This document shows, piece after piece, positions 1 through 64,000 of a stretch of 64,000 bases of DNA. This stretch comes from Kineothrix sp. MB12-C1 (GTDB lineage: Bacteria; Bacillota; Clostridia; Lachnospirales; Lachnospiraceae): NCBI RefSeq assembly GCF_030863805.1, contig NZ_CP132957.1, forward strand, positions 620,001 through 684,000, given 5' to 3'. The first letter of the stretch is position 1; each line of letters starts with the position of its first letter. The translations under genes and the position numbers were made by a program. The notes beneath the pieces are model-generated. The model ran no database searches and was not told the DNA's origin. It was given only the letters and a program-made list of their open reading frames with translations.

Positions 1-363
1 TTCGTTACCAACCTCATCGCTCGGGTAACTTAACATAAGTACGATCTTATCAGCTCCCTTGGCAATTCCCTTCAAACAAATGGAAAAACGATTTCTGGAT
101 AAAATAGGGAAAATAACACCTATGGTCCCGCCTCCCAGTTTCGCTCTCACATCTTTTGCTATATGATCAGTAGAAGCATAATTGCCCTGCGCCCGCGCAA
201 CGACTGATTCCGTTACGGCAATAACATCTCTGTCTCTAAGCCCGAAGCCTTCACTGTCCGCGGCCTCCAGAACACTGTCCGTTACAATTTTTACCAGGTC
301 ATCCCCTTCTCTGATGATAGGGCAGCGAATCCCTCTAGATATCGTTCCTACTTTTCTCTCCAT
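1..363 (-). CDS. Coenzyme F420-0:L-glutamate ligase family protein (partial, 5' part)
   Basis: The first 121 codons of a gene that runs off the left edge; the ATG is at 363. The N-terminus (MERKVGTISRGIRCPIIREG, then a DRDVIAVTES-type block and IGVIFPILSRNRFS) matches what I know of the CofE-like ligase family found in Firmicutes. In archaea and actinobacteria CofE adds glutamate to F420-0, but most Clostridia do not make F420, so the substrate here is unknown. A TATAAT-like -10 (complement of 423-428) lies about 60 bp upstream on the minus strand. Family call is from recognition only; function is not assigned. Confidence 0.72.
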   Translation of the reverse strand, partial: MERKVGTISRGIRCPIIREGDDLVKIVTDSVLEAADSEGFGLRDRDVIAVTESVVARAQGNYASTDHIAKDVRAKLGGGTIGVIFPILSRNRFSICLKGIAKGADKIVLMLSYPSDEVGNE

Positions 364-500
364 AGTGTCCCTTCTTTCCTATTCTCTCATCCTATCCGAC
401 CCTTAGGCCGCATGCGATATATATTATACTAAAAAAAGATGATAAAGGAAAGGGTAATCTGCATTTTTACAGATGTTTTATAGATATTACAGTGTTGTTT

Positions 501-938
501 TTAGTTAAGGACCTTTTCCACATAAATAATAGGGAACACTCCTGAATTCGATCGCTTCTCATAATCGGCTCTATATCCCAAAGCTTCATAGAATCCGACA
601 GCCTCATCCCGGCTGGTGATTCCTATCTTCTTCACCTTGTATTCCTGGAGCCAATCCTCTGCCGCTTCTATCAGAAGTCTGCCAACGCCTTTCTTCCGAT
701 ATTCTTCCAACACGCTGACTCTCTCTATCTTCGCCTCTTCGCCTTCCTCCAACAGATGAAGCCTGCAAGCCGCTACGGGATAAATATCGTCCAGAACAAG
801 TACATATAAAGACTTTCCCGTATCCCCTTCATCGAACTCCTTATCAAGGGGAATTCCAAATCCCTTGACCATCGCCTGTATTCTCACATAATGGACGCCT
901 GCAAGCTGCCAATACTCAGTCACTCTCACTGCCTTCAT
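501..938 (-). CDS. GNAT family N-acetyltransferase
   Basis: A 145-residue acetyltransferase of the GNAT fold. The acetyl-CoA loop is visible as EEYRKKGVGRLLIEAAEDW (the R/Q-x-x-G-x-G/A site), followed by GFYEALGYRAD, typical of motif B. The open frame extends further upstream inside the GST gene, but the ATG at 938 has a good AAGGAG about 10 bases before it (951-956) and avoids overlap, so I chose it. It is the last gene of the sulfur operon, 19 bp after the GST stop. Substrate unknown; the neighbourhood (cysteine/cystine-type importer, second GNAT) suggests an amino acid or thiol conjugate, by inference only. Confidence 0.85.
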   Translation of the reverse strand: MKAVRVTEYWQLAGVHYVRIQAMVKGFGIPLDKEFDEGDTGKSLYVLVLDDIYPVAACRLHLLEEGEEAKIERVSVLEEYRKKGVGRLLIEAAEDWLQEYKVKKIGITSRDEAVGFYEALGYRADYEKRSNSGVFPIIYVEKVLN

Positions 939-957
939 TTTACAGTCATTCTCCTTC

Positions 958-1914
958 TTACTGAAATTTCCTCGCATTTCTGTTATGGGGCTGCTTCCAA
1001 ACGGATAAGTCCGGTCCCTTAGGTACGATGCCGTAAGGATTGGTGGCAACAGCACACAAATGATAGTGTTTTTTGATCGCCTCAAAATCTGTCGTATTGC
1101 CGAAACCCGGCAAGCTGTATAAATCCCTCACATATCCCCATAAATTAGGGAAATCTGTCAACTTATTGCGGTTTGCCCAGAATCCATTATAGTAAGCTAC
1201 GTCGAATCTGGCTAAAGTTACATACAACCTGACATCCGATTCTGTAATGCAGTCTCCGAATAGATAACGGCTGTGTGAGAGCTTCTCTTCCAGCCAATCC
1301 AGCCTATCGAATACAAGGTGATATGCCTCCGCGTAGGCCTCTCTGCTTCTGGCAAATCCCGTCTTGTATACACCATTATTTATATCATGGAATAAAATAT
1401 CGTTCAGCTCATCGATTTCCTCGCGCAGCTCCTCCGGATATAAATCCGGTGCGCCGGGCTTATGGTATTTCTTCCATTCCACTTCCAGGTACCTGGTCAG
1501 ATTGAAGTAATCGTTATTTACTACCTTACCGGTCGGAAGATCTACCACGGCAGGTACCGTAAATCGCCCTTTATACTCAGGGTCCGTATTCAAATATGCT
1601 TCACTGATATACTTTATCTTAAGTACGGGATCCTCATCGTTTTCATCCAGAGTAAATGCCCAGTCCGTTCTGCCTACATCAGGGCGAAGCGGATCCACAG
1701 TTCCCAAACTGATAACATCCTCGAGGCCTAAAAGGTTTCGAACTATGACCGATCGATGAGCCCATGGGCACGCGGGTGACCACAGCAGCCGATATCGTCC
1801 CGCCTCTATCGGCAGCCTTCCTTCTCCGTCACCGAAGGGAGTGGTAAATCTATTCTTTTGACGCTCAAATTTTCCGTCCGTCTGTATTTCATCCGTTATA
1901 TATTTAGCCGACAT
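958..1914 (-). CDS. Xi-class glutathione S-transferase (glutathionyl-hydroquinone reductase family)
   Basis: A 318-residue protein of the YqjG/ECM4 family (Xi-class GST). Known members reduce glutathionyl-hydroquinones with a catalytic cysteine. Here the family's CPWA motif sits at residues 49-53 (CPWAH, Cys49), preceded by RYRLLWSPA, and the C-terminal helical domain carries the usual RLYVTLARFD and NPYGIVPKGPD blocks. The start ATG has AGGAGG in front. Length fits the family (about 310-340). It is co-transcribed with an amino acid ABC transporter and two GNATs, and a paralogue opens the same operon at 5055-6065. Glutathione is scarce in Clostridia, so another thiol may be the partner (inference). 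Confidence 0.88.
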   Translation of the reverse strand: MSAKYITDEIQTDGKFERQKNRFTTPFGDGEGRLPIEAGRYRLLWSPACPWAHRSVIVRNLLGLEDVISLGTVDPLRPDVGRTDWAFTLDENDEDPVLKIKYISEAYLNTDPEYKGRFTVPAVVDLPTGKVVNNDYFNLTRYLEVEWKKYHKPGAPDLYPEELREEIDELNDILFHDINNGVYKTGFARSREAYAEAYHLVFDRLDWLEEKLSHSRYLFGDCITESDVRLYVTLARFDVAYYNGFWANRNKLTDFPNLWGYVRDLYSLPGFGNTTDFEAIKKHYHLCAVATNPYGIVPKGPDLSVWKQPHNRNARKFQ

Positions 1915-1929
1915 TTTCTCCTCCTTTTC

Positions 1930-2406
1930 CTAAAACCTTGAAATCTCTTCCATGAAGCGATAATCTTCAGGGAGAAGAAATCCCTCCTGCTCCATCCATT
2001 CCTGCTTCTCTTTTCCTACATCGAAAATACACATAGCCGTCTTGTTCCTTCGAAATCCCATTTTTTCATAGAGGGCGACGGTTCTTGGATGGGTATACAA
2101 AATGATGTTCTGCCCCTTTAGCTGATCTAACAATAAGGCAATCAGCCTTCTGCCGATTCCATACCCCTGATATTCCTCGTCCAGAGCGATATTGTAAACA
2201 GCCGCCTGACAGATTCCGTCCGACAGCGCTCTTCCTACACCCACTATTTTATCTTTGTCATAGACGAACACTACCGCATAGCTGTTTTTAAATATGATTT
2301 CCTGCTCTCCCGCAGAGTGGTCGGATAGACCGGAGCGCCGTAGTACGTCGGACACCTCCTGCCAGTTGACATCTCCTTTTGTGAGCTTATATGTAATGTT
2401 ATTCAT
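1930..2406 (-). CDS. GNAT family N-acetyltransferase
   Basis: A 158-residue GNAT protein. The acetyl-CoA site reads LDEEYQGYGIGRRLIALLL and is followed by YEKMGFRRNKTAMCIFD, both classic GNAT motifs. A GTG codon lies nine bases upstream of the chosen ATG (2406), but the only ribosome site, AGGCGG, is eight bases before the ATG and would overlap the GTG, which decides the start. It lies between the transporter ATPase and the first GST in one operon. In Bacillus, GNATs next to cystine-type importers (yxe and ytm operons) acetylate S-modified cysteines; a similar job here is inference. Confidence 0.85.
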   Translation of the reverse strand: MNNITYKLTKGDVNWQEVSDVLRRSGLSDHSAGEQEIIFKNSYAVVFVYDKDKIVGVGRALSDGICQAAVYNIALDEEYQGYGIGRRLIALLLDQLKGQNIILYTHPRTVALYEKMGFRRNKTAMCIFDVGKEKQEWMEQEGFLLPEDYRFMEEISRF

Positions 2407-2457
2407 TGTATACACCGCCTAGAAACCGCTTTACTTTGATTGAATATAAGTTTCTTT

Positions 2458-3222
2458 CTATATGCTGTATTCCACATTCTCCAACATATGGATCTTTACA
2501 AGAAAATCCTTTAACCTATCACTTTTGGGACTTTCAAATATTTCCTTCGGCGTACCGTCCGCAACAATCTTGCCGTTCTCCAAGAAAATAATTCTGGTAG
2601 CCACATTTTTTACAAAATTCATTTCGTGAGTAACAAGTAAAATAGTGTTCCCTTCCTGCGCCGCCTTCTTTATCGTTACCAACACCTCGCTTACCAGCTC
2701 CGGATCCAATGCGGAAGTGGGTTCATCCATCAGCAGAAGCTCCGGCTCCATCGCCAACGCTCTCGCTATTGCCACTCTCTGCTGCTGCCCGCCGGATAGG
2801 TGTCTCGGGTAATGTGACAGCCTGTCGGACATTCCTACTTTTTCCAAGTGCTTTAAGGCGATTTCCTTCGCTTCTTTTTTCTTAAGTTTCTTTACCGTCA
2901 CGAGACCTTCCATAACGTTTTCCAGCGCCGTTTTATTTTTAAAAAGGTTGAACTGTTGAAAAACCATTTCCGTATTTCTTCGCAGCTCCAACTTTTCCTT
3001 GGACGACTTTGTGGTAAAGCTTATTTCTTTATTATTTATTGTAATCGTTCCCTGCTCTGGTTTTTCCAGAAGGTTAATGGAACGGAGCAAGGTGGATTTT
3101 CCGGTTCCCGATGGTCCTATGATAGCGACTACATCGCCTTTGTTAATGATCAAATCCATATTATCTAACACTATGTTGCTGCCGAAGCATTTACTCAATC
3201 CCCGAATCTCAACTAAGCTCAC
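2458..3222 (-). CDS. Amino acid ABC transporter, ATP-binding protein (polar amino acid type)
   Basis: A 254-residue ABC ATPase of the GlnQ/TcyC type. Walker A is GPSGTGKST, the signature is LSGGQQQR, and Walker B is LLLMDEPTSALD, followed by the H-loop VTHEM. The upstream in-frame extension reads through the permease end; I place the start at GTG 3222 because AAGGAGG stands nine bases before it. This gives a 14-bp overlap with the permease, so the two are translationally coupled. It powers the permease and binding protein encoded just upstream. The closest functional guess from context is a cystine or S-substituted cysteine importer. Confidence 0.92.
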   Translation of the reverse strand: MSLVEIRGLSKCFGSNIVLDNMDLIINKGDVVAIIGPSGTGKSTLLRSINLLEKPEQGTITINNKEISFTTKSSKEKLELRRNTEMVFQQFNLFKNKTALENVMEGLVTVKKLKKKEAKEIALKHLEKVGMSDRLSHYPRHLSGGQQQRVAIARALAMEPELLLMDEPTSALDPELVSEVLVTIKKAAQEGNTILLVTHEMNFVKNVATRIIFLENGKIVADGTPKEIFESPKSDRLKDFLVKIHMLENVEYSI

Positions 3223-3973
3223 TGGAAAGTCCCTCCTTTTTTGGCAGCCGCCCTTTTTTCTCTGTTTCCACATCCTCAGGAACGCTCATTTTTTTCTCGA
3301 TATATGTGAATACGCGTTCGATCACAACAGTCAGCACGAAGTAAATGATTGCTAATGAGCAATATACTTCAAAATACCGGTAGCTGTTTCCCGCAAGAAT
3401 CTTGCCCTGTGCGGTGATTTCCACCACGGAGCAGGTAAAGGCCAAGGAGGTTCCCTTTACCAGCCCTATCAGTGAATTTCCTAAAGAGGGGATAGCAACG
3501 GTTACTGCCTGGGGAGCAACCACCCTCTTGAATATTTGTATTCCGTTCATGCCCAGCGACTTTGCCGCCTCTACCTGCCCCTTTTCTACGGATAAGATGG
3601 CTGCTCTTATGGTCTCTGAGTCGAAAGCCGATTGATTCAGCCCCAGTGCCACAATTGCAAAAATAATAGGCGGGATTCCGTTTACATTATAAGAAGTTTC
3701 ATAGTAATAATTGATGTATTTCAAGGCTATGGGGATTCCGAAATATGTAAGATACAACTGCACGATAATCGGTGTTCCCCGGATGACCGAAACAAAGGCT
3801 ATGCTTATCTGCTTGAGAATAGGAACATTGTGTATCTTAACGATGGCTATCAGCAGCCCTACTATCCACCCGATAATCATTGCGATTGCCGTTAGTTCCA
3901 AGGTTACGGGAAGATATTTCAGCACCGCCGGAATCTGTGTGAATACTAACTGCCAGTCAAATATTTTACTCAT
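3209..3973 (-). CDS. Amino acid ABC transporter permease (HisM/TcyB type)
   Basis: A 254-residue membrane protein with several hydrophobic segments and the BPD-transport signature of polar amino acid permeases (FAIVALGLNQSAFDSETIRAAI, then EAAKSLGMNGIQIFKRVVAPQA, the EAA loop that docks on the ATPase). A single permease gene is present, so it probably works as a homodimer. It is preceded by the binding lipoprotein and overlaps the ATPase gene. The C-terminal tail is long and basic (KKGRLPKKEG). Substrate specificity cannot be read from the sequence. Confidence 0.92.
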   Translation of the reverse strand: MSKIFDWQLVFTQIPAVLKYLPVTLELTAIAMIIGWIVGLLIAIVKIHNVPILKQISIAFVSVIRGTPIIVQLYLTYFGIPIALKYINYYYETSYNVNGIPPIIFAIVALGLNQSAFDSETIRAAILSVEKGQVEAAKSLGMNGIQIFKRVVAPQAVTVAIPSLGNSLIGLVKGTSLAFTCSVVEITAQGKILAGNSYRYFEVYCSLAIIYFVLTVVIERVFTYIEKKMSVPEDVETEKKGRLPKKEGLSSELS

Positions 3974-4028
3974 CTCTTAAAGTCCCTTTCCTACTGTCAT
4001 CCATCATAAACAGATTATTAATACGATA

Positions 4029-4988
4029 TTATTCATAAGAAGGCGAATAATCTGAGCCGAACCACTTTTCATTGATTTCCTTGGAGATTCCTTCTTCGAT
4101 CACTTCCTTCAATGCTTTATTGATGTCATCTACCAACTGATCATTTCCTGCACTGACAATCAGATAGCTGTAGGGCTCCTCCATCAAGTCTTTAGAAACA
4201 TCGTTGCTGATCGTAATTCCTGTTACATTAAAGTTAAATTCGTTCTGATAATATTCGAACATCGGTTTATCCATCAATACAAAATCATATTTGCCCGCTT
4301 CCACATCCTGAATCTGAAGCACCAGATCCGATTCGCTGTATTCTATTACAATAGGGTTATCCGGATTTGCTGTATTGTAATTTTCCAAGGCTGTTGTAAT
4401 ATTGATACCTGCCTGAGATATAGTCTTAAGTCCTGCTAAATCATCCCATGACTCGATAGTTTCTGCCTTTTTATTATCCTTCGCAAAAATAGCAACATAT
4501 TCATTAGCAAAAATAGGGTCGGTAAATAAATATTTTTCTTTTCTCTGCTCATTCTTTGCAAAGTTGTTCACACCAATCTGATACCGATCAGAATCCAGTC
4601 CTGCGAAGATCGATGCGAAGTCTGTCACTTCTATTTCCAGCTTATACTGAGGAAGCTTATCGAAAACTGCCTTGGTCAGTTCAATATTGTGGCCCGTAAG
4701 CTCGTTACTGTCATTTACAAAGGTAAAGGGTTTGGGTGAGCCGCCTGTCGCCGCATAAACTGTCGTCACTTCACCTTCTGCAATTGCTGCTTCGTCTGTC
4801 TGCGCCTCGCCTGTATCCTCTGTGGAAGCTTCTGGCTCAGCCGTCTCCGGTGCTGTCGTTTCCTCTACTGCTTCGTCCTGCGCCACCGTATTCTCTACCG
4901 CTTTAGAACCGCAGCCTGTGAGTGCGCCTGCCATAAGCACTGTCGCAAATATTCCCGCCGCTAATCTTTTCACAAATTTCCTCTTCAT
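4029..4988 (-). CDS. Amino acid ABC transporter substrate-binding lipoprotein
   Basis: A 319-residue lipoprotein: basic n-region MKRKFVKR, hydrophobic stretch, and lipobox LTGC with the lipid-modified Cys at 26. A roughly 45-residue Glu/Thr/Ala-rich linker follows, then an SBP-type-3 domain beginning near FTFVNDSNELTGHNIEL and containing GSDRYQIG-like and VLMDKPMFEYY blocks. This family captures polar amino acids such as cystine. It is the second gene of the operon, after the first GST paralogue, with a 66-bp gap that contains an AAGGAG-like site. It acts on the outer face of the membrane with the permease and ATPase downstream. Confidence 0.92.
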   Translation of the reverse strand: MKRKFVKRLAAGIFATVLMAGALTGCGSKAVENTVAQDEAVEETTAPETAEPEASTEDTGEAQTDEAAIAEGEVTTVYAATGGSPKPFTFVNDSNELTGHNIELTKAVFDKLPQYKLEIEVTDFASIFAGLDSDRYQIGVNNFAKNEQRKEKYLFTDPIFANEYVAIFAKDNKKAETIESWDDLAGLKTISQAGINITTALENYNTANPDNPIVIEYSESDLVLQIQDVEAGKYDFVLMDKPMFEYYQNEFNFNVTGITISNDVSKDLMEEPYSYLIVSAGNDQLVDDINKALKEVIEEGISKEINEKWFGSDYSPSYE

Positions 4989-5054
4989 ATCTTTCTCCTC
5001 ATCTCTTATCTTATTTTTATTATTTTCACTAACTCAGGCTTTTACATTATATTT

Positions 5055-6065
5055 TTACTGATATGTAATTCGAGATTTACCGATCTTCTCATCTCTGTTA
5101 TTCGGTTCGTTCCAATTAGAAGTATCCGGTCCTAACGGAAGGATATCATAAGGATTATGAGAATGCTGTCCCAAAAGGTATCCTCTCTTTATCGCATCGA
5201 AATCCGTCGCTTCCTTAAATGCCGGAATGGTATATAAATCCTTGGCATAGTTCCAAAGGTTGTCATAATCCGCAATCCGATTTCTATTCGTCTTGTGGCT
5301 GAAATAATAAGCCACATCAAATCTTGCAAGAGTTACATATAACCGGATATCGGAATCCGTCAGCCTATCTCCGAACAAATACCTGCTCTGTCCCAGCCTT
5401 TCCTCCAACCAGTCCAGGCGATCGAACAGGATTTCATAGGCTTTCTCATACTCCTCCTGAGACTGTGCAAATCCGGCCTTATAGACGCCGTTGTTAACAT
5501 CATGAAACAGAATAACGTTCAATTCATCGATTTCCTTTCGCAGCTCCTCCGGATATAAATCCGGCGCTCCCTGCTTGTGAAAGGGCTTCCATACGGTTTC
5601 CCAGTAATTGGTCAGACGATGGTAGTCGTTGTTTACGACCTTTCCTCTCTTCACATCTACAACCGCAGGAACTGTCGCTCTTCCTTCATATGCCGCATCC
5701 GTCTGAGCATATATTTCCGGCAGAAAGCGAATCCCCAGCACCGGATCCACACCATTCGGATCCAGGGAAAATTCCCAACCGTTCTCCGTTCTTACAGGGC
5801 TTACTTTGCCTACACTTATCACATCCTCAAGCCCTAAGAGCTTCAATGCTATAATCTGCCTCGTAGCCCACGGGCAAAGGGGAGTCCATATCAGCCTGTA
5901 ACGCCCTGCCTCTACCGGCAGTTCTCCCTCTCCGTCTCCAAAAGGGATAATAAAGTAATTATCCTGTCTTACAAAAGCGCCCGTAGCCGATACCTCATGA
6001 GTATCCTCCGACGTGGCTACCTTTCCGAAAGTTACTTTTTCACTGCTTTCAATACTATTTCCCAT
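5055..6065 (-). CDS. Xi-class glutathione S-transferase, paralogue and first gene of the operon
   Basis: A 336-residue paralogue of the protein at 958-1914. The catalytic CPWA motif is at residues 64-67 (Cys64, CPWATRQ), and the same blocks recur: GDGEGELPVEAGRYRL, FHDVNNGVYKAGFA, DSDIRLYVTLARFDVAYY and NPYDILPLGPD. The N-terminus is about 15 residues longer than the other copy and hydrophilic. It is the first gene after a promoter and a LysR-type operator at 6134-6203, so it leads an operon of seven genes down to position 501. Two non-adjacent paralogues in one operon suggest two related conjugates or electron acceptors; this is inference. Confidence 0.88.
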   Translation of the reverse strand: MGNSIESSEKVTFGKVATSEDTHEVSATGAFVRQDNYFIIPFGDGEGELPVEAGRYRLIWTPLCPWATRQIIALKLLGLEDVISVGKVSPVRTENGWEFSLDPNGVDPVLGIRFLPEIYAQTDAAYEGRATVPAVVDVKRGKVVNNDYHRLTNYWETVWKPFHKQGAPDLYPEELRKEIDELNVILFHDVNNGVYKAGFAQSQEEYEKAYEILFDRLDWLEERLGQSRYLFGDRLTDSDIRLYVTLARFDVAYYFSHKTNRNRIADYDNLWNYAKDLYTIPAFKEATDFDAIKRGYLLGQHSHNPYDILPLGPDTSNWNEPNNRDEKIGKSRITYQ

Positions 6066-6133
6066 TTCGTTTTTCCCTTTCTTCCTTATGGAATTTTATG
6101 ACTCCCCTTTAGCCGTTTCTTTGTCATGGGCAT

Positions 6134-6162
6134 ATCATATCATTCCTATATGAATTTGTATA
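6134..6162 (-). promoter_or_regulatory. Candidate promoter of the GST/amino acid ABC operon
   Basis: On the minus strand a TATACA -35 (complement of 6157-6162) and a TATGAT -10 (complement of 6134-6139) are separated by 17 bp. It lies about 70 bp before the first GST start, just downstream of the LysR-type box at 6183-6203, the usual place for an activator-dependent promoter. The weak -35 fits activation. Confidence 0.5.
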
Positions 6163-6182
6163 ATACACGAAAGAAACATCTG

Positions 6183-6203
6183 GTAATAGATTTTATTTAT
6201 AAC
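6183..6203. promoter_or_regulatory. LysR-type operator box upstream of the GST/ABC operon
   Basis: A 21-bp imperfect palindrome, arms GTAATAGAT and ATTTATAAC around a 3-nt centre, matching 17 of 21 positions of the box at 12487-12507 in front of metY. The match continues outside the box (AACATC...TGG to the left). Such ATAG-N-CTAT boxes resemble the MtaR/MET-box of Streptococcaceae, which LysR proteins bind. The likely binder is the LysR protein at 9988-10896. Confidence 0.55.
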
Positions 6204-6254
6204 TAAATGACTTTTCATTCCTTCTCATAAAATACTCATGCATTTCCTTTTAAG

Positions 6255-6284
6255 TTGTAAGGAATTGCAAATATAAGATATAAT
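6255..6284 (+). promoter_or_regulatory. Candidate promoter of the DUF6483 gene
   Basis: TTGTAA at 6255-6260 and TATAAT at 6279-6284 with an 18-bp spacer on the plus strand. The predicted start of transcription is about 35 bp before the ATG at 6328, giving a short leader with an AGAAAGGA ribosome site at 6315-6322. Confidence 0.55.
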
Positions 6285-6327
6285 ATATTCAAGTTATTAA
6301 AAGACAAAGAAGACAGAAAGGACGAGA

Positions 6328-6720
6328 ATGATGTTTGAAAATGACTACATTATGCGCCTAATCTATGATATTATCAGGGCTTTAAAGAAATTGATATTTA
6401 AGATCAATGAAGAAAATGGAGAGGTCACGGAAATGGACACACAGGCGGCGGAAGTTTTCAGGAGATTATCCGCCCTCATCGATGAAGGGAAAATAAACGA
6501 GGCGGAAAATCTTCTGACAGAAGAAATGGAGACAGAAAATGTAAAGTCTTTCCAGACAGCCCTTTTATTTTACGAACATTTGAATAATAAGGACAACGAT
6601 TTTCTGGAAGATAACGATTTTTCAAGAAGGGAAATATCGGACGGACTCAAATACGCTGCCAGTCTCTATGGCTACAACAGTGTGATAGATGCCCTTTTAG
6701 CAGATGAAGGAGAAGATTAG
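6328..6720 (+). CDS. DUF6483 family protein
   Basis: A 130-residue, soluble, strongly acidic protein. It begins MMFENDYIMRLIYDIIRALKKLIF and continues with a helical, charged body (ALIDEGKINEAENLL, SRREISDGLKYAASLYGY). The N-terminal block and overall length match the DUF6483 family of Lachnospiraceae, whose function is unknown. The EGKINEAENLL stretch looks like a single TPR-like helix pair. Ribosome site AGAAAGGA precedes the ATG by six bases; a second ATG follows immediately. It stands alone on the plus strand, divergent from the GST operon and convergent with malY. Confidence 0.75.
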   Translation: MMFENDYIMRLIYDIIRALKKLIFKINEENGEVTEMDTQAAEVFRRLSALIDEGKINEAENLLTEEMETENVKSFQTALLFYEHLNNKDNDFLEDNDFSRREISDGLKYAASLYGYNSVIDALLADEGED

Positions 6721-6765
6721 GCTGCGCATCTATTTTATATAATAGGAGTAGTTTCCTATTACACG

Positions 6766-6807
6766 AATAAAAACTGGAAGCAGCTTTTACATTGCTGCTT
6801 CCAGTTT
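6766..6807 (-). terminator. Intrinsic terminator of the malY/metB operon
   Basis: A perfect 14-bp stem (6771-6784 with 6794-6807) around a 9-nt loop, followed on the minus strand by TTTTTATT. The stem includes the last codons of malY (stop at 6787-6789). On the plus strand the T-run is poor, so it serves mainly the minus-strand operon. Confidence 0.75.
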
Positions 6808-7962
6808 CTCTAATGCCTGTTGTAATATTGCCCTCGGGCACGCTATATTGATTCGTTCGAATCCTACTCCCGGCTCACCGAACATCGTTCCCTTATCCAA
6901 CCAAAGCCGTGCTTTATGAATGACTAAATCTTCCTTTTCTTTCTCGGACAGGGAAAGTCCTCTGAAATCCAACCAGACAAGATAGGTTCCTTCCGGTTCT
7001 AACATTTTTATCTGCGGAATTCTTTCCTCTAAGAAATTACGGACAAATTCGATATTGCCTTTTAAATATTCTATAAGTTGCGTATACCACTCTTCCCCGT
7101 ACCGGTAAGCCGCTTCACAAGCAGTCAATCCGAGGGTATTTAATTGGCTGTATCCTGATTTTACAATCTGCTCTTTGAACCTATGTCGGAGCTGCGGATT
7201 AGATATCAGGATATTAGAAATCTGCAATCCTGCCAAGTTGAAAGTCTTACTCGGCGAAGTACAGGTGATAGTTCTATCCTGTATCTCCTTATTTAAATTG
7301 GCAAATACCGTATGTTCTCCCCGAAATACAAAGTCTTGATGAATCTCATCACTCACCACAAGGATATTCTTCCGTACACAGATTTCCCCAAGTTTCTCTA
7401 ATTCTTCTTTGCTCCAAACTCTTCCGACAGGATTGTGAGGGCTGCACAGAATAAAAAGCTTTACACCGTTTTCTTCCACTTTTCGCTCAAAGTCTTCCAA
7501 ATCCATATGATATCTTCCATCATCACCAAGATATAACGTGTTATCCACCAATTTCCTGTCGTTGATTTCTATCGTTTCCCGGAAGGGATAATACACCGGC
7601 TGCTGGATCATCACCGCATCTCCCGGTTCCGTAAAAGCTTGTATCGCCATAGCCAGAGCATATACTACACCCGGTGTCTTCACCAACCACCTTCTATCGA
7701 TATTCCAATGATATTTCTTCTCCATCCATCCTTGCAACGCTTCGAAATATCCATCTCCCACTTCCGTGTAGCCAAAAATACCGTGGGAAGTTCTTTTCTG
7801 AATGGCTTCTATTATTTGATCGGAAACTTTGAAATCCATATCCGCTACCCACAAAGGCATAACGTCTTCCGGCATTCCTCTTTGCTTGGCAAAATCATAC
7901 TTTATGCTATCCGTACGTCTACGGTCAACAATCTCATCGAAGTTAATTTTCTTATCACTCAT
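6787..7962 (-). CDS. MalY/PatB family pyridoxal phosphate aminotransferase (probable cystathionine beta-lyase)
   Basis: A 391-residue fold-type I PLP enzyme. It opens with the MalY/PatB pattern FDEIVDRRRTDSIKYD and PLWVADMDFKV; the cofactor Asp is in LVVSDEIHQDF (about 205) and the Schiff-base lysine in SPSKTFNLAG (Lys239). MalY/PatB enzymes act as beta C-S lyases, cleaving cystathionine or S-substituted cysteines to pyruvate, ammonia and a thiol. Its start overlaps the metB-type gene by 8 bp, so the pair is coupled. With the upstream gamma-family enzyme it would complete cysteine-to-homocysteine flow or degrade imported cysteine conjugates; which one cannot be decided here. Confidence 0.88.
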   Translation of the reverse strand: MSDKKINFDEIVDRRRTDSIKYDFAKQRGMPEDVMPLWVADMDFKVSDQIIEAIQKRTSHGIFGYTEVGDGYFEALQGWMEKKYHWNIDRRWLVKTPGVVYALAMAIQAFTEPGDAVMIQQPVYYPFRETIEINDRKLVDNTLYLGDDGRYHMDLEDFERKVEENGVKLFILCSPHNPVGRVWSKEELEKLGEICVRKNILVVSDEIHQDFVFRGEHTVFANLNKEIQDRTITCTSPSKTFNLAGLQISNILISNPQLRHRFKEQIVKSGYSQLNTLGLTACEAAYRYGEEWYTQLIEYLKGNIEFVRNFLEERIPQIKMLEPEGTYLVWLDFRGLSLSEKEKEDLVIHKARLWLDKGTMFGEPGVGFERINIACPRAILQQALEKLEAAM

Positions 7963-9121
7963 AAAATACTCTCTCCAGTTCCTTTATTAAATCTTCTACA
8001 TCTTCAATCCCTACGGACAGTCTTAAGACTTTATCGGTAACTCCATTTGCCGCCAAGGTCTCTTTAGGTACATCCGCATGAGTCTGGGTAATTGGATAAG
8101 TAATTAATGTCTCCACACCGCCAAGACTTTCTGCAAACTGTATAAGGCGCACTTTGCGAAGAATGGAAAGTGCCAGTTCTTTCGTCTCCACTTCAAAAGT
8201 AACCATACAGCCGAAACCTCTTGCTTGCCTTTTCGTTATTTCATACCCAGGACTTTCTGCAATTCCCGGGTAATATACTTTCACGATTGGTTTCTGCTCA
8301 CATAGCCATTCCACAATCTGTCTCGTATTCTTCTCTGCTTTTTCCATACGAATCGCCAATGTCTTAATACCTCGCAGAATCAGCCAACTATCAAAGGGCG
8401 CCAGGCCAGAGCCTACTGTCTTAATGATAAACCTTAATTTCTCCGAGATTTCCCCCGAGGAAGTTACCAGGAAGCCGGCAATCGTATCGTTATGTCCGCC
8501 CAAATATTTCGTCCCGCTATGTACGACTACATCAGCACCTAACTCAAGCGGATTCTGGAAATAAGGAGACAGGAAGGTATTATCCACGATAAGAAGAAGT
8601 CCATGTTTTTTAGCAATTCCGGCCATCTTGCAGATGTCGGTCACGTTCATCATCGGGTTGGTCGGTGTCTCGATGAAAATTGCTTTTGTCGATTCACCGA
8701 TTAGTGCTTCCAATCCATCCGTTCCTTCTCCTTCCAGCAACTGAGCGCAATTCACATGATTAAACAGAATTCCATTCTTCTTGCTGATGTTATTAAATAA
8801 GCGGATGCTTCCACCATACAAATCACAGTCCGTAATGATATGGTCTCCCGGCTGAAATATTTCCATCAAAGCGGTAATTGCTGCCATCCCGCTGGAAAAA
8901 GCGAGGGCATCAATTCCTTTCTCCAAAGAAGCTACCACTCTCTCCAACTGTTCCCTCGTAGGATTCTGCAAACGACTGTAATCATACCCGGTACTTTCTC
9001 CTACTGCCGGATGTGCGAAAGTAGCCGTCTGATAAATCGGAAAGCTAACCGCCCCCGATCCGTCTGTATCCACCCGTCTCCCATCTCCATATAAACATTT
9101 TGTCGATATTCCATATTCCAT
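7955..9121 (-). CDS. Trans-sulfuration PLP enzyme (cystathionine gamma-synthase/lyase family)
   Basis: A 388-residue Cys/Met-metabolism PLP enzyme. The family marks are SSGMAAI (about 77-83), ETPTNPMMNVTDI, VDNTFLSPY and the PLP lysine in HSGTKYLGGHND (Lys205). Length fits MetB/MccB. Cystathionine gamma-synthases and gamma-lyases cannot be separated reliably by eye. Pairing with a MalY-type beta-lyase favours a gamma-synthase step (O-acyl-homoserine plus cysteine to cystathionine), but methionine gamma-lyase is possible. A GGAG site precedes the ATG by seven bases. The region upstream is occupied by a repeat element rather than an obvious operator. Confidence 0.88.
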   Translation of the reverse strand: MEYGISTKCLYGDGRRVDTDGSGAVSFPIYQTATFAHPAVGESTGYDYSRLQNPTREQLERVVASLEKGIDALAFSSGMAAITALMEIFQPGDHIITDCDLYGGSIRLFNNISKKNGILFNHVNCAQLLEGEGTDGLEALIGESTKAIFIETPTNPMMNVTDICKMAGIAKKHGLLLIVDNTFLSPYFQNPLELGADVVVHSGTKYLGGHNDTIAGFLVTSSGEISEKLRFIIKTVGSGLAPFDSWLILRGIKTLAIRMEKAEKNTRQIVEWLCEQKPIVKVYYPGIAESPGYEITKRQARGFGCMVTFEVETKELALSILRKVRLIQFAESLGGVETLITYPITQTHADVPKETLAANGVTDKVLRLSVGIEDVEDLIKELERVFYE

Positions 9122-9165
9122 ATTTTTCTCCGATTTCTTTCCAAATCATACTTTTTATCTTTTAT

Positions 9166-9321
9166 GTAACTGTTCAGTACCCTCACAGTCACAAAAGCAA
9201 TCTTTGCAAGATGGCTTTGTAAAAATCCATTAAAATCACCTTCGGTGATGGGATTTTTACTTGTTATTCGACGTTATCTTACGGTCAGCGCAGTAAATGC
9301 GCAGACCTACTGAATAGTTAC
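9166..9321. repeat. MITE-like palindromic element, repeat family A (full copy)
   Basis: A 156-bp non-coding element. Its ends are inverted repeats: GTAACTGTTCAGTA at 9166-9179 and TACTGAATAGTTAC at 9308-9321 (13 of 14 match). The left end itself folds (GTAACTGT against ACAGTCAC). Inside are an ATCACC-TTC-GGTGAT hairpin near 9235 with flanking A/T arms, and a 10-bp hairpin around 9283-9306 (GGTCAGCGCA against TGCGCAGACC). Shorter relatives occur at 9959-9985, 12342-12400 and 24639-24674. No transposase is encoded, so mobilisation would be in trans. Confidence 0.65.
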
Positions 9322-9381
9322 TCTTTTATTATCTATCTTTTATTACCTATCTTCTTTGTTTCATATTCCGTTCTTTATTTC

Positions 9382-9927
9382 CTATTCTCTGAAACTCTTC
9401 AACGCTTCCAGTGTCTCTTCTATCAACCTATCCAGATCCCAGCCAAGCCTATCCGCACCTGACTGAATGACTTCTCTGGAACAAGCTGCCGCAAAGCCTT
9501 TACTTTTGAACTTCTTTTTCACTGACTTCACTTCCAGATCCTGCACACTCTTGGAAGGACGCATCAATACGACTGCACCGATCAGTCCAGTCAGCTCGTC
9601 CACAGCATATAGTATCTTTTCCATCTCATGCTCCGGCTCAATATCCACTGTGATTCCATATCCATGGCTTGCCACTGCGTGTATCAACCGCTCCTCGATT
9701 CCTGCACCTCTCATAATCTCCTGTACCTTAATGCAATGCTCCTGAGGATAGAGTTCGAAATCCAAATCATGCAAAAGGCCTACATTTCCCCAGAACTCTT
9801 CCTCTTGTGCATAACCGAACTTGCGGGCAAAATATTTCATAACGCCTTCCACAACTTGCGCATGTTCCAAATGAAATTGATCCTTATTATATTTTGTTAA
9901 TAAATTCCACGCTTCTTCTCTTGTCAT
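9382..9927 (-). CDS. HD-domain (HDIG-type) metal-dependent hydrolase
   Basis: A 181-residue HD-superfamily protein. The metal ligands are spread as H(23 region, HLEHAQVVEGVM), LLHDLDFE (the HD pair), HAVASHGYG and YAVDELTGL (final Asp), the normal H...HD...D order. Members with this layout are hydrolases of phosphate or amide bonds with unknown substrates; the EDELTGL ending is common in a Clostridial subgroup. The ORF could begin with GTG at 9939, but AGGAGA stands only before the ATG at 9927. It is located between two copies of repeat family A. Confidence 0.78.
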   Translation of the reverse strand: MTREEAWNLLTKYNKDQFHLEHAQVVEGVMKYFARKFGYAQEEEFWGNVGLLHDLDFELYPQEHCIKVQEIMRGAGIEERLIHAVASHGYGITVDIEPEHEMEKILYAVDELTGLIGAVVLMRPSKSVQDLEVKSVKKKFKSKGFAAACSREVIQSGADRLGWDLDRLIEETLEALKSFRE

Positions 9928-9958
9928 CGTTCTCCTCACTTTACTGCAATAGTTGAAG

Positions 9959-9985
9959 GTAACTGTTCAGTATCCTCACAGTTAC
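9959..9985. repeat. Short copy of repeat family A
   Basis: A 27-bp hairpin: arms GTAACTGT (9959-9966) and ACAGTTAC (9978-9985) around TCAGTATCCTC. It equals the left end of the element at 9166 apart from two bases and ends two bases before the LysR stop codon. Confidence 0.65.
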
Positions 9986-9987
9986 AA

Positions 9988-10896
9988 TTAAAGTACCTTT
10001 TTCTCGTATTTTTTCAATTCTTCTATATATTTGACAGCCAGAATACTTAACGGCATCTTCCTCTTCTTGATATACCCGATTCTCATCCTCTCATCCGTAT
10101 TCAAAGGAATTGCCCTATATTCATTCTGATATAATTCTTCACAAATAATGCCGGAACACAAAGTATATCCATTCAGCCCGATCATAAGGTTTAACATTGT
10201 CGCTCTGTCGTTGGCTTTAATAATCTGTTTGTATTCGTAAGTGCTGAACACTTCCTCTGCCAGATAAAACGAATTATTGTTGCCTTGTTCAAAGGATAGG
10301 CAGGGATAATCTTTCAAATCCTCAAAATTAATACATTCTTTCTGTGCGAGGGGATTGCCCTGCCACAAGAAGACATAGATTCCGCACTGGAACAAGTCAA
10401 TAAATTCTAATTCCTGATCATGAAATATTTTTGTCAGCGCCTTAGAATTAAAATCATTTATATATAAAATACCCAGCTCGCTCTTTTGATTTCTTACATT
10501 CTCAATCACTTCATAGGTCTGAGTTTCGCGCACAGCGAATTCATAATCATCCATACCGAACTCTTTAGCCATCTCGACAAAGGCCTGAACAGCGAAGGTA
10601 TAATGCTGCATGGATACGCTGAACTTCTTTTTAAACTTTTTCCTATGAATGAACCGTTCTTCCATTTGCCTGTATTGCTCTATCATCTGTCTTGCGTAGC
10701 CGAGGAATTCTTCTCCTTCCGGCGTAATAACGATTCCCCGGTTCGAACGCAAGAATATTTGTAAACCAATTTCTTCTTCCAAATCACGTATGGTACTGGA
10801 TAAACTCGGCTGTGTAATGAACAGTTCGGCTGCCGCCTTGTTCATGGACTTTTGATTTGCAATACATATCGCATACCGAAGCTGCTGTAATGTCAT
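9988..10896 (-). CDS. LysR family transcriptional regulator
   Basis: A 302-residue LysR protein. The winged helix lies in residues 1-60 (MTLQQLRYAICIANQKSMNKAAAELFITQPSLS..., then a helix ending LEEEIGLQIFLRSNRG), followed by a linker helix and the co-inducer domain with LGILYINDF and LMIGLNGYTL. GGGGGG six bases before the ATG is the ribosome site. It lies between the trans-sulfuration genes and metY, and two conserved LysR-type boxes precede metY and the GST/ABC operon, making it the likely regulator of sulfur amino acid uptake and synthesis (inference). Such regulators often sense O-acetylserine or homocysteine. Confidence 0.9.
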   Translation of the reverse strand: MTLQQLRYAICIANQKSMNKAAAELFITQPSLSSTIRDLEEEIGLQIFLRSNRGIVITPEGEEFLGYARQMIEQYRQMEERFIHRKKFKKKFSVSMQHYTFAVQAFVEMAKEFGMDDYEFAVRETQTYEVIENVRNQKSELGILYINDFNSKALTKIFHDQELEFIDLFQCGIYVFLWQGNPLAQKECINFEDLKDYPCLSFEQGNNNSFYLAEEVFSTYEYKQIIKANDRATMLNLMIGLNGYTLCSGIICEELYQNEYRAIPLNTDERMRIGYIKKRKMPLSILAVKYIEELKKYEKKVL

Positions 10897-10997
10897 AATT
10901 TCTTACCCCCCATTATCTCACCCACAAGCTATAACAATTTCCCCAATTCCACGCTTCTGTCTATCCCTCTATAAGGTCTCGGCACTCTTCTTACGGT

Positions 10998-12305
10998 TTA
11001 TTGTACTGCTTGAAAAGCTTCTTCCAGATCCTCAATAATATCCTCAGCATGTTCTGTGCCGATAGAAAGCCGGATCGTATTCGGTGCAATGCCGGATGCC
11101 GCAAGCTCCTTCTCATTCATCTGTGAATGGGTAGTGGATGCCGGATGAATTACTAAGGATTTTACATCAGCTACATTGGCAAGTAAAGAGAAAAGTTCCA
11201 GTTGATCGATGAAATCTTTTGCTTTCTGTGCGTCTCCTTTGATTTCAAAAGTGAAGATGGAACCGCCTCCGTTCGGGAAATATTTCGCATACAACTCCTT
11301 CTGCTCTTCATCCTCCGATACTGAAGGATGGTGTACCTTTTCCACCTGAGGATGATTATGCAAATAATCAACTACCTTCAATGCATTTTCCACATGGCGC
11401 TCCACACGAAGGGAAAGAGTTTCCAGCCCTTGCAAAAAGAAAAATGCGTGGAAAGGAGACAATGCGGCTCCTGTGTCGCGAAGCAAAATTGCGCGAATCT
11501 TCGTCACATAGGCAGCAGCTCCTACCGCTTCCGTAAAGCTGATACCATGATAGCTCGGGTTAGGCTTTGTCAGAATATCGAATTTCCCAGATGCCGCCCA
11601 ATCGAAATTACCGCCATCCACAATAACACCACCGATAGAAGTACCATGACCTCCGATGAACTTCGTGGCAGAATGCACTACAATATCAGCGCCGAATGCA
11701 AGAGGTTTCAGCAGATAAGGGGTAGCAAATGTATTATCTACAATCAGGGGAATCTTGTGAGAATGTGCAATCTTTGCGATTTTCTCAATGTCTACTACAT
11801 CGGAATTCGGATTGCCCAAGGTCTCTATAAAAATAAGTTTTGTATTGTCCTGAATAGCATTTTCCAGCTCCTCATAATTGAATGGGTCTGCGAAGGTGGT
11901 CGTTATTCCGTATTGGGGTAACGTATGCGCTAATAAATTATAAGTACCGCCGTAAATATTTTTCGCTGATACCACATGATCCCCGTTTTGCGCAATGTTC
12001 TCAATCGCATAGGTAACGGCTGCTGCCCCGGAAGCTACTGCCAAAGCGGCTACTCCACCTTCGAGTGCTGCAATTCTGCGTTCGAACACATCTTGCGTAG
12101 GATTGGTTAATCTGCCGTAAATATTCCCAGCATCCGTTAACGCAAATCTCGCAGCCGCATGTTCACTGTTATGAAATACATAGGAAGATGTCTGATAAAT
12201 CGGAACCGCTCTCGCATCGGTTACCGCATCCGGCTGCTCCTGCCCTACATGAAGCTGTAATGTTTCGAATTTAAGGTTTCTTTCTTTTCTCGTTTTTTTA
12301 GCCAT
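10998..12305 (-). CDS. metY: O-acetylhomoserine aminocarboxypropyltransferase (sulfhydrylase)
   Basis: A 435-residue PLP enzyme of the MetY class, which makes homocysteine from O-acetylhomoserine and sulfide. The MetY-specific length (about 430, longer than MetB) and the blocks KFETLQLHVGQEQPD, NIYGRLTNPTQDVFE, ETLGNPNSDV and HSATKFIGGHGTSIGG (PLP Lys215) are present. AGGAGG precedes the ATG. It is monocistronic with its own promoter and a near-perfect LysR-type operator (12438-12507). With the MetB/MalY pair downstream, the cell has both direct sulfhydrylation and trans-sulfuration. Confidence 0.93.
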   Translation of the reverse strand: MAKKTRKERNLKFETLQLHVGQEQPDAVTDARAVPIYQTSSYVFHNSEHAAARFALTDAGNIYGRLTNPTQDVFERRIAALEGGVAALAVASGAAAVTYAIENIAQNGDHVVSAKNIYGGTYNLLAHTLPQYGITTTFADPFNYEELENAIQDNTKLIFIETLGNPNSDVVDIEKIAKIAHSHKIPLIVDNTFATPYLLKPLAFGADIVVHSATKFIGGHGTSIGGVIVDGGNFDWAASGKFDILTKPNPSYHGISFTEAVGAAAYVTKIRAILLRDTGAALSPFHAFFFLQGLETLSLRVERHVENALKVVDYLHNHPQVEKVHHPSVSEDEEQKELYAKYFPNGGGSIFTFEIKGDAQKAKDFIDQLELFSLLANVADVKSLVIHPASTTHSQMNEKELAASGIAPNTIRLSIGTEHAEDIIEDLEEAFQAVQ

Positions 12306-12341
12306 TTTCTTATCCTCCTATTATGTCTCATAAGAACTTTC

Positions 12342-12400
12342 TTAACTGTTTATTACCCTCACAGTTACAAAAGCAAAAATTGCTTTGGGAAAATCCATTA
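12342..12400. repeat. Partial copy of repeat family A in the metY leader
   Basis: The 27-bp end motif (TTAACTGT...ACAGTTAC, 12342-12368) is followed by an AAAAGCAA...TGCTTTG...AAATCCATTA stretch matching positions 9193-9232 of the full copy, then diverges. It lies between the metY promoter and its start codon, so it becomes part of the metY 5' leader. Confidence 0.6.
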
Positions 12401-12437
12401 GAAAAATGTTATTTTTTATCCGGTTTCTTTAATTGTC

Positions 12438-12467
12438 ATTATACTTATTCCGTAGTATAAGTGTTAA
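12438..12467 (-). promoter_or_regulatory. metY promoter
   Basis: On the minus strand TTAACA (complement of 12462-12467) and a perfect TATAAT (complement of 12438-12443), spacer 18 bp. The LysR-type box at 12487-12507 lies 20-40 bp upstream of the -35, the usual activator site. Confidence 0.65.
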
Positions 12468-12486
12468 TATATATAAACATCATTTG

Positions 12487-12507
12487 GTTATAGGTTTTAC
12501 CTATAAC
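12487..12507. promoter_or_regulatory. LysR-type operator upstream of metY
   Basis: A perfect inverted repeat: GTTATAGGT (12487-12495), TTT, ACCTATAAC (12499-12507). The core TATAGG-N5-CCTATA resembles the MET-box bound by the LysR protein MtaR in Streptococcaceae. A second copy with 17 of 21 identities lies at 6183-6203. Confidence 0.65.
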
Positions 12508-12570
12508 TATATTATTATATATCGATTAAATCAGCAAGGTCTTTCCTGTGGTTAAAACTTTTCTGTGATA

Positions 12571-12594
12571 TAAAAAAGAATCCCGCAAGCGGGA
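12571..12594 (-). terminator. Intrinsic terminator after the beta-galactosidase gene
   Basis: TCCCG (12581-12585) pairs with CGGGA (12590-12594) around CAAG, followed on the minus strand by TTCTTTTTTATA. It lies 24-47 bp downstream of the GH42 stop and ends the galactoside operon. Confidence 0.75.
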
Positions 12595-12617
12595 CCCTTT
12601 TTGCCTGATAGATATAT

Positions 12618-14672
12618 TTACATTTTGTATACCACCGTCTCAAAAGGTCTGAGAATTCTTGTTCCTGTTTCTGTTTGTCCGGTGTATAAATCAGTCATAT
12701 CCTTTTGGACTACAATCTCACATTCCTCGTTTTCATAGTTCAAAACGAATAAATATTTCTCTCCTGCCCTTTCTCTGACAGCCAGTTCGCATTGCTCCGG
12801 CAATGAAATAATATCACCGTACGGATTTGCTATCCCTAACTTCTCCAAAAATACCTTTGCCGTCTCCTTGGAAAAACAGCTGCCAAAATAATAGGTTTTC
12901 CCTTTACCGCAAATATGTTCGATCAATCCCGGACTGCCTTTATAATAATTAGACTGGTATGTACCAAGCACATTTGCCTCTTCTGTAAGAGGACTTAATA
13001 TATCATGGAAAACCGGCGCTTCCAGCAAGACATCATCCCATGAGATATAATTCAAATCATCTGCCGGCCCGGCAAATGTATATTCCGGCACATCCGTTGC
13101 CGTCAATTCCTGAAGCAATCCCGGCAATTTATCCATCACACACTGTCCTGTTAAATCCTTATATCCGGTTCGGCATCCTAAAACCAGTATTCCGCCTTCT
13201 TTTACATATTCCTCCAACAAATTCACCCTCTCCTTAGTCAGAATGACTGCATGAGGATAAATCAGAACCGGATATGCGAGCAATTCTTCGAAAGTTGTCT
13301 CATCCTCTAAATAAACATAGTCCATCGGTGTATGGGTAAGCTGGGCAGCCTGAAAAATTCCCGCCTGACTGACTTTATCAACACGCTGATGCCATTTATC
13401 AAGTCCGGCATCCCAGACATTATCGTAATCCTTCAAGACCCCAAAGGCTGCTTTGTAGTGCGAACCTGCGGCTTCCTTAATCTGTTTTAATTTAAAAGAT
13501 ACCTCTTTTACCTCTTTTAGCCTGCGGTTATCCCGATTTGAATAATCAAGGATCCCATGCCAGTAAATCTCTGTGCCTTTCGTACAAGTTCTCCATCTGA
13601 AATAGCTAATAAAGTCGGCTCCATGGGCAATGCTTTGCATCGTCCACAAGGTTAACTGACCCGGTTTTGGTGCCGGTGCTTCCATCCGGGTATTCCAGCC
13701 GTTAGGCCCTGACTGCTGCTCCATAATTCCAAATATGGGTGAGACCGAACGGACTTCCGTCAGATTCCTGCTCCACTTCCGGTCTTTTAAATCAGTCGCC
13801 TGCTTTGGATTCTCGTCCATACAAAAGGCAAAGTTCGGATAGGAGTCGTACATATAAACATCCAGCGACTCCTTGGTCATCCGGTGGTTATCCAGATTGC
13901 CGAACATTCCGTTAGTCGTGATAAACGCCTCTTCCTTGATATACTCTCTTAAAATATCGCTCTGCATCTTGGCAAAACGACAGGCGCTGTCTGAAATGAA
14001 CCTGGTATAATCAAGTACCTGATGGGGATTAGTAGAATCGCTGACTACTTTTCTGGGAACATAAATCTCTTCAAAAGCGCTGTAGGTCTGATTCCAGAAA
14101 ACGGTTCCCCAAGCCTGGTTCAACGCATCCAGCGTTTGGTATTTATCTTTCAAAAATTCACGAAATGCCAAGGTGTCAGCTTCGGAATAAAATTCATTCA
14201 GTTCACAATTTAACTCATTATCAATCTGCCAACCTATGATATTAGGGTGATTCCCATAATGCTTTGCCAACTCGGTCACAATACGTGCTGCGAGCTGCTG
14301 GTATTTCTTAGAATTATAATTATAATGACGTCTGCATCCGTGACGGTACAAAACACCGTTCTTATCGCTGTTAAGCACCTCGGGATAGGCTTCTGTCAGC
14401 CAGACCGGCGGTGTGGCAGTCGGTGTTCCGAAGATGACTTTCATCCCGGTCTGCTCTGCTACTTCCATAAACCGATCAAAAAAGTCAAATTTGAATTCAC
14501 CTTCCTTAGGCTCGAATACCGTCCAGGCAAACTCGCCGATTCGTATGACTGAAATTCCGTTATCCTGCATCCGAAGCAAGTCATCTTTCCACATTGATGC
14601 ATCCCAATGCTCCGGGTAATAACAAACTCCCATTGTGAGCTGTTCCAGATTCATTTCTTTTTTTTCTCTCAT
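12618..14672 (-). CDS. Beta-galactosidase, glycoside hydrolase family 42
   Basis: A 684-residue GH42 enzyme. Marks include GVCYYPEHWD at the N-terminus, the acid/base glutamate in GWQIDNELNCE (Glu153) and the nucleophile in GIMEQQSGPNGW (Glu318); the trimerisation and C-terminal beta domains follow to about 680. No signal peptide, so it works in the cytoplasm on imported galactosides. An upstream in-frame ATG at 14684 overlaps the ribosome site itself (GGAGG at 14678-14682), so the ATG at 14672 is the start. It is the last gene of an operon with a two-component system and a sugar ABC importer, suggesting galacto-oligosaccharide or galactan-fragment use. Confidence 0.94.
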   Translation of the reverse strand: MREKKEMNLEQLTMGVCYYPEHWDASMWKDDLLRMQDNGISVIRIGEFAWTVFEPKEGEFKFDFFDRFMEVAEQTGMKVIFGTPTATPPVWLTEAYPEVLNSDKNGVLYRHGCRRHYNYNSKKYQQLAARIVTELAKHYGNHPNIIGWQIDNELNCELNEFYSEADTLAFREFLKDKYQTLDALNQAWGTVFWNQTYSAFEEIYVPRKVVSDSTNPHQVLDYTRFISDSACRFAKMQSDILREYIKEEAFITTNGMFGNLDNHRMTKESLDVYMYDSYPNFAFCMDENPKQATDLKDRKWSRNLTEVRSVSPIFGIMEQQSGPNGWNTRMEAPAPKPGQLTLWTMQSIAHGADFISYFRWRTCTKGTEIYWHGILDYSNRDNRRLKEVKEVSFKLKQIKEAAGSHYKAAFGVLKDYDNVWDAGLDKWHQRVDKVSQAGIFQAAQLTHTPMDYVYLEDETTFEELLAYPVLIYPHAVILTKERVNLLEEYVKEGGILVLGCRTGYKDLTGQCVMDKLPGLLQELTATDVPEYTFAGPADDLNYISWDDVLLEAPVFHDILSPLTEEANVLGTYQSNYYKGSPGLIEHICGKGKTYYFGSCFSKETAKVFLEKLGIANPYGDIISLPEQCELAVRERAGEKYLFVLNYENEECEIVVQKDMTDLYTGQTETGTRILRPFETVVYKM

Positions 14673-14692
14673 AACTGCCTCCATCTATATTT

Positions 14693-16435
14693 TTATGTTT
14701 GCTTTTCTTGTTTTAATTTGTCAATCGGAATCGAAAAACAAATTCTCGACCCCTCTCCAACCTCGCTTGCGATTCTAAGGGTTCCTTCTTCACCGTAGTA
14801 GATTTTCAGTCTGCGGTAAACATTTTTCAAGCCGATGCAACGCTTCGAATTCTCCTGTTCACACGCCAGGTAAATCCCTTTTATTTGTTCCTGATTCATT
14901 CCGATGCCATCATCGACTATACGGAAATAGAGTTCCTCCTGATGGATGAAAATCTGAACCAGCAGCGTACCTTTTCCAAGCTTAGGTTCTAACCCATGGA
15001 TAATTGAATTTTCCACCAGTGGCTGCAAAATAAAATTAGGGATCAAATAATTTCTTACCCTTCTGTCAATCTCATATCCGACTGATATCTTATCACCAAA
15101 ACGGTATTCCTGAATAAAGACATAATTTCTGACACTCTTTAATTCTTCACCGATCGTAATCATACTCTCCTGCTTTAAATTAGACCTTAACAAGTCTCCG
15201 AGAGCCATCGCAACCTCTGCGATATCCTGGTTATGCTGCATCCTCGCCATCCAGCTGATAGTATCTAAGGTATTATATAGAAAATGCGGGTTTATTTGCA
15301 TTTTGAGAAATTCTATCTCTGCCTCCTTTTGGGAAATCTCCATTTTATACGCTTTCTCAATCAGGTTTTCAATGTTGGCCGCCATATGATTATAAGTTTT
15401 TCCAAGCTGCCCGATTTCATCATCGGCCACAATCGGCACTCTGGAAGAAAAATCGCCCTGTCCAACCCGGTTCATACTCTCTTTTAGCCTTTCCAGCGGT
15501 TCGATCGATCTTGTAACCAGACCGACCATCGCCCAGGCCGCCAGGATTGCCGCCCCTAATACAATTGCAATAACCATGATTAAGAAAGTGACCATATCCT
15601 TTTCGACCTCGTTTAACGGAACCGTTACGATCAGCCTCCATCCATTACTCATCGGTCCGCTGGCATATAAATAGGAATTGCTGCCGTTAATCTTTTCAAT
15701 GCTCCGCCCCTGCTCCGAAATTGACTCTGAAGGCACCGGGAAAATTTCACCCAGTATTTCTTTCCGATTGCTGGAAATTACGATATGATCCTTATCTATC
15801 ACATAGGCCCCACTGGCATAGGTTCCTGATATATCCTTTATGATATCGCCGAAATAAGACTCTTTCATAATGATATTGATATATCCAATCGGCTTTTGTG
15901 TTTTCATACTGATGATCGCTCTGGCAATACAGATATTATTTTCACCGTCCTCTGTTACGCCCCAGAGGGTCGATCCTTTGGCCAAAAAGATTTCTTCCTT
16001 AGTAAACTTATCTTTTTCACCGCCGTAAAGGACCGCTTCAATGATAAACTCTTCGCCGGAAAGGGAACCGATGCTCATTGAAACACTATCGTTGTTATAA
16101 AGTGCCTGAGTTCCCAGCTCATTTAAAATCTGCTTTCGTATATTTATCAATTCATAATCCGTAAGGGTGTTTTCATTGACTGTCACTAAAAGGTTCTGAA
16201 TCACTGTATTTTTTAATAGTTCAAATGTGATATTTTCAACCTTTTGTATATTTTCCTTCATATTGGTGGTAGTTTGTCTTGTGATATCTTGAATAAACTG
16301 GCCGGACTTTATATTATAGATTCTCTTGAAAATCAGTGCTGAAGCAGCTACAGCCAGAGCACTGAGCATCACCAGGATGACAATAAAATTTATAATTAAC
16401 TTCTTCTTTAAGGTTGGTATGTGCTTCAGGATCAA
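14693..16435 (-). CDS. YesM-type sensor histidine kinase
   Basis: A 580-residue membrane kinase: TM1 at about 14-36, an extracellular sensor of about 240 residues, TM2 at about 282-305, HAMP domain (about 304-357), a coiled stretch, the His-kinase phosphoacceptor in INPHFLYNTLD (His384) and a HATPase ending with VDDGIGMN and GEGSRICFSIP. This is the LytS/YesM class that pairs with AraC-type response regulators. It overlaps the regulator gene by 4 bp (ATGA). The sensor probably perceives an extracellular sugar or the binding protein; which is unknown. Confidence 0.93.
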   Translation of the reverse strand: MILKHIPTLKKKLIINFIVILVMLSALAVAASALIFKRIYNIKSGQFIQDITRQTTTNMKENIQKVENITFELLKNTVIQNLLVTVNENTLTDYELINIRKQILNELGTQALYNNDSVSMSIGSLSGEEFIIEAVLYGGEKDKFTKEEIFLAKGSTLWGVTEDGENNICIARAIISMKTQKPIGYINIIMKESYFGDIIKDISGTYASGAYVIDKDHIVISSNRKEILGEIFPVPSESISEQGRSIEKINGSNSYLYASGPMSNGWRLIVTVPLNEVEKDMVTFLIMVIAIVLGAAILAAWAMVGLVTRSIEPLERLKESMNRVGQGDFSSRVPIVADDEIGQLGKTYNHMAANIENLIEKAYKMEISQKEAEIEFLKMQINPHFLYNTLDTISWMARMQHNQDIAEVAMALGDLLRSNLKQESMITIGEELKSVRNYVFIQEYRFGDKISVGYEIDRRVRNYLIPNFILQPLVENSIIHGLEPKLGKGTLLVQIFIHQEELYFRIVDDGIGMNQEQIKGIYLACEQENSKRCIGLKNVYRRLKIYYGEEGTLRIASEVGEGSRICFSIPIDKLKQEKQT

Positions 16436-17283
16436 TCGCCTCCCTTGGTATGATGCTTTACCGTAATCGCATCCAGTATATCCACAATCGTCTCATATCG
16501 TTTGCCCGAGCCATTCTTTCTGTAGTCTCTCGGCGTACATTCGAATATCCGTTTAAACACCTGGCTGAAATACCGCTGGTCCCGAAATCCGGTTTTCTCA
16601 CAGATACTTTGAATCCGTTCTTTTCCCTCTTCCAACATCGAGGCGGCATGCATCAGTCTGATGCCGGTCAATATATCGATAAACGAGTAGCCGGTCTCCT
16701 TCTTTATGAACCGAGATAGATAGATTGGAGAGAAATGATATTCCTCCGCCAGGTCGCTAAGCGTTAAGTCCGTATTCGACCTTTTTGCTATGACGGTCAG
16801 GATATCCGTCATCTGTATTCCCACATCCAAAAAGCTATGTAGAATTTTTTCCGTGATATCATACGCTGCAATCTGATCCTGATATTGTCTGAGCATTTGG
16901 TTCTTGTATTTTTTCTGTTTGATCGTTTCAACGGCACGTCTTACCGCAGTGAGCAGTTCCTCCGGATGGACAGGCTTTAGAAGATATTCATAGACCTGAT
17001 TGCGGATGGCTTCCTTCGCATATTCAAAATCATTAAAACCGGTCAATAAAATGATAACTGTATCCTTAGTTGTCTCATATAAATAGCGGGAAAGTTCAAG
17101 ACCGTCTAATCCGGGCATTCGGATATCACTGATTACGATATCAATATCTTCATTCGCCAGCAATTCCTTCGCTTCAATCCCATTGACTGCACTGTAAATC
17201 TCTGTTATCCCTACTTCATTCCAATCCAGCGACATGAGCCCATGCCGGATTACCGCTTCATCATCTGCTATCAATAATTTCAC
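16432..17283 (-). CDS. YesN-type response regulator with AraC DNA-binding domain
   Basis: A 283-residue regulator. The receiver domain has the acidic pocket LIADDEA (Asp7-Asp8), phospho-acceptor in VISDIRMPG (Asp53), Thr in LLTGF and Lys in YLLKPVHPEE. The C-terminal AraC domain has two helix-turn-helices (LTLSDLAEEYHFSPIYLSRFIKKE and IQSICEKTGFRDQRYFSQVFK). The start is a GTG with AGGAGG nine bases upstream. At 283 residues it is short for YesN; the linker is brief. It should activate the sugar ABC operon it belongs to in response to the kinase encoded next. Confidence 0.93.
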   Translation of the reverse strand: MKLLIADDEAVIRHGLMSLDWNEVGITEIYSAVNGIEAKELLANEDIDIVISDIRMPGLDGLELSRYLYETTKDTVIILLTGFNDFEYAKEAIRNQVYEYLLKPVHPEELLTAVRRAVETIKQKKYKNQMLRQYQDQIAAYDITEKILHSFLDVGIQMTDILTVIAKRSNTDLTLSDLAEEYHFSPIYLSRFIKKETGYSFIDILTGIRLMHAASMLEEGKERIQSICEKTGFRDQRYFSQVFKRIFECTPRDYRKNGSGKRYETIVDILDAITVKHHTKGGD

Positions 17284-17311
17284 AAGCCACCTCCTGTAGC
17301 CTAACCTATAA

Positions 17312-18148
17312 CTAACCCTTTACTGCACCTGCCACCATACCTTCCATAATGTTCTTATGCAGTAAAATATATACGATCACACTCGGAATAATTGTCAGTA
17401 GGACCGCTGCAATCATCGATACATAATCAGTCGAGTACATTCCCTTAAAAGAATTCAGCCCGACCGGCAAGGTCATCTTTGCAGCATCGGTCAGAAAAAT
17501 CTGCGGCATCAACAAGTCATTCCAGACGCCGATGAACACCACCACCGCCACCGTTACGACCGACGACTTCGTAATCGGCATAATAATCTTAAAGAAGATT
17601 CGGTAAATGCTGCAGCCGTCCACTACCGCTGCTTCCTCAATATCCCGGGGAATCGTCTGAAAGAATCCGGTCAGTATAAATACCGCCATCGGAAAACCAA
17701 ACGCAATGTGTGGAATGATCACAGAAGCATGGGTGTTCAGAATCCCAAACCGATTAAAAATTGTAAACAGCGGAATAATCGTCGCATATACCGGGATCAT
17801 CATTCCCAGTAAAAATATATTCAGCATCAGTTTTGAACCTTTCCAATACATTCTGGAAATCGCATAGGATACCATGCTGCTGAGCAGTACTGTAGCTGCA
17901 ACTGCCACGACGGCTATGATAACTGAGTTGACAAAATAGATTCCGATATTCCCTTCAGTAACTGCGACAATATAATTTTTCAAGCTAAAGTTTACCGGCA
18001 TTCCCCATGGATTTGCGAACAATTCTTCGTTCGTTTTAAAGGAATTGATCAAAAGCCAGATGATCGGATAAATGCAGGTTGCTGCAAAGATGATTAATAC
18101 AATATATTTAAATACCAGTCCTATCTTTTCTTTCATGGACATCTCCAT
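17312..18148 (-). CDS. Carbohydrate ABC transporter permease (MalG/AraQ type)
   Basis: A 278-residue inner-membrane permease with six hydrophobic segments. The EAA loop reads EEAAVVDGCSIYRIFFKIIMPITK, as in CUT1 sugar permeases of the MalG class. It partners with the MalF-type permease 15 bp upstream. No ATPase gene is in this operon, so a shared MsmX-like ATPase encoded elsewhere probably energises it (known for CUT1 systems in Firmicutes). The ATG at 18148 has GAGGGAAG in front. Confidence 0.92.
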   Translation of the reverse strand: MEMSMKEKIGLVFKYIVLIIFAATCIYPIIWLLINSFKTNEELFANPWGMPVNFSLKNYIVAVTEGNIGIYFVNSVIIAVVAVAATVLLSSMVSYAISRMYWKGSKLMLNIFLLGMMIPVYATIIPLFTIFNRFGILNTHASVIIPHIAFGFPMAVFILTGFFQTIPRDIEEAAVVDGCSIYRIFFKIIMPITKSSVVTVAVVVFIGVWNDLLMPQIFLTDAAKMTLPVGLNSFKGMYSTDYVSMIAAVLLTIIPSVIVYILLHKNIMEGMVAGAVKG

Positions 18149-18163
18149 TTTCTCTTCCCTCCT

Positions 18164-19045
18164 CTAAAATTCAATCGGCTCTGACTTAAAGACATGGTTT
18201 GATATCCATACCGCACAGATACACAACAACAGCAATATCACACCGATCGCTGCAGAATATCCGTATTTAAGTGTCCTGAATCCCTGATAGTACATATAGG
18301 TCGACATTAACTCCGTACTGTGATTCGGCCCGCCTCCGGTCATAACTGCAATCAAATCATAGTATTTAAGAGATCCGGTAATGATTAGCACGGCATCGAC
18401 TTTAAGAATATTTTTAATTAGAGGGAAAGTAATGGAGCGAAACTGCACCCATTTGCTTGCGCCATCAATTTTCGCCGCCTCATAGAGAGATTCGGGAATA
18501 TTTTTCATGGCCGCAAGCTGAATAACCATATGATAGCCCACAAATTGCCACATAACAACTACAATTACACAAATCAGTGCAACTTTCTTATTGGATAACC
18601 ATGCCTGCTGTAAATTTACAAGCCCCAGCATTTCCAGCATCTTATTAAGCAGACCAAACTCCGAATTATAAACAAAGGTCCAGATCATTCCGACTGCAAC
18701 ACCACAAATAACACTCGGTAAAAAGAATACTGTCTGGAAGAAATGGCTGCCTTTAATCTTCTGGAACAACAGATTTCCAAAGAATAGTGCAAGTGGCAGG
18801 TGGGCGATCAGTGAACCCATCACCATTAAAATATTATTGCGCAGAGCCTTTAAAAAGGTTCCATCCTTAAATAAATTTACATAATTTTGTATTCCCACGA
18901 ATTTACCCGGGCTCATCATATCAGTTTGAAACAGACTGATATAGAAGTTATAAACGATCGGAACCAGGCAAAAAATAAAATAAATACAAAATGCGGGAAG
19001 TACAAATACAGCAATGCTCTTTTTATTTCCAAACACTTTATTCAT
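18164..19045 (-). CDS. Carbohydrate ABC transporter permease (MalF/UgpA type)
   Basis: A 293-residue permease with six predicted membrane spans. The EAA loop is EAAKIDGASKWVQFRSITFPLIKN and the MalF-type GGGPNHSTELMSTYMYYQGF block follows. It follows the binding protein gene after an 81-bp gap that holds a strong hairpin, a common arrangement that gives excess binding protein. GAAGGAT serves as ribosome site. Confidence 0.92.
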   Translation of the reverse strand: MNKVFGNKKSIAVFVLPAFCIYFIFCLVPIVYNFYISLFQTDMMSPGKFVGIQNYVNLFKDGTFLKALRNNILMVMGSLIAHLPLALFFGNLLFQKIKGSHFFQTVFFLPSVICGVAVGMIWTFVYNSEFGLLNKMLEMLGLVNLQQAWLSNKKVALICVIVVVMWQFVGYHMVIQLAAMKNIPESLYEAAKIDGASKWVQFRSITFPLIKNILKVDAVLIITGSLKYYDLIAVMTGGGPNHSTELMSTYMYYQGFRTLKYGYSAAIGVILLLLCICAVWISNHVFKSEPIEF

Positions 19046-19091
19046 ATTTTAATCCTTCTTTCCAAAATAAAAATGATCCTGATATGAATAC

Positions 19092-19112
19092 TCCCCGGCC
19101 CTAAGCCGGGGA
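19092..19112 (-). terminator. Intercistronic hairpin between binding protein and permease genes
   Basis: A perfect 8-bp GC-rich stem (TCCCCGGC with GCCGGGGA, loop CCTAA). On the minus strand no T-run follows, so it is more likely an mRNA-stabilising or attenuating hairpin that sets a high binding-protein to permease ratio than a full terminator. Confidence 0.6.
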
Positions 19113-19126
19113 CATTCATTACATAA

Positions 19127-20491
19127 TCATCGTGTTGCATTACTTTCAGCAAAACTTTGCAAATCGTCAAAAGCTTTCTGCACATCATCACCACCGAATA
19201 CCGCCAAACACTGGTTATTGAATTCGACACCTTCACCGGCACCGAATACACGATCCCACCACGGTGTCATACCTTTGGCTTCTTTGGATATCTCTATTAC
19301 GTCAATAACCAATGGTTTTAACTTACTTTCATCAATATCCATCTTGATGGCAGGAAGGCGCCCCTGATTATAAACCAGTTTTTCCTGAGCTGCCTGAGAT
19401 GTGTAGTATTTCAGGAAAGCAACAGCAGCTTCTTTATTTTCACAGCTCTCCGCTATCGCATAACTGCTGTCAACTGATCCTACAATAATACCGTTATTCT
19501 CCGGATTTTTAGCCGGCATGCTGAACACGCCTATATCTTCTGAAACAGGTGTTGTTTCTTCGTTGATAAAAGTGGAAACTTCCCACGCACCCATGTAATA
19601 CATTGCCGCTTTCCCCTGCTGGAATAATGCTTTTGCTTCATCCTCGCTCATGCCAAGCATACCATTCTGAAAATAACCCTTTTCAATCATCGCCTGAATT
19701 TCTTCTCCGGCCTCAATATGTGCAGGGTCATTCCACTTCTTTTCTCCACTTATAATCCCATTATATAAATCCATTCCGCCAATTCCATCCGATATCTGCT
19801 GTACAAATTCAGAAGGAACCCATGCTGTCGTTGCCGCTAATGTCATCGGTACGACGCCGTTATTCTTCAGCGTCTCACAGACATTCAAGAATTCTTCATA
19901 AGTTGCCGGAACTTCTACACCGTTATCCGCAAATATCTGCTTGTTATAATACATCATTGCAAAAGTAGTCTGTGTCGGCACTGCATAAACTTTTCCGTCA
20001 TATGTAAGTGGTTCCAGCGCTCCTTCAACAAATCTTTCTTTCCATTCACTGTCATTGTTCAGCTCTTCTGTCAGGTCATATACCTTTCCACCCTCAACAA
20101 ACGGTCTTAAATAATCCAGCTCCCAAGTAAAAAACATATCCGGCACGGAATTCGATGCCATCAGTGTAGTCAGCTTCGTTTTAAACTGTTCTCTTTCATA
20201 AAACTCAAACTGTATCTTCACGCCGAACTCATTATTTGCTGAGAAGTCATCCGCAATTTCCTGATAAGTCTCTCTGTAGGTATCTGACGCAGTTCCCGGA
20301 CACATCACAGTCATCACAGTTTCACTGCCATCCCCCTGGCTCTTATCTGCTGCATTTTCTACCTTAGCACTGGTGCTGCTTCCTTCCGAAGCATCCGCAC
20401 TTTGTTGGCTTTGTGTATTACCACAACCCATTAATAAACTTCCGGCAATGACACCTGTCATTAACATGCTGATTACTTTTTTCTTTCTCAT
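19127..20491 (-). CDS. Extracellular sugar-binding lipoprotein
   Basis: A 454-residue family-1 solute-binding lipoprotein. Signal peptide MRKKKVISMLMTGVIAGSLLMGC with the lipobox LMGC (Cys23), a Ser/Gly-rich linker, then the binding fold with SNSVPDMFFTWELDYLRPF, YAVPTQTTFAMMYYNKQIF and GKAAMYYMGAWEV, typical of CUT1 binding proteins. It is the first gene of the galactoside operon. A TATAAT -10 is at the complement of 20523-20528 with no good -35, consistent with activation by the YesN-like regulator. Confidence 0.93.
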   Translation of the reverse strand: MRKKKVISMLMTGVIAGSLLMGCGNTQSQQSADASEGSSTSAKVENAADKSQGDGSETVMTVMCPGTASDTYRETYQEIADDFSANNEFGVKIQFEFYEREQFKTKLTTLMASNSVPDMFFTWELDYLRPFVEGGKVYDLTEELNNDSEWKERFVEGALEPLTYDGKVYAVPTQTTFAMMYYNKQIFADNGVEVPATYEEFLNVCETLKNNGVVPMTLAATTAWVPSEFVQQISDGIGGMDLYNGIISGEKKWNDPAHIEAGEEIQAMIEKGYFQNGMLGMSEDEAKALFQQGKAAMYYMGAWEVSTFINEETTPVSEDIGVFSMPAKNPENNGIIVGSVDSSYAIAESCENKEAAVAFLKYYTSQAAQEKLVYNQGRLPAIKMDIDESKLKPLVIDVIEISKEAKGMTPWWDRVFGAGEGVEFNNQCLAVFGGDDVQKAFDDLQSFAESNATR

Positions 20492-20647
20492 CCTTTCTTC
20501 CTCCCTACCTTTTGATAGACAAATTATAACGAAAATTTTCCTCTTTCATAAGTGGGTTTGATAACCAAAAATGTTGAATTTTTTGCACAAGCTATTCGTA
20601 GAGTGATTTTGCGTTATCCGGTATATTTCATATACATGCATGCGAAG

Positions 20648-20676
20648 GGGCTGCCATACTCTTAGCATGGCAGCCC
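20648..20676. terminator. Hairpin downstream of the Asp/Tyr-rich lipoprotein gene
   Basis: A perfect 10-bp stem (GGGCTGCCAT with ATGGCAGCCC) around a 9-nt loop, 20 bp past the stop. No T-run follows on either strand, so it may be a weak terminator or 3'-end protecting hairpin. Confidence 0.5.
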
Positions 20677-20695
20677 GCTCTATAATTTCTATATC

Positions 20696-22003
20696 TTACC
20701 AATCTCCATAATCATCATAGGAGTCATAGCTATAATCATCATAAGAATCGTAACTGTAATCATCGTAGGAATAATCATAGTCATCATAATAATCGCCCGG
20801 ATCGCTGTAGTAATCATAATCATCGTAATAATCGCCCGGATCGCTGTAAGGATCATAATCATCGTAATAATCGCCGGGATCACTGTAGGGGTCATAATCG
20901 TCGTAATAATCACCGGGGTCGCTGTAAGGATCATAATCATAATAATTATCATAATAATAATCATAATAATCACCTGGATCGCTGTAAGGATCATAGTCAT
21001 AATAATAATCGTAATAATCACCGGGGTCACTATACGGATCATAATCATAATAGTAATCATAACCATTATAATAAGATTCTGCATACCAATCGCTGTACTC
21101 ATCATAGAAGCCCCAATATCCGCTATCATCCCAGTCCCAGCTCCACCATGCTCCATCTAGATAGTAATCCCAGTCAGGCTCATAGAACATCGAAGGATAC
21201 ACGCTATAATCAAAATCAGAATACCAACCATAATAGTAATAAGGAGGGTATATCCACTCAGTAACCGGTTGATACGTTTTCTTAGTTGCTTTTGCAGGTT
21301 TTGCCTCCGGATATTTCGTCTGATAAGTTGCTTCTTTGGTAGATACATCAACCGTTACCGGTTTCAGGACATTCATTGATGAAAAAACATTCAGAATAAG
21401 TTCGGCATCTTCATCTGTACATCCTGCCTCAAAACCCACGCTTACCATATATAAAGAAGAATTGATAATAGAAGTTGCAAAGATTCCATATCCCCCGGTT
21501 TCAGCCCCTTGCACTTCACCCGTCTCCTGTGTCGCCGCAGTATCTATGACTTCAGCGGACGCTTCTTCCTCCGGCGCAAAAAATGTACAATGGTTCGCAC
21601 GTGCACCAAACAGAATACCTTCCTTGACTTCCCCTGGATACACTCCACTCGCTATCAAAACTTGAGGAATAAGCTCTGCCGCCATACCCAGGTTCTGAAT
21701 GCCGGGCATAAAGGAAACACTTACAGATGCCAAACCATCGGGCGTCGATATTACAATAGTATCCCCGGTATCCTCAATAACGCAGGAATCATTTACGAGC
21801 ATTTCCATCATTAAACTTTGACTTTGATAAAGTTCACTTACCTGTGTAGAAGAAATGTCAGCCCCAGTCTTCTCTGACATCGATTCTTCTATTACCACTG
21901 CCTCCATATCTGTTGTTTCTGACTTACTTTCACCGCATCCTGAAAAAAGTAAAAATATTCCCAGTACCGAAATTAGTAGCGCCGTTACTCTTTTATTTTT
22001 CAC
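20696..22003 (-). CDS. Uncharacterised lipoprotein with Asp/Tyr-rich tandem-repeat C-terminus
   Basis: A 435-residue protein I do not recognise. Residues 1-23 are a lipoprotein signal (lipobox FSGC, Cys23). Residues of about 45-230 form a compact-looking domain with VIVISTPDGLASVSVSFMP and a LILNVFSSMNVL ending. From about 260 the chain is almost only Asp, Tyr, Trp, Ser, Gly and Pro: six copies of SDPGDYYD spaced 13, 16 or 20 residues apart, then two SYDSYDDY units. The repeat region is very acidic and aromatic, which suits ligand, metal or polysaccharide contact or cell-wall spanning, but no function can be claimed. Ribosome site GAGGAGGAGAG. It stands alone, next to a MalT-like regulator. 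Confidence 0.8.
   Translation of the reverse strand: MKNKRVTALLISVLGIFLLFSGCGESKSETTDMEAVVIEESMSEKTGADISSTQVSELYQSQSLMMEMLVNDSCVIEDTGDTIVISTPDGLASVSVSFMPGIQNLGMAAELIPQVLIASGVYPGEVKEGILFGARANHCTFFAPEEEASAEVIDTAATQETGEVQGAETGGYGIFATSIINSSLYMVSVGFEAGCTDEDAELILNVFSSMNVLKPVTVDVSTKEATYQTKYPEAKPAKATKKTYQPVTEWIYPPYYYYGWYSDFDYSVYPSMFYEPDWDYYLDGAWWSWDWDDSGYWGFYDEYSDWYAESYYNGYDYYYDYDPYSDPGDYYDYYYDYDPYSDPGDYYDYYYDNYYDYDPYSDPGDYYDDYDPYSDPGDYYDDYDPYSDPGDYYDDYDYYSDPGDYYDDYDYSYDDYSYDSYDDYSYDSYDDYGDW
20785..21045 (-). repeat. Coding tandem repeat (39-, 48- and 60-bp units)
   Basis: Six repeats encoding SDPGDYYD plus a variable Asp/Tyr spacer begin at about 20788, 20827, 20866, 20905, 20965 and 21013. The three proximal units are 39 bp; the others are longer by multiples of three, keeping the frame. 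Third-position differences between units show they have drifted rather than just duplicated. Confidence 0.8.
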
Positions 22004-22031
22004 AATTCTCTCCTCCTCTTTCCTATAGAAA

Positions 22032-22095
22032 AAAAATCTATCATATCATAATGATACGGTAGATTTTTAAAATAGAAGCCCCCCATTTTGGGGGG
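22032..22095 (-). terminator. Terminator region after the MalT-like gene
   Basis: Two hairpins lie in the 123-bp gap. The first met on the minus strand has a 6-bp C/G stem (22079-22084 with 22090-22095). The second pairs AAAAATCTA (22032-22040) with TAGATTTTT (22060-22068), with more pairing inside, and is followed on the minus strand by TTTTCTAT. The second is a credible intrinsic terminator. Confidence 0.6.
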
Positions 22096-22126
22096 TTTTA
22101 TTTCCATCATCTTCCTACTATAGGGA

Positions 22127-24619
22127 TTAAAATTCTAAACGGGATAGTTCGGCTTTGGAATGCACTTCTAATTTACTATATATTTTCTTAAGCGCACTTC
22201 TTACAGTGGATTCCGTAATGAAAAGCGCTTCTGCTATTTCTCCGGCACTTAGACGCTCTTTAGCGAGCAAGGCAATATCCCTCTCCCTCGGTGTCAAGGG
22301 TGATCTTGACAAAAGCAGCTTTTTTCTAATCACTCGCATTCCATTTTCCTGACGATTTGCAAGTTTTACAATTTGTTCCAGTCCTTCCTTATCAGTGACA
22401 ATCGCCTTAACTAACTCTAAAAGAGGACGAAGTTCCTTTCCATGTTCGGCAAAAGGTAAATACACTTTATCGGGCAAAGCGATAGAAAGTGCTTTGCTAA
22501 GATTCTCCTGCGCTTTATTCGTTTGTCCCTGTGCATAATTTGCTATTGCCAGATAAATTAAATGATAGATTTGCGGCAGTAAATAGTTCATTTGAGATGC
22601 CATTCCCATCATAGGCTCCGTAAGACCATATAATTCGTTGTATCTTTTCTCCAACAAAAGTAACTTGCCATAAAGCATATTTCCTTGAGGAAGGGCGAGC
22701 ACATAAAGAACTTTCTTCATCTTCTCCAAATCATACATCCAATCCGGCAATGTTTTTGTATCACCTAACGTAAGGGTAAGCTGAGCCAGACAAAGTTCAG
22801 CCATACGAAAGAGAAAACGTTCGGATCTGTTAATGGTATGCTTCCTTATATTTTCTACTGCTGCCTGATAAGCTTCTATATCGCCGCGAAGCATAAAAAT
22901 ACGGCATAACATAAATTCCGAGCAAAGACAAAGAGCTCTTTGCCTCTGTTCTCTTCCCAAGTAAACAGCCTTATGATAAAGGGCCTCAGCCTCCATATCA
23001 TTCCCCCTAAACAGCATAGTCTCTGCACGCATCACAACATCCGCACTCGTGCCATGCCCTCTTGCCAGTTTCGAATAATATGGCATACATTCATCCATGT
23101 AACCAAGCTCTTTTTCCAGTTCTCCCTGTTTACTCCAATACATTGACAAGACCGATATATTCATAAAGGTCCATGGGGTCGTCGGAAGCAGAAACTTACT
23201 GGAGCCGTCTAAATATTTCATCGCTTCCTTATGCCCTTCACTCATTTTTTGAATGTCATTGTATTCATTGAAGGATGTAAGCAAAGCGAACTCTCCTTTG
23301 ATCCGGTATAACTCTTTTTCACTAATGTCTGACGGATTTTCAATCATAGAGACAATGAGTCTTGCTAATTTAGCAAATGGTCCTCGCAATCCTCCCATAA
23401 ATAAATGGAAAGCGAAACCAATTACAGATAACGGATATTTGCGCAAGGTATCTTCCGGACATATCTGTACTAAATCTGCTATGAATTCCAGAATATCTTT
23501 TTCTTTTTGATTATTGATATACTCCGCGTCCAATGGGAGGGATAAGATAGCATCAAAATCCGAAATTTTATAATAGAACTGAGCCGCCGGATAATACTGC
23601 CCCATCATGACACATGCTTCTCCTGCCCTCTTTAGCATTCGCTTCTGAAATTCCCCTGATGTCTGATTATAGAAACGATTTCTTAAATAATCTTGCAAAA
23701 TACTATGCATGTAGTATAAATCTGTTTCAGGAAAATAGCGTATGAAGCTGTTGCTTTCAAGCAACTGTATAATATACTCCGGTATCGATTCCTTTTCGAT
23801 CATAATTTTTATTTGTTTCAACGTAAAACAATCCAAAATGGAGATCGATAGAAAAAACGCCCGTTCTTCTTCTGAAAGCTTATTCCAAACAGCCATCTTT
23901 ATGAGTTGTTCGATATCTTTTGTATGTTCGAAAATTCCTCTTTCCTGATAATTCATCATTTGCAGGCGAATGGCGGCAACCCAGCCTTCCGTACTACTAT
24001 GTATGCTTTCCAGTTCACGTTCGGAAAGAGCAAGGCCTGATATACGAAAATAGTTTCCTATGCTCTCTCTGTCAAACATAAGATCCGCATCATTTATTTC
24101 ATAGATGTTTCCATAATGAACGGTAGCTTCTTGTAAGATATGCAGTGGCTGTGTAATAAAAATAATATGAAGCATATCATTTCCATGGACGGAGAACGCA
24201 TTAATGATCTGTCGTTGAATCTCACTGGCAAATAACTGGTAATTATCAATAATGAAAAAGGTTTTCTCGTTGCAGTGTAACTTTCTTAGAAGAAGGATTA
24301 AATCTGCCAGTGTATCAGGGGTTGGAAGCTCCAGCTCCTTCAGCTCTTTCGCAACTTCACCATCTATTTGTGCAAACAAATTACAAATACCATCCCATGC
24401 CTTTATCGGTGACTCGCCCATACAAGTATACCAAAACATCTGTGATAAATTATCTGTGTATTTTTTCAGTTGTTCTCTTACGACTGTCGTTTTTCCAAAG
24501 CCTGATGGTGCTTCTATAAGAGTCAATGGATGTTTATGTATTTCGCTTATCCGCCCCTTAAGCCGTTTCGGAAAATAATATAAATCATTAATATCTTTTT
24601 TCCCTTTTTGCACCTGCAA
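22127..24619 (-). CDS. MalT-like LuxR family ATP-dependent transcriptional regulator
   Basis: An 830-residue STAND-type regulator. The N-terminal NTPase has a P-loop LIEAPSGFGKTTV (about 36-48) and a Walker B-like FFIIDNYQLF; the middle is a long helical TPR-like region; the last 65 residues are a LuxR helix-turn-helix (LTPRERDIALLAKERLSAGE..., ITESTVRSALKKIYSKL). Proteins of this design bind ATP and an inducer, oligomerise and activate promoters. The start is a TTG with GGGAGGG five bases upstream; no ATG is available in this frame. It may control the Asp/Tyr-rich lipoprotein just downstream (inference). A decayed copy of repeat family A lies upstream. Confidence 0.88.
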   Translation of the reverse strand: MQVQKGKKDINDLYYFPKRLKGRISEIHKHPLTLIEAPSGFGKTTVVREQLKKYTDNLSQMFWYTCMGESPIKAWDGICNLFAQIDGEVAKELKELELPTPDTLADLILLLRKLHCNEKTFFIIDNYQLFASEIQRQIINAFSVHGNDMLHIIFITQPLHILQEATVHYGNIYEINDADLMFDRESIGNYFRISGLALSERELESIHSSTEGWVAAIRLQMMNYQERGIFEHTKDIEQLIKMAVWNKLSEEERAFFLSISILDCFTLKQIKIMIEKESIPEYIIQLLESNSFIRYFPETDLYYMHSILQDYLRNRFYNQTSGEFQKRMLKRAGEACVMMGQYYPAAQFYYKISDFDAILSLPLDAEYINNQKEKDILEFIADLVQICPEDTLRKYPLSVIGFAFHLFMGGLRGPFAKLARLIVSMIENPSDISEKELYRIKGEFALLTSFNEYNDIQKMSEGHKEAMKYLDGSSKFLLPTTPWTFMNISVLSMYWSKQGELEKELGYMDECMPYYSKLARGHGTSADVVMRAETMLFRGNDMEAEALYHKAVYLGREQRQRALCLCSEFMLCRIFMLRGDIEAYQAAVENIRKHTINRSERFLFRMAELCLAQLTLTLGDTKTLPDWMYDLEKMKKVLYVLALPQGNMLYGKLLLLEKRYNELYGLTEPMMGMASQMNYLLPQIYHLIYLAIANYAQGQTNKAQENLSKALSIALPDKVYLPFAEHGKELRPLLELVKAIVTDKEGLEQIVKLANRQENGMRVIRKKLLLSRSPLTPRERDIALLAKERLSAGEIAEALFITESTVRSALKKIYSKLEVHSKAELSRLEF

Positions 24620-24638
24620 CCATTCCCTCCCAAATCAA

Positions 24639-24674
24639 TGACTGTTCGTATCCGCTCAGTAGCCTCGCAGTTAC
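24639..24674. repeat. Diverged copy of repeat family A
   Basis: TGACTGTTCG...CTCAGTAGCCTCGCAGTTAC: the family A end motif with about nine extra bases in the loop. It lies between the end of the cobalamin cluster and the MalT-like gene. Confidence 0.45.
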
Positions 24675-24742
24675 GGTTATTCCAATTTTTACCAAATAGG
24701 GTTATTATTATCATATTATAAATTATATATGATTACAATCAT

Positions 24743-25450
24743 TTAATCATTTCGATCCGGCTGTTCCTTTACGATCACAATCGTTAGATATCCACTGCTT
24801 TCATCCAGATTTTCCATCCCTTCCGCTATTCTTTCCTCTTCCATTCCACAATTGGAAACAGCATACACTTGCAGGCTATCTTTTTGGGATTCCTTCAACA
24901 TTTTCTTTAATTCTGCCAGCCTTTTCCCGGACTTCATATAGACCTTAGTTCCCTCTAGCGAAAGTGTCTTCCTAATATCATAAGAGGCAGGTATTATATG
25001 AATCTCTTCTTTATTATCTCCAAGAGAAATACCGAGTGACGCGGCAGCAGCACAGAAAGAAGGGACTCCGCTCACCATATGAGCAGCACCCCCTCTTTCC
25101 TTCACTTTGGAATGGATGTAGCTATAAGTAGAATAAACAGCAGGGTCACCAATTGTCAAAAATGCCACTGTCTTCCCCTGCTCCAATAAGGCTGCAATAT
25201 CTTCATATATTCGATTATGGGAAGTTTCAAGTACCTTCTTATCTTTTGTCATAGCAAAAGGCATACATATGACTTCTTTTTCGTTAATTTCAGGATATGC
25301 TCCCTGCGCAATCAGATAGGAGTGACACTTATCCTTCGGAGCGGACGGCAGAATAATAACATCGCTTTGTCTCATATATTTCAATGCTTTTAATGTAATC
25401 AACTCCGGATCCCCCGGTCCTACTCCGATTCCATATAAAATACCTTTCAT
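24743..25450 (-). CDS. cbiL: Cobalt-precorrin-2 C20-methyltransferase
   Basis: A 235-residue SAM-dependent tetrapyrrole methylase. The CbiL pattern opens GILYGIGVGPGDPELITLKALKYM; the SAM-binding GDPAVYSTYSY and SGVPSFCAAAASLG blocks follow. It adds the C20 methyl to cobalt-precorrin-2. It is the last gene of the cobalamin cluster and overlaps the ATPase gene by 4 bp (ATGA). Length fits the family. Confidence 0.93.
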   Translation of the reverse strand: MKGILYGIGVGPGDPELITLKALKYMRQSDVIILPSAPKDKCHSYLIAQGAYPEINEKEVICMPFAMTKDKKVLETSHNRIYEDIAALLEQGKTVAFLTIGDPAVYSTYSYIHSKVKERGGAAHMVSGVPSFCAAAASLGISLGDNKEEIHIIPASYDIRKTLSLEGTKVYMKSGKRLAELKKMLKESQKDSLQVYAVSNCGMEEERIAEGMENLDESSGYLTIVIVKEQPDRND

Positions 25451-26220
25451 TTTCTCTGGCTCCTCTCAAAATAAAAATGCTTTTCCCCTTGTTCATCTAC
25501 GAGCATTCCCGACTCTATACCAAATACCCGGTCAATCATACCGCTTTCATATACGTGCAAAGGAGTATCCGCGCATCCTATACTTCCTGCTTCCATCACT
25601 ACCATATAATCAGCAATCTTCATCGCATAATTAAGGTCATGAAGAACCGTAATTACCGTCTTTCCCTCTTCTTTCAGCCGTACCATGGTATCCAAAAGCT
25701 CCAATTGGCAACTTATATCCAAATATGTGGAAGGTTCATCGAAAAGAAAGACTTCCATCTCCCCGGCCAGAGCCATGGCAATAAACACCTTCTGCCGCTG
25801 TCCGCCGGATAACTCATCAATTTTCTTATCACGAAGCGCAAGAATGCCCATTTGTTCCATGGCCTGAAAACAGCATTTGTAATCTTTTTCGCGATATCTT
25901 CGAGGATAGGACAGATAAGGAAACCGCCCGTGTAAGACCATGCGTTCCACCGTAATAGCTCCACCGCCATGGCTTTGAGGCAAATAGGAAACATATCCTG
26001 CAAATTCTTTATCGCTAAACTCACCTTTCTTCTTATTATTCAGAAGTACAGTGCCCTTATGTATTTCGCATAGTCCTACGATCGCCTTAAGAAGTGTACT
26101 TTTTCCGCTTCCGTTGGGCCCGGTCAGAACTGTAATTTTCCCTCGCTCAAAGGTGAGATCAATCTCTTTTATCACCGGATTCTTCTGATATCCTGCCGTC
26201 ACTTGTTCTAATCTAAGCAT
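25447..26220 (-). CDS. ABC transporter ATP-binding protein (FecE/BtuD type)
   Basis: A 257-residue ATPase with Walker A LTGPNGSGKSTLL, Q-loop YVSYLPQ, signature ELSGGQRQKVFIAMAL and Walker B VFLFDEPSTYLD, H-loop LHDLN. The pattern is that of iron-siderophore, heme or B12 importers. The frame extends upstream, but the ATG at 26220 has AAGGGGG seven bases before it and overlaps the permease by 8 bp. Placed among corrin genes, it probably imports a corrinoid, cobinamide or a related metal chelate with the FecCD permease and the binding domain fused to CbiK. Confidence 0.92.
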   Translation of the reverse strand: MLRLEQVTAGYQKNPVIKEIDLTFERGKITVLTGPNGSGKSTLLKAIVGLCEIHKGTVLLNNKKKGEFSDKEFAGYVSYLPQSHGGGAITVERMVLHGRFPYLSYPRRYREKDYKCCFQAMEQMGILALRDKKIDELSGGQRQKVFIAMALAGEMEVFLFDEPSTYLDISCQLELLDTMVRLKEEGKTVITVLHDLNYAMKIADYMVVMEAGSIGCADTPLHVYESGMIDRVFGIESGMLVDEQGEKHFYFERSQRK

Positions 26221-27220
26221 TTCTTTTCCCCCTTTTCTTTCTGACGAGCAGCCACAAGAAGAAGGGGGCACCGATAAATGACAGCACAATGCCTGTAGGA
26301 AGCTCATAGGGGGCGAACATCGTTCTTCCTATCGTATCGCAGACTAATAAGAACAAAGAACCTAAAATTGCCGAGGTAAGAATGTAGTACTTACTCTCTT
26401 CTCCAACGAGCAGCCTGACTATATGGGGAACAATTAAGCCCACGAATCCAAGCAGTCCGGCAAAACTTACAGAAGCTCCTGCGAGCACAGCCGCCAGGGC
26501 CAGGAAGAAAAAGCGATAAAAAGGAACAGAGAGCCCTAATGTCTTCGCTTTATCCTCTCCAAGAGAAAATACCTCCAGCTCATTATGAAATAAAAAAACA
26601 ATAACTGTCGCTGCTGCCACCGCAATACTTGCGAAAGTAAGTACCCGGCTATCGATTCCTGCTAATCCTCCAATTTTAAAAGCGGAACTCGCAATGAGAG
26701 AACTTTCACTAAAAGTATAGACCGTATCGGAAGCTGCATTTAACAGACTGTTGATCGCAACTCCGGCCAATACGAGAGTGATTTTGGAAGCACCGGTTTT
26801 CTTACCGAGATAATAAACGAGTAAGACAGTAAAAAAGGCGCCAAGAAAAGCTGCGAACGGTAAAACAGCATACGATCTCGGTAATAAAACACTGCAAATC
26901 GCTACTGAGAAACCTGCACCTGCATTGACCCCGATAATATTCGGGCCTGCCAGCGGATTATTCAAAATCACCTGTATCACAGCCCCCGCAACGGCAAGTC
27001 CCATTCCCGCAACGACTGCTCCGATTACCCTCGGCATACGAACATAGAGAAGAATCCTTCCATTCTTCGTCATCTCCTCCGAAGCAAACAATTCCATAAA
27101 GTCTCTCGGTGAAAGCTTAGCTGCACCGCTTAGCAACCCTACAGCAATCATAAGTAACAATAAACAGGCAAATAATATAATTCTTCTTTGTACTTTTAAC
27201 TGTTCTCTACTCTTCTCCAT
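26213..27220 (-). CDS. FecCD/BtuC family ABC transporter permease
   Basis: A 335-residue permease with about ten membrane segments and the FecCD marks RMPRVIGAVVAGMGLAVAGAVIQVILNNPLAGPNIIGVNAGAGF and GFVGLIVPHIVRLLVG. It overlaps the CbiK-fusion gene by 14 bp and the ATPase by 8 bp, so the three are tightly coupled. Likely substrate: corrinoid or another metal-tetrapyrrole or chelate, by position in the cobalamin cluster. Confidence 0.93.
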   Translation of the reverse strand: MEKSREQLKVQRRIILFACLLLLMIAVGLLSGAAKLSPRDFMELFASEEMTKNGRILLYVRMPRVIGAVVAGMGLAVAGAVIQVILNNPLAGPNIIGVNAGAGFSVAICSVLLPRSYAVLPFAAFLGAFFTVLLVYYLGKKTGASKITLVLAGVAINSLLNAASDTVYTFSESSLIASSAFKIGGLAGIDSRVLTFASIAVAAATVIVFLFHNELEVFSLGEDKAKTLGLSVPFYRFFFLALAAVLAGASVSFAGLLGFVGLIVPHIVRLLVGEESKYYILTSAILGSLFLLVCDTIGRTMFAPYELPTGIVLSFIGAPFFLWLLVRKKRGKRNA

Positions 27221-28964
27221 ACAAGTAACCCGCTAATATCCGGTAGCTCTCTCCCCAACGTTCATTCGGTTTATTATGAAACAGTTCCTTGGGCAGCACA
27301 TAATAATGTCCCCCTTGGACTGCCTTTAATCCATTCCATGCAGGATTTGTCGTAAGAAGTTCTTCCACCATATTCATAGCAGCCTCTTCCGATTCTCCCA
27401 TCGTCGTGACAAAAATATAATCGGGATCCGCATGGATAATGGCTTCCATACTCAAATCTTCCAATAACCCATCCTCATGATCCGCGATATTGATGCAATC
27501 CAATTTCTCAAACATTTGTCCCGTCATGCTATCGCTTCCCTTCGCCTTTACTCCTGTAGAATAAGCCCTGAGAAACAAGACCGAAGGCCGGCTTCCATCC
27601 GCTCTTTCCATTTGATATTCTATTTCCAGACGGATCATTTCTACATTCTTCTCATATAAGTCCTTCCTGCCTGTAATATCCGTCATAACTTTCATCATAT
27701 CGGCATAATCATTGAAGCTTTCTACCTCAAAGTATGCTGTCGTTATTCCTGCCGCCTCCAACGTATCACAAAGTCTTACATGTTCTTCAATTGCAGAGGA
27801 TAAAATGAGGAAATCAACACCTTCTTCTATCATCGTTTCTATACTCGGACTCTTTAAGCTTCCGAGCATTTTGGTTTCCTCCATTAATGTAACCGTTTCC
27901 TTTGCATCTTCCGTAGTTGCGAAAAGCTTGCCGCCGGCTAACAGCCATGCATCCGCATAGCTTCCCGATAATACTGCCACCCTCTCCGGCAATTCTACTG
28001 TGACCTCTCTGTCGCGGGAATCTGTAAAGTGCACTTGTCTTTCAACAAACTCAGTCTGCTCCTCCGCAATCGCTTCCGTATTCACTTGTAATACTTTCTC
28101 TGTTTGTACTTGTTCTGCTTTCCCAAGACCGCATCCGCTAAGCAGGAAGATACAAAGGGACAATGTGAGCAAACGACTGGCTCCCTGTAAATATTTAAGA
28201 TAGATCTCCCGAATCCCCTTGTACTCTCCCAGCCCTTTCAGCAAGCATTTTACATTATAACCCTCTGCCCTTAGCTTCGTTAAAAAGGACACTTCTTCTC
28301 CGGACATATCATTCACTGCATGATCCCCTGCTACAAGCATAAGCGGTGCAATCAGAACTGATATTTCCATTCTTTTACTCTTTTCCTGGACGGAAGCATT
28401 CATCTTCTTGATTACATCTTCTATCGATGTGGCCCCCTCCACTGTTGCAATATAGATTTCTCTTCCTGCATATTCCCGAAGGGCTTCTTCAAATTTCTTA
28501 TAAGCGATGTCCGCTTCATGATAAGAACCATGTCCCATCAGAACCACGACCCCCTCCGGAGCATCCTCCTTTATCTCATCCCAAAATGCCTTTGCTGTCA
28601 GAGAATAATCCTCTTCCCTTTCCAATAGCGCACAGGCAACCTTTATTTCATCGAAAAAGGCTTCCGATTTCTTAGCCATCTGTTTCATCTTGTTGTTTTC
28701 CACCCCATCGATAATATGAGTGGGTAATACCGTTAAATGAGTGATTCCTTTTATTTTCATTTCTTCCAAGGCTTCTTCGATTCCCGGAATCTCAATACCG
28801 TCCCTTTTCTTAAGAATCGCTCTTACCATTTTACTGGAATAAGCCTGGCATACTTCACAGTCCGGGTTTTGATCCCGGACTGCTTCCGCAATTTTCTCAA
28901 TATTTTTTTCGCGTGTTTCATGATATGTCGTTCCAAAGCTGACAATTAAAATTCCCTTTTTCAT
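27207..28964 (-). CDS. cbiK: Sirohydrochlorin cobaltochelatase CbiK fused to an ABC substrate-binding lipoprotein domain
   Basis: A single 585-residue frame with two known parts. Residues 1-262 are a full-length CbiK, which inserts cobalt into sirohydrochlorin in the cytoplasm; likely metal ligands are His145 (GHGSYH), Glu176 (TVEGA) and His215 (AGDHA), plus His83. Residues 265-278 are a hydrophobic stretch ending in a lipobox, LSGC (Cys278), and 279-585 are a FecB/BtuF-type binding domain (VHFTDSRDREVTVELPERV, DYIFVTTMGESE). No stop separates them. A TTG at 28172 (codon 265) has GGGAG eight bases upstream and could start the lipoprotein alone. The ATG at 28964 overlaps cbiN as ATGA. FecCD permease and ATPase follow. 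Confidence 0.88.
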   Translation of the reverse strand: MKKGILIVSFGTTYHETREKNIEKIAEAVRDQNPDCEVCQAYSSKMVRAILKKRDGIEIPGIEEALEEMKIKGITHLTVLPTHIIDGVENNKMKQMAKKSEAFFDEIKVACALLEREEDYSLTAKAFWDEIKEDAPEGVVVLMGHGSYHEADIAYKKFEEALREYAGREIYIATVEGATSIEDVIKKMNASVQEKSKRMEISVLIAPLMLVAGDHAVNDMSGEEVSFLTKLRAEGYNVKCLLKGLGEYKGIREIYLKYLQGASRLLTLSLCIFLLSGCGLGKAEQVQTEKVLQVNTEAIAEEQTEFVERQVHFTDSRDREVTVELPERVAVLSGSYADAWLLAGGKLFATTEDAKETVTLMEETKMLGSLKSPSIETMIEEGVDFLILSSAIEEHVRLCDTLEAAGITTAYFEVESFNDYADMMKVMTDITGRKDLYEKNVEMIRLEIEYQMERADGSRPSVLFLRAYSTGVKAKGSDSMTGQMFEKLDCINIADHEDGLLEDLSMEAIIHADPDYIFVTTMGESEEAAMNMVEELLTTNPAWNGLKAVQGGHYYVLPKELFHNKPNERWGESYRILAGYLYGEE

Positions 28965-29278
28965 GCATTTTCTCCGTTGTCTGTCCATTTTTTGCGTTCT
29001 ACGAAGCGACCCATGCAATAAGCCATAATACCTACACCAATGCCTGTTTGCAGACAGAAGAACAAGCTTTCCACCTCACCGGGAAGCTCTCCGTCTATCA
29101 TTGTTTCTAACACAGGTGCGAACCAGGGTTCATAGCTTCCGGTAATTTCCTCCACCATAACGCTCCCGGCATCATCCGATCCCCCGAACTCCGCTCCTTT
29201 TAATGCGAAAAGCGGAACAAGAGCCATAAGCACTACTATAACAATTAATACAATAACCAAATGTTTTGTTTTCTTCAT
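28961..29278 (-). CDS. cbiN: Energy-coupling factor cobalt transporter subunit CbiN
   Basis: A 105-residue small membrane protein with TM segments at both ends: LVIVLIVIVVLMALVPLFAL near the start and FCLQTGIGVGIMAYCMG near the C-terminus, with the CbiN loop EFGGSDDAG and YEPWFAPVLE between. CbiN is the auxiliary subunit that loads Co2+ into CbiM. An in-frame ATG at 29290 has its AAAGG directly abutting; the ATG at 29278 has that site 11 bases away and matches family starts (MKKTKH), so I prefer it. Confidence 0.92.
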   Translation of the reverse strand: MKKTKHLVIVLIVIVVLMALVPLFALKGAEFGGSDDAGSVMVEEITGSYEPWFAPVLETMIDGELPGEVESLFFCLQTGIGVGIMAYCMGRFVERKKWTDNGENA

Positions 29279-29323
29279 ATGAATAACCATCCTTTCTCGT
29301 AATCTGCAAACTTTATTTTCACA

Positions 29324-30073
29324 CTATTTTGCTTTCTTCATGAATCCAATCTTCTTCAGTTCGGGTTTCGCGTAGGTCTCTAACGCAATGATAACTAAAA
29401 GGGTCAAAATACCTTCCATAATTGCAAGCGGAAGCTGGGTCGGTGCGAAAACGCTCAAGAACTTAACGATAGAGGCTCCTACACCACCTTCTACGGAAGG
29501 ATATGCCATCGCAAGCTGTATGCTCGTCACACAATATGTAAAAATATCACCGATAAATGCCGCTAAAAATACAGATACCCATTTATTTACCTTAAGCTTT
29601 TTACAAAGCAGATAGATACCATAACTTAAGAACGGGCCGGCGATTGCCATGGAGAAGGTATTGGCTCCCAATGTGGTAAGCCCGCCGTGTGCTAAAAGGA
29701 GTGCCTGGAACAGCAGCACAATAATACCGAGAATGCCTACTGCCGTAGGTCCGAATAAAATCGCACCCAAGCCTGTTCCCGTCATATGAGAGCAACTTCC
29801 TGTCACCGACGGAATCTTCAGGGATGAAATCACAAAAATGAAGGCTCCTGCCATAGCCAGTAAAGTTATATTTCTTCTGTCTGCCTTAAGCTTCTTTTGA
29901 ATGGATAAGAATCCGGCAACAAGGAACGGAATGCATAAGATTCCCCACGCAATGCTATATGATGGCGGTAAATAGCCCTCCATAATGTGCATAGCATTTG
30001 AATGGAACGTAACGCTCATAAGTGCGGATACGATGGTCAAAGCTGCAATTACTTTTCTTTGTTTTGTTGTCAT
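29324..30073 (-). CDS. cbiM: Energy-coupling factor cobalt transporter substrate-binding subunit CbiM
   Basis: A 249-residue polytopic protein. A signal-like N-terminus ends [13 protein letters not shown]; the free N-terminus MHIMEG after cleavage, with its His, is the known metal ligand of CbiM. The [27 protein letters not shown] block is the family signature. It takes up Co2+ for CbiK. GAGGAG lies before the ATG. Order here is cbiQ-cbiO-cbiM-cbiN, different from the enterobacterial cbiMNQO. Confidence 0.95.
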
Positions 30074-30115
30074 TGTTTTCTCCTCTTCTCTCTATTTATA
30101 AAATTTTATAACTCT

Positions 30116-30940
30116 TTATAGAAGTGACTCTATTTCAGCAAGTGTTCGCGGATACCTACTCCCCCCTTCCTGTAATAATCCCTTTTTTTTCAATATGCCA
30201 TATACTTGCATTATCATAGGTTTCTTTAAATTTGCTTTTTCGAGCACTTCTTCTATTTGAAAGACTTCCTCCGGTTTCCCGTCGGCAATCACCTTTCCTT
30301 TCCAAAAGACCAAAATTCGGTCCGCAAAGCGATAAGCGAAATCCACATCATGAGTGGACAGCATTACCGTCTTACCTTCCCCTTCCAAGTCTCCCAACAC
30401 CTTTTCCAGTGCCTCCGCATTGACCGGATCGAGGGACGCTGTGGGTTCATCGAATATAACAAGGGGATAATTCATGGCAAGGATATCTGCTATACTCACC
30501 CTTTTCTTTTCCCCTTCGCTTAAATAATGGGGTGGACGTTCCACATATTCCTCAAGATCCATCCTCTTTATCGCTCCCACTGTCCACTTTTCTACTTCTT
30601 TTCTCGGAAGTTTTTTATTCAGCGGACCAAAGGCTACCTCTGCCTTTACCGTAGAGCCAATGATTTGACTGTCCGCATCTTGGAAAACGATGCCCACATT
30701 TCTTGTCAGTTCCTTTCTATTCTTCTTTCCTATTTTTTCTCCATAAAGAAACAGTTCTCCCGCATCCGGCTTTCGTACCCCGTTAAGGTTTAAGAAAAAA
30801 GTGGATTTTCCCGCACCGTTAGCTCCCAGAACTGCTATTTTTTCCCTTTCATAAATAATTACCGATACTCCTTGAAGTGCAGGATTATCTTCTTCATAGG
30901 AAAAAGTCAACTCTTTTGCCTCTATTATTTTTCTACTCAT
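30116..30940 (-). CDS. cbiO: Energy-coupling factor cobalt transporter ATPase CbiO
   Basis: A 274-residue ATPase. Walker A VLGANGAGKSTFF, Q-loop GIVFQDADSQI, signature YLSEGEKKRVSIADILA and Walker B LVIFDEPTASLD, STHDVDFA switch. The QDAD-Q and SEGEKKR forms are typical of CbiO. Start is uncertain: ATG 30940 gives the canonical short N-terminus (AGAGG before it), but ATG 30967 overlaps the cbiQ stop as ATGA and would add nine residues. It energises CbiM/N/Q. Confidence 0.92.
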   Translation of the reverse strand: MSRKIIEAKELTFSYEEDNPALQGVSVIIYEREKIAVLGANGAGKSTFFLNLNGVRKPDAGELFLYGEKIGKKNRKELTRNVGIVFQDADSQIIGSTVKAEVAFGPLNKKLPRKEVEKWTVGAIKRMDLEEYVERPPHYLSEGEKKRVSIADILAMNYPLVIFDEPTASLDPVNAEALEKVLGDLEGEGKTVMLSTHDVDFAYRFADRILVFWKGKVIADGKPEEVFQIEEVLEKANLKKPMIMQVYGILKKKGLLQEGGSRYPRTLAEIESLL

Positions 30941-30963
30941 TGTCCTCTCGCTCATCCTCCTTT

Positions 30964-31758
30964 TCATCCGCAAATCACAAGCAAAGCCACTCCCACATAG
31001 GCGGCTCCCCAAAGTGCCTGAGTCACCGTGAACTTTCTTCTTTCCTCCCAAAACAGGCAGTTGCCCTCATAACCTCTGGATTCCAGAGCATCATAATATT
31101 CTCCGGACTTCTTCATCGAAAGAATGAGTAGATTCGCCATCTCACTGCCGAAGGTTCGAAGAGATGTCCTATAGTCACAGTAACCCAAACGCGACTTAGC
31201 AGCCTCATTCTGCCGTACATTGATTTCAAATAGCAGGAAAATATACCGGTAAATCAAATGCATCAACTCCAATAAAATAGAAGGAATACGAGCTCTGCGA
31301 AATACCGAAATTATTTCCCCCATCGGTGTAGATAGCGCAAGCATGTAAAGAGCACTCACTCCAGCAAAAGCCTTGCAGATCAGATGCCCCGTCTGCCATA
31401 TACTTTCTTTTGTCACATAGATATTTCCTATCGGAAGATGCAGCAAAAACAAGCTATCCGCCCCTTCTCCTATCTGTACGAGAACAGCAATTGCACCTGT
31501 TAGAATAAAAGCAGTGGGCACGAGCAGGAGCCTTAAATAATTACCAATTCCTATTTTCCCTATAACGATAGACAAGCTTCCCATATACAACACTGTTATC
31601 AAAGAAAGGAGTATAGAGTCCGCCGCAATTACTGTAAAAAGCGGAAAAATCGCAAATATTGCTTTATAGGCAGTATTCCACTCCCTTAATCCCGAACGAT
31701 AAGCATATTGATCGATGGACTTATTTCTTTTCTTATTTCCTTTCTTTTTCCTCTGCAT
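30964..31758 (-). CDS. cbiQ: Energy-coupling factor cobalt transporter transmembrane subunit CbiQ
   Basis: A 264-residue membrane protein with about five spans and the CbiQ/EcfT coupling motifs (ARIPSILLELMHLIYRYIFLL and AAKSRLGYCD, then SGEYYDALESRGYEG). A very basic N-terminus (MQRKKKGNKKRNK) precedes YAYRSGLREWN, the usual CbiQ opening. The ATG at 31758 is taken because the family starts there; it overlaps cbiA by 26 bp. It couples CbiO to CbiM. Confidence 0.92.
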   Translation of the reverse strand: MQRKKKGNKKRNKSIDQYAYRSGLREWNTAYKAIFAIFPLFTVIAADSILLSLITVLYMGSLSIVIGKIGIGNYLRLLLVPTAFILTGAIAVLVQIGEGADSLFLLHLPIGNIYVTKESIWQTGHLICKAFAGVSALYMLALSTPMGEIISVFRRARIPSILLELMHLIYRYIFLLFEINVRQNEAAKSRLGYCDYRTSLRTFGSEMANLLILSMKKSGEYYDALESRGYEGNCLFWEERRKFTVTQALWGAAYVGVALLVICG

Positions 31759-33136
31759 ATGCCCTTGCCCTCTCCATAAAATAGTCAGGATAATGAGGAT
31801 TCGAAGCATAATACAGATGCGGAAATCCCCACCAGTTCCTATCTGAAATATGGACGCAATCCCAATTTCTACACGATATGGGCTTGGTCGCTATGCAATC
31901 ATTACCATTATCCGTACTGTCATAATAGTGGAATTCATGCCCCTTTATCGTCTCATCTTCTTTCAGGAAGGTACTTTCCCTCTCATTTATTACGATATAA
32001 CCGAACCGTACCAGCTTTCCTGTATTGCGGCATGCCCCTTGGTGTGCTCCAACCATCGGATGCATTCTCTTATCCTCACCCTCCACCTGCTCATGCAAAT
32101 ACATAAATCCCCCGCATTCCGCAATTGATGGCATCCCCATCTTAAGCTTATATAAAATATCTGCTTTCATTTCCCCATTTTCACTCAGTTCTTTCGCGTA
32201 CAACTCCGGATAGCCCCCTCCCAGGATCAGCCCTCTAATTCCTTCCGGCAGCCTTTTATCTCTAAGGGGAGAAAAAGGAACGAGTCTGGCACCTGCTTCC
32301 TCCAACAAACGTAAATTATCCTCATAGTAAAAGCAAAAAGCTTCATCCATAGCGATTCCAATCGGCACTGCTTCTTCTGTATTACTGCTGTTCTCTCTTC
32401 CCCTATCTATCTTCTCTTTTCTCTTATCCTCTTTGTCCGAAAGAACGGCTGCCCCCTCTGCCAAATCCAGAAGCCTTTTTATATCCAATGTATCCTTTAA
32501 GACCGATGCTGCCTGTTCCATCCGACTCTGTAAATTCTCTACCTCTTCCGGTAGTTTTAGTCCTAAATGTCTGCTTTCCACTTGTAATTCTTGCTGAAAA
32601 GGAAGGTATCCCAATACAGCCACAGATAACTCTTTTTCTATTTCTTCCTTTATCGATTCGTAGAACATCTTCGTGACCTTATTTAGAATCACACCGACAA
32701 TGAGCTTTTCCGTGTCATATCGAAGGAAACCGGCAATTAGAGGAAGTAAAGACCTTCCCATCCCTCTTCCGTTGATAACCAAAACAATAGGAACTTCGAT
32801 CGCTTTTGCGAGGTGATAGGAAGAAGCCTCCTCTCTAATACCGCCCAGGCCATCGTAAAGTCCCATAACACCTTCGATCACCGATATCTCCTTGTCCTTC
32901 GCCGATTCCATGAACAAAGCTCTCGTTTTCTCCTCTTCGGTAAAAAACATATCCAGATTCTTGGAGGGAACCCCTATAATCTTCTTGTGAAACATCGGAT
33001 CGATGTAATCGGGGCCGCACTTAAAAGCGGCTACCTTCCTCCCCTCCTCCTTCATAAGTTGGAGAAGCGCACAAGTAAGAAATGTCTTCCCGCTTCCGCT
33101 TCCCGGGGCTGCTATCATAATTCTCGGTATATTCAT
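31733..33136 (-). CDS. cbiA: Cobyrinic acid a,c-diamide synthase
   Basis: A 467-residue enzyme that amidates the a and c carboxylates of cobyrinate using ATP and glutamine. The N-terminal dethiobiotin-synthetase-like ATPase has APGSGSGKT (10-18) and VIEGVMGLYDG; the C-terminal class I amidotransferase has LILGGGYPELYA and the nucleophile in IAECGGFMYL (Cys341). AGGAGG stands before the ATG; the longer frame upstream enters non-coding repeat DNA. It is the first gene after the repeat element at 33169-33442, so it may depend on read-through from the main operon. Confidence 0.94.
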   Translation of the reverse strand: MNIPRIMIAAPGSGSGKTFLTCALLQLMKEEGRKVAAFKCGPDYIDPMFHKKIIGVPSKNLDMFFTEEEKTRALFMESAKDKEISVIEGVMGLYDGLGGIREEASSYHLAKAIEVPIVLVINGRGMGRSLLPLIAGFLRYDTEKLIVGVILNKVTKMFYESIKEEIEKELSVAVLGYLPFQQELQVESRHLGLKLPEEVENLQSRMEQAASVLKDTLDIKRLLDLAEGAAVLSDKEDKRKEKIDRGRENSSNTEEAVPIGIAMDEAFCFYYEDNLRLLEEAGARLVPFSPLRDKRLPEGIRGLILGGGYPELYAKELSENGEMKADILYKLKMGMPSIAECGGFMYLHEQVEGEDKRMHPMVGAHQGACRNTGKLVRFGYIVINERESTFLKEDETIKGHEFHYYDSTDNGNDCIATKPISCRNWDCVHISDRNWWGFPHLYYASNPHYPDYFMERARAYAEEKERK

Positions 33137-33168
33137 AGAGATGCCTCCTTTTCTGTAAATACGTGGGT

Positions 33169-33442
33169 AGATAATTGCAAAACAGACAAATTGTAAAAAT
33201 TTCATACACAATAAAAACAGTATTTTCTAAGAAAGATTGTATAAAAGTTTTCCATGCTCCGGTTATGCTGTGCACTTCACTGAGCCAGAACAGAAATCCT
33301 TTTCAGCAAAGGCTTCAAGGATTCCTATGTCTCAGCTCCGTAGCAAAAAATCGCTTGAAAAATCTTTTATACAACTCTTTCTACTTCTAATTTCATAAAT
33401 TGTGTATAAAATTATAAAAGTTAATGAGTTTCGCAATTATCT
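33169..33442. repeat. Palindromic repeat element B (MITE-like) inside the cobalamin cluster
   Basis: A 274-bp non-coding stretch filling the only long gap in the cluster. Its ends are inverted: AGATAATTGCAAAAC (33169-33183) and GTTTCGCAATTATCT (33428-33442), 14 of 15 matching. Two more inverted blocks lie inside: a CATACACAAT-type block on the left against ATTGTGTATAAA on the right, and GAAAGATTGTATAAAAG on the left against CTTTTATACAACTCTTTC on the right. The centre has an AATCCTT/AAGGATT hairpin. No coding frame, no cobalamin riboswitch motifs. The same 15-bp end recurs at 52513. Confidence 0.6.
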
Positions 33443-33454
33443 AAAGTATAGGGG

Positions 33455-35518
33455 TTATTGAAAGGGTCGGTGTCGTCCGTGTTCGTTTGCATCGAGGCGG
33501 AAGGTTATAATATAGATTGGGTTCTCCGCTTGCATCAGGTGATAGGGACCTGCTTTTTTTGCCCGGCTTACTTGGAGCTGGACCACTTCGTGGTCTTTGA
33601 TGTTATATTCCTTTATCAAGCTCGTAACTTCGCTTAAAGTTTCCAGCGTAATTGCATTGATTACGGCTTTAACGGAAGGGGCCTTTTCTTTTAGTGCAGT
33701 CAGAATTTCTCTCAGTTTGCCTCCGCTCCCTCCGATAAAAACGTGTGTGGGTGCCGGAAGTTCCTGAAATCCTTCCGGCGCTTGCGCTTCCACGACTGTC
33801 ACATTGGCAAGCCCAAAACGGTCGCAGTTTTCTCTGGTTAGTTCTGCTGCCTCCGACTCCCGTTCTATGGCGTATACTTGGATTCCTTCGGATAAACGGG
33901 CGCATTCTACTGCAATAGAGCCGGTTCCGCTTCCTATATCATATAAAACAGATTCCTTCGTTAACCCGAGTTTACAAATGGATACTTCCCGTATCTCTTC
34001 CTTCGTCATCGGCGTATTTCCTCTAAGGAAGGAAATATCCTTTACCCCATGTGTAAGAATCTTTTCTCCTGCTTTTTCATTCTCAATAAAGCAGCAACAT
34101 AACCCTTCTTTTTCCACCCCCTGGCATTCCTTAGGAGTAAGAACTTTTATTTCCTCATCAGAGTAGGAAAGCCTATATCCATATGTAATCTTAAGATGTG
34201 AAAGCTCATTTTCTACCAATAATTCTCCCAGATTCTTAATATCCGAAAGTCCGGATAGGAGCAAAAAGGATAACTTGTTATTTCTTACCGTTTCTAACAG
34301 ATTGGCTTTTCTGCCATGAATACTGACAATAGCGGCGTTCTGCCAGCCGATTCCTATTCGAGAAGCTAGATAGGAAAGAGAAGATATACCGGGAATGATT
34401 GTTACGCTGGCGTTCAATCTTTTCCCCTCTATTTCCTTCTGCAATTCTTCATAGAACTTTTGGGTACCGCTGTAGAATCCCGTATCACCGGAGAAAAGTA
34501 CCGCTGCCCTTTTCTCTTCTCCGCAACTTCTCTTGCTTTCCTCTAAAGCTTTTAAGTGGGGAATAATATCCGCTGCCAGATAAAAGGGATAGCCTTTCTT
34601 CTTATTCGGTAACCCTTCCAGCAGCCTCTTCGCTCCGAGAATCACATCCGCTTCTCTCAATGCTTTTCTCGCCTTACCGGTCAAAAGCTCTTCATTCCCC
34701 ACCCCCATTCCTATAAGAGACACCGCAATTGGTACCGATTCTGCCTTTCCCTTTACTAAAGGAAGGATTCTCTCCATCACTTCTTTAAAGGAAAATCCGG
34801 ACATTTCTTTTTCAGGACTTCCGATAATCATTACCTGAGTATTTGTATTCCTGGCCGCCTCTATCTTTTCCCTGAATCCTCCTACGGCTCCGCTTTCTTT
34901 CGCTACCATACAGGAAATATGGAGTTCCTGAATCATCGCTTCATTCATTTCCGTTGAGAAAGGGCCTTGCATGGCAATTATCTGCCTGCCGTAAATTCCC
35001 TGTTCTTCACAAAGGGAGATACTTTCTATACTGGGAAGCACACGTACATACAAACGTTTTTTCACTTCCTTATTATCAAAAACTTTAAGTTCCTTACTTC
35101 CGGTCGTCAGGAGGATATTCCCCTCCACTTTCTCCAGGGCCTTCGCACAAGATTTCATATCATCAAACCAAAGAAATCCCTCTTGTGTCCTCTCCTTTTC
35201 GTCAGTATTTCTTTTCAGACGTAAGTATAGAAGTCCCGTATCTGCAAGACTTTCCCTAATATTCTTCGATACTTCCGTAGCGAAAGGGTGAGTCGCATCC
35301 ACAACCGCAAGGAACTCTCCGCTTTGTATCAGCGCTCTCATCTGTGCTGCATCTAACCGCCCCCTATGTAAAGTAAGTAAGGTCTGTCTTTCTATCACTT
35401 GCTCCCCGTATCGGGTCGCTACGCTAAGTGTACAAGCAATTCCTTGGCGGCATAATTCCTCTGCCAGCTCCCTTCCCTCGGTGGTTCCTCCAAAGACCAG
35501 AACTTGACTTTGTTTCAT
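33455..35518 (-). CDS. Trifunctional CbiJ-CbiE-CbiT: precorrin-6A reductase / C5- and C15-methyltransferase
   Basis: A 687-residue fusion of three corrin enzymes. Residues 1-250 are CbiJ/CobK (QVLVFGGTTEGRELA, VDATHPFATEVS, SGAVGGFREKI), an NAD(P)H reductase of the ring. Residues about 265-470 are CbiE (VSLIGMGVGNEELLTGKARKAL, VLFSGDTGFYSGT), the C5-methyltransferase. Residues about 490-687 are CbiT (RGNTPMTKEEIREVSI, LYDIGSGTGSIAVECA), the C15-methyltransferase/decarboxylase. CbiE-CbiT fusions (CobL) are common; adding the reductase is less so. It overlaps cbiH by 4 bp. The extra C-terminal tail RLDANEHGRHRPFQ is unusual. Confidence 0.92.
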   Translation of the reverse strand: MKQSQVLVFGGTTEGRELAEELCRQGIACTLSVATRYGEQVIERQTLLTLHRGRLDAAQMRALIQSGEFLAVVDATHPFATEVSKNIRESLADTGLLYLRLKRNTDEKERTQEGFLWFDDMKSCAKALEKVEGNILLTTGSKELKVFDNKEVKKRLYVRVLPSIESISLCEEQGIYGRQIIAMQGPFSTEMNEAMIQELHISCMVAKESGAVGGFREKIEAARNTNTQVMIIGSPEKEMSGFSFKEVMERILPLVKGKAESVPIAVSLIGMGVGNEELLTGKARKALREADVILGAKRLLEGLPNKKKGYPFYLAADIIPHLKALEESKRSCGEEKRAAVLFSGDTGFYSGTQKFYEELQKEIEGKRLNASVTIIPGISSLSYLASRIGIGWQNAAIVSIHGRKANLLETVRNNKLSFLLLSGLSDIKNLGELLVENELSHLKITYGYRLSYSDEEIKVLTPKECQGVEKEGLCCCFIENEKAGEKILTHGVKDISFLRGNTPMTKEEIREVSICKLGLTKESVLYDIGSGTGSIAVECARLSEGIQVYAIERESEAAELTRENCDRFGLANVTVVEAQAPEGFQELPAPTHVFIGGSGGKLREILTALKEKAPSVKAVINAITLETLSEVTSLIKEYNIKDHEVVQLQVSRAKKAGPYHLMQAENPIYIITFRLDANEHGRHRPFQ

Positions 35519-36246
35519 ATGGTATAGCCTCTTTTCGTAATAATCTTTCCTTCTCTAATCTCCGATTGGGAATTCCCGATAAAGACCGTGGTGAACATGT
35601 TTACCCGCTCATCCTTCAGCTCTTTCAGCGTACAGGTCATTGATTTCATTCCTTCTCTCCCGATATTCTCCACCCATCCGCAGGCTCTTTCTTCCTCCAT
35701 CTTCCCCAGCAGAATTTCACAAGCCCTTTTAAGATAATCGGCTCTCTTATGGCTGGAAGGGTTATAGAGAGCAATACAGAAATCACCTTCCGCCGCGGCA
35801 ATTAATCTTTTCTCTATCGCCTCCCATGGGGTCAGCAAATCACTGAGGCTAATCACACAATAGTCATGATTCAAAGGTGCTCCCAGCACTGCCGCACCGC
35901 TATTGGCTGCTGTAATTCCCGGAATAATCGTAAGCTCACAGTCAGGATACTCACTTCCAATCTCATACATGAGGGATGCCATTCCGTATACTCCGGCATC
36001 CCCACTGCAGATAAGAGCCGTTTTCTTCCCCTTTCTCGCCTCTTCAAAACACATCCTGCACCTTTGCACTTCCTGGCGCATCGGGGTAGATAAGAGCTCT
36101 TTTTCCCGAAAACGCGCTTCCAGCAAGTCTAAATAAACGCCATATCCCACAATAACATCACTTTCTTCCAATACCCTTTTTGCCTGATCGCTCATCATTT
36201 CTTCGTATCCCGGCCCGATACCTACCACATAAATATTATATTTCAT
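35515..36246 (-). CDS. cbiH: Cobalt-precorrin-3B C17-methyltransferase
   Basis: A 243-residue SAM-dependent tetrapyrrole methylase that causes ring contraction. The CbiH pattern begins YNIYVVGIGPGYEEMMSDQA and includes LICSGDAGVYGMASLMYEI, PGITAANSGAAVLGAPLNHDYCVISLSD and FCIALYNPSSHKR, all family-specific. It overlaps cbiG by 11 bp and the fusion gene by 4 bp. The ribosome site is weak, fitting translational coupling. Confidence 0.94.
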   Translation of the reverse strand: MKYNIYVVGIGPGYEEMMSDQAKRVLEESDVIVGYGVYLDLLEARFREKELLSTPMRQEVQRCRMCFEEARKGKKTALICSGDAGVYGMASLMYEIGSEYPDCELTIIPGITAANSGAAVLGAPLNHDYCVISLSDLLTPWEAIEKRLIAAAEGDFCIALYNPSSHKRADYLKRACEILLGKMEEERACGWVENIGREGMKSMTCTLKELKDERVNMFTTVFIGNSQSEIREGKIITKRGYTI

Positions 36247-37336
36247 GAAAGTTCACACTCCATTTCCTCATTCCGATCGCTATTGCAATTCCGTTCTTGG
36301 CCTGTTTCTCAAGAATCAGGCTCGCACCATTACCACAGGCGGCCATGGCAGACCGTTCACAGACATTATCCACTCCTACCACAGCCTTCACAAAGCCGGA
36401 TGAGGTATAATTGCCCGGAACCTGCATCAGTTCCTCTTTGGAAAATGTAGTGAATCCCCATCCATATTTTTCTGCCAGTCTGCAAATTCCCTCTTCTTCT
36501 TTCTTAAGATCGATGGATGCAATACCCAGCACTGCTTCTTTTCTTATTTTCAGTTCTTTAAGATGCTCTTCCAAGACTTCGCCTATTTCCTCCACGCTTT
36601 TGCCTTTCCGGCAACCGATGCCAATGACAAAAGCCTTCGGAATAAGATACAGTTTCACATGTGGAAGCTCTTCTTCGTAATGATAAGGAGAGATAATAAT
36701 CGATGCCTTCTGCCGCCCTGCTGACTCATTATCTTCCTTTGATAAAAGCAGCCTCTTAGGCAGTTCTCCTTCATATATTCCATCCATCCATAAGGTCACA
36801 GACTCCCCGTCGAGTATCTTAGATGAAATTTGTTTAATTCCTTCTTTATTGGCAATTGTTAACTCGTTCTTTCTGGCAAATACATCGACGGCAAACAAAC
36901 CATTCACGTCGGTAGCAGTTGTAATAACTGCTGTCATATTCATTTTTCCTGCAATCTCTTCTGCCAGCTCATTGGCTCCGCCATAATGACCTGATAAAAT
37001 GGGAATTACGAAGTTTCCCTGTTCATCTATAACCAGCACTGGAACATCTTCCAGCTTATTCTTAATAAGAGGGGCAATCGTCCGCACCGCAATGGCACAA
37101 GCACCGATGAAGATAACGGGATGCTTCTGCGAAAAGCAGTGCTCCGCCCATTCAGACAGACTCTCCTTACAAGCCTTCACATCCCGAGCCTCCCCCTGAT
37201 ATCCACTCCATTTCGTATATAAAGAAGTGAGGAAGCTCTCCTCTTTTCCTCCTTTTTCCATACTTTTTTTCAGTTCTTTCGATAGTTCCAGTCCCTGTCC
37301 GGTAAAACTAATAATATTAATCTTTCTTCGTTCCAC
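36236..37336 (-). CDS. cbiG: Cobalt-precorrin-5A hydrolase
   Basis: A 366-residue CbiG, which opens the delta-lactone and releases acetaldehyde. Central region VIFIGACAIAVRTIAPLI, VLVIDEQGNFVIPILSGHYGGANELA and the C-terminal domain VIGIGCRKGKSVEEI, FTTFSKEELMQVPG are typical. The open frame continues upstream into cbiF, but the GTG at 37336 has AGGGA seven bases before it and matches family starts (INIISFTGQG), so I use it; an ATG at 37375 is the alternative. Overlaps cbiF by 20 bp. Confidence 0.92.
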   Translation of the reverse strand: MERRKINIISFTGQGLELSKELKKSMEKGGKEESFLTSLYTKWSGYQGEARDVKACKESLSEWAEHCFSQKHPVIFIGACAIAVRTIAPLIKNKLEDVPVLVIDEQGNFVIPILSGHYGGANELAEEIAGKMNMTAVITTATDVNGLFAVDVFARKNELTIANKEGIKQISSKILDGESVTLWMDGIYEGELPKRLLLSKEDNESAGRQKASIIISPYHYEEELPHVKLYLIPKAFVIGIGCRKGKSVEEIGEVLEEHLKELKIRKEAVLGIASIDLKKEEEGICRLAEKYGWGFTTFSKEELMQVPGNYTSSGFVKAVVGVDNVCERSAMAACGNGASLILEKQAKNGIAIAIGMRKWSVNFHEI

Positions 37337-38090
37337 TTTTCTTCCCTCGAAATTCCGTCTCGAAATCAGGCGCATATAAACGGGATCTTCTATAATTCTT
37401 ATGAGCAATTACATCTCCTACGAGAATCAACGCTGTTTTTGTTATCTGTTCCGCCTGTGCTGTCTGAGCCAAAGTTCCTACCGTACACAAGCAGACTTTT
37501 TCCTCCGGCCATGTAGCCTTATAGACAATTGCTGCCGGCGTGTTATCCCGGTATCCTCCTTCTATCAAGCGTTTGCTCAATTCTTCTGTCATTCCACTGC
37601 TCAAATAAATTGCCATCGATGCCCGGTGTGCTGCAAAGCTTTCAATGCTTTCCTTTTCCGGAACCGGGGTCTTCCCCTCCATTCGCGTAATAATCAGACT
37701 TTGGGACACCTGGGGCAGCGTATATTCCAGATTCATGGAAGCCGCCGCACCGAAGCAGGCACTCACACCCGGACAGCTTTCATAAGGAATCCTCCACTCT
37801 TCCAGAATATCCATTTGCTCGCGGACAGCACCATAAACACTGGGATCTCCTGTATGAAGGCGTACCGTCATTTGGCTTTCCTTTTCTGCCTCCGCAATGA
37901 CCTCCATGACCTCCTCCAAAGTCATTTTCGCACTATTGTGAATACGACACGCTTCCTTGGCATAATGTAATAGCTCGGGATTGACCAAAGAACCCGCATA
38001 AATAATTACATCCGCGCGCTCTAATAAACGCATTCCCCGCACCGTAATGAGATCCGGCGCGCCGCTTCCCGCTCCTACAAAGTAGACCAT
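37317..38090 (-). CDS. cbiF: Cobalt-precorrin-4 C11-methyltransferase
   Basis: A 257-residue methylase with the CbiF opening MVYFVGAGSGAPDLITVRGMRLLERADVIIYAGSLV, the VRLHTGDPSVYGAVREQMD SAM site, PGVSACFGAAASMNLEYTLPQVSQSLIITR and TPAAIVYKATWPEE. It adds the C11 methyl to cobalt-precorrin-4. GGGAGG precedes the ATG. It overlaps both cbiD (16 bp) and cbiG. Confidence 0.95.
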   Translation of the reverse strand: MVYFVGAGSGAPDLITVRGMRLLERADVIIYAGSLVNPELLHYAKEACRIHNSAKMTLEEVMEVIAEAEKESQMTVRLHTGDPSVYGAVREQMDILEEWRIPYESCPGVSACFGAAASMNLEYTLPQVSQSLIITRMEGKTPVPEKESIESFAAHRASMAIYLSSGMTEELSKRLIEGGYRDNTPAAIVYKATWPEEKVCLCTVGTLAQTAQAEQITKTALILVGDVIAHKNYRRSRLYAPDFETEFRGKKSGTKKD

Positions 38091-39205
38091 GATTCTTCCT
38101 CCCTCTTTATCTTTGCCAATAATGCTGTTGCACCCTCGCTCTTTGACAACTCTCCGAACTCATTGGCATACATGATGCATTCTATATGAAGCCGCCCGGC
38201 CGCTCTTTTCCTCAAATATACACAAGTCTTTTCCATCAGAATCATCATTGTCCCTTCCAGCTTATGGCAGGCCTTTAAGATTCTGACCGCCTCCTCAGTA
38301 GCCACACATTGTAATATTTCTGCCACGGTATTTCCATCGACTCCTGCTTGGATTCCGGCGGCTGCTATCAGTTCCATCCTGCAATCTCCTTCTTTAGAAT
38401 GCGTATTCATAATTCCTCCGGAAAGCTTCACCAGCTTGCCGATATGTCCAGTCAAAAGAAGCTCTTGAAAGCCCGCTGACGCCGCCATATCGATGGTGTC
38501 GCCGATAAAGTTGCTGCATTTTACACTTAGATCCAAATCATATCCGTAAGCCTTCTTCATAAAATCTAGCCCATAATTGCCCGGAGTCACCGCCACTGCC
38601 GCAGCTCCTTCTTCTTTTTTTACATTAAGCTCTACCCGAATCGTATCGAGCAATGCCCGGCTGCTCATCGGTTCTACGATTCCCGTAGTTCCCAGAATGG
38701 AAATACCTCCGATAATTCCAAGCCTGGGATTAAATGTTTTCTCCGCAAGTGCCTCCCCTTCAGGTACTGAAATAATAACGGATAAAATTCCCTTAAAATC
38801 TGTCAGTTCACATATCTCCAGCACTTCCCGTTCCACCATTTCCCGCGGCACATGATTAATGGCTGCATTTCCTACCGGCTGGTCGAGCCCCGGCTTCGTA
38901 ACCCTGCCTACCCCTTTTCCGCCTTCGATCACAACGCGTCTTTCCTTCTCATAGGAACTTCCTATGGATACTTCCGCAAAGATAAGGGCTCCCGTTGTAA
39001 CATCCGGATCATCCCCTCCATCCTTTCTCACCGCACAAGCCACCCGATTTTCCTCCCGGATAATCTCTTCAATCTTCGCATGAAAAGCAATTCCTTTCGG
39101 AGTAGCCACCGTAATTTCCGTTTTCTTTTTTCCTGTTAGAAGCATGTATGCTGCCGCTTTTGCCGCAGCGGCTGCACAGCTTCCCGTGGTGAAACCGTAC
39201 CTCAT
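38075..39205 (-). CDS. cbiD: Cobalt-precorrin-5B C1-methyltransferase
   Basis: A 376-residue CbiD. The opening MRYGFTTGSCAAAAAKAAAYMLL, the KDGGDDPDVTTGALIFAEV and GVGRVTKPGLDQPVGNAAINHVPR blocks, and LLTGHIGKLVKLSGGIMNTHSKEGDCR are signature stretches. It methylates C1 in the anaerobic pathway. The GAGG ribosome site overlaps the cbiC stop codon (TGAGG), so translation is coupled. Confidence 0.96.
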   Translation of the reverse strand: MRYGFTTGSCAAAAAKAAAYMLLTGKKKTEITVATPKGIAFHAKIEEIIREENRVACAVRKDGGDDPDVTTGALIFAEVSIGSSYEKERRVVIEGGKGVGRVTKPGLDQPVGNAAINHVPREMVEREVLEICELTDFKGILSVIISVPEGEALAEKTFNPRLGIIGGISILGTTGIVEPMSSRALLDTIRVELNVKKEEGAAAVAVTPGNYGLDFMKKAYGYDLDLSVKCSNFIGDTIDMAASAGFQELLLTGHIGKLVKLSGGIMNTHSKEGDCRMELIAAAGIQAGVDGNTVAEILQCVATEEAVRILKACHKLEGTMMILMEKTCVYLRKRAAGRLHIECIMYANEFGELSKSEGATALLAKIKREEESWSTL

Positions 39206-39214
39206 CCCTATACC

Positions 39215-39847
39215 TCATGTAAGTTCATACAAAACAGCATTGCAAATGGCTGCCGCTACATTGCTGCCGCCCTTGCGTCCCCGGTTAATAATATGGGGCA
39301 CGCCTGTATGTATCATTAATTCCTTCGCAGCTACCACATTCACAAATCCCACAGGAACTCCTATAATGAATTCCGGCACAAATCTCTTACTCTCTATCAT
39401 TTCATATAACTGTATGAGTGCAGTCGGCGCATTTCCGATCGCAAAGATAACGGGTTTTTCTATTTTGGTTGCCAGTTCCATGCTGGCGGTTGCACGGGTC
39501 GTCTGATTCTTCGCTGCAAGCCGGGCCGTTTCCTCCTTGTCCATGAAACAAATGGCCTCTCCTCCAAAGCTTTGCAAAACCTTCTTATTAATACCGGCAA
39601 GCGCCATATTCGTATCCGTTACGATATAGGCGCCATTTCGAATCAATTCCTTCGCACGCTCTACGGCTCCCTCTGAGAAAATCATAGTATCCGCATACTC
39701 GAAATCTGCACTGGTATGAATGGCTCTCTTAATAACCATTTCATTTTCCTTCTCCAAAGTAATTCCCCTCTCTTCCAACTCTTTTGTAATGATCTCGAAA
39801 CTCCTTTTTTCGATTTCATTCGGCAGAACGAATTCTATCCCATTCAT
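39215..39847 (-). CDS. cbiC: Cobalt-precorrin-8 methylmutase
   Basis: A 210-residue CbiC, which shifts the C11 methyl to C12 to give cobyrinate. IEKRSFEIITKELEERG, VIKRAIHTSADFEYADTMIF (with the catalytic His in RAIHTSAD), VTDTNMALAGINKK and PVIFAIGNAPTALIQL are typical. The open frame reaches a TTG at 39877, but that lies inside cobD and has no clear ribosome site; the ATG at 39847 fits family starts, with AAAGGA rather far upstream (13 bases). Start is therefore only moderately certain. Confidence 0.93.
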   Translation of the reverse strand: MNGIEFVLPNEIEKRSFEIITKELEERGITLEKENEMVIKRAIHTSADFEYADTMIFSEGAVERAKELIRNGAYIVTDTNMALAGINKKVLQSFGGEAICFMDKEETARLAAKNQTTRATASMELATKIEKPVIFAIGNAPTALIQLYEMIESKRFVPEFIIGVPVGFVNVVAAKELMIHTGVPHIINRGRKGGSNVAAAICNAVLYELT

Positions 39848-39851
39848 CTTA

Positions 39852-40886
39852 TCAGCCACATCCTTTCTGCTTTTCAATTTCTTTCAATAAACATCTATTT
39901 TCTTCCGCTGTTCTCACTGCTGCACGGTAAAACCCTTTACCAAGTCCTCTGAAATTGCTGCAGTCTCTAATTAAGATTCCTCTCTCCAGAAGTTTTTCAT
40001 ATAGGGGATACTCCGAATAAAATAGCAAATAATCTGCCTCGGAAGGAAATACCTTAATTCCCATCTGCTGCAACTTGCCTGTCATATATTCTCTTTCCCG
40101 TTTTACGAACGCTGCCGTATATGCGATGTAGTCTTTTTCTCCGCAGGCGTTTACCCCCGCTGCTTGTGCGAAGGAGGATAGATTCCATTCCGGGAGCTGC
40201 CTTTTTATTTTCTGAAGAAGTACTTCTTCTGCGCATAGAAGATAGCCGAGCCGCACTCCGGGTATGGCAAAAATCTTAGTAAACGAACGAACGACAATAA
40301 GGTTAGGCCATTTATTGATTGATAGCTTGAGAGAGAGCTCCCCTTCTCCTTCCACAAACTCCAGGAAGCACTCGTCCAAAACTACGATAATATCCAGCTT
40401 CTTACATACTTTCAATACTGCTTCTAAAAAGACCGGGGCTATTAAGTTCCCCGTCGGATTGTTTGGATTGGCAAGAAAGAGAATATCAATTCCCCTCTTT
40501 AGAAAAGCAAGGAACTCTCTATTCAGGTTGAAACCTTCCTCCTCCTTCATTTTATAAAATAAAATCTCACTATCAGACGCTGCCGCTGCATATTCATAAC
40601 CGAAAAAGGAGGGGACCGGAATCATTATTTTCTTCGGCAGCAGTCCATGTACAATGGACATAAATAGCTCCGAGGCTCCGTTTCCACAGAGAATATGCTC
40701 CTTATTTACTCCGTCCTTTGCGGCGATGGCAGCCAGCAATTTCTCGTTCCTTATATCCGGGTAGCTTCCACAGTTTACGATTGACTCCTGCAATGCATTT
40801 TTCACACTTTCAGGCATGCCAAAGGGATTGCTATTAATAGAAAAATCTATATTCACTCGATTGCGGTAGATATCTCCTCCGTGCAT
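39852..40886 (-). CDS. cobD: Threonine-phosphate decarboxylase CobD-like PLP enzyme
   Basis: A 344-residue class I/II aminotransferase-fold protein of the CobD/HisC type. It begins HGGDIYRNRVNIDFSINSNPFGMP, typical of CobD; the PLP-binding features are CGNGASEL, FLANPNNPTGN, DECFLEFV and the lysine in RSFTKIFAIPGVRLGY. CobD decarboxylates L-threonine-O-3-phosphate to the aminopropanol-phosphate linker that CbiB attaches. AAAGGAT precedes the ATG at 40886; the 55-codon upstream extension is not protein-like. Position next to cbiB supports the call over HisC. Confidence 0.92.
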   Translation of the reverse strand: MHGGDIYRNRVNIDFSINSNPFGMPESVKNALQESIVNCGSYPDIRNEKLLAAIAAKDGVNKEHILCGNGASELFMSIVHGLLPKKIMIPVPSFFGYEYAAAASDSEILFYKMKEEEGFNLNREFLAFLKRGIDILFLANPNNPTGNLIAPVFLEAVLKVCKKLDIIVVLDECFLEFVEGEGELSLKLSINKWPNLIVVRSFTKIFAIPGVRLGYLLCAEEVLLQKIKRQLPEWNLSSFAQAAGVNACGEKDYIAYTAAFVKREREYMTGKLQQMGIKVFPSEADYLLFYSEYPLYEKLLERGILIRDCSNFRGLGKGFYRAAVRTAEENRCLLKEIEKQKGCG

Positions 40887-40917
40887 TTTTCTATCCTTTC
40901 CCAAAGTTATCTTACTT

Positions 40918-41910
40918 TTATTTAATGAGTATCCTAAATGTAATGAACATCGCCAACAGGCAGATTCCTTCGCATAAAATGGCAGCAGAATATAATAATC
41001 GGTTCGACCTAACAATATCTTTTGCTTCCACAATCCGGAGCTCATCGCCAATATAAGGTTTCTTCACCGTCTTACCAAAATAGGTTGCATCTCCGGCAAG
41101 CCTTAGCCCAAGTGCCCCGGCGCACGTTGCTTCCGTCTGTGCCGAGTTGGGGCTGGCATGTTGGTATCTGTCTCTTCGATAAATAATAAAGGCTTGTTTC
41201 GCATCGAAGTCTTTTCCCAGGAAAAAACAGGATATCACCATCAACCATGCGCTAATTCTTGCCGGAAGATAATTCACCATATCATCCAGTTTCGCCGCTG
41301 CTCTTCCAAAGAAAAGATATTTCTCATTCTTATAACCCACCATAGAATCCATCGTATTTATCGCTTTATACAACCATCCTAAGACAGGCCCTCCGATAGC
41401 AAGATAGAGCATGGGTGCAATAACTCCGTCGGAAAGATTTTCCGCTACCGTTTCAATTGCCGCCTTTGCCACGCCTGCTTCATTGAGACTTTTCGTATCC
41501 CTTCCCACAATCATGGATACTGCTTTTCTCGCTCCTTCCAGATTTTCATCCTCTAATTGCTTGTATACCTTCGTACTCTCTGTCTTCAAGCATTTTAGGG
41601 CGAGCGCCTGATAGGTCATTATGCTATGTATCAGAACTCCTGTCATGGGGTGGAGCCAATAGGCAAGATACAGCACAAGCCATACCATCATCCCCGTCAC
41701 ACTAAGAACGACCAACACAAGCATCTTCCCTCTTCTTTCTTTGCTTTTCTCCGATATTTCCCCTGTTCTATCCATCGGTAATAGAAATTGTTCCATCTTT
41801 ACAATCAACCATCCTATGAAACGAACCGGATGAGGAAGGCAATACGGATCTCCCAAAATTAAGTCCAGAAGAAAACCTAAGAAAAAGCTTATCATATGAT
41901 ATTGGTACAT
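40918..41910 (-). CDS. cbiB: Adenosylcobinamide-phosphate synthase
   Basis: A 330-residue membrane protein that joins aminopropanol-phosphate to cobyrate. GFLLDLILGDPYCLPHPVRFIGWLI near the start, MIVGRDTKSLNEAGVAKAAIETVAENLSDGVIAPMLYLAIGGP, YKAINTMDSMVGYKNEKYLFFGRAAAKLDDMVNYLPAR and SPNSAQTEATCAGALGLRLAG are signature blocks. About four to five membrane spans. I use the ATG at 41910 (AGAGGA upstream) rather than one at 41940 without a ribosome site. Confidence 0.95.
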   Translation of the reverse strand: MYQYHMISFFLGFLLDLILGDPYCLPHPVRFIGWLIVKMEQFLLPMDRTGEISEKSKERRGKMLVLVVLSVTGMMVWLVLYLAYWLHPMTGVLIHSIMTYQALALKCLKTESTKVYKQLEDENLEGARKAVSMIVGRDTKSLNEAGVAKAAIETVAENLSDGVIAPMLYLAIGGPVLGWLYKAINTMDSMVGYKNEKYLFFGRAAAKLDDMVNYLPARISAWLMVISCFFLGKDFDAKQAFIIYRRDRYQHASPNSAQTEATCAGALGLRLAGDATYFGKTVKKPYIGDELRIVEAKDIVRSNRLLYSAAILCEGICLLAMFITFRILIK

Positions 41911-41994
41911 CCTCTTTCCTCTCTTTCTGTCATTTTCCAAAGCAATTACGAAACTATGATTGGGATGTGAACAGTAACGATGAATTCCATAGTC

Positions 41995-42600
41995 TCACAA
42001 CTTTCTGATCTGTCCAATATAGGGCGGTCTTCCTATAGAAAGCTCGCAGATATACCCCTCTCCGTTTCCGCATTGAAATCCATAGTATTCCCCTTCTCCA
42101 AAGGTACTTAAGATCGCCATAATCGTTCCCCCATGTACGACAGCCGCTGCCGCACACTCCGGATTTCCTTCTCCGTCGCTTATAAGCTCTGCCATCTTTT
42201 TACAAAATAGGAAGAATCCCTTTCTACATCTATCCTGGAGTTCTTCTTTGCTTTCTCCCTGCGGAAAAGGCAAACTTCCATCACTGTCTATCCATTTTTG
42301 ATAATCACGGCTGCCGCTCAATTCCTTATAGGTCTTTCCTTCAAAACTTCCGAAATCAATTTCCTTCCAATCTTCTATCAAAATATCAGGGGCCCTTTTA
42401 TAAATAAGCTTTGCGGTCTCCATGCAGCGCTTCATGGGACTTGCAATTAATATATCCGCCGGTGGATATATTCCTTTCTCCGCCGCCCCTTTTATTTCAT
42501 CCCGCCCCTTCTCGCTTAGAGGCTCATTTGTCCTTGCCCCGGCGTATCTTCCCTCTTCATTTGCCGTTGTCGCTCCATGGCGTATGAGTATCAGTTTCAT
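41995..42600 (-). CDS. cobC: Alpha-ribazole-5'-phosphate phosphatase-like histidine phosphatase
   Basis: A 201-residue histidine-phosphatase-superfamily protein: phospho-histidine in LILIRHGATTANEEGRY (His8), second arginine in SPMKRCMETA, the acid/base Glu near WKEIDFGSFEGKTY, and second His in VVHGGTIMAIL. The DFGSFEG block and position among cobS/cobU/cbiB support CobC, which removes the 5'-phosphate at the end of lower-ligand assembly. It overlaps the CobU-like gene by 4 bp (ATGA). Confidence 0.9.
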   Translation of the reverse strand: MKLILIRHGATTANEEGRYAGARTNEPLSEKGRDEIKGAAEKGIYPPADILIASPMKRCMETAKLIYKRAPDILIEDWKEIDFGSFEGKTYKELSGSRDYQKWIDSDGSLPFPQGESKEELQDRCRKGFFLFCKKMAELISDGEGNPECAAAAVVHGGTIMAILSTFGEGEYYGFQCGNGEGYICELSIGRPPYIGQIRKL

Positions 42601-42980
42601 TTAATTCTTTGCCCCAATCCACATATAATCCGCTCCACCTTATCTGCCTTCCCCGCAATCTCACATAAGCATCTGCCCAAACGTTCCCTATACTCCCTTT
42701 CCACCTCATCCATAGGCACAATGCCATTTCCTATCTCATTGCCGATAATGATCATATCCGGATGCTCCGCCAGCATTCGTTCCACCATCTCCTCCGGCAT
42801 TTCTTCTTTTTGTATCGTGCGGCGAAACCATTCATGAAAATTATTGATTACTTTCTTATTTCCCTGCTCATATTGGATTTCTTCCTTCCCCCCATCCATC
42901 ACGTCCTCTATCCGATAACCGGTTCGTCTCAAAACATATGCCAATTTCCCTTGTGCATATCCACCTATATATAATTCCAT
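42597..42980 (-). CDS. Short CobU-like protein (adenosylcobinamide kinase/guanylyltransferase family)
   Basis: A 127-residue protein related to CobU but lacking a normal P-loop: the N-terminus reads MELYIGGYAQGKLAYV instead of a GGSGSGKS site. The C-terminal half keeps the CobU pattern MIIIGNEIGNGIVPMDEVEREYRERLGR, the NE-x-G-x-GIVP motif. A full-length CobU is encoded two genes upstream with a complementary defect in this same motif. It may be a GTP-binding or partner subunit, or a degenerate paralogue. The ATG at 42980 has AGAGG seven bases before it; the longer frame overlaps cobS. Confidence 0.7.
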   Translation of the reverse strand: MELYIGGYAQGKLAYVLRRTGYRIEDVMDGGKEEIQYEQGNKKVINNFHEWFRRTIQKEEMPEEMVERMLAEHPDMIIIGNEIGNGIVPMDEVEREYRERLGRCLCEIAGKADKVERIICGLGQRIK

Positions 42981-43006
42981 CACCACACCTCTTATCTTTC
43001 TCGCAA

Positions 43007-43795
43007 CTACTTTATTCCTAATCCAAAGGAGGCAACTAACATAATGGCTATCTCGCATAACAAGGTGAAGTATCCAGAGGTATCTCCGGTAATTCCTCCG
43101 AATTCCTTCGTACATTTCTGTCTATAATAGAAAAGAAGAAGGATACATGCGAAAAGAGCTGCTACACCTATTTTTCCTGCGAAGAAGATCATGATACCCC
43201 CGCATAGCAACAGCTGCAGATATAGAAGTATCCGTACTGCTGTCTTTTGCGCACTACCGGAAAAGGTATATAATAATCCATCCTTTTTTGCACAGGAAAA
43301 GGTTACCACGCTAATTCCGCTAAGAATCCGGGAAAGGTAAAAGCCTGCCGCTACGATCACCATCGCTTCTTTTCCCTCTATTTCCATATAAGCACCGATA
43401 TAAATGAAATAATAAACAAGGGTGCCGATAACAGCAAAAGCACCGATATGTGCATCTTTTAATATTGCGAGCCTTTTTTCCTTATCTTGATAAGAGGAAA
43501 GAGCATCCATCGTATCCATATATCCATCCAAATGAATTCCTCCCGAGAGTAAGATAGGAAGCGCAGTTCCGATAAGAACAAAACAACCTCTGCTTATTCC
43601 TTTGTTCTCGCAAAGCAAGCTCCAGGAAAATACAACTGCTCCTATCACAATCCCTACCAAAGGAAAGAAAGCAATCATATATTTCATCTCCCTTTCCTTC
43701 CATTCAAACTGCGGAACCGGTATCCCCGAAAACATAGAAAAAGCAATTACTATCGATTTCAATATGAACATCCAATTAACCATGCCTTTCCACAT
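43007..43795 (-). CDS. cobS: Adenosylcobinamide-GDP ribazoletransferase (cobalamin synthase)
   Basis: A 262-residue polytopic membrane enzyme that joins alpha-ribazole(-phosphate) to adenosylcobinamide-GDP. IAFSMFSGIPVPQFEW at the start, SGGIHLDGYMDTMDALSSYQDKEKRLAILKDAHIGAFAVIG (the DxxxD metal site) and GGITGDTSGYFTLLCEIAIML near the end are diagnostic. The ATG at 43795 overlaps the cobU stop as TAATG and has AAGGGTG six bases upstream, which decides it over two later ATGs. Confidence 0.95.
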   Translation of the reverse strand: MWKGMVNWMFILKSIVIAFSMFSGIPVPQFEWKEREMKYMIAFFPLVGIVIGAVVFSWSLLCENKGISRGCFVLIGTALPILLSGGIHLDGYMDTMDALSSYQDKEKRLAILKDAHIGAFAVIGTLVYYFIYIGAYMEIEGKEAMVIVAAGFYLSRILSGISVVTFSCAKKDGLLYTFSGSAQKTAVRILLYLQLLLCGGIMIFFAGKIGVAALFACILLLFYYRQKCTKEFGGITGDTSGYFTLLCEIAIMLVASFGLGIK

Positions 43796-44328
43796 TATTT
43801 CACCCTTATCGGTATACCCACTACCACTTCGATCACCTGATCTGCAATTCCGGAAATCCTTCCGTTTACTCTGCCGAGCAACTCCATATACTGAATTGTC
43901 ATTTCATCATATCCGCCGCCATCTTCAAATACATTATTTGTTACGATAACCAGGTGCTTTGCCGCTGCCGCCAATTGTTCTATCCCACTTACGATACGTT
44001 GCTCAATCTGCGTGATATCCCCTTCTCTTCCTTCACCCTTTGTAAACATCTCATTTGCTATCAGGTTAGACATACATTCCAGAAGAATGGCTGAAGATTT
44101 CTCAATTTGATTTGTTACTTCCCCAATATCCATCGGCTGTTCTATTGTAAGGAACCCTCTCCCCTCTCTCTGTCTCCTATGCCTGTACACCTTGTTCCGC
44201 CCTTCTTCATCATAGACCTGCATAGTTGCCAGATAATAGACGGGGACGGTCTCCGCAAGAGATAATATCTTCTGTTCCGCATAAGCAGACTTCCCACTTC
44301 CGCTGCCGCCAAATATAACAATTACCAT
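43795..44328 (-). CDS. cobU: Adenosylcobinamide kinase / adenosylcobinamide-phosphate guanylyltransferase
   Basis: A 177-residue CobU. The P-loop GGSGSGKSAYAE is at residues 7-18, followed by YLATMQVYDEEGRNKVYRHRRQREGRGFLTIEQP, the region with the guanylylated histidine. The later motif that is normally NEVGxGIVP reads VTNNVFEDGGGYDEMTIQYMELLGRVN here, an unusual divergence. CobU phosphorylates and then guanylylates adenosylcobinamide. GGGG stands before the ATG at 44328; the upstream extension is unlikely. Confidence 0.9.
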   Translation of the reverse strand: MVIVIFGGSGSGKSAYAEQKILSLAETVPVYYLATMQVYDEEGRNKVYRHRRQREGRGFLTIEQPMDIGEVTNQIEKSSAILLECMSNLIANEMFTKGEGREGDITQIEQRIVSGIEQLAAAAKHLVIVTNNVFEDGGGYDEMTIQYMELLGRVNGRISGIADQVIEVVVGIPIRVK

Positions 44329-44376
44329 TTTTATCCCCCATGCCCGTCTCAGCGGACTCAAAATCAATTATAATCC

Positions 44377-45438
44377 CTATAAAAAGCGCCTATATGCTCT
44401 TACACCGATGTCCTGAAAGCCTGTATGACCCTTATATACCGAAAGGGCAATGTCCAAAAGCGAAAACATCATTACCGCTCCACTCCCTTCGCCGAGTGCC
44501 ATATCAGCGGTAATCACAGGATAAAGCCCTAATTCTTCCATTACCTTTTTAGCCGCCGGTTCTCTACTCATATGGGAGGGAATCAAGAATTCTTTTACTC
44601 CCGGCAGCATACGCTGGGCTGTTAAAGCGGCTACTGCACTGATAACACCGTCCACTACAATCGGAATATGAAACAGAGCACCACCGATAAAAACTCCTAC
44701 TAATCCTGCAATATCGAGCCCTCCTACCGCAGCCAGAATGCCAAGAGAATCCTCTTGTGATAATTGATGAGTTTTAAGCGCCTGTTCAATCACCTTCGTC
44801 TTATGCCGAAGACCTTCCTCGCTTAACCCTGCTCCTTTCCCTACCGTTTCCCTTACCGAGCATCCGAGAAGTGCAGAAGATACCGCTGCGCTGGTCGTTG
44901 TATTTCCTATCCCCATCTCCCCTGTGGCAAGAATCCGATATCCCTTTTCCTTGCACTCCTGCACTAGTTTAAGACCGATTTCCATCGCTTGTAGCGCCTC
45001 TTCCCTCGTCATAGCCGGAGCCTTTAAGAAATTTCTCGTTCCGTAGGCAACCTTCCTTGGCAAGATTCCTTCTATGCTCATTTCCCGATTGATTCCTATA
45101 TCCACCGGTATTACATCTGTACCTGCAATTTTTGCCATCCTGCATATGCTGCTCGTTCCTTCTGCCATACTAATTGCCACGCTGGACGTTACTTCCTGAC
45201 CGCTCTGGCTGATTCCTTCTTCCACAATACCGTTATCCGCACACATGACAATTACTGCTTTCTTGGAAATATCAATATCTTCGCTTTTTAAAATAGCTCC
45301 TATCCGTGCGGTAATTTCCTCAAACTGCCCAAGACCGTCCAAGGGCTTGGCAATATTATCCCATCGTTCCTTGATCATTTGCCTGATAGTATCATCCGGC
45401 TTATGAATATATAAACTCTGCCATTCCTTCTCTGTCAT
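44377..45438 (-). CDS. cobT: Nicotinate-nucleotide:dimethylbenzimidazole phosphoribosyltransferase
   Basis: A 353-residue CobT, which activates the lower-ligand base to its alpha-ribotide. RWDNIAKPLDGLGQFEEI, VIVMCADNGIVEEGISQSGQEVTSSVA, MGIGNTTTSAAVSSALL and DMALGEGSGAVMMFSLLDIAL (with the catalytic glutamate) are diagnostic. It follows cbiP by 9 bp. No bza or blu lower-ligand synthesis genes are in the window. Confidence 0.96.
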   Translation of the reverse strand: MTEKEWQSLYIHKPDDTIRQMIKERWDNIAKPLDGLGQFEEITARIGAILKSEDIDISKKAVIVMCADNGIVEEGISQSGQEVTSSVAISMAEGTSSICRMAKIAGTDVIPVDIGINREMSIEGILPRKVAYGTRNFLKAPAMTREEALQAMEIGLKLVQECKEKGYRILATGEMGIGNTTTSAAVSSALLGCSVRETVGKGAGLSEEGLRHKTKVIEQALKTHQLSQEDSLGILAAVGGLDIAGLVGVFIGGALFHIPIVVDGVISAVAALTAQRMLPGVKEFLIPSHMSREPAAKKVMEELGLYPVITADMALGEGSGAVMMFSLLDIALSVYKGHTGFQDIGVRAYRRFL

Positions 45439-45447
45439 ATGGTCACC

Positions 45448-46947
45448 TCACGCCTGTTCCAACAAACGATAAATATAATCCATATCCAGGCTTTTTCTCA
45501 GTTCATCTGCCAACTTATCGTACTGCCTTTCCTTAAAAGCAGCGTAGTCCCTTATGCCATCGCTTTCGTCATAGGCAATCCCCTTTTTCTCCGCGAGCGC
45601 CTTTATGACTGCAAAGGCTATTTCTCCATGATCGAAGACGCCATGTACATAGCTGCCATATACATTCTCCTTGTAAACACCGTCCACCTTATATCCACCA
45701 CTTTCTTTATCTGCAAGAAGGCTAAGAGAATTCCTTTCGTTCCCTTTGCTGACTCCCATATGTATCTCATATCCGGCGATTTCCCTTCCTGAAAGCGTTG
45801 AGAGTACGCCCTTAACCTCTTGAAATTTTCCCACTACTTGTGTTCTCGTTTTCTCCCGTTTTAACTCGGTTTCTATTGCCAGTAATTCCAATCCGCGCAT
45901 ACTGCCTCCTTCTTCCACCGAAAAAGGATCTGTAATCTTTTCTCCTAGCATTTGATATCCTCCGCAGATACCGAAGATAACGCTGTCTCCTACCCTTTTT
46001 TTCACTGCAGCTTCCAGACCATTTTGACGCATCCAGCATAAATCGCCCATTGTATTCTTACTTCCCGGAAGTATAATCATATCCGGCCCTCCAAGCTCCT
46101 TCGCACTTTTCACATATCTTAGGGAAACACCGGAAAACTGTTCAAAGATATCGAAATCTGTGAAATTAGAGATTCTGGGAAAACGAATCACTGCGATGTC
46201 AATCGGGCAAGTATCTCTTTTGTCAAAACGAGTGCTTAAGCTGTCCTCATCCTCTATTGCGATATTCATATACGGTATTACACCGACAACTGGTCTGCCC
46301 CCCTTTTCTTCCAACATCTCTATACCCGGATCCAGAATAGACTTATCACCGCGAAACTTATTGATAATCAGCCCTTTCACTCGTGCTTTCTCATCTTCCT
46401 CTAACAGCATCATCGTACCGAGAAGCTGTGCGAATACCCCTCCCCGATCGATATCTCCTACCAATAATACAGGAGCGTCCACCAGTTTTGCCAATCCCAT
46501 ATTCACGATGTCATTTTCCTTTAGATTGATTTCCGCCGGACTACCGGCTCCTTCCATAACAATGATTTCCGCCGTCTCCTCCAACTTTTTATAGGCTTCC
46601 TTTATAACAGGGATCAACTCCTTTTTATAGGTGAAATAATCCCTTGCCGCCATATTCCCTATTACTTCTCCATTTACAATGACCTGTGATCCGGTATCGT
46701 TCGTAGGTTTTAATAAGATAGGATTCATGCAGACAGACGGCTCAATACCTGCTGCCTGTGCCTGTATCACCTGCGCCCGTCCCATTTCCAGGCCATCTTT
46801 CGTAATATAGGAATTGAGCGCCATGTTCTGGGACTTGAAGGGAGCCACGGAATAACCGTCCTGTGCAAATATCCGGCATAGGCCTGCTACTAACAGACTC
46901 TTTCCCGCGTTGGACATCGTACCTTGTATCATGATTGATTTAGACAT
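45448..46947 (-). CDS. cbiP: Cobyric acid synthase
   Basis: A 499-residue glutamine-dependent amidase for the b, d, e and g side chains. The N-terminal ATPase has [21 protein letters not shown] (residues 5-25), [14 protein letters not shown] and [13 protein letters not shown]; the C-terminal amidotransferase has [20 protein letters not shown] (Cys328) and [10 protein letters not shown]. The ATG at 46947 has GGAGG seven bases before it; that GGAGG can be masked by a hairpin (46955-46981) below the riboswitch. It is the first gene of the cobalamin cluster. Confidence 0.96.
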
Positions 46948-46954
46948 AAAAAAA

Positions 46955-47005
46955 CCTCCATGCCACAAACGGACATAGAGGAAAAAAAGACATAGGAGAA
47001 CCTAT
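46955..47005 (-). promoter_or_regulatory. Expression platform of the cobalamin riboswitch
   Basis: Directly before cbiP, CCTCTATG (complement of 46974-46981) can pair over eight positions with CATGGAGG (complement of 46955-46962), which contains the ribosome site. Upstream of it a 5-bp stem ATAGG/CCTAT (46992-47005) is followed by a run of seven T, a weak terminator-like hairpin. The first suggests translational control, the second possible transcriptional control. Confidence 0.55.
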
Positions 47006-47049
47006 CCCTTATCTATTCCAGACCAATTACTCGTGGCTGTACTATTCTT

Positions 47050-47218
47050 CATCTAAGGCAGGTCTCCTGACTAAAAGATTATCGCTAACGGCAGCCTTCC
47101 CAATGTTGCATCAGTGGCGTTTTGCCGTAACTCCCTTATCACAGTGACGAGTTCGTACAGGATTTGCACCTGTTTCCCTTTTCACCGAAATGAGTCTGCG
47201 CTCATTCCGGCACCTTAA
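47050..47218 (-). ncRNA. Cobalamin (adenosylcobalamin) riboswitch
   Basis: On the minus strand the classical order of conserved elements is visible: GGTGCC at the 5' end, GGGAAACAGGTGCAAATCC, CACTGTGA, GCCACTGATGC, TGGGAAGGC and the B12 box AGTCAGGAGACCTGCCT (complement of 47056-47072). This is a full aptamer. It binds a cobalamin and lowers expression of the synthesis and cobalt-uptake genes downstream, starting with cbiP. Confidence 0.95.
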
Positions 47219-47464
47219 ATGGATATAATTTGATTTATGAATCTTATGATACTATAGTTTATTTACTTTTACCAGCTTTTTTTGCCGGATACTAAGCCCG
47301 ATAAGAGGATACAAGCAAAACCTCAGAAGTTTTTTCTACGCCATACTCAAGTTTATTCTTTATTTAATTCACTCAAACCATGGAAAAAAATACTTAATAT
47401 TGCATAAACTTTATTATAATTTAAGGAGTATTTTATAAGTTATTTACGAACTGTAATTTTTGTA

Positions 47465-47493
47465 TTGCCATATCACTCATTCCATATTATGAT
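47465..47493 (+). promoter_or_regulatory. Candidate amt promoter
   Basis: TTGCCA (47465-47470) and TATGAT (47488-47493) with a 17-bp spacer. It would start transcription near 47500, giving a leader of about 260 nt that includes the terminator hairpin at 47582-47611. Confidence 0.5.
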
Positions 47494-47581
47494 TAATCGA
47501 AAGAACTTCTGTATGAAAGTAATTCCATACCGTCGCTTCTTCGCTCGAGCAAATTAAATATCGATAGTTTATAAAAGCAAA

Positions 47582-47611
47582 GGCGCTGTCCATATGGATA
47601 GCGCCCTTTTT
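47582..47611 (+). terminator. Intrinsic terminator in the amt leader
   Basis: GGCGCTGTCC pairs with GGATAGCGCC (one mismatch, G opposite A) around ATAT, followed by CTTTTTT. It lies between the candidate promoter and the amt start, so expression of amt would need read-through or a second promoter. Confidence 0.7.
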
Positions 47612-47758
47612 AATTCTATGGAAATGCCTTGTGGCACGAAAAGACAACGCTTTTTTCCTATAGAATTAAAACTCTCCGTGCAGAATGCGCAACTCGCGGA
47701 GATAAGAATTGCCGTAAACGGCACCACTCTCACGTTCTTAATTCAAGGAGGATATTTT
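47612..47758 (+). ncRNA. Candidate structured 5' leader of amt
   Basis: Three consecutive helices can form between the terminator and the ribosome site: TAATTCTATGG with CCTATAGAATTA (about 47611-47669, containing a GCC-TTGT-GGC hairpin), CTCCG with CGGAG (about 47675-47702), and TAAGAA with TTCTTA enclosing GCCG-TAAA-CGGC (about 47703-47742). AAGGAGG follows at once. I do not recognise a known RNA class. Confidence 0.45.
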
Positions 47759-49471
47759 ATGAATCAAGTTGTTGAAGCAGTAAATAGCGTAGTCTTTCCC
47801 ATATGGTTTCTAATCGGTGCTGCATTAGTATTTTTCATGCAATCCGGCTTTGCGATGGTCGAAACCGGATTTACACGCGCTAAAAATGCGGGCAATATCA
47901 TTATGAAAAACCTGATGGACTTTTGTATCGGTACAGTAGTATTTGTCCTTTTGGGATTCAGCCTGATGATGTCCGAAAATTATTTATTCGGATTAATCGG
48001 CATTCCTAATTTTCAGATTTTTACTAATTTTTCCGAATTTAATTTTTCAAGCTTTGTATTTAATTTAGTTTTCTGTGCTACGGCGGCTACTATTGTGTCC
48101 GGTGCTATGGCCGAAAGAACCAAATTCTCTTCTTACTGTATCTATAGCGCAGTAATCAGTCTTTTGGTATATCCGATAGAAGCCGGCTGGATATGGAACA
48201 GCCAGGGCTGGCTCTTTAATATGGGTTACATCGATTTTGCCGGTTCTTCCGCTATTCATATGGTGGGCGGTATCTCCGCTTTCATCGGCGCTGCCATTCT
48301 CGGACCTCGTATCGGTAAATACACTATCGATGCAAAAACCGGTAAAAAGATCGCCAAAGCGATTCCCGGCCATTCGATAACTTTAGGAGCTCTTGGCGTA
48401 TTTATCCTTTGGTTCGGTTGGTATGGATTCAACGGTGCTGCCGCTACAAGCGTAGAACAGCTCGGTTCCATCTTTCTGACTACCACTCTTTCTCCGGGAA
48501 TCGCGACTGTAGTAACTATGTGCTTTACCTGGATAAAAAACGGCAAACCGGACGTTTCCATGTCCTTGAACGGATCTCTGGCCGGTCTTGTAGCCGTTAC
48601 TGCCGGATGTGCCAACGTCGATGCTTTGGGTTCATTGATCATCGGTGCTGTTGCAGGTATCCTGGTCGTTGTCGCTGTCGAGTTCATCGATATCAAGCTT
48701 CATGTGGATGATCCTGTAGGTGCGGTAGCAGTCCATGGTGCTAACGGCATTTGGGGAACCTTGGCTGTCGGTCTTTTCGCCACAGACAAAGCTCCCGGCG
48801 CAGCAGTGAACGGATTATTTTATGGAGGAGGCTTCTATCAGCTTAGCATACAGATTTTAGGAATTGTATCAATCGCACTCTGGACTGCCGTTACTATGGT
48901 CGTTATCTTTTGGGCTATCAAAAAGACTAATGGACTTCGCGTTTCTTCCGCAGAAGAAATTCAGGGACTCGACTTACCGGAACATGGTTTGGTAAGCAGC
49001 TATGCCGACTTCATGATCGCTCCTCCCACTTCCGGCATAGATGATGCAGCATCTAAAGCAGAGATCGTTCCTCCTGAGGTAGCAATACCTGTGAAGAACA
49101 CATCCAGCGGTTCTTCCAAGCTCACTAAAGTGGATATCATCACTAATCAGAATCGCTTCGCACTGCTGCAAAACCGCCTCGACAACATTGGTATTACCGG
49201 AATCACTGTGACCAACGTTCTCGGATACGGTATGCAGAGAGGATATCAGCAGATATACAGGGGCGTTCCCGTAGAAGCACAGCTTCTCCCTAAAATTAAA
49301 TTGGAAATCGTTATCAGTAAAGTACCCGTGGACCTCTTAGTTAAGACGATAAAGGAAGCGCTTTATACAGGCAATGTAGGCGATGGTAAAATTTTTATTT
49401 ATGATGTAGAAAATGTTATCAAAGTAAGAACCGGCGAAGAAGGATATGACGCATTGCAAAATGAAGAATAA
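47759..49471 (+). CDS. amt: Ammonium transporter fused to a C-terminal PII signalling domain
   Basis: A 570-residue fusion. Residues 1-395 are an Amt channel with about eleven membrane spans and the pore twin-histidines His167 (AIHMVGG) and His326 (AVHGANGIWG). A linker of about 60 residues leads to a complete PII/GlnK domain (455-563): KLTKVDIITNQNRF, a T-loop with Tyr500 at the uridylylation-site position (QQIYRGVP), and the ATP-binding GDGKIFIYDVE. Separate GlnK proteins normally plug Amt when nitrogen is plentiful; here the regulator is tethered. AGGAGG precedes the ATG at 47759; an in-frame upstream extension covers leader RNA. Monocistronic, with its own terminator. Confidence 0.94.
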   Translation: MNQVVEAVNSVVFPIWFLIGAALVFFMQSGFAMVETGFTRAKNAGNIIMKNLMDFCIGTVVFVLLGFSLMMSENYLFGLIGIPNFQIFTNFSEFNFSSFVFNLVFCATAATIVSGAMAERTKFSSYCIYSAVISLLVYPIEAGWIWNSQGWLFNMGYIDFAGSSAIHMVGGISAFIGAAILGPRIGKYTIDAKTGKKIAKAIPGHSITLGALGVFILWFGWYGFNGAAATSVEQLGSIFLTTTLSPGIATVVTMCFTWIKNGKPDVSMSLNGSLAGLVAVTAGCANVDALGSLIIGAVAGILVVVAVEFIDIKLHVDDPVGAVAVHGANGIWGTLAVGLFATDKAPGAAVNGLFYGGGFYQLSIQILGIVSIALWTAVTMVVIFWAIKKTNGLRVSSAEEIQGLDLPEHGLVSSYADFMIAPPTSGIDDAASKAEIVPPEVAIPVKNTSSGSSKLTKVDIITNQNRFALLQNRLDNIGITGITVTNVLGYGMQRGYQQIYRGVPVEAQLLPKIKLEIVISKVPVDLLVKTIKEALYTGNVGDGKIFIYDVENVIKVRTGEEGYDALQNEE

Positions 49472-49486
49472 CAGAAATGATGAAAT

Positions 49487-49530
49487 GCCCGGAAAATTGT
49501 TAGCCGACAATTCTCCGGGCGTTATTTCTT
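49487..49530 (+). terminator. Intrinsic terminator after amt
   Basis: GCCCGGAAAATTGT (49487-49500) pairs with ACAATTCTCCGGGC (49507-49520) with one bulged base, loop TAGCCG, followed by GTTATTTCTT. Lies 15 bp past the stop. Confidence 0.75.
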
Positions 49531-49547
49531 CTCTCTTTCAAGTCATC

Positions 49548-49862
49548 TTATTTCCTTCGAATCGGTCCACTATAGGATGCGATTCCTCCCAGGTTTTCCA
49601 CTTGATATCCCTGTTTTTTTAACCAGGAACATGCCTGTGCACTTCTGCCTCCGCTCTGGCAATATACGAATAGCGGGCTCTCCTTACTGTATTTAATGGT
49701 TTCTATTCTATTAAGAGGAACATTCAAACTATGCGGAATATTTCCTGCAGCGAATTCTTCTTTCGTCCTTACATCTATCAAAATCGCTCCCTGCGTATTC
49801 TTAAATCTTTCCACCCCTTCATTAATGCTGCCGCCGGCACGGAATAAATCAAAAAGTCCCAT
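49548..49862 (-). CDS. Rhodanese-like domain protein
   Basis: A 104-residue single-domain rhodanese. AILIDVRTKEEFAAGNIPHSLNVPL is the N-terminal rhodanese motif; the active-site loop is FVYCQSGGRSAQA with the sulfur-carrying cysteine at about 72, ending with the NLGGIASYSGPI block. A short MGLFDLFRAGGSINEGV precedes it, common in Clostridial members. Such proteins transfer sulfane sulfur; acceptor unknown. AAAAGGAG stands seven bases before the ATG at 49862. Single gene, convergent with amt. Confidence 0.88.
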   Translation of the reverse strand: MGLFDLFRAGGSINEGVERFKNTQGAILIDVRTKEEFAAGNIPHSLNVPLNRIETIKYSKESPLFVYCQSGGRSAQACSWLKKQGYQVENLGGIASYSGPIRRK

Positions 49863-50040
49863 ATTACTCTCCTTTTCCTTCTTAGTCAGGCGATTGAAAA
49901 AGTCATAGTTTTGCAATCGTCCGTCTTTCTTATGTTTGGTGTGATTAAAATATAGCACACTTATCTTGCTTTCTCAGTGACCTTATCACATACATCATAT
50001 ATTTTCTTATCCTTTATGCTTCGTTTTTGTATAAAGATTA

Positions 50041-50910
50041 TCATTGCTTCATAATATGAGTTTTAACGGCAGCAATAAAATCTTTTAAGTTTTTTGAAAT
50101 CCACTTATCCCTATGATATATGAGCTGTGATGCAATTTTATAGTTTGTCACATAGTTAATTTTGACCAGCTCATTATTGTCTAATTCTTTTTGTACTGCT
50201 AATTGCGGAAGAACGCATACTCCAAGTCCGCTGAGTACCGTCTGTTTTATTACTTGCAGGCTGCTTGTCTCGAGAACAATTTGGGGTGTTATGGAAGCTT
50301 CCAGCAAATCTTTTTCAAACATTTTCCGATAACAGCATTCCTTTCCTGTGAAAATCAGAGGAATATTAGAGAAATCCTCAATTGTTACTTTCGGATTTTT
50401 TGCAAGCGGATATTCTGGGATGGAAAAAGCACAAATAGTTTCTTCAATTTGTAATTCAGTAATTATTGAAGGGTTACGCACAGGTACATCTAGAGTAAAT
50501 GCAATATCGATTGTGTTATTGGTAAGTAAGGGGATAAAATCAGCCGTATCCAAAACATTTAAATATAATTCGACATAGGGATGCTCTATCTGGTACGCCT
50601 TTATAATCTCGGGAAGCCTATAAATACATACCGATTCCGATGCACCAATAGTAATACGTCCATAATCATTTTTATTAATAAACTTTTTCTTTAAATCATT
50701 TGATAAATTAAGTATTTGCCTGGCATAAACTATCAATTCTTCTCCCTCCGAAGTAAGAGAAATATTTTTACCAATACGCTCAAAAAGCCTCACACCCAAT
50801 TCTTCTTCTAATTGTTTTATTTGGGTCGTAACATTGGATTGTGCATAGTGAAGATATTCAGCAGCTCTGGTAAAATCTCCATTTATAAAATAAGTTTCTA
50901 AATAAATGGT
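50041..50910 (-). pseudogene. LysR family regulator with damaged 5' end
   Basis: The frame from 50910 to 50041 encodes most of a LysR protein: FTRAAEYLHYAQSNVTTQIKQLEEELGVRLFER (recognition helix region), a linker helix, and the effector domain (TIGASESVCIYRLPEI, SGLGVCVLPQLAV). However the N-terminal helix is shortened (LETYFINGDFT where the family has about four more residues) and the frame opens after a TAA with no ATG, GTG or TTG and no ribosome site; only an ATT at 50907 fits. The first standard start is a TTG at 50799, after the DNA-binding helix. Probably a recent pseudogene; an ATT start is the alternative. Confidence 0.65.
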
Positions 50911-50938
50911 TTATATTATGTTCCAATTAAGTTATAAT
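50910..50938 (+). promoter_or_regulatory. Candidate popT promoter
   Basis: TTTATA (50910-50915) and a perfect TATAAT (50933-50938), spacer 17 bp, about 50 bp before the popT ATG. It begins at the 5' end of the decayed LysR frame, the usual divergent arrangement. Confidence 0.5.
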
Positions 50939-50990
50939 ACAAGGGTCGTATCTTTAATAGATAAATAATTACATAGTTAAGGAGCAAGTT

Positions 50991-51812
50991 ATGGAAAATT
51001 GGATTTTACGTTTTGTGAAGGGGATGTTCATCGGTTCCGGATTCATCCTTCCCGGTGTTAGTGGAGGTGCGTTAGCAGCCGTTTTCGGTATTTATGAACA
51101 AATCATTACTTTCCTGGCACACATTACAAAGGATTTTAAGAAAAATGTCCTATTCTTTATCCCTGTGGGACTTGGAGGAATTACCGGCGTCTACGTCTTA
51201 TCCTTCGCCGTAAGTTTCTTACTTGGAACTTATGAAACATATATCCTCTGGATGTTCGTTGGCTGTATCCTGGGAACAATACCTGCTTTATGGGAACAAG
51301 CCGGTAAAAAGGGAAGAAACTCTAAACATATCGTTATTCTTGCGATTACCTTCGTTATCAGCCTTGTCTTCTTATTCTACGGAGAAGCTCTGTTCGGAGG
51401 CGGTGTGCCTCAGAACTTCGGTACATGGATGCTTGCAGGTGCTTTGATCGGTCTTGGTATTATTGTTCCGGGTCTTAGTCCCTCGAACTTCCTCGTTTAC
51501 ATGGGAATGTACAAATCTATGGCAGACGGTATTAATTCCATGGATATGATGGTTCTTATTCCCCTTGGGTTAGGAGGGCTCGCCTGTGTTCTGCTTTTAG
51601 CGAAGCTTATGGACTACATCTTCTCCAAGGCTTATGCTGGATTATTCCATTTTATCTTAGGTGTAGTATTTGCCTCTACCGTGATGATTATCCCAAGAAA
51701 CTTCAATTATCTCAGCGCCGGAACAATTATCTGCATCCTTATGTGTGCGGCGGGAACTGCACTCGGTTATTGGATGAGTATGCTTGAGAAAAAATATAAA
51801 CCGGAAGATTAA
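50991..51812 (+). CDS. popT: DUF368 family undecaprenyl-phosphate translocase
   Basis: A 273-residue membrane protein with about eight hydrophobic segments. The DUF368 repeats are plain: GFILPGVSGGALAAVFGIYE near the start and GIIVPGLSPSNFLVYMGMY in the second half, an internal inverted-repeat design with paired PG motifs. DUF368 proteins have been shown to recycle undecaprenyl phosphate across the membrane (PopT). AAGGAG precedes the ATG by six bases. Single gene with its own promoter and terminator, divergent from the LysR remnant. Confidence 0.9.
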   Translation: MENWILRFVKGMFIGSGFILPGVSGGALAAVFGIYEQIITFLAHITKDFKKNVLFFIPVGLGGITGVYVLSFAVSFLLGTYETYILWMFVGCILGTIPALWEQAGKKGRNSKHIVILAITFVISLVFLFYGEALFGGGVPQNFGTWMLAGALIGLGIIVPGLSPSNFLVYMGMYKSMADGINSMDMMVLIPLGLGGLACVLLLAKLMDYIFSKAYAGLFHFILGVVFASTVMIIPRNFNYLSAGTIICILMCAAGTALGYWMSMLEKKYKPED

Positions 51813-51828
51813 ACCTCGCAATTTAAAA

Positions 51829-51862
51829 ACGGACAAAAGGAAATTATCATCCTTTTGTCCGT
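51829..51862. terminator. Bidirectional terminator between popT and mgsA
   Basis: A perfect 13-bp stem, ACGGACAAAAGGA with TCCTTTTGTCCGT, loop AATTATCA. On the minus strand it is followed by TTTTTAAATT (strong); on the plus strand by TCATATTTAT (weaker). Confidence 0.78.
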
Positions 51863-51876
51863 TCATATTTATGTAC

Positions 51877-51972
51877 TTAGCCCATGACTCTTCGTTTCGC
51901 TGTCATGGAACAGTTTCCGGTAATCTCCAATATTTCATCGAGGCCCTTCTCTTCCCTGTCAGCTCTTCTCAT
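51877..51972 (-). pseudogene. Truncated remnant of a pyridoxamine 5'-phosphate oxidase-like gene
   Basis: A 31-codon frame, MRRADREEKGLDEILEITGN..., then a stop. The first 20 residues match the usual start of small flavin-binding PPOX proteins (MRRxDRExxDxxEIxxI...). AGGAG and AAGGAAG stand before the ATG. It follows mgsA by 22 bp on the same strand and ends just before the shared terminator, so it looks like the 5' stub of a once co-transcribed gene. It could also be a real small peptide. Confidence 0.45.
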
Positions 51973-51994
51973 CTTCCTTTTCTCCTGTCAGTTC

Positions 51995-52477
51995 CTAGTT
52001 GCCCCCTTGCATATTACTCGCTCTTTCAGAGATATTCTTATGGAAGTTAATAACATCATGATCATAGCTTTCTTCCATCAGTTTCGAGTGAATAAGGAAG
52101 TCAGCAGTTGCTTTATTATTTGCAATGGGAATATCATACACCTGTGCAATACGGAGCAAAGCTTTCACATCGGGATCATGAGGCGCTGCCGTTAACGGAT
52201 CGGAGAAGAAGATAACAAAATCTACTTTTCCCTCCACAATCTTCGCACCGATCTGTTGATCGCCCCCGAGGGGACCGCTGTTATAACCCTTCACCGGAAG
52301 GCCGGTACTATCCGTAATCATACGGGCCGTCGTTCCCGTTCCGCAAAGAAAATGCCCCTTCAATATCTCATAATTATCCTGACACCACCTAATTAAATCG
52401 CTCTTCTTACCGTCATGAGCAATTAATGCGATATTCTTTTGTTTTCCAATTGTTAATGTAATGTAATCTCTTTCCAT
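51995..52477 (-). CDS. mgsA: Methylglyoxal synthase
   Basis: A 160-residue MgsA, which turns dihydroxyacetone phosphate into methylglyoxal and phosphate. KNIALIAHDGKK, LCGTGTTARMI (phosphate-binding), SGPLGGDQQIGA with catalytic Asp73, and FFSDPLTAAPHDPDVKALLR with His100 and Asp103 are all conserved. GGAG lies before the ATG. It may relieve phosphate stress when sugars from the nearby uptake systems flood glycolysis (general knowledge of the enzyme). Confidence 0.95.
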   Translation of the reverse strand: MERDYITLTIGKQKNIALIAHDGKKSDLIRWCQDNYEILKGHFLCGTGTTARMITDSTGLPVKGYNSGPLGGDQQIGAKIVEGKVDFVIFFSDPLTAAPHDPDVKALLRIAQVYDIPIANNKATADFLIHSKLMEESYDHDVINFHKNISERASNMQGGN

Positions 52478-52512
52478 ATGGTGTCTTTCTCCTTTTATCA
52501 GCTATATTATTT

Positions 52513-52527
52513 AGATAATTGCAAAAC
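52513..52527. repeat. End fragment of repeat family B
   Basis: AGATAATTGCAAAAC is identical to the left end of the element at 33169-33183. Beyond it the similarity fades; a GTAATG...CATTAC inverted pair lies just to the right. Probably a solo or decayed end. Confidence 0.45.
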
Positions 52528-52599
52528 TTTTTAGATTTTGTAATGTTTCTCTTATTCTATCATTACTTCCTGTACATTACAAATACAAACATAGTCAAA

Positions 52600-52623
52600 G
52601 CGGAAACCTCTCGGCTTCCGCTC
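52600..52623 (-). terminator. Hairpin downstream of the unknown 103-residue ORF
   Basis: AGCGGAA pairs with TTCCGCT around a 10-nt loop; on the minus strand TTTGACTATGTTTG follows. A modest terminator 7 bp past the stop of the ORF at 52630, which supports transcription through that ORF. Confidence 0.45.
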
Positions 52624-52629
52624 CTTATT

Positions 52630-52941
52630 TTACGTTATATAATATTCATAATAAGTCCCTAAATGTTTAACGCTGCCTGTGCTGTATTGATTCAAGGCTA
52701 GACAATTTCCAAATCTATCTACTAGAATAGGCTTGCTTTTTCTACCAACGCAAGTTAGCGATTTACTCTGTCTGTGAATACCTGTATTTATTCTATATGT
52801 TTCCGTCAAGGTTAGTGATGTCTGCAACGATATCAAATCCACAAATGCAGGCACTCTATGATACCAGAAATCGGCGTGAACGGATATTATTTGCACAGAA
52901 AAAGTGGGCTGCTTATATATTTCATGCGAATGGAGTTCCAT
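52630..52941 (-). CDS. Hypothetical protein, 103 residues
   Basis: Not recognised. From the ATG at 52941 the product is MELHSHEIYKQPTFSVQIIS..., with no membrane segment or signal, rich in Ser, Thr, Tyr and His, and basic in the middle (HRQSKSLTCVGRKSKP). AAGGCGGTGA lies before that ATG. A hairpin terminator follows the stop. It sits downstream of the xylan operon on the same strand after a 196-bp gap. No repeats, conserved cysteine pattern or helix-turn-helix stand out. It could be a non-coding stretch that is open by chance, or a lineage-specific small protein. Confidence 0.35.
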   Translation of the reverse strand: MELHSHEIYKQPTFSVQIISVHADFWYHRVPAFVDLISLQTSLTLTETYRINTGIHRQSKSLTCVGRKSKPILVDRFGNCLALNQYSTGSVKHLGTYYEYYIT

Positions 52942-53137
52942 ATTCTCACCGCCTTCCGCAGGAGCCGAATTAGAACAAAGGTAGGTTGTGATTAGATATG
53001 TTCTCCAGATTATCGGGATTTTTTCTCCAAAGAATGATTTTCGGCGGACAGGCAATTACGATTCTGCGAAAATCTGTACATGAGCAGTATTTAGCTACAA
53101 ATTACCCTGGTTGTTGTATGAATAATCAAAAATAAAA

Positions 53138-55207
53138 TTATTTGATGAATGAGGCCATTACCCCATAAATTTTCCTGCCTTTTTCATCCGGAATACCGGA
53201 CATCCTGTAAAAATACGTATTGATTCTATCCCTCCATTCCACGGAATGCTCTTTCTGGTGAAGCATCCTTGCATGTATCCGATCGTAAGCATCCTTATCC
53301 AAATACGGTTCTATTTCTTCAAATAATTCTAAAAACCGAGCCGCATCCTGCGCCCCTTCAAAGTGAGTATCATAAATATGTTGTATAATGGTTTTTCCAG
53401 ACTTTAATTGATGGCTATATGGCATATGGTGGAAAAATAAAAGCACTTCTTCCGGACAGCTTTTTGCATCTGCAAACATAGATGCCAAAGGTTCGTTGTA
53501 TCTGTTGCAAAACCCTGTTCCGGCCGGGCTTCTATCCACACCTATTCCTTTGCTATCCGCACGATGGTAGGTTCCCCATCTGTCATATTCATAACCATCT
53601 ACATTGGGTCCGTAATGATGTTCTGGATTTACCATCCAGCCTATACCTAAGGGTGATGTATATTTTTCATAGGTCTGCCACGACATCAGCAGTATCGTAA
53701 ACAGATTTTCCATAACCTTTTTATTATCTCCAAAGGTTAGTATGATCCATTCTTTGGCAATCTGCTCGGCAGTCAGAGATGTCTGAAAGGAGAGCCGCCC
53801 GAATCCATAGAAATTTGCTGCTGCCAAATCATGTCCTGTCCAATTTTCGTCATTTCCGGTATTTGCCACTGCCGCAATACCGCAGTTTTTTCCACCGCGG
53901 CATCCACCTCTTATTAAATCCGCCACCCTGCTCTCTGGATTCTGGCAAGGTTTCTTTCTTCCTGAATCAGAAATACAGCACATGTCAAACTCCAGTATTT
54001 CTTTAAACCAGGGAATCAGATAGCAGACGTGCCACTGCTGCCCCGTATATTCCTGCGCCGCCTGTACTTCCAGCATTATATTGGTATGTGAAAGTGCTCC
54101 AAACAAGGGAGAAACCGGCTCTCTTACCTGAAAATCCATAGGTCCGTTCTTGATTTGCAGGATAACATTGTCACGAAAGCTTCCGTCTAGCGGTTTGAAA
54201 TGGTCGTATGCTGCGTTTGCCCTATCCGTCTTTGTATCCCTCCAATCCTGAGTGCAGTTATAGACAAAACACCGCCATAAAATTCTGCCACCATAGGGCA
54301 GAAGGGCATCAGCAAGCATATTTGCGCCGTCACTGTGGGTTCTGCCGTAGGTAAAAGGACCGGGTCTGCCTTCGGAATCCGCCTTAACCAAAAACCCGCC
54401 AAGCAAAGGAATATGCTCCCAAATCTCTGCCGCCTTGTCCTTCCACCATTGTATCACTTTCCCGTCACAGGGGTCGGCGGTTGTCAGGCTCCCGAGCTCG
54501 ATAGGGGAAGCATAATTGATACTTAAATATAAATCAATACCATAAGACGCAAAAATATCCGAAATCCTATTTACTTTCTCATAATAGCGGTGGGTAATCA
54601 GCTCTGTTGCCGCTTCTTTTACATTGACATTGTTGATGACAGCGGCATTGATGCCCACGGAAGCTGCAAGCCTTGCGTATTCCTCCACCCGCTCTCCGGT
54701 CAGCACCTCATTGCTTTTAAAAAAGAAGGACTCCCCTGAGTAACCCCGCTCTATACTGCCGTCCAGATTGTCCCAATGGTTCAGCATCCTGATGGGATTG
54801 TCAGGTGCACAGGCTTCCTCATAATCCCATTCTTCAAATTCCCGAAGCCCTTCTGCCAACTGCAGATTTCTAAGCATGGCAAACACACCGTATAAGATCC
54901 CCCTGCCGTCTGCGGCGGCAACGGTGCCCCTCCCGCCCTTTGCCGTAATACAATATTCCTCCGCCTCCATGTCTTCTATAAGCACCAGACATATCCCTTC
55001 TCTGTCTTCCGGCTCTTCCTCTACGAGAATCGTCTTTCTGCCAAATAACCCCATAATTCCTTTTTCTATTTCTAAGATAGCACTGTCTATTATTCTGCCT
55101 TCCTGTCGTCTACCTTGTTTGTAGAACTTTGGGCTGCAGAATATAGGAATGCCTCCCCCTGCAGATTTGTATAACTGTCTGTATGCAAGCCAGCAATTTG
55201 TATACAT
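53138..55207 (-). CDS. aguA: Alpha-glucuronidase, glycoside hydrolase family 67
   Basis: A 689-residue GH67 enzyme without signal peptide, removing (4-O-methyl)glucuronic acid from the non-reducing end of xylo-oligosaccharides in the cytoplasm. Family blocks: RMLNHWDNLDGSIERGYSG, GFLVKADSEGRPGPFTYGRTHSDGANMLA (with Glu279), AAYDHFKPLDGSFRDNVILQIKNGPMDFQVREP (the block with the conserved catalytic Asp/Glu pair, Glu363) and PLGIGWMVNPEHHYGPNVDGYEYDRWGTYHRAD. AGGAGG stands before the ATG at 55207. It is the last clear gene of the xylan operon; the frame extension upstream overlaps the esterase. Confidence 0.95.
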   Translation of the reverse strand: MYTNCWLAYRQLYKSAGGGIPIFCSPKFYKQGRRQEGRIIDSAILEIEKGIMGLFGRKTILVEEEPEDREGICLVLIEDMEAEEYCITAKGGRGTVAAADGRGILYGVFAMLRNLQLAEGLREFEEWDYEEACAPDNPIRMLNHWDNLDGSIERGYSGESFFFKSNEVLTGERVEEYARLAASVGINAAVINNVNVKEAATELITHRYYEKVNRISDIFASYGIDLYLSINYASPIELGSLTTADPCDGKVIQWWKDKAAEIWEHIPLLGGFLVKADSEGRPGPFTYGRTHSDGANMLADALLPYGGRILWRCFVYNCTQDWRDTKTDRANAAYDHFKPLDGSFRDNVILQIKNGPMDFQVREPVSPLFGALSHTNIMLEVQAAQEYTGQQWHVCYLIPWFKEILEFDMCCISDSGRKKPCQNPESRVADLIRGGCRGGKNCGIAAVANTGNDENWTGHDLAAANFYGFGRLSFQTSLTAEQIAKEWIILTFGDNKKVMENLFTILLMSWQTYEKYTSPLGIGWMVNPEHHYGPNVDGYEYDRWGTYHRADSKGIGVDRSPAGTGFCNRYNEPLASMFADAKSCPEEVLLFFHHMPYSHQLKSGKTIIQHIYDTHFEGAQDAARFLELFEEIEPYLDKDAYDRIHARMLHQKEHSVEWRDRINTYFYRMSGIPDEKGRKIYGVMASFIK

Positions 55208-55239
55208 ACCAATACCCCTCCTGATTTTAAGACAAGCCC

Positions 55240-56169
55240 TCATACATAATCGTATAAGGGCTTGTCTGCGAACCTCTTTTGCAACCATTTTTCTGCCAAG
55301 TTAATCCACTGTGCCACGTCTTCATTTATCTGTGACGCTACCTTTGAAGTCGTCTGATTTGCAAGTGACAATCCATGTGCTCCCTCTTCAAAGATATGAA
55401 GTGCAAATGGTATATTGCAATCTGCCAGTGCATGTGCCATCCGAATGCTGTGCTGGATTGGTAACAGATCATCAGAAGCCGTCGACCAGATAAACATCGG
55501 CGGCGTATTCTCTGTCACATGGTAAACCGGGCTTACTTCCTCAAACAATTCATCGGTCACTTCTGCCATACCAAGAAATGCCGTATTAGAAGCCGCAAAA
55601 AAACCTGCTGCTGTCGGATTATCCCGCACAACATCCCGCATATAATAATAGTCCGTGAGAGGATAACCCAAAATCACTGCCGCAGGTCTAAAGTGCTCTT
55701 TCCCTTCTCCAAAATAGTCCGTGATAACAGGCTTATCCCAGTTTACTGCATACATAGCACAGTTATGTGCCCCTGCTGAAAATCCGCAGATCACTATCCG
55801 CCTGGTGTCCAAAAGCCATTCTTTTGCGCGGGATGTTACCATCAACATTGCCTTCCCAATTTCACGCATGGGACTCGGATGAATACAATGCGTCTTTCGC
55901 TGCAAGGTTTCCGACATATCCGGCATACCGCCCTTTCCCTCATAATACACGGAATAGCGCAAGACAAACGCATGATACCCCATCGCCGCAAACCTTAAGG
56001 CTACCGGCTCCGCCTCCCTGTCAGAGCAATTCAGGTATGCCCCTCCGGGACAGATAATAATACCCGGTCTGGATTTCCCGTCTAACAGTTCCGGTGAATC
56101 CTCCAAAATATAGGATGTAAGCGTTACATCATTTCTATCATCATACAACTTCATCGTTTCTGATTTCAT
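55240..56169 (-). CDS. Alpha/beta-hydrolase, probable xylo-oligosaccharide esterase
   Basis: A 309-residue alpha/beta-hydrolase of the BD-FAE/acetyl-esterase type. The oxyanion motif is CPGGAYLNCSDREAEP, the nucleophile elbow GFSAGAH (Ser131), then WSTASDDLLP (Asp) and EEGAHGLSLA (His) complete the triad in order. No signal peptide. Placed between GH67 and GH8 genes, it probably removes acetyl (or feruloyl) groups from imported xylo-oligosaccharides. The specific ester cannot be told by eye. Confidence 0.88.
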   Translation of the reverse strand: MKSETMKLYDDRNDVTLTSYILEDSPELLDGKSRPGIIICPGGAYLNCSDREAEPVALRFAAMGYHAFVLRYSVYYEGKGGMPDMSETLQRKTHCIHPSPMREIGKAMLMVTSRAKEWLLDTRRIVICGFSAGAHNCAMYAVNWDKPVITDYFGEGKEHFRPAAVILGYPLTDYYYMRDVVRDNPTAAGFFAASNTAFLGMAEVTDELFEEVSPVYHVTENTPPMFIWSTASDDLLPIQHSIRMAHALADCNIPFALHIFEEGAHGLSLANQTTSKVASQINEDVAQWINLAEKWLQKRFADKPLYDYV

Positions 56170-56194
56170 CGCAATGTCCTCCTGACTCGCTTAC

Positions 56195-57382
56195 TCATAC
56201 AGATGTCCTTTTTTTCTGGGACCATATACGATAATTACCGCTTAAAGCCAAAAAAGCAAACAAATATAAGCAATTATCATAATATCTTCTCTCTCCGATT
56301 CTCATAGGCTCATTCCAAAAACGTTTCAGCCATTCTCCTGCCAAGACCGATTCCTCATTTTCCTCCGTTAAACTATGTGGTACGGCAAGCGCACCCTGCG
56401 CCGTTGTGGCTATGATGGCGGTGGGGTGAAGAGCTTTTTGGTTTACAGGTGTGCCGTCCACTTCATATATGAGAAAGGGATTCTCCCGGCGCACCCTGCC
56501 TAAATAGTGCATGAGCCTGACGACAGCAGTCCGTTGTCCCGAATCTACCCCAAACCATTCATAATCCAGCCCGATATTGGCAGCAGTCCGGTAGGCATCA
56601 CTATAAAACCAGTCATGACGCTCCGACATATTCGGCAGACTGCGGCTCATAGGGCTGCCGTCAAATTCCGCATACTCAGCAGACATCCCTGTCACGGGAT
56701 GACATGCCTTTACCAGGTATTCCCTGCTGGCGGCAGCGGCTTCCTTCCAAAATCCCCTGTCCTCCTCATATGCCCACAGCCCAAACAATTCATAGAAATG
56801 CGGCAAATGATAAGACGGATCCGTAAAATCACAGCCTGGTATAAACAAGATTTGCTTGCGTTCCCGATCCCACATAGGATATCCGGGACGCCCGTTTTCC
56901 CCCTTATGAAGGCACGCCCGCAGTATTTCCTTCCCTTCTGTGGAATAATTAAATATTCCCTCCCGCTCACCCCATCTGTGAGCAGCAAAAAATAATGCCA
57001 TAGCAAAAAACTCCTCGCCATCCGGTGCCGGTCCATCTGAATTCCTGGAGCCGTCCGTTTTGCAGGACCAGGCAAAATACCCTTCGTTTTCTCCTTGCTC
57101 CATCCACATATACGTTTTTGTCCATGTCCAAAGCCGGTCAAATTCCTCCTGCTTGTCTAACTGCACGGACAACATCATCCCATATGCCATACCTTCGGTA
57201 CGCACATCATGATTTCCCGTGTCCTCTATATATGCCATATCTTCTCCCACCGGAAAGAAAAGCCTATCCTCTCCATAGAAGAAAGTATCTGATATTTCCT
57301 TCAACCGGTCCTCTATCTCCTGCTCGTTTTTCCCGATTTCAAGAAACATGTTCCGGTATTTTTTTCCTTCCAAAGCTTCCAT
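56195..57382 (-). CDS. Reducing-end xylose-releasing exo-oligoxylanase, glycoside hydrolase family 8
   Basis: A 395-residue GH8 protein of the Rex type, which takes xylose from the reducing end of xylo-oligosaccharides. The proton donor is in HDVRTEGMAYGMMLSVQL (Glu63) and the likely base in PAPDGEEFFAMALFFA (Asp121); the inverting GH8 fold continues with DFTDPSYHLPHFYELF and ERHDWFYSDAYRTAANIGLDYEWF. No signal peptide. The frame runs upstream into GH43, but the ATG at 57382 has GGAGG five bases before it and gives the normal Rex length. Confidence 0.92.
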   Translation of the reverse strand: MEALEGKKYRNMFLEIGKNEQEIEDRLKEISDTFFYGEDRLFFPVGEDMAYIEDTGNHDVRTEGMAYGMMLSVQLDKQEEFDRLWTWTKTYMWMEQGENEGYFAWSCKTDGSRNSDGPAPDGEEFFAMALFFAAHRWGEREGIFNYSTEGKEILRACLHKGENGRPGYPMWDRERKQILFIPGCDFTDPSYHLPHFYELFGLWAYEEDRGFWKEAAAASREYLVKACHPVTGMSAEYAEFDGSPMSRSLPNMSERHDWFYSDAYRTAANIGLDYEWFGVDSGQRTAVVRLMHYLGRVRRENPFLIYEVDGTPVNQKALHPTAIIATTAQGALAVPHSLTEENEESVLAGEWLKRFWNEPMRIGERRYYDNCLYLFAFLALSGNYRIWSQKKRTSV

Positions 57383-57411
57383 ATCTTCCTCCAAATCCAG
57401 TATATTATCCT

Positions 57412-58821
57412 CTATTCCAGCACAAAGGAAAGCAGGCTCGGACTGCCCGTACCCTTGTAAATAAAGTATAAGGCATGAATCCCTTCCGGAATTAGTGCCT
57501 CCGTCCCAAATACTGTCCATATGTTGGTACTTTCCACCGATATACTTCCAAGACACGCACCATCCGACGATGTCTTGATTTCAAATACACCATTACAATA
57601 TCCTCGTGTCAGGATTGTCACACTTGGAATTCTATTTTTCCATTTCACACCATTGAAGGAGAAATACTTAAAGCCGATGACAGCAGAATCAGTGATACCT
57701 GCTATGTAACCCGGCTCTGTATCCCCGTCTCCGCCGTCCTGAGTGATTGTGGGACAATCTTCTCCGGAAGTATGAAACAAGTTACAGGCAATATAGGCAG
57801 GGTATTCTCCATATCCTTCAAGCGGTTTAGGGTTGCCCCCAAGAGATGTCATTTCCACTTGGGGAATGATACCATTCTCTTGTATCGATATCCTCTCCAT
57901 ACAGCCCTGTCGGGAGAACCATGTCCCGTTAGTCATCCTGTGGTAAAAGATATACCAAATGTCGTTTATTTCTACGATGCTTCCGTGATTGTTCCCCGCC
58001 GGATAAGCATGCTTGTCTCCGGGTTTATACGAATCAATATGCAAATCACAATTGCTTATGATGACGCCCCCGTATTCAAACCCATTGGTCGGTGATTTAC
58101 TGGTGGCATAACACAATTCGTTCATGGCAATCGAGGAATAGATAAAATAATAGGTATCCCCCTTTTTTCGGATGGACGGAGCTTCAAAAAACTCATGCCC
58201 CTCAAATCCGGTGCCTTTGCCATAGCATCCGCCCGGCACAATCACCAAGGGCGCTTCCCTTACAGTGAGCATATCCGGTTCCAGCATCGTCACCATCGCA
58301 CCCGTTCGAGATGCATCGCCATGTCCGCAAAATCCGGTATAAAGATAGGTAACTTCTCCTTCTGTTAACAATCCAGGGTCAAACTGCGGCTCATCTCCCT
58401 CCCGCTCGCCAAGCCGGATTCCGTCTGGGTAACGCACATATCCATAAAACCGATAATGTCCGGCTGGAGTATCACATACAGCCACCGACACTACAGATAC
58501 TTTATCCAGCACATAATACAGATAATACCGACCGTCCGGTCCCACCGTAACGTCCGGAGCGTATAAGCACATTCTTCCGTCCGTATTTAAGGGATCATCT
58601 GTTTTCTTATAGATTACCCCTTCGTACCGCCAGTTACTTAAATCATCGACAGGTGCCGACCAGCATACATAGTCGTTCAGGCAGAAAACCCATCCGTCTG
58701 CCCGGTCATGTGAGCCATATACATAGACCCTACCGTTAAATACATAGGGTTCTCCATCGGGAATATACTCCCATGACGGAAGATATGGATTAAAACATTG
58801 TGATTTCATTTTTATACCCAT
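57412..58821 (-). CDS. Glycoside hydrolase family 43 (beta-xylosidase/arabinofuranosidase) with C-terminal CBM6-like domain
   Basis: A 469-residue GH43 enzyme. The five-bladed propeller shows the catalytic base in SWEYIPDGEPYVF (Asp22), the pKa-modulating Asp in LYAPDVTVGPDG (Asp90) and the acid in GHEFFEAPSIRK (Glu213); HAYPAGNNHGSIVEI carries the metal-ligand His. From about 340 a beta-sandwich resembling CBM6 follows (FKYFSFNGVKWKNRIPSVTI). No signal, so cytoplasmic. It probably releases xylose or arabinose from imported arabinoxylo-oligosaccharides. AAAGGAG lies before the ATG at 58821. Confidence 0.9.
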   Translation of the reverse strand: MGIKMKSQCFNPYLPSWEYIPDGEPYVFNGRVYVYGSHDRADGWVFCLNDYVCWSAPVDDLSNWRYEGVIYKKTDDPLNTDGRMCLYAPDVTVGPDGRYYLYYVLDKVSVVSVAVCDTPAGHYRFYGYVRYPDGIRLGEREGDEPQFDPGLLTEGEVTYLYTGFCGHGDASRTGAMVTMLEPDMLTVREAPLVIVPGGCYGKGTGFEGHEFFEAPSIRKKGDTYYFIYSSIAMNELCYATSKSPTNGFEYGGVIISNCDLHIDSYKPGDKHAYPAGNNHGSIVEINDIWYIFYHRMTNGTWFSRQGCMERISIQENGIIPQVEMTSLGGNPKPLEGYGEYPAYIACNLFHTSGEDCPTITQDGGDGDTEPGYIAGITDSAVIGFKYFSFNGVKWKNRIPSVTILTRGYCNGVFEIKTSSDGACLGSISVESTNIWTVFGTEALIPEGIHALYFIYKGTGSPSLLSFVLE

Positions 58822-58825
58822 GCTA

Positions 58826-59764
58826 CTACTCCTTTACACCACCCAACATCAGACCATTCACAAAGTATCTCTGCAAAAACGGATATACCGCCAAAATTGG
58901 CAATGCCGTTACTACGGTAATCGCAGCCCGCAGCGACTGGGGCGTGACGGCTGTATTAAGCCCGGACGATGCAGCTGCATTTGCCCCAGCGGGACTGCTG
59001 CTGGCAGACCTTAAGGCACTGGCTAAGAGCTTCTGCAATTCGTATTGCAGGGTTGACAGACTTTGGTCAGCAGGATTGTATAGGAAGGTATCGAACCAAT
59101 TGTTCCAACTTCCTACCGCAACAAAGAGCGTAATGGTCGCCAGAGTAGGCGTACATAAGGGCGTGATGATTTGTAAAAAAATACGGAACTCGCTGGCACC
59201 GTCAATCTTTGCCGACTCGACAAGGGATTCGGGAAGCCCTTTTATATAGGTTCGTATGACAATCAAATTAAAGGCACTTATCATCGAAGGCAGCCAATAA
59301 ACCGTGAACGTGTTCAAAAGGTTCAGGTTCCTCATCAGCATATAGTTTGGTATCATACCTGCGTTGAAGTACATAGTCAGCACGAATATCATCGTTATCG
59401 GTTTGTTAAATATGTATTCCCTGCGGCTCAATACATAAGCAAGCATGGTCGTAAAGAAGAGATTCGTTATCACATTGACTATCATTTTCAGCACACTCAT
59501 AAAAAACGCATTATAAATCGTGTGCATACTCAGGACCACCGCGTAATTTCTGAGAGAAAACTGACGCGGCCATATGTGAATCCCGCCCCTTACCGTATCC
59601 ATCGGGTCATTAAAAGAAACAGCCAGAGTATTCAGCATAGGGTAGAGCATAATCACAGAAAGCAGAATTAAAAACGAGGAATTCAGCGTTCTGAAGATAA
59701 TGTTCTCGGCAGACATATTTCTATTTTTTATTTTTTTCACTTTTACTTTCATTTTTCTATCCAT
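58826..59764 (-). CDS. Carbohydrate ABC transporter permease (LplC type)
   Basis: A 312-residue CUT1 permease with six spans. FNDPMDTVRGGIHIWPRQFSLRNYAVVL is typical of the LplC group, and the EAA loop is ESAKIDGASEFRIFLQIITPL. It pairs with the LplB-type permease upstream. GGGGGGAT precedes the ATG. The C-terminus LPILAVYPFLQRYFVNGLMLGGVKE is canonical. No ATPase gene is present locally, so a shared MsmX-type ATPase is expected. Confidence 0.92.
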   Translation of the reverse strand: MDRKMKVKVKKIKNRNMSAENIIFRTLNSSFLILLSVIMLYPMLNTLAVSFNDPMDTVRGGIHIWPRQFSLRNYAVVLSMHTIYNAFFMSVLKMIVNVITNLFFTTMLAYVLSRREYIFNKPITMIFVLTMYFNAGMIPNYMLMRNLNLLNTFTVYWLPSMISAFNLIVIRTYIKGLPESLVESAKIDGASEFRIFLQIITPLCTPTLATITLFVAVGSWNNWFDTFLYNPADQSLSTLQYELQKLLASALRSASSSPAGANAAASSGLNTAVTPQSLRAAITVVTALPILAVYPFLQRYFVNGLMLGGVKE

Positions 59765-59777
59765 TTTTTTATCCCCC

Positions 59778-60743
59778 CTATATCAGCTTCTCTGAGCCAA
59801 GCTTTCCGGCTAAGTAATTTGCAGCAAATACAAACACAAAGCTGACACCTGTTTTCATAATACCCGCCACTGTTGCAAGACTGTAGTCACGTAGCTGAAT
59901 GCCGTATTTCAAGACGAAGATATCTATGTTTTCCGCCATTTCTGCTGTTACCGAACCACCCAGGAAATATTGGAGTTCAAAACCGGATTGAAGCAACTGT
60001 CCCGTTGCCATGATAAGTAATATAACGATAGTGGGCTTGATACTCGGCAGGGTAATCCAGCACATCTTCTGGTAGCGGTTGGCGCCGTCTATATCCGCCG
60101 CCTCGTAGAGCGATGGGTCTATCGCCGTCATGGCCGCAAGATAAATGATAGTGTTCCAGCCCAGTGACTTCCACAGATTACCAAAGGCTACAATCCACCA
60201 AAAATATTCCGGCTTCTGCAAAAAGGCAATCGGCTCACTGATGATGTTAAGGTTCATAAGTACCGTATTGATGATACCGCCGGAGGAGGGCAGCGACAGC
60301 GCAGTCGCTATCATGCCGGTAGCGATAATCCAGCTTAAAAAGTGAGGCAGGTAAGATATATTCTGGACAATGCGTTTAAAACCCATGTGCCGCACTTCGT
60401 TAATCAGAAGAGAAAGACCTATCGCGCAAAAGGTCCCCAATACTAAGGTCAGCAAGCTCTGTCCAAAGGTATTGCGGACAGACCTGAGGAATTGCTCCCC
60501 GTACAGACCCTGAAAAAGCTTTGTGAAATTAGCAAATCCAACCCATTCCTGCTCCCATATACTGCGGATTTGCGGCTTGTAATTCTGAAAAGCCATTGAC
60601 CATCCGGTAAGGGGATAATAAGAGAAAAATAGCATATACAGCACTAAGGGCACACTCATCAGGATAAGCTCCCGCTGGCGGACGATATTGCGCCATGTTA
60701 TTTTGTTTTTTTTAGGTTGATGCTTCGTTTTGTACTTGCTCAT
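59778..60743 (-). CDS. Carbohydrate ABC transporter permease (LplB type)
   Basis: A 321-residue permease with a basic N-terminus and six membrane spans. FFSYYPLTGWSMAFQNYKP and FLSWIIATGMIATALSLPSSGGIINTVL are LplB marks; the EAA loop is EAADIDGANRYQKMCWITLPSIKP. It works with the LplC-type permease and the 591-residue binding lipoprotein to import xylo-oligosaccharides (inference from co-transcribed hydrolases). Confidence 0.92.
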   Translation of the reverse strand: MSKYKTKHQPKKNKITWRNIVRQRELILMSVPLVLYMLFFSYYPLTGWSMAFQNYKPQIRSIWEQEWVGFANFTKLFQGLYGEQFLRSVRNTFGQSLLTLVLGTFCAIGLSLLINEVRHMGFKRIVQNISYLPHFLSWIIATGMIATALSLPSSGGIINTVLMNLNIISEPIAFLQKPEYFWWIVAFGNLWKSLGWNTIIYLAAMTAIDPSLYEAADIDGANRYQKMCWITLPSIKPTIVILLIMATGQLLQSGFELQYFLGGSVTAEMAENIDIFVLKYGIQLRDYSLATVAGIMKTGVSFVFVFAANYLAGKLGSEKLI

Positions 60744-60767
60744 AAGGATTCATCCTCTCATAGTTTA

Positions 60768-60801
60768 TTGCAGGGGACAGCTGCTTTTCTGTCCCCTGCA
60801 A
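60768..60801 (-). terminator. Intercistronic hairpin between binding protein and permease genes
   Basis: A perfect 13-bp stem (TTGCAGGGGACAG with CTGTCCCCTGCAA, loop 8 nt). On the minus strand AATAAACTATG follows instead of a T-run, so it likely protects the upstream binding-protein message rather than fully terminating, as in the galactoside operon at 19092. Confidence 0.65.
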
Positions 60802-60823
60802 AATGATTATTCATTTAACCTGA

Positions 60824-62599
60824 TTATTTAAGGCGTTCCTGTATGCCTTTGTTGATATCATCTTCATAAGCCTGAATATTCACTCTGTCAAGCTGTGTGA
60901 GATATTCATCCCAAACCTTGTCAAAATTCTCCATAGATTCAAGAATGGCTCTTGGCAAATATTGCATTGCAAGGTCTTCCATCTGTCTGTTGGCAATTTC
61001 TGCTTCTTCCGACAGTTCAATATTCCAAGCAGGATAATACGGCGGATTCTCAGGCGGCTGGTTGATAAATCCTTTCCAGGTTGATTTACCATAAGCCTCA
61101 AGGAAGTTTTTATCATATTCCACAAGCGTATCGGTAAACTCTTTTACAGAACCATTGGCATCAAATGGATTGCCGTCAGAGTGTGTACCCTGATGCTTTA
61201 CAAGCTGGTCACGGAAAGCCATGAGACGGTTATTGCTCATCCAAACAAGGTCTTCCTGTTCCCTGCGCATCTCTTCGGTGCGGTAGAACAGACCGTCTTC
61301 GTCTACCAGATAATCTTCGCCTTCAATACCCCAGAAGAGAATCTTCTGCCATTTCTCACTAAGCATCAATTCCAAGAATCCCAGAACTACTTCCACTTGC
61401 TGGCAGGAGGTAGAAATCCCCATACCCTGCTGTTTGTTCATAACATCGCGGTCTGCATACCACGGCTCATTGCCATCGAAGGTAGGCATGGTAGGAACCC
61501 AAGTGCGCTCCTGTCTGCTGGATGCAACCAGTGACTCAACCGCGTTGCCAAAGCCCCAGCGCTGGTCATGCATGCCCAAAACAGCACCGCTGGCAAGCTT
61601 CGCCTGATACTGGTCTTCGGTCAGAGTAAAAGACTCCGGATCCACAAGACCTTTGTTATACATCTCGTTGAGGAACTTGAACCATCTGTAAGCATACTCG
61701 GAATTTGCATAAATCTTTGCGACATTACTCTCATCAACGATAACACCGCCGTTGTTAGGGCTGCCGGCAAGCAGGGCAGGCGGGTTGGTAATACCCCATA
61801 CACGACCGGGGAAGCAGGGGATTACAAAACCGACAGTCTCCACACCGTCTATGGCCGGGTATTTATTCTTGTAATTTTCGATAAGTTCAAAGTATTTCTC
61901 TATCGTCATGTTACTCAAGTCGGGATAACCGGCATCCTCAAGTACCGCCTTTTGGATAAAGAAACCGGGACCGTAGTGCTCATTGCCGTTGATTTCGCCA
62001 TAGTAGCGGTTGTAGTTCGGCAGAATATACAGCCCATCCTCCACTTCTCCGCCTTTATAGCTTAGGTAATTCATATAAGGGTCTACGTGCTCTTTGAGTA
62101 GAGGATAGTCGCCGCTATCAAGATAGTCATTCAGACGCAGCATCGCTCCGCCTGTCACCAAAGGGGCCTTAATCTCCGAAGGTGCGAGAATATCAGGATA
62201 GGTTCCGCCGGCAAGTAACGTACCGGTACGCATTTCCTGATTGTCCGGAGTGGTTAATTCGTACTCCAGCGTAACGCCAAGCTCTTCCTTTAATAACTTG
62301 GCAATCTTGTTGTCCGGTGAGGGCAATGCCTGATTGGTAACCAGCCATATCGAAATTGTTACCGGATCATCGGGTGAAAATACAACACCGTTGCTTGCAG
62401 TTACGCCATTACCTGAATCCACATTACCTGAATTATCAGTATTCTCGGCACCTCCTTGCTGAATGTTGGATACTTCGTTGCTACTCCCTCCCACTCCTGC
62501 ATCGTTACTTGCGCCGCATGCCGCAAGAACAGTAACAGACATGGCCATAGCCAGCAACAAAGCTATGGATTTTTTCAGTTTAATGTTCTTCATACTCAT
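60824..62599 (-). CDS. Extracellular oligosaccharide-binding lipoprotein (LipO type)
   Basis: A 591-residue family-1 binding lipoprotein. Signal MSMKNIKLKKSIALLLAMAMSVTVLAAC with lipobox LAAC (Cys28), a Gly/Ser/Asn-rich linker to about 68, then the large binding domain (DPVTISIWLVTNQALPSPDN, GGTYPDILAPSEIKAPLV, NKQQGMGISTSCQQVEVVLGFLELML). The size fits the LipO/YtcQ group that works with LplB/LplC. GGGAGG stands before the ATG at 62599. First gene of the xylan operon. Confidence 0.92.
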   Translation of the reverse strand: MSMKNIKLKKSIALLLAMAMSVTVLAACGASNDAGVGGSSNEVSNIQQGGAENTDNSGNVDSGNGVTASNGVVFSPDDPVTISIWLVTNQALPSPDNKIAKLLKEELGVTLEYELTTPDNQEMRTGTLLAGGTYPDILAPSEIKAPLVTGGAMLRLNDYLDSGDYPLLKEHVDPYMNYLSYKGGEVEDGLYILPNYNRYYGEINGNEHYGPGFFIQKAVLEDAGYPDLSNMTIEKYFELIENYKNKYPAIDGVETVGFVIPCFPGRVWGITNPPALLAGSPNNGGVIVDESNVAKIYANSEYAYRWFKFLNEMYNKGLVDPESFTLTEDQYQAKLASGAVLGMHDQRWGFGNAVESLVASSRQERTWVPTMPTFDGNEPWYADRDVMNKQQGMGISTSCQQVEVVLGFLELMLSEKWQKILFWGIEGEDYLVDEDGLFYRTEEMRREQEDLVWMSNNRLMAFRDQLVKHQGTHSDGNPFDANGSVKEFTDTLVEYDKNFLEAYGKSTWKGFINQPPENPPYYPAWNIELSEEAEIANRQMEDLAMQYLPRAILESMENFDKVWDEYLTQLDRVNIQAYEDDINKGIQERLK

Positions 62600-62914
62600 T
62601 TTACCTCCCTTTATACTACTATTTTTTAATTACTAACAGTGTCCTTACTCTTATAAGTATATAAAATTATTTTCTTTTTTGCTTATCATATATTGCTTTT
62701 GCATTTTCCACATATTGCTCAATTTTTATTTTATAATATTATCCATTTCGTCATATTGTTTTTTTCTCAAACACATTTCATTGTCTAACTATAAAACTAA
62801 ACATTTATTACAGTATAATTTTTAATTAATTGTATGTTTTTTTATTACTCAATAAAAATTTTCGCAATTTCTACCAATCATAACATAGAGGCATTAATGG
62901 CAGGGAAATATTAG
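62600..62914. other. AT-rich intergenic region upstream of the xylan operon
   Basis: About 315 bp, strongly AT-rich, holding no frame I can support. On the minus strand TATACT and TATAAG near 62655-62665 are possible -10 sequences for the binding-protein gene, but no convincing -35 or operator is visible. No cre-like palindrome was seen. Confidence 0.5.
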
Positions 62915-63082
62915 CAACCTATAGAAGGCTTCATCCGAATCGTAGAGGGAAACTGTGAAATTGTACATTTTTTGACGGGCTCCACACTTGACTATCTGGA
63001 TACTCACTACCCGAAAAACCTCACCTTAGATTGTGTAGCTGATATCGCAGAATTTTCAAATTTTCAATTTAATCTATTGTAA
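62915..63082 (+). pseudogene. Remnant of an AraC family regulator
   Basis: After a TAG at 62912-62914 an open stretch of 55 codons encodes a recognisable AraC piece: [31 protein letters not shown], where intact AraC domains read Y-I/L-x-x-x-Y-x-x-NLTLx-x-VA-x-x-A-x-FSx-x-x-FSRLFK. It stops where the conserved SRLFK should follow. There is no start codon and no second helix-turn-helix. Its last 14 bases overlap the chemotaxis gene. Perhaps the lost regulator of the xylan operon. Confidence 0.55.
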
Positions 63083-64000
63083 ACTTGCAGATTAAGTACT
63101 CCAGCGCATCTGCATCTTCTTTTAGTAACTCCACATCCCTTACCAGATTATAAATAATTTTCACTTCCTCATCCAAAGCAGCAGTAACCTCCTCCGTGGC
63201 AATTGCCGTCTGTTCAGACACTACAGAAATATTTCGGATAGAGTCTTGTACCTCTTCCTTCTCTATACTGATTGTCTGTATGCTATCTGTGATACCCCTG
63301 AGACCGTTAACCAAAGCTTCTACACATTGGTTTATCTCTCCGAATATCTGGATTGTTTCTCCCAAGGCACCCGCCTGCTCGAATACAATATCTTCCGCCT
63401 CTTTTGCTGAATCAGTGGTTATCCTAGTCGTTTCGGCAATATTTCCTACAATATTCTTTATATTATTACCTGCCTGCATGGATTCATCTGCAAGTTTCCT
63501 GATTTCTTCCGCTACTACAGCAAAACCTCTGCCATTCTCTCCTGCTCTTGCTGCTTCTATCGAGGCATTCAAAGATAATAAATTCGTTTGTTTTGCGAGA
63601 TTATTGATGGTGTCAACAAATTTCTCAATTTCTGAGGAGCGCTCCTGCACATTGTTGATATTTTCCATAAGAATCTTTGTAATTGCCACTGTCGTCTCCG
63701 ATTTTCGATTTAACTCATCCACAATGACACGTCCTTGTTCCACTGCCGTAGTAGTTCTATGTATCGTATTGCCCATATGAGCAGTGCCTTCACATACAAT
63801 ATCAACTTTTTTTGCAAAACCCAACATTTTATTATTACTAATTTCTGCTTCCTTTGCCTGCGTCTGTGTACCTGCTGACACTTCATCCACTGCTGATGAT
63901 ATCTCACGGATGGAAGCATTGATCACCTCCGATTTAACTGCAACGTCATCCGACATTTCCTTTACTTTATTTCCAAACTTCTTCATATCTGTGAGGAGTG
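63069..64000 (-). CDS. Methyl-accepting chemotaxis protein, C-terminal signalling part (partial)
   Basis: At least 310 residues of an MCP; the frame stays open to the right edge, so the start and any sensor or membrane part lie outside. An ATG at 63986 exists but lacks a ribosome site, and the coiled coil is already under way. The hairpin tip, [43 protein letters not shown], is the highly conserved CheA/CheW contact site, flanked by long heptad helices. The C-terminus YLICKFTID has no pentapeptide tether. It signals to flagellar chemotaxis or a related output. Confidence 0.93.

Follow-up and report, generated by a model that had tools for sequence, protein, structure and literature searches.

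Can one chain supply both a cytoplasmic enzyme and an exported binding lipoprotein? The question is raised by the genome of Kineothrix sp. MB12-C1 (CP132957, 3,935,490 bp), which comes from black soldier fly larval faeces (PMC10793289). The window analyzed here, 64,000 nucleotides at positions 620001-684000 of its single 3,935,490-bp contig, had been annotated from its letters as containing a CbiK cobaltochelatase fused in one frame to a surface binding lipoprotein. We asked whether the fusion is real, how it may have arisen, and by what route its second half might reach the cell surface.

A CbiK domain and a binding-protein domain share one frame

The open frame runs on the minus strand, from an ATG at 28964 to a stop at 27207-27209. 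This bears out the single frame that the first-pass annotation had placed at 27207..28964 with no strand given; translation of 27207-28964 on the plus strand meets many stops. The fusion is thus real in the assembly. Both proposed halves were recovered by profile searches: Pfam CbiK covers residues 3-262, where a complete CbiK had been claimed at residues 1-262 (PF06180, 226.9 bits against a cut-off of 26.2, covering profile positions 1-260 of 262), and Peripla_BP_2 covers residues 329-560, in agreement with the FecB/BtuF-type binding domain proposed to follow the lipobox (PF01497, 87.2 bits against 27.5, with FecCD permease and ATPase genes adjoining). By sequence, the nearest solved chains to the first half are CbiK-family structures (2xvx, 1qgo, and 9b86); the second half comes nearest to binding proteins of iron uptake, and its best NCBIfam match is IsdE (58.4 bits against a cut-off of 298.65).

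Alignment with 1qgo gives H145 and H215 as the equivalents of the catalytic histidines, which the consulted part of an account of Salmonella CbiK names as His145 and His207 (PMC7689651). With the Pfam match and both histidines in place, the first half is a predicted class II cobaltochelatase. The fused ORF does not reach the NCBIfam CbiK equivalog NF047852 (176.4 bits against a cut-off of 400), but an ABC-CbiK relative (L072) also falls under it at 271.5, so this cut-off is narrow. The genome as a whole gave a single CbiK match, in the fused ORF, and three matches to Peripla_BP_2, and neither CbiX nor CobN was matched at E <= 0.001; the cell should therefore need the CbiK half. The idea of a dispensable CbiK half was set aside on this ground, within a search for other chelatases that covered CbiX and CobN. 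The halves are not parted by a stop, so CbiK would have to come from the fused chain.

The fused gene lies within a cobalamin gene cluster

Cobalamin genes run on the same strand for ~22 kb, from 46968 down to 24743, presumably as a single transcript; a cobalamin riboswitch lies upstream (Table 1). Genes for the cobalt importer (CbiM, CbiN, CbiQ, and CbiO-type) lie just upstream of the fused ORF, and those for the FecCD permease, its ATPase, and CbiL lie downstream. The earlier proposal that the fusion links cobalt insertion to uptake by FecCD was right about the neighborhood, FecCD and its ATPase being next door; however, the operon's cobalt importer is CbiMNQO, so the ligand of FecCD, and hence the link between insertion and uptake, is unproven.

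Table 1. Positions of the features discussed, counted from the first letter of the window.
Feature	Position	Strand	Basis or remark
Cobalamin riboswitch upstream of cbi genes	47040..47232	-	RF00174, 2.7e-29
CbiQ	30964..31809	-	TIGR02454 over cut-off
CbiO-type cobalt ATPase	30116..31051	-	Best NCBIfam matches are cobalt/ECF ATPases, under curated cut-offs
CbiM	29324..30073	-	Pfam, NCBIfam
CbiN, overlapping cbiK start	28961..29290	-	Pfam
Fused ORF (CbiK, internal lipoprotein signal, Peripla_BP_2), 585 aa	27207..28964	-	ORF/translation, Pfam
CbiK domain, residues 3-262	28179..28958	-	Pfam 3.5e-67, 1qgo alignment
Junction, Tyr255 codon to Cys278 codon, 72 nt	28131..28202	-	92 nt in K. alysoides and G009
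Internal signal: R264, hydrophobic 265-277, lipobox LSGC (275-278); Cys278 codon 28131-28133	28131..28175	-	
TTG, possible internal start of binding lipoprotein, GGGAG 8 nt upstream	28170..28172	-	
Peripla_BP_2 (FecB/BtuF-type), residues 329-560	27285..27980	-	Pfam 1.5e-24; genome search, 647285-647980
FecCD/BtuC-type permease	26213..27220	-	Pfam 5e-84
FecE-like ABC ATPase	25447..26307	-	Pfam, NCBIfam
CbiL/CobI C20-methyltransferase	24743..25450	-	TIGR01467 over cut-off

The cluster holds another fusion, a 687-aa ORF of CbiJ and a tetrapyrrole methylase (33455-35518, minus strand); on visual inspection its C-terminal third resembles CbiT. The first gene past the downstream end of the cbi genes, at 22127-24619 (minus strand), encodes a MalT-like TPR and LuxR-type regulator. 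A 435-aa lipoprotein-like ORF at 20696-22003 (minus strand) carries LLFSGCG near its N-terminus and ends in Tyr/Asp-rich YDPYSDPGDYY repeats with DNA periods of 39 and 48 bp; Pfam gave nothing for it at 1e-8.

The two genes are separate in relatives

The order cbiM-cbiN-cbiK-binding protein-fecCD-ATPase-cbiL found here recurs, with orthologous proteins, in four relatives in which cbiK and the binding-protein gene are two genes in different frames. In the sister species G009 (L031) and K. alysoides (G014; L080/L032) the stop of cbiK overlaps the start of the binding-protein gene (TAATG, ATGA), and in Amazonia massiliensis (L081) and Caproiciproducens faecalis (L083) the two genes lie a few bases apart. 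A further genome (G063) has the order cbiM-cbiN-cbiK-cbiL without transporter genes, so the presence of these genes between cbiK and cbiL is variable. These comparisons indicate that the fused gene is derived from an operon in which both genes were separate, as in the sister species.

We measured the junction as the stretch that begins with the Tyr codon in the last helix of CbiK and ends with the Cys codon of the lipobox. It is 20 nt shorter than in the sisters, and because 20 is 2 modulo 3 the shortfall joins the two frames. In the alignment the gap falls on the sisters' stop, start ATG, and n-region (MKVK), its exact placement being uncertain in so divergent a stretch. The fusion is best read as a lineage-specific event, in which a small deletion would have joined the overlapping genes. 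No RNA structure is indicated at the junction (fold z-score 0.50). A 10-of-12 site at 28283-28254, considered as a separate promoter of the second half, was rejected, as 13 such sites were found against 14.8 expected.

Compared with the Amazonia and Caproiciproducens outgroups, the CbiK half (58 and 62%) is conserved to the same degree as in the sisters (54-59%). The binding half, at 64 and 63%, stands 2-6 points under the sisters' 66-69%, and CbiQ and CbiO are likewise lower. There is no sign in the sequences that either half is decaying. The FecCD and ATPase genes are intact and evolve no faster than other operon genes. The remaining operon genes compared are full length relative to G009 and K. 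alysoides, so no general frameshift problem is evident. The binding half is probably still functional, and a functional binding half would require export.

The fusion was found in one genome

Protein searches covered 61 relatives and overlapping samples of 16 genus, 397 family, 392 order, 391 class, and 398 phylum genomes, with three first-look candidates scored per genome in the family, order, class, and phylum samples; the scan of named contigs covered the best 80 of 337 loci. The search for CbiK followed by Peripla_BP_2 that had been suggested with the annotation recovered only this genome's own ORF in the samples searched. There was no second uninterrupted fusion in the genus, order, class, and phylum samples or the best 80 of the 337 named loci, and none in the family sample among the matches listed. 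When loci were read by script, both domains fell in one frame at 1 of 159, which was this locus itself (L001). Candidates in G116, G585, and G680 were rejected because both halves matched only across stops: in G116 adjoining cbiK and binding-protein genes share a frame with stops between them, and in G585 and G680 a lipobox-bearing CbiK is immediately followed by a separate binding lipoprotein gene. A conserved fusion family was likewise dismissed, as neither the protein searches nor the named-contig scan gave a second member. Adjacency of CbiK and binding-protein genes recurs; their fusion was found in one genome.

An internal lipoprotein signal follows the CbiK domain

The stretch between the two domains reads R264-LLTLSLCIFLLSG-C278. 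Residues 265-278 are hydrophobic and include the lipobox LSGC, as the annotation had described, and Cys278 is the only match in the 585-aa chain to a lipobox pattern that we take to be like PS51257. Shuffling the residues 2000 times produced a lipobox behind an equally hydrophobic segment in 7 cases. Chance is thus no explanation for this combination, and an origin in a true lipoprotein gene accounts for it.

The signal segment 265-277 (mean hydrophobicity 2.30) ranks second in the chain to a 13-mer inside CbiK (201-213, mean 2.42), and in comparison with 77 orthologous signals the internal signal scores 1.98 against their mean of 2.32. The surrounding charges, three K/R and one D/E before and two K/R and two D/E after, give a weak asymmetry; residues 251-264 hold three K/R, with R264 and K257 on the predicted inner side. 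The signal begins about two residues past the end of the CbiK domain, with almost no linker. An N-terminal signal peptide with a charged n-region is absent from the full ORF, whose signal is internal at 264-278, and the CbiK N-terminus has no signal of its own.

Routes by which the binding half might be exported

The premise that the halves belong on opposite sides of the membrane holds insofar as the topological conflict is real; however, the CbiK family is not always cytoplasmic, six relatives having an N-terminal lipobox. We propose that cbiK and a binding lipoprotein gene with a stop-on-start overlap were merged by a net loss of 20 nt in the Kineothrix lineage, so that ribosomes translating CbiK would run on into the binding protein and give a 585-aa chain. 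CbiK would work as the cytoplasmic N-terminal part of this chain, and the stretch 265-277 would engage the Sec machinery with its N-terminus inside and its C-terminus outside. Signal peptidase II would then probably cut before Cys278; CbiK would keep a short stub in the membrane, and the binding protein, anchored by its lipid, would serve the FecCD-ATPase permease. Taken as a whole, this explanation (fusion by deletion, a full chain, an internal signal exporting the binding half, and possibly a cut at Cys278) seems to us evenly poised between right and wrong. Its fullest form, in which enzyme and lipoprotein arise from one chain by the Cys278 cut, both halves work, chelatase and receptor are made 1:1, and CbiK is briefly held at the transporter, is tentative and leans toward the doubtful.

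The fusion could also be real and the binding lipoprotein be started separately, at TTG 28172 behind GGGAG, leaving the fused chain as CbiK with a useless tail. The TTG and the GGGAG eight bases upstream are present, as annotated, and the GGGAG aligns opposite the ribosome-binding region of the sisters; the Shine-Dalgarno pairing is -7.2 kcal/mol at this TTG, -6.6 at the cbiK ATG, and -7.6 at cbiN. As a mark of a start, however, the site is weak evidence: of 3000 sites drawn at random from the minus strand, 15% reach -7 kcal/mol or better, and within the fused ORF the value of -7.2 is surpassed at 11 other in-frame start codons. The product would begin MLTLSLCIFLLSGC, with no K or R. By comparison, 80 of 81 orthologous frames gave a lipobox signal and a script found K/R in 75 of these 80; four of the other five have an upstream Met with K/R, and the start of the fifth (L110) is ambiguous, just after KKK. 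With no stop between the halves, the fused chain would be expected even if the TTG were used. Separate initiation thus appears unlikely, and we modestly favor the internal signal of the fused chain as the export route.

We give the same low weight to a real fusion that has ended export of the binding half; the deletion would be recent and tolerated because CbiK still works. The fusion is seen in a single isolate, its signal has lost the charged n-region and lies flush with a folded domain, and the genome has two other Peripla_BP_2 matches. The retained lipobox argues otherwise, as do the intact binding half, FecCD, and ATPase, none evolving faster, although a very recent event would look alike. 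Least probable of all, in our estimate very much so, is a sequencing or assembly error that masks a gene pair still out of frame. The published description reports nanopore R9.4.1 and DNBSEQ reads and Canu assembly, and leaves short-read correction undescribed (PMC10793289). Yet the longest homopolymer in the 72-nt junction is 3 or less, the neighboring genes are intact, and assembly completeness is 99.94; moreover, residues 226-293 in the binding-protein frame offer TTGs but no ATG or GTG, so the layout of the sisters is not concealed by one miscall.

If both halves work, the locus would provide a very young natural test of whether a lipoprotein signal that follows a folded enzyme of the cytoplasm can still act; close relatives, in which the genes remain unfused, would be the control. 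The binding protein extends the recurring set of CbiK partners (CbiO, CbiL, and CbiC), and the widened set supports a working link that joins the import and insertion of cobalt to the methylation that follows. Should CbiK alone work, the locus would be an ordinary small deletion that illustrates how genes with overlapping stop and start become fused.

Comparison with known systems

Long-frame CbiK loci from Lachnospirales were opened at 23 places, picked for length so that the counts give no rate: 14 encode CbiO-CbiK, three CbiK-CbiL, and one CbiK-CbiC, four have a lipobox signal before CbiK, and one is unassigned; CbiK joined to a binding protein was seen in 0 of the 23. A check on L072, L171, and L182 covered the labels CbiO and CbiL. 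CbiO-CbiK, which unites the cobalt importer ATPase with the cobalt chelatase, occurs in 14 Lachnospiraceae loci (L072-L075, L171-L180), a wider spread than that of the fusion in the window; the CbiK-CbiC fusion lies at L188:2816-4285. As in the fused ORF, the partner in CbiO-, CbiL-, and CbiC-fused CbiK comes from the same cobalamin/cobalt operon; unlike in the fused ORF, both partners are cytoplasmic.

Desulfovibrio, as described in 2004, has cbiK-cbiL and btuCDF under one B12 element, and so resembles this locus in that a single cobalamin riboswitch covers CbiK, CbiL, and a transporter of the FecBCD/BtuCDF type, with no fusion mentioned in the consulted part of that article (PMC545781). Among the relatives, CbiK-family proteins with their own lipobox signal occur near FecCD genes (L169, L170, L077, L078, L183, L184) and probably serve surface tetrapyrrole or metal handling; L078 also has a weak NEAT match, under its cut-off. 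At L169 and L170 the lipobox CbiK directly precedes a separate binding lipoprotein gene, so a CbiK fold is linked with a FecBCD-type transporter as here, but there CbiK itself bears an N-terminal signal, which the CbiK N-terminus of the fused ORF does not. The fused ORF matches P. gingivalis FetB (structure 9b86) at 1.5e-27; FetB/IhtB is presumably an exported CbiK-family protein, with its own N-terminal signal and a link to a FecBCD-type transporter.

Titles and abstract openings in the literature searched contained no CbiK-binding-protein fusion, which does not prove its absence from print. A precedent for one gene serving two compartments is the Bradyrhizobium FbcH cytochrome b/c1 polyprotein, which has an internal signal peptide at which signal peptidase splits the chain in two; it differs from the fused ORF in being of the signal peptidase I type and in its first half, which is integral to the membrane where CbiK is a soluble enzyme of the cytoplasm. 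Given the CbiO, CbiL, and CbiC fusions of relatives, CbiK fusion is a kind already known, and what is new within the searches made is the binding-protein partner together with the internal signal.
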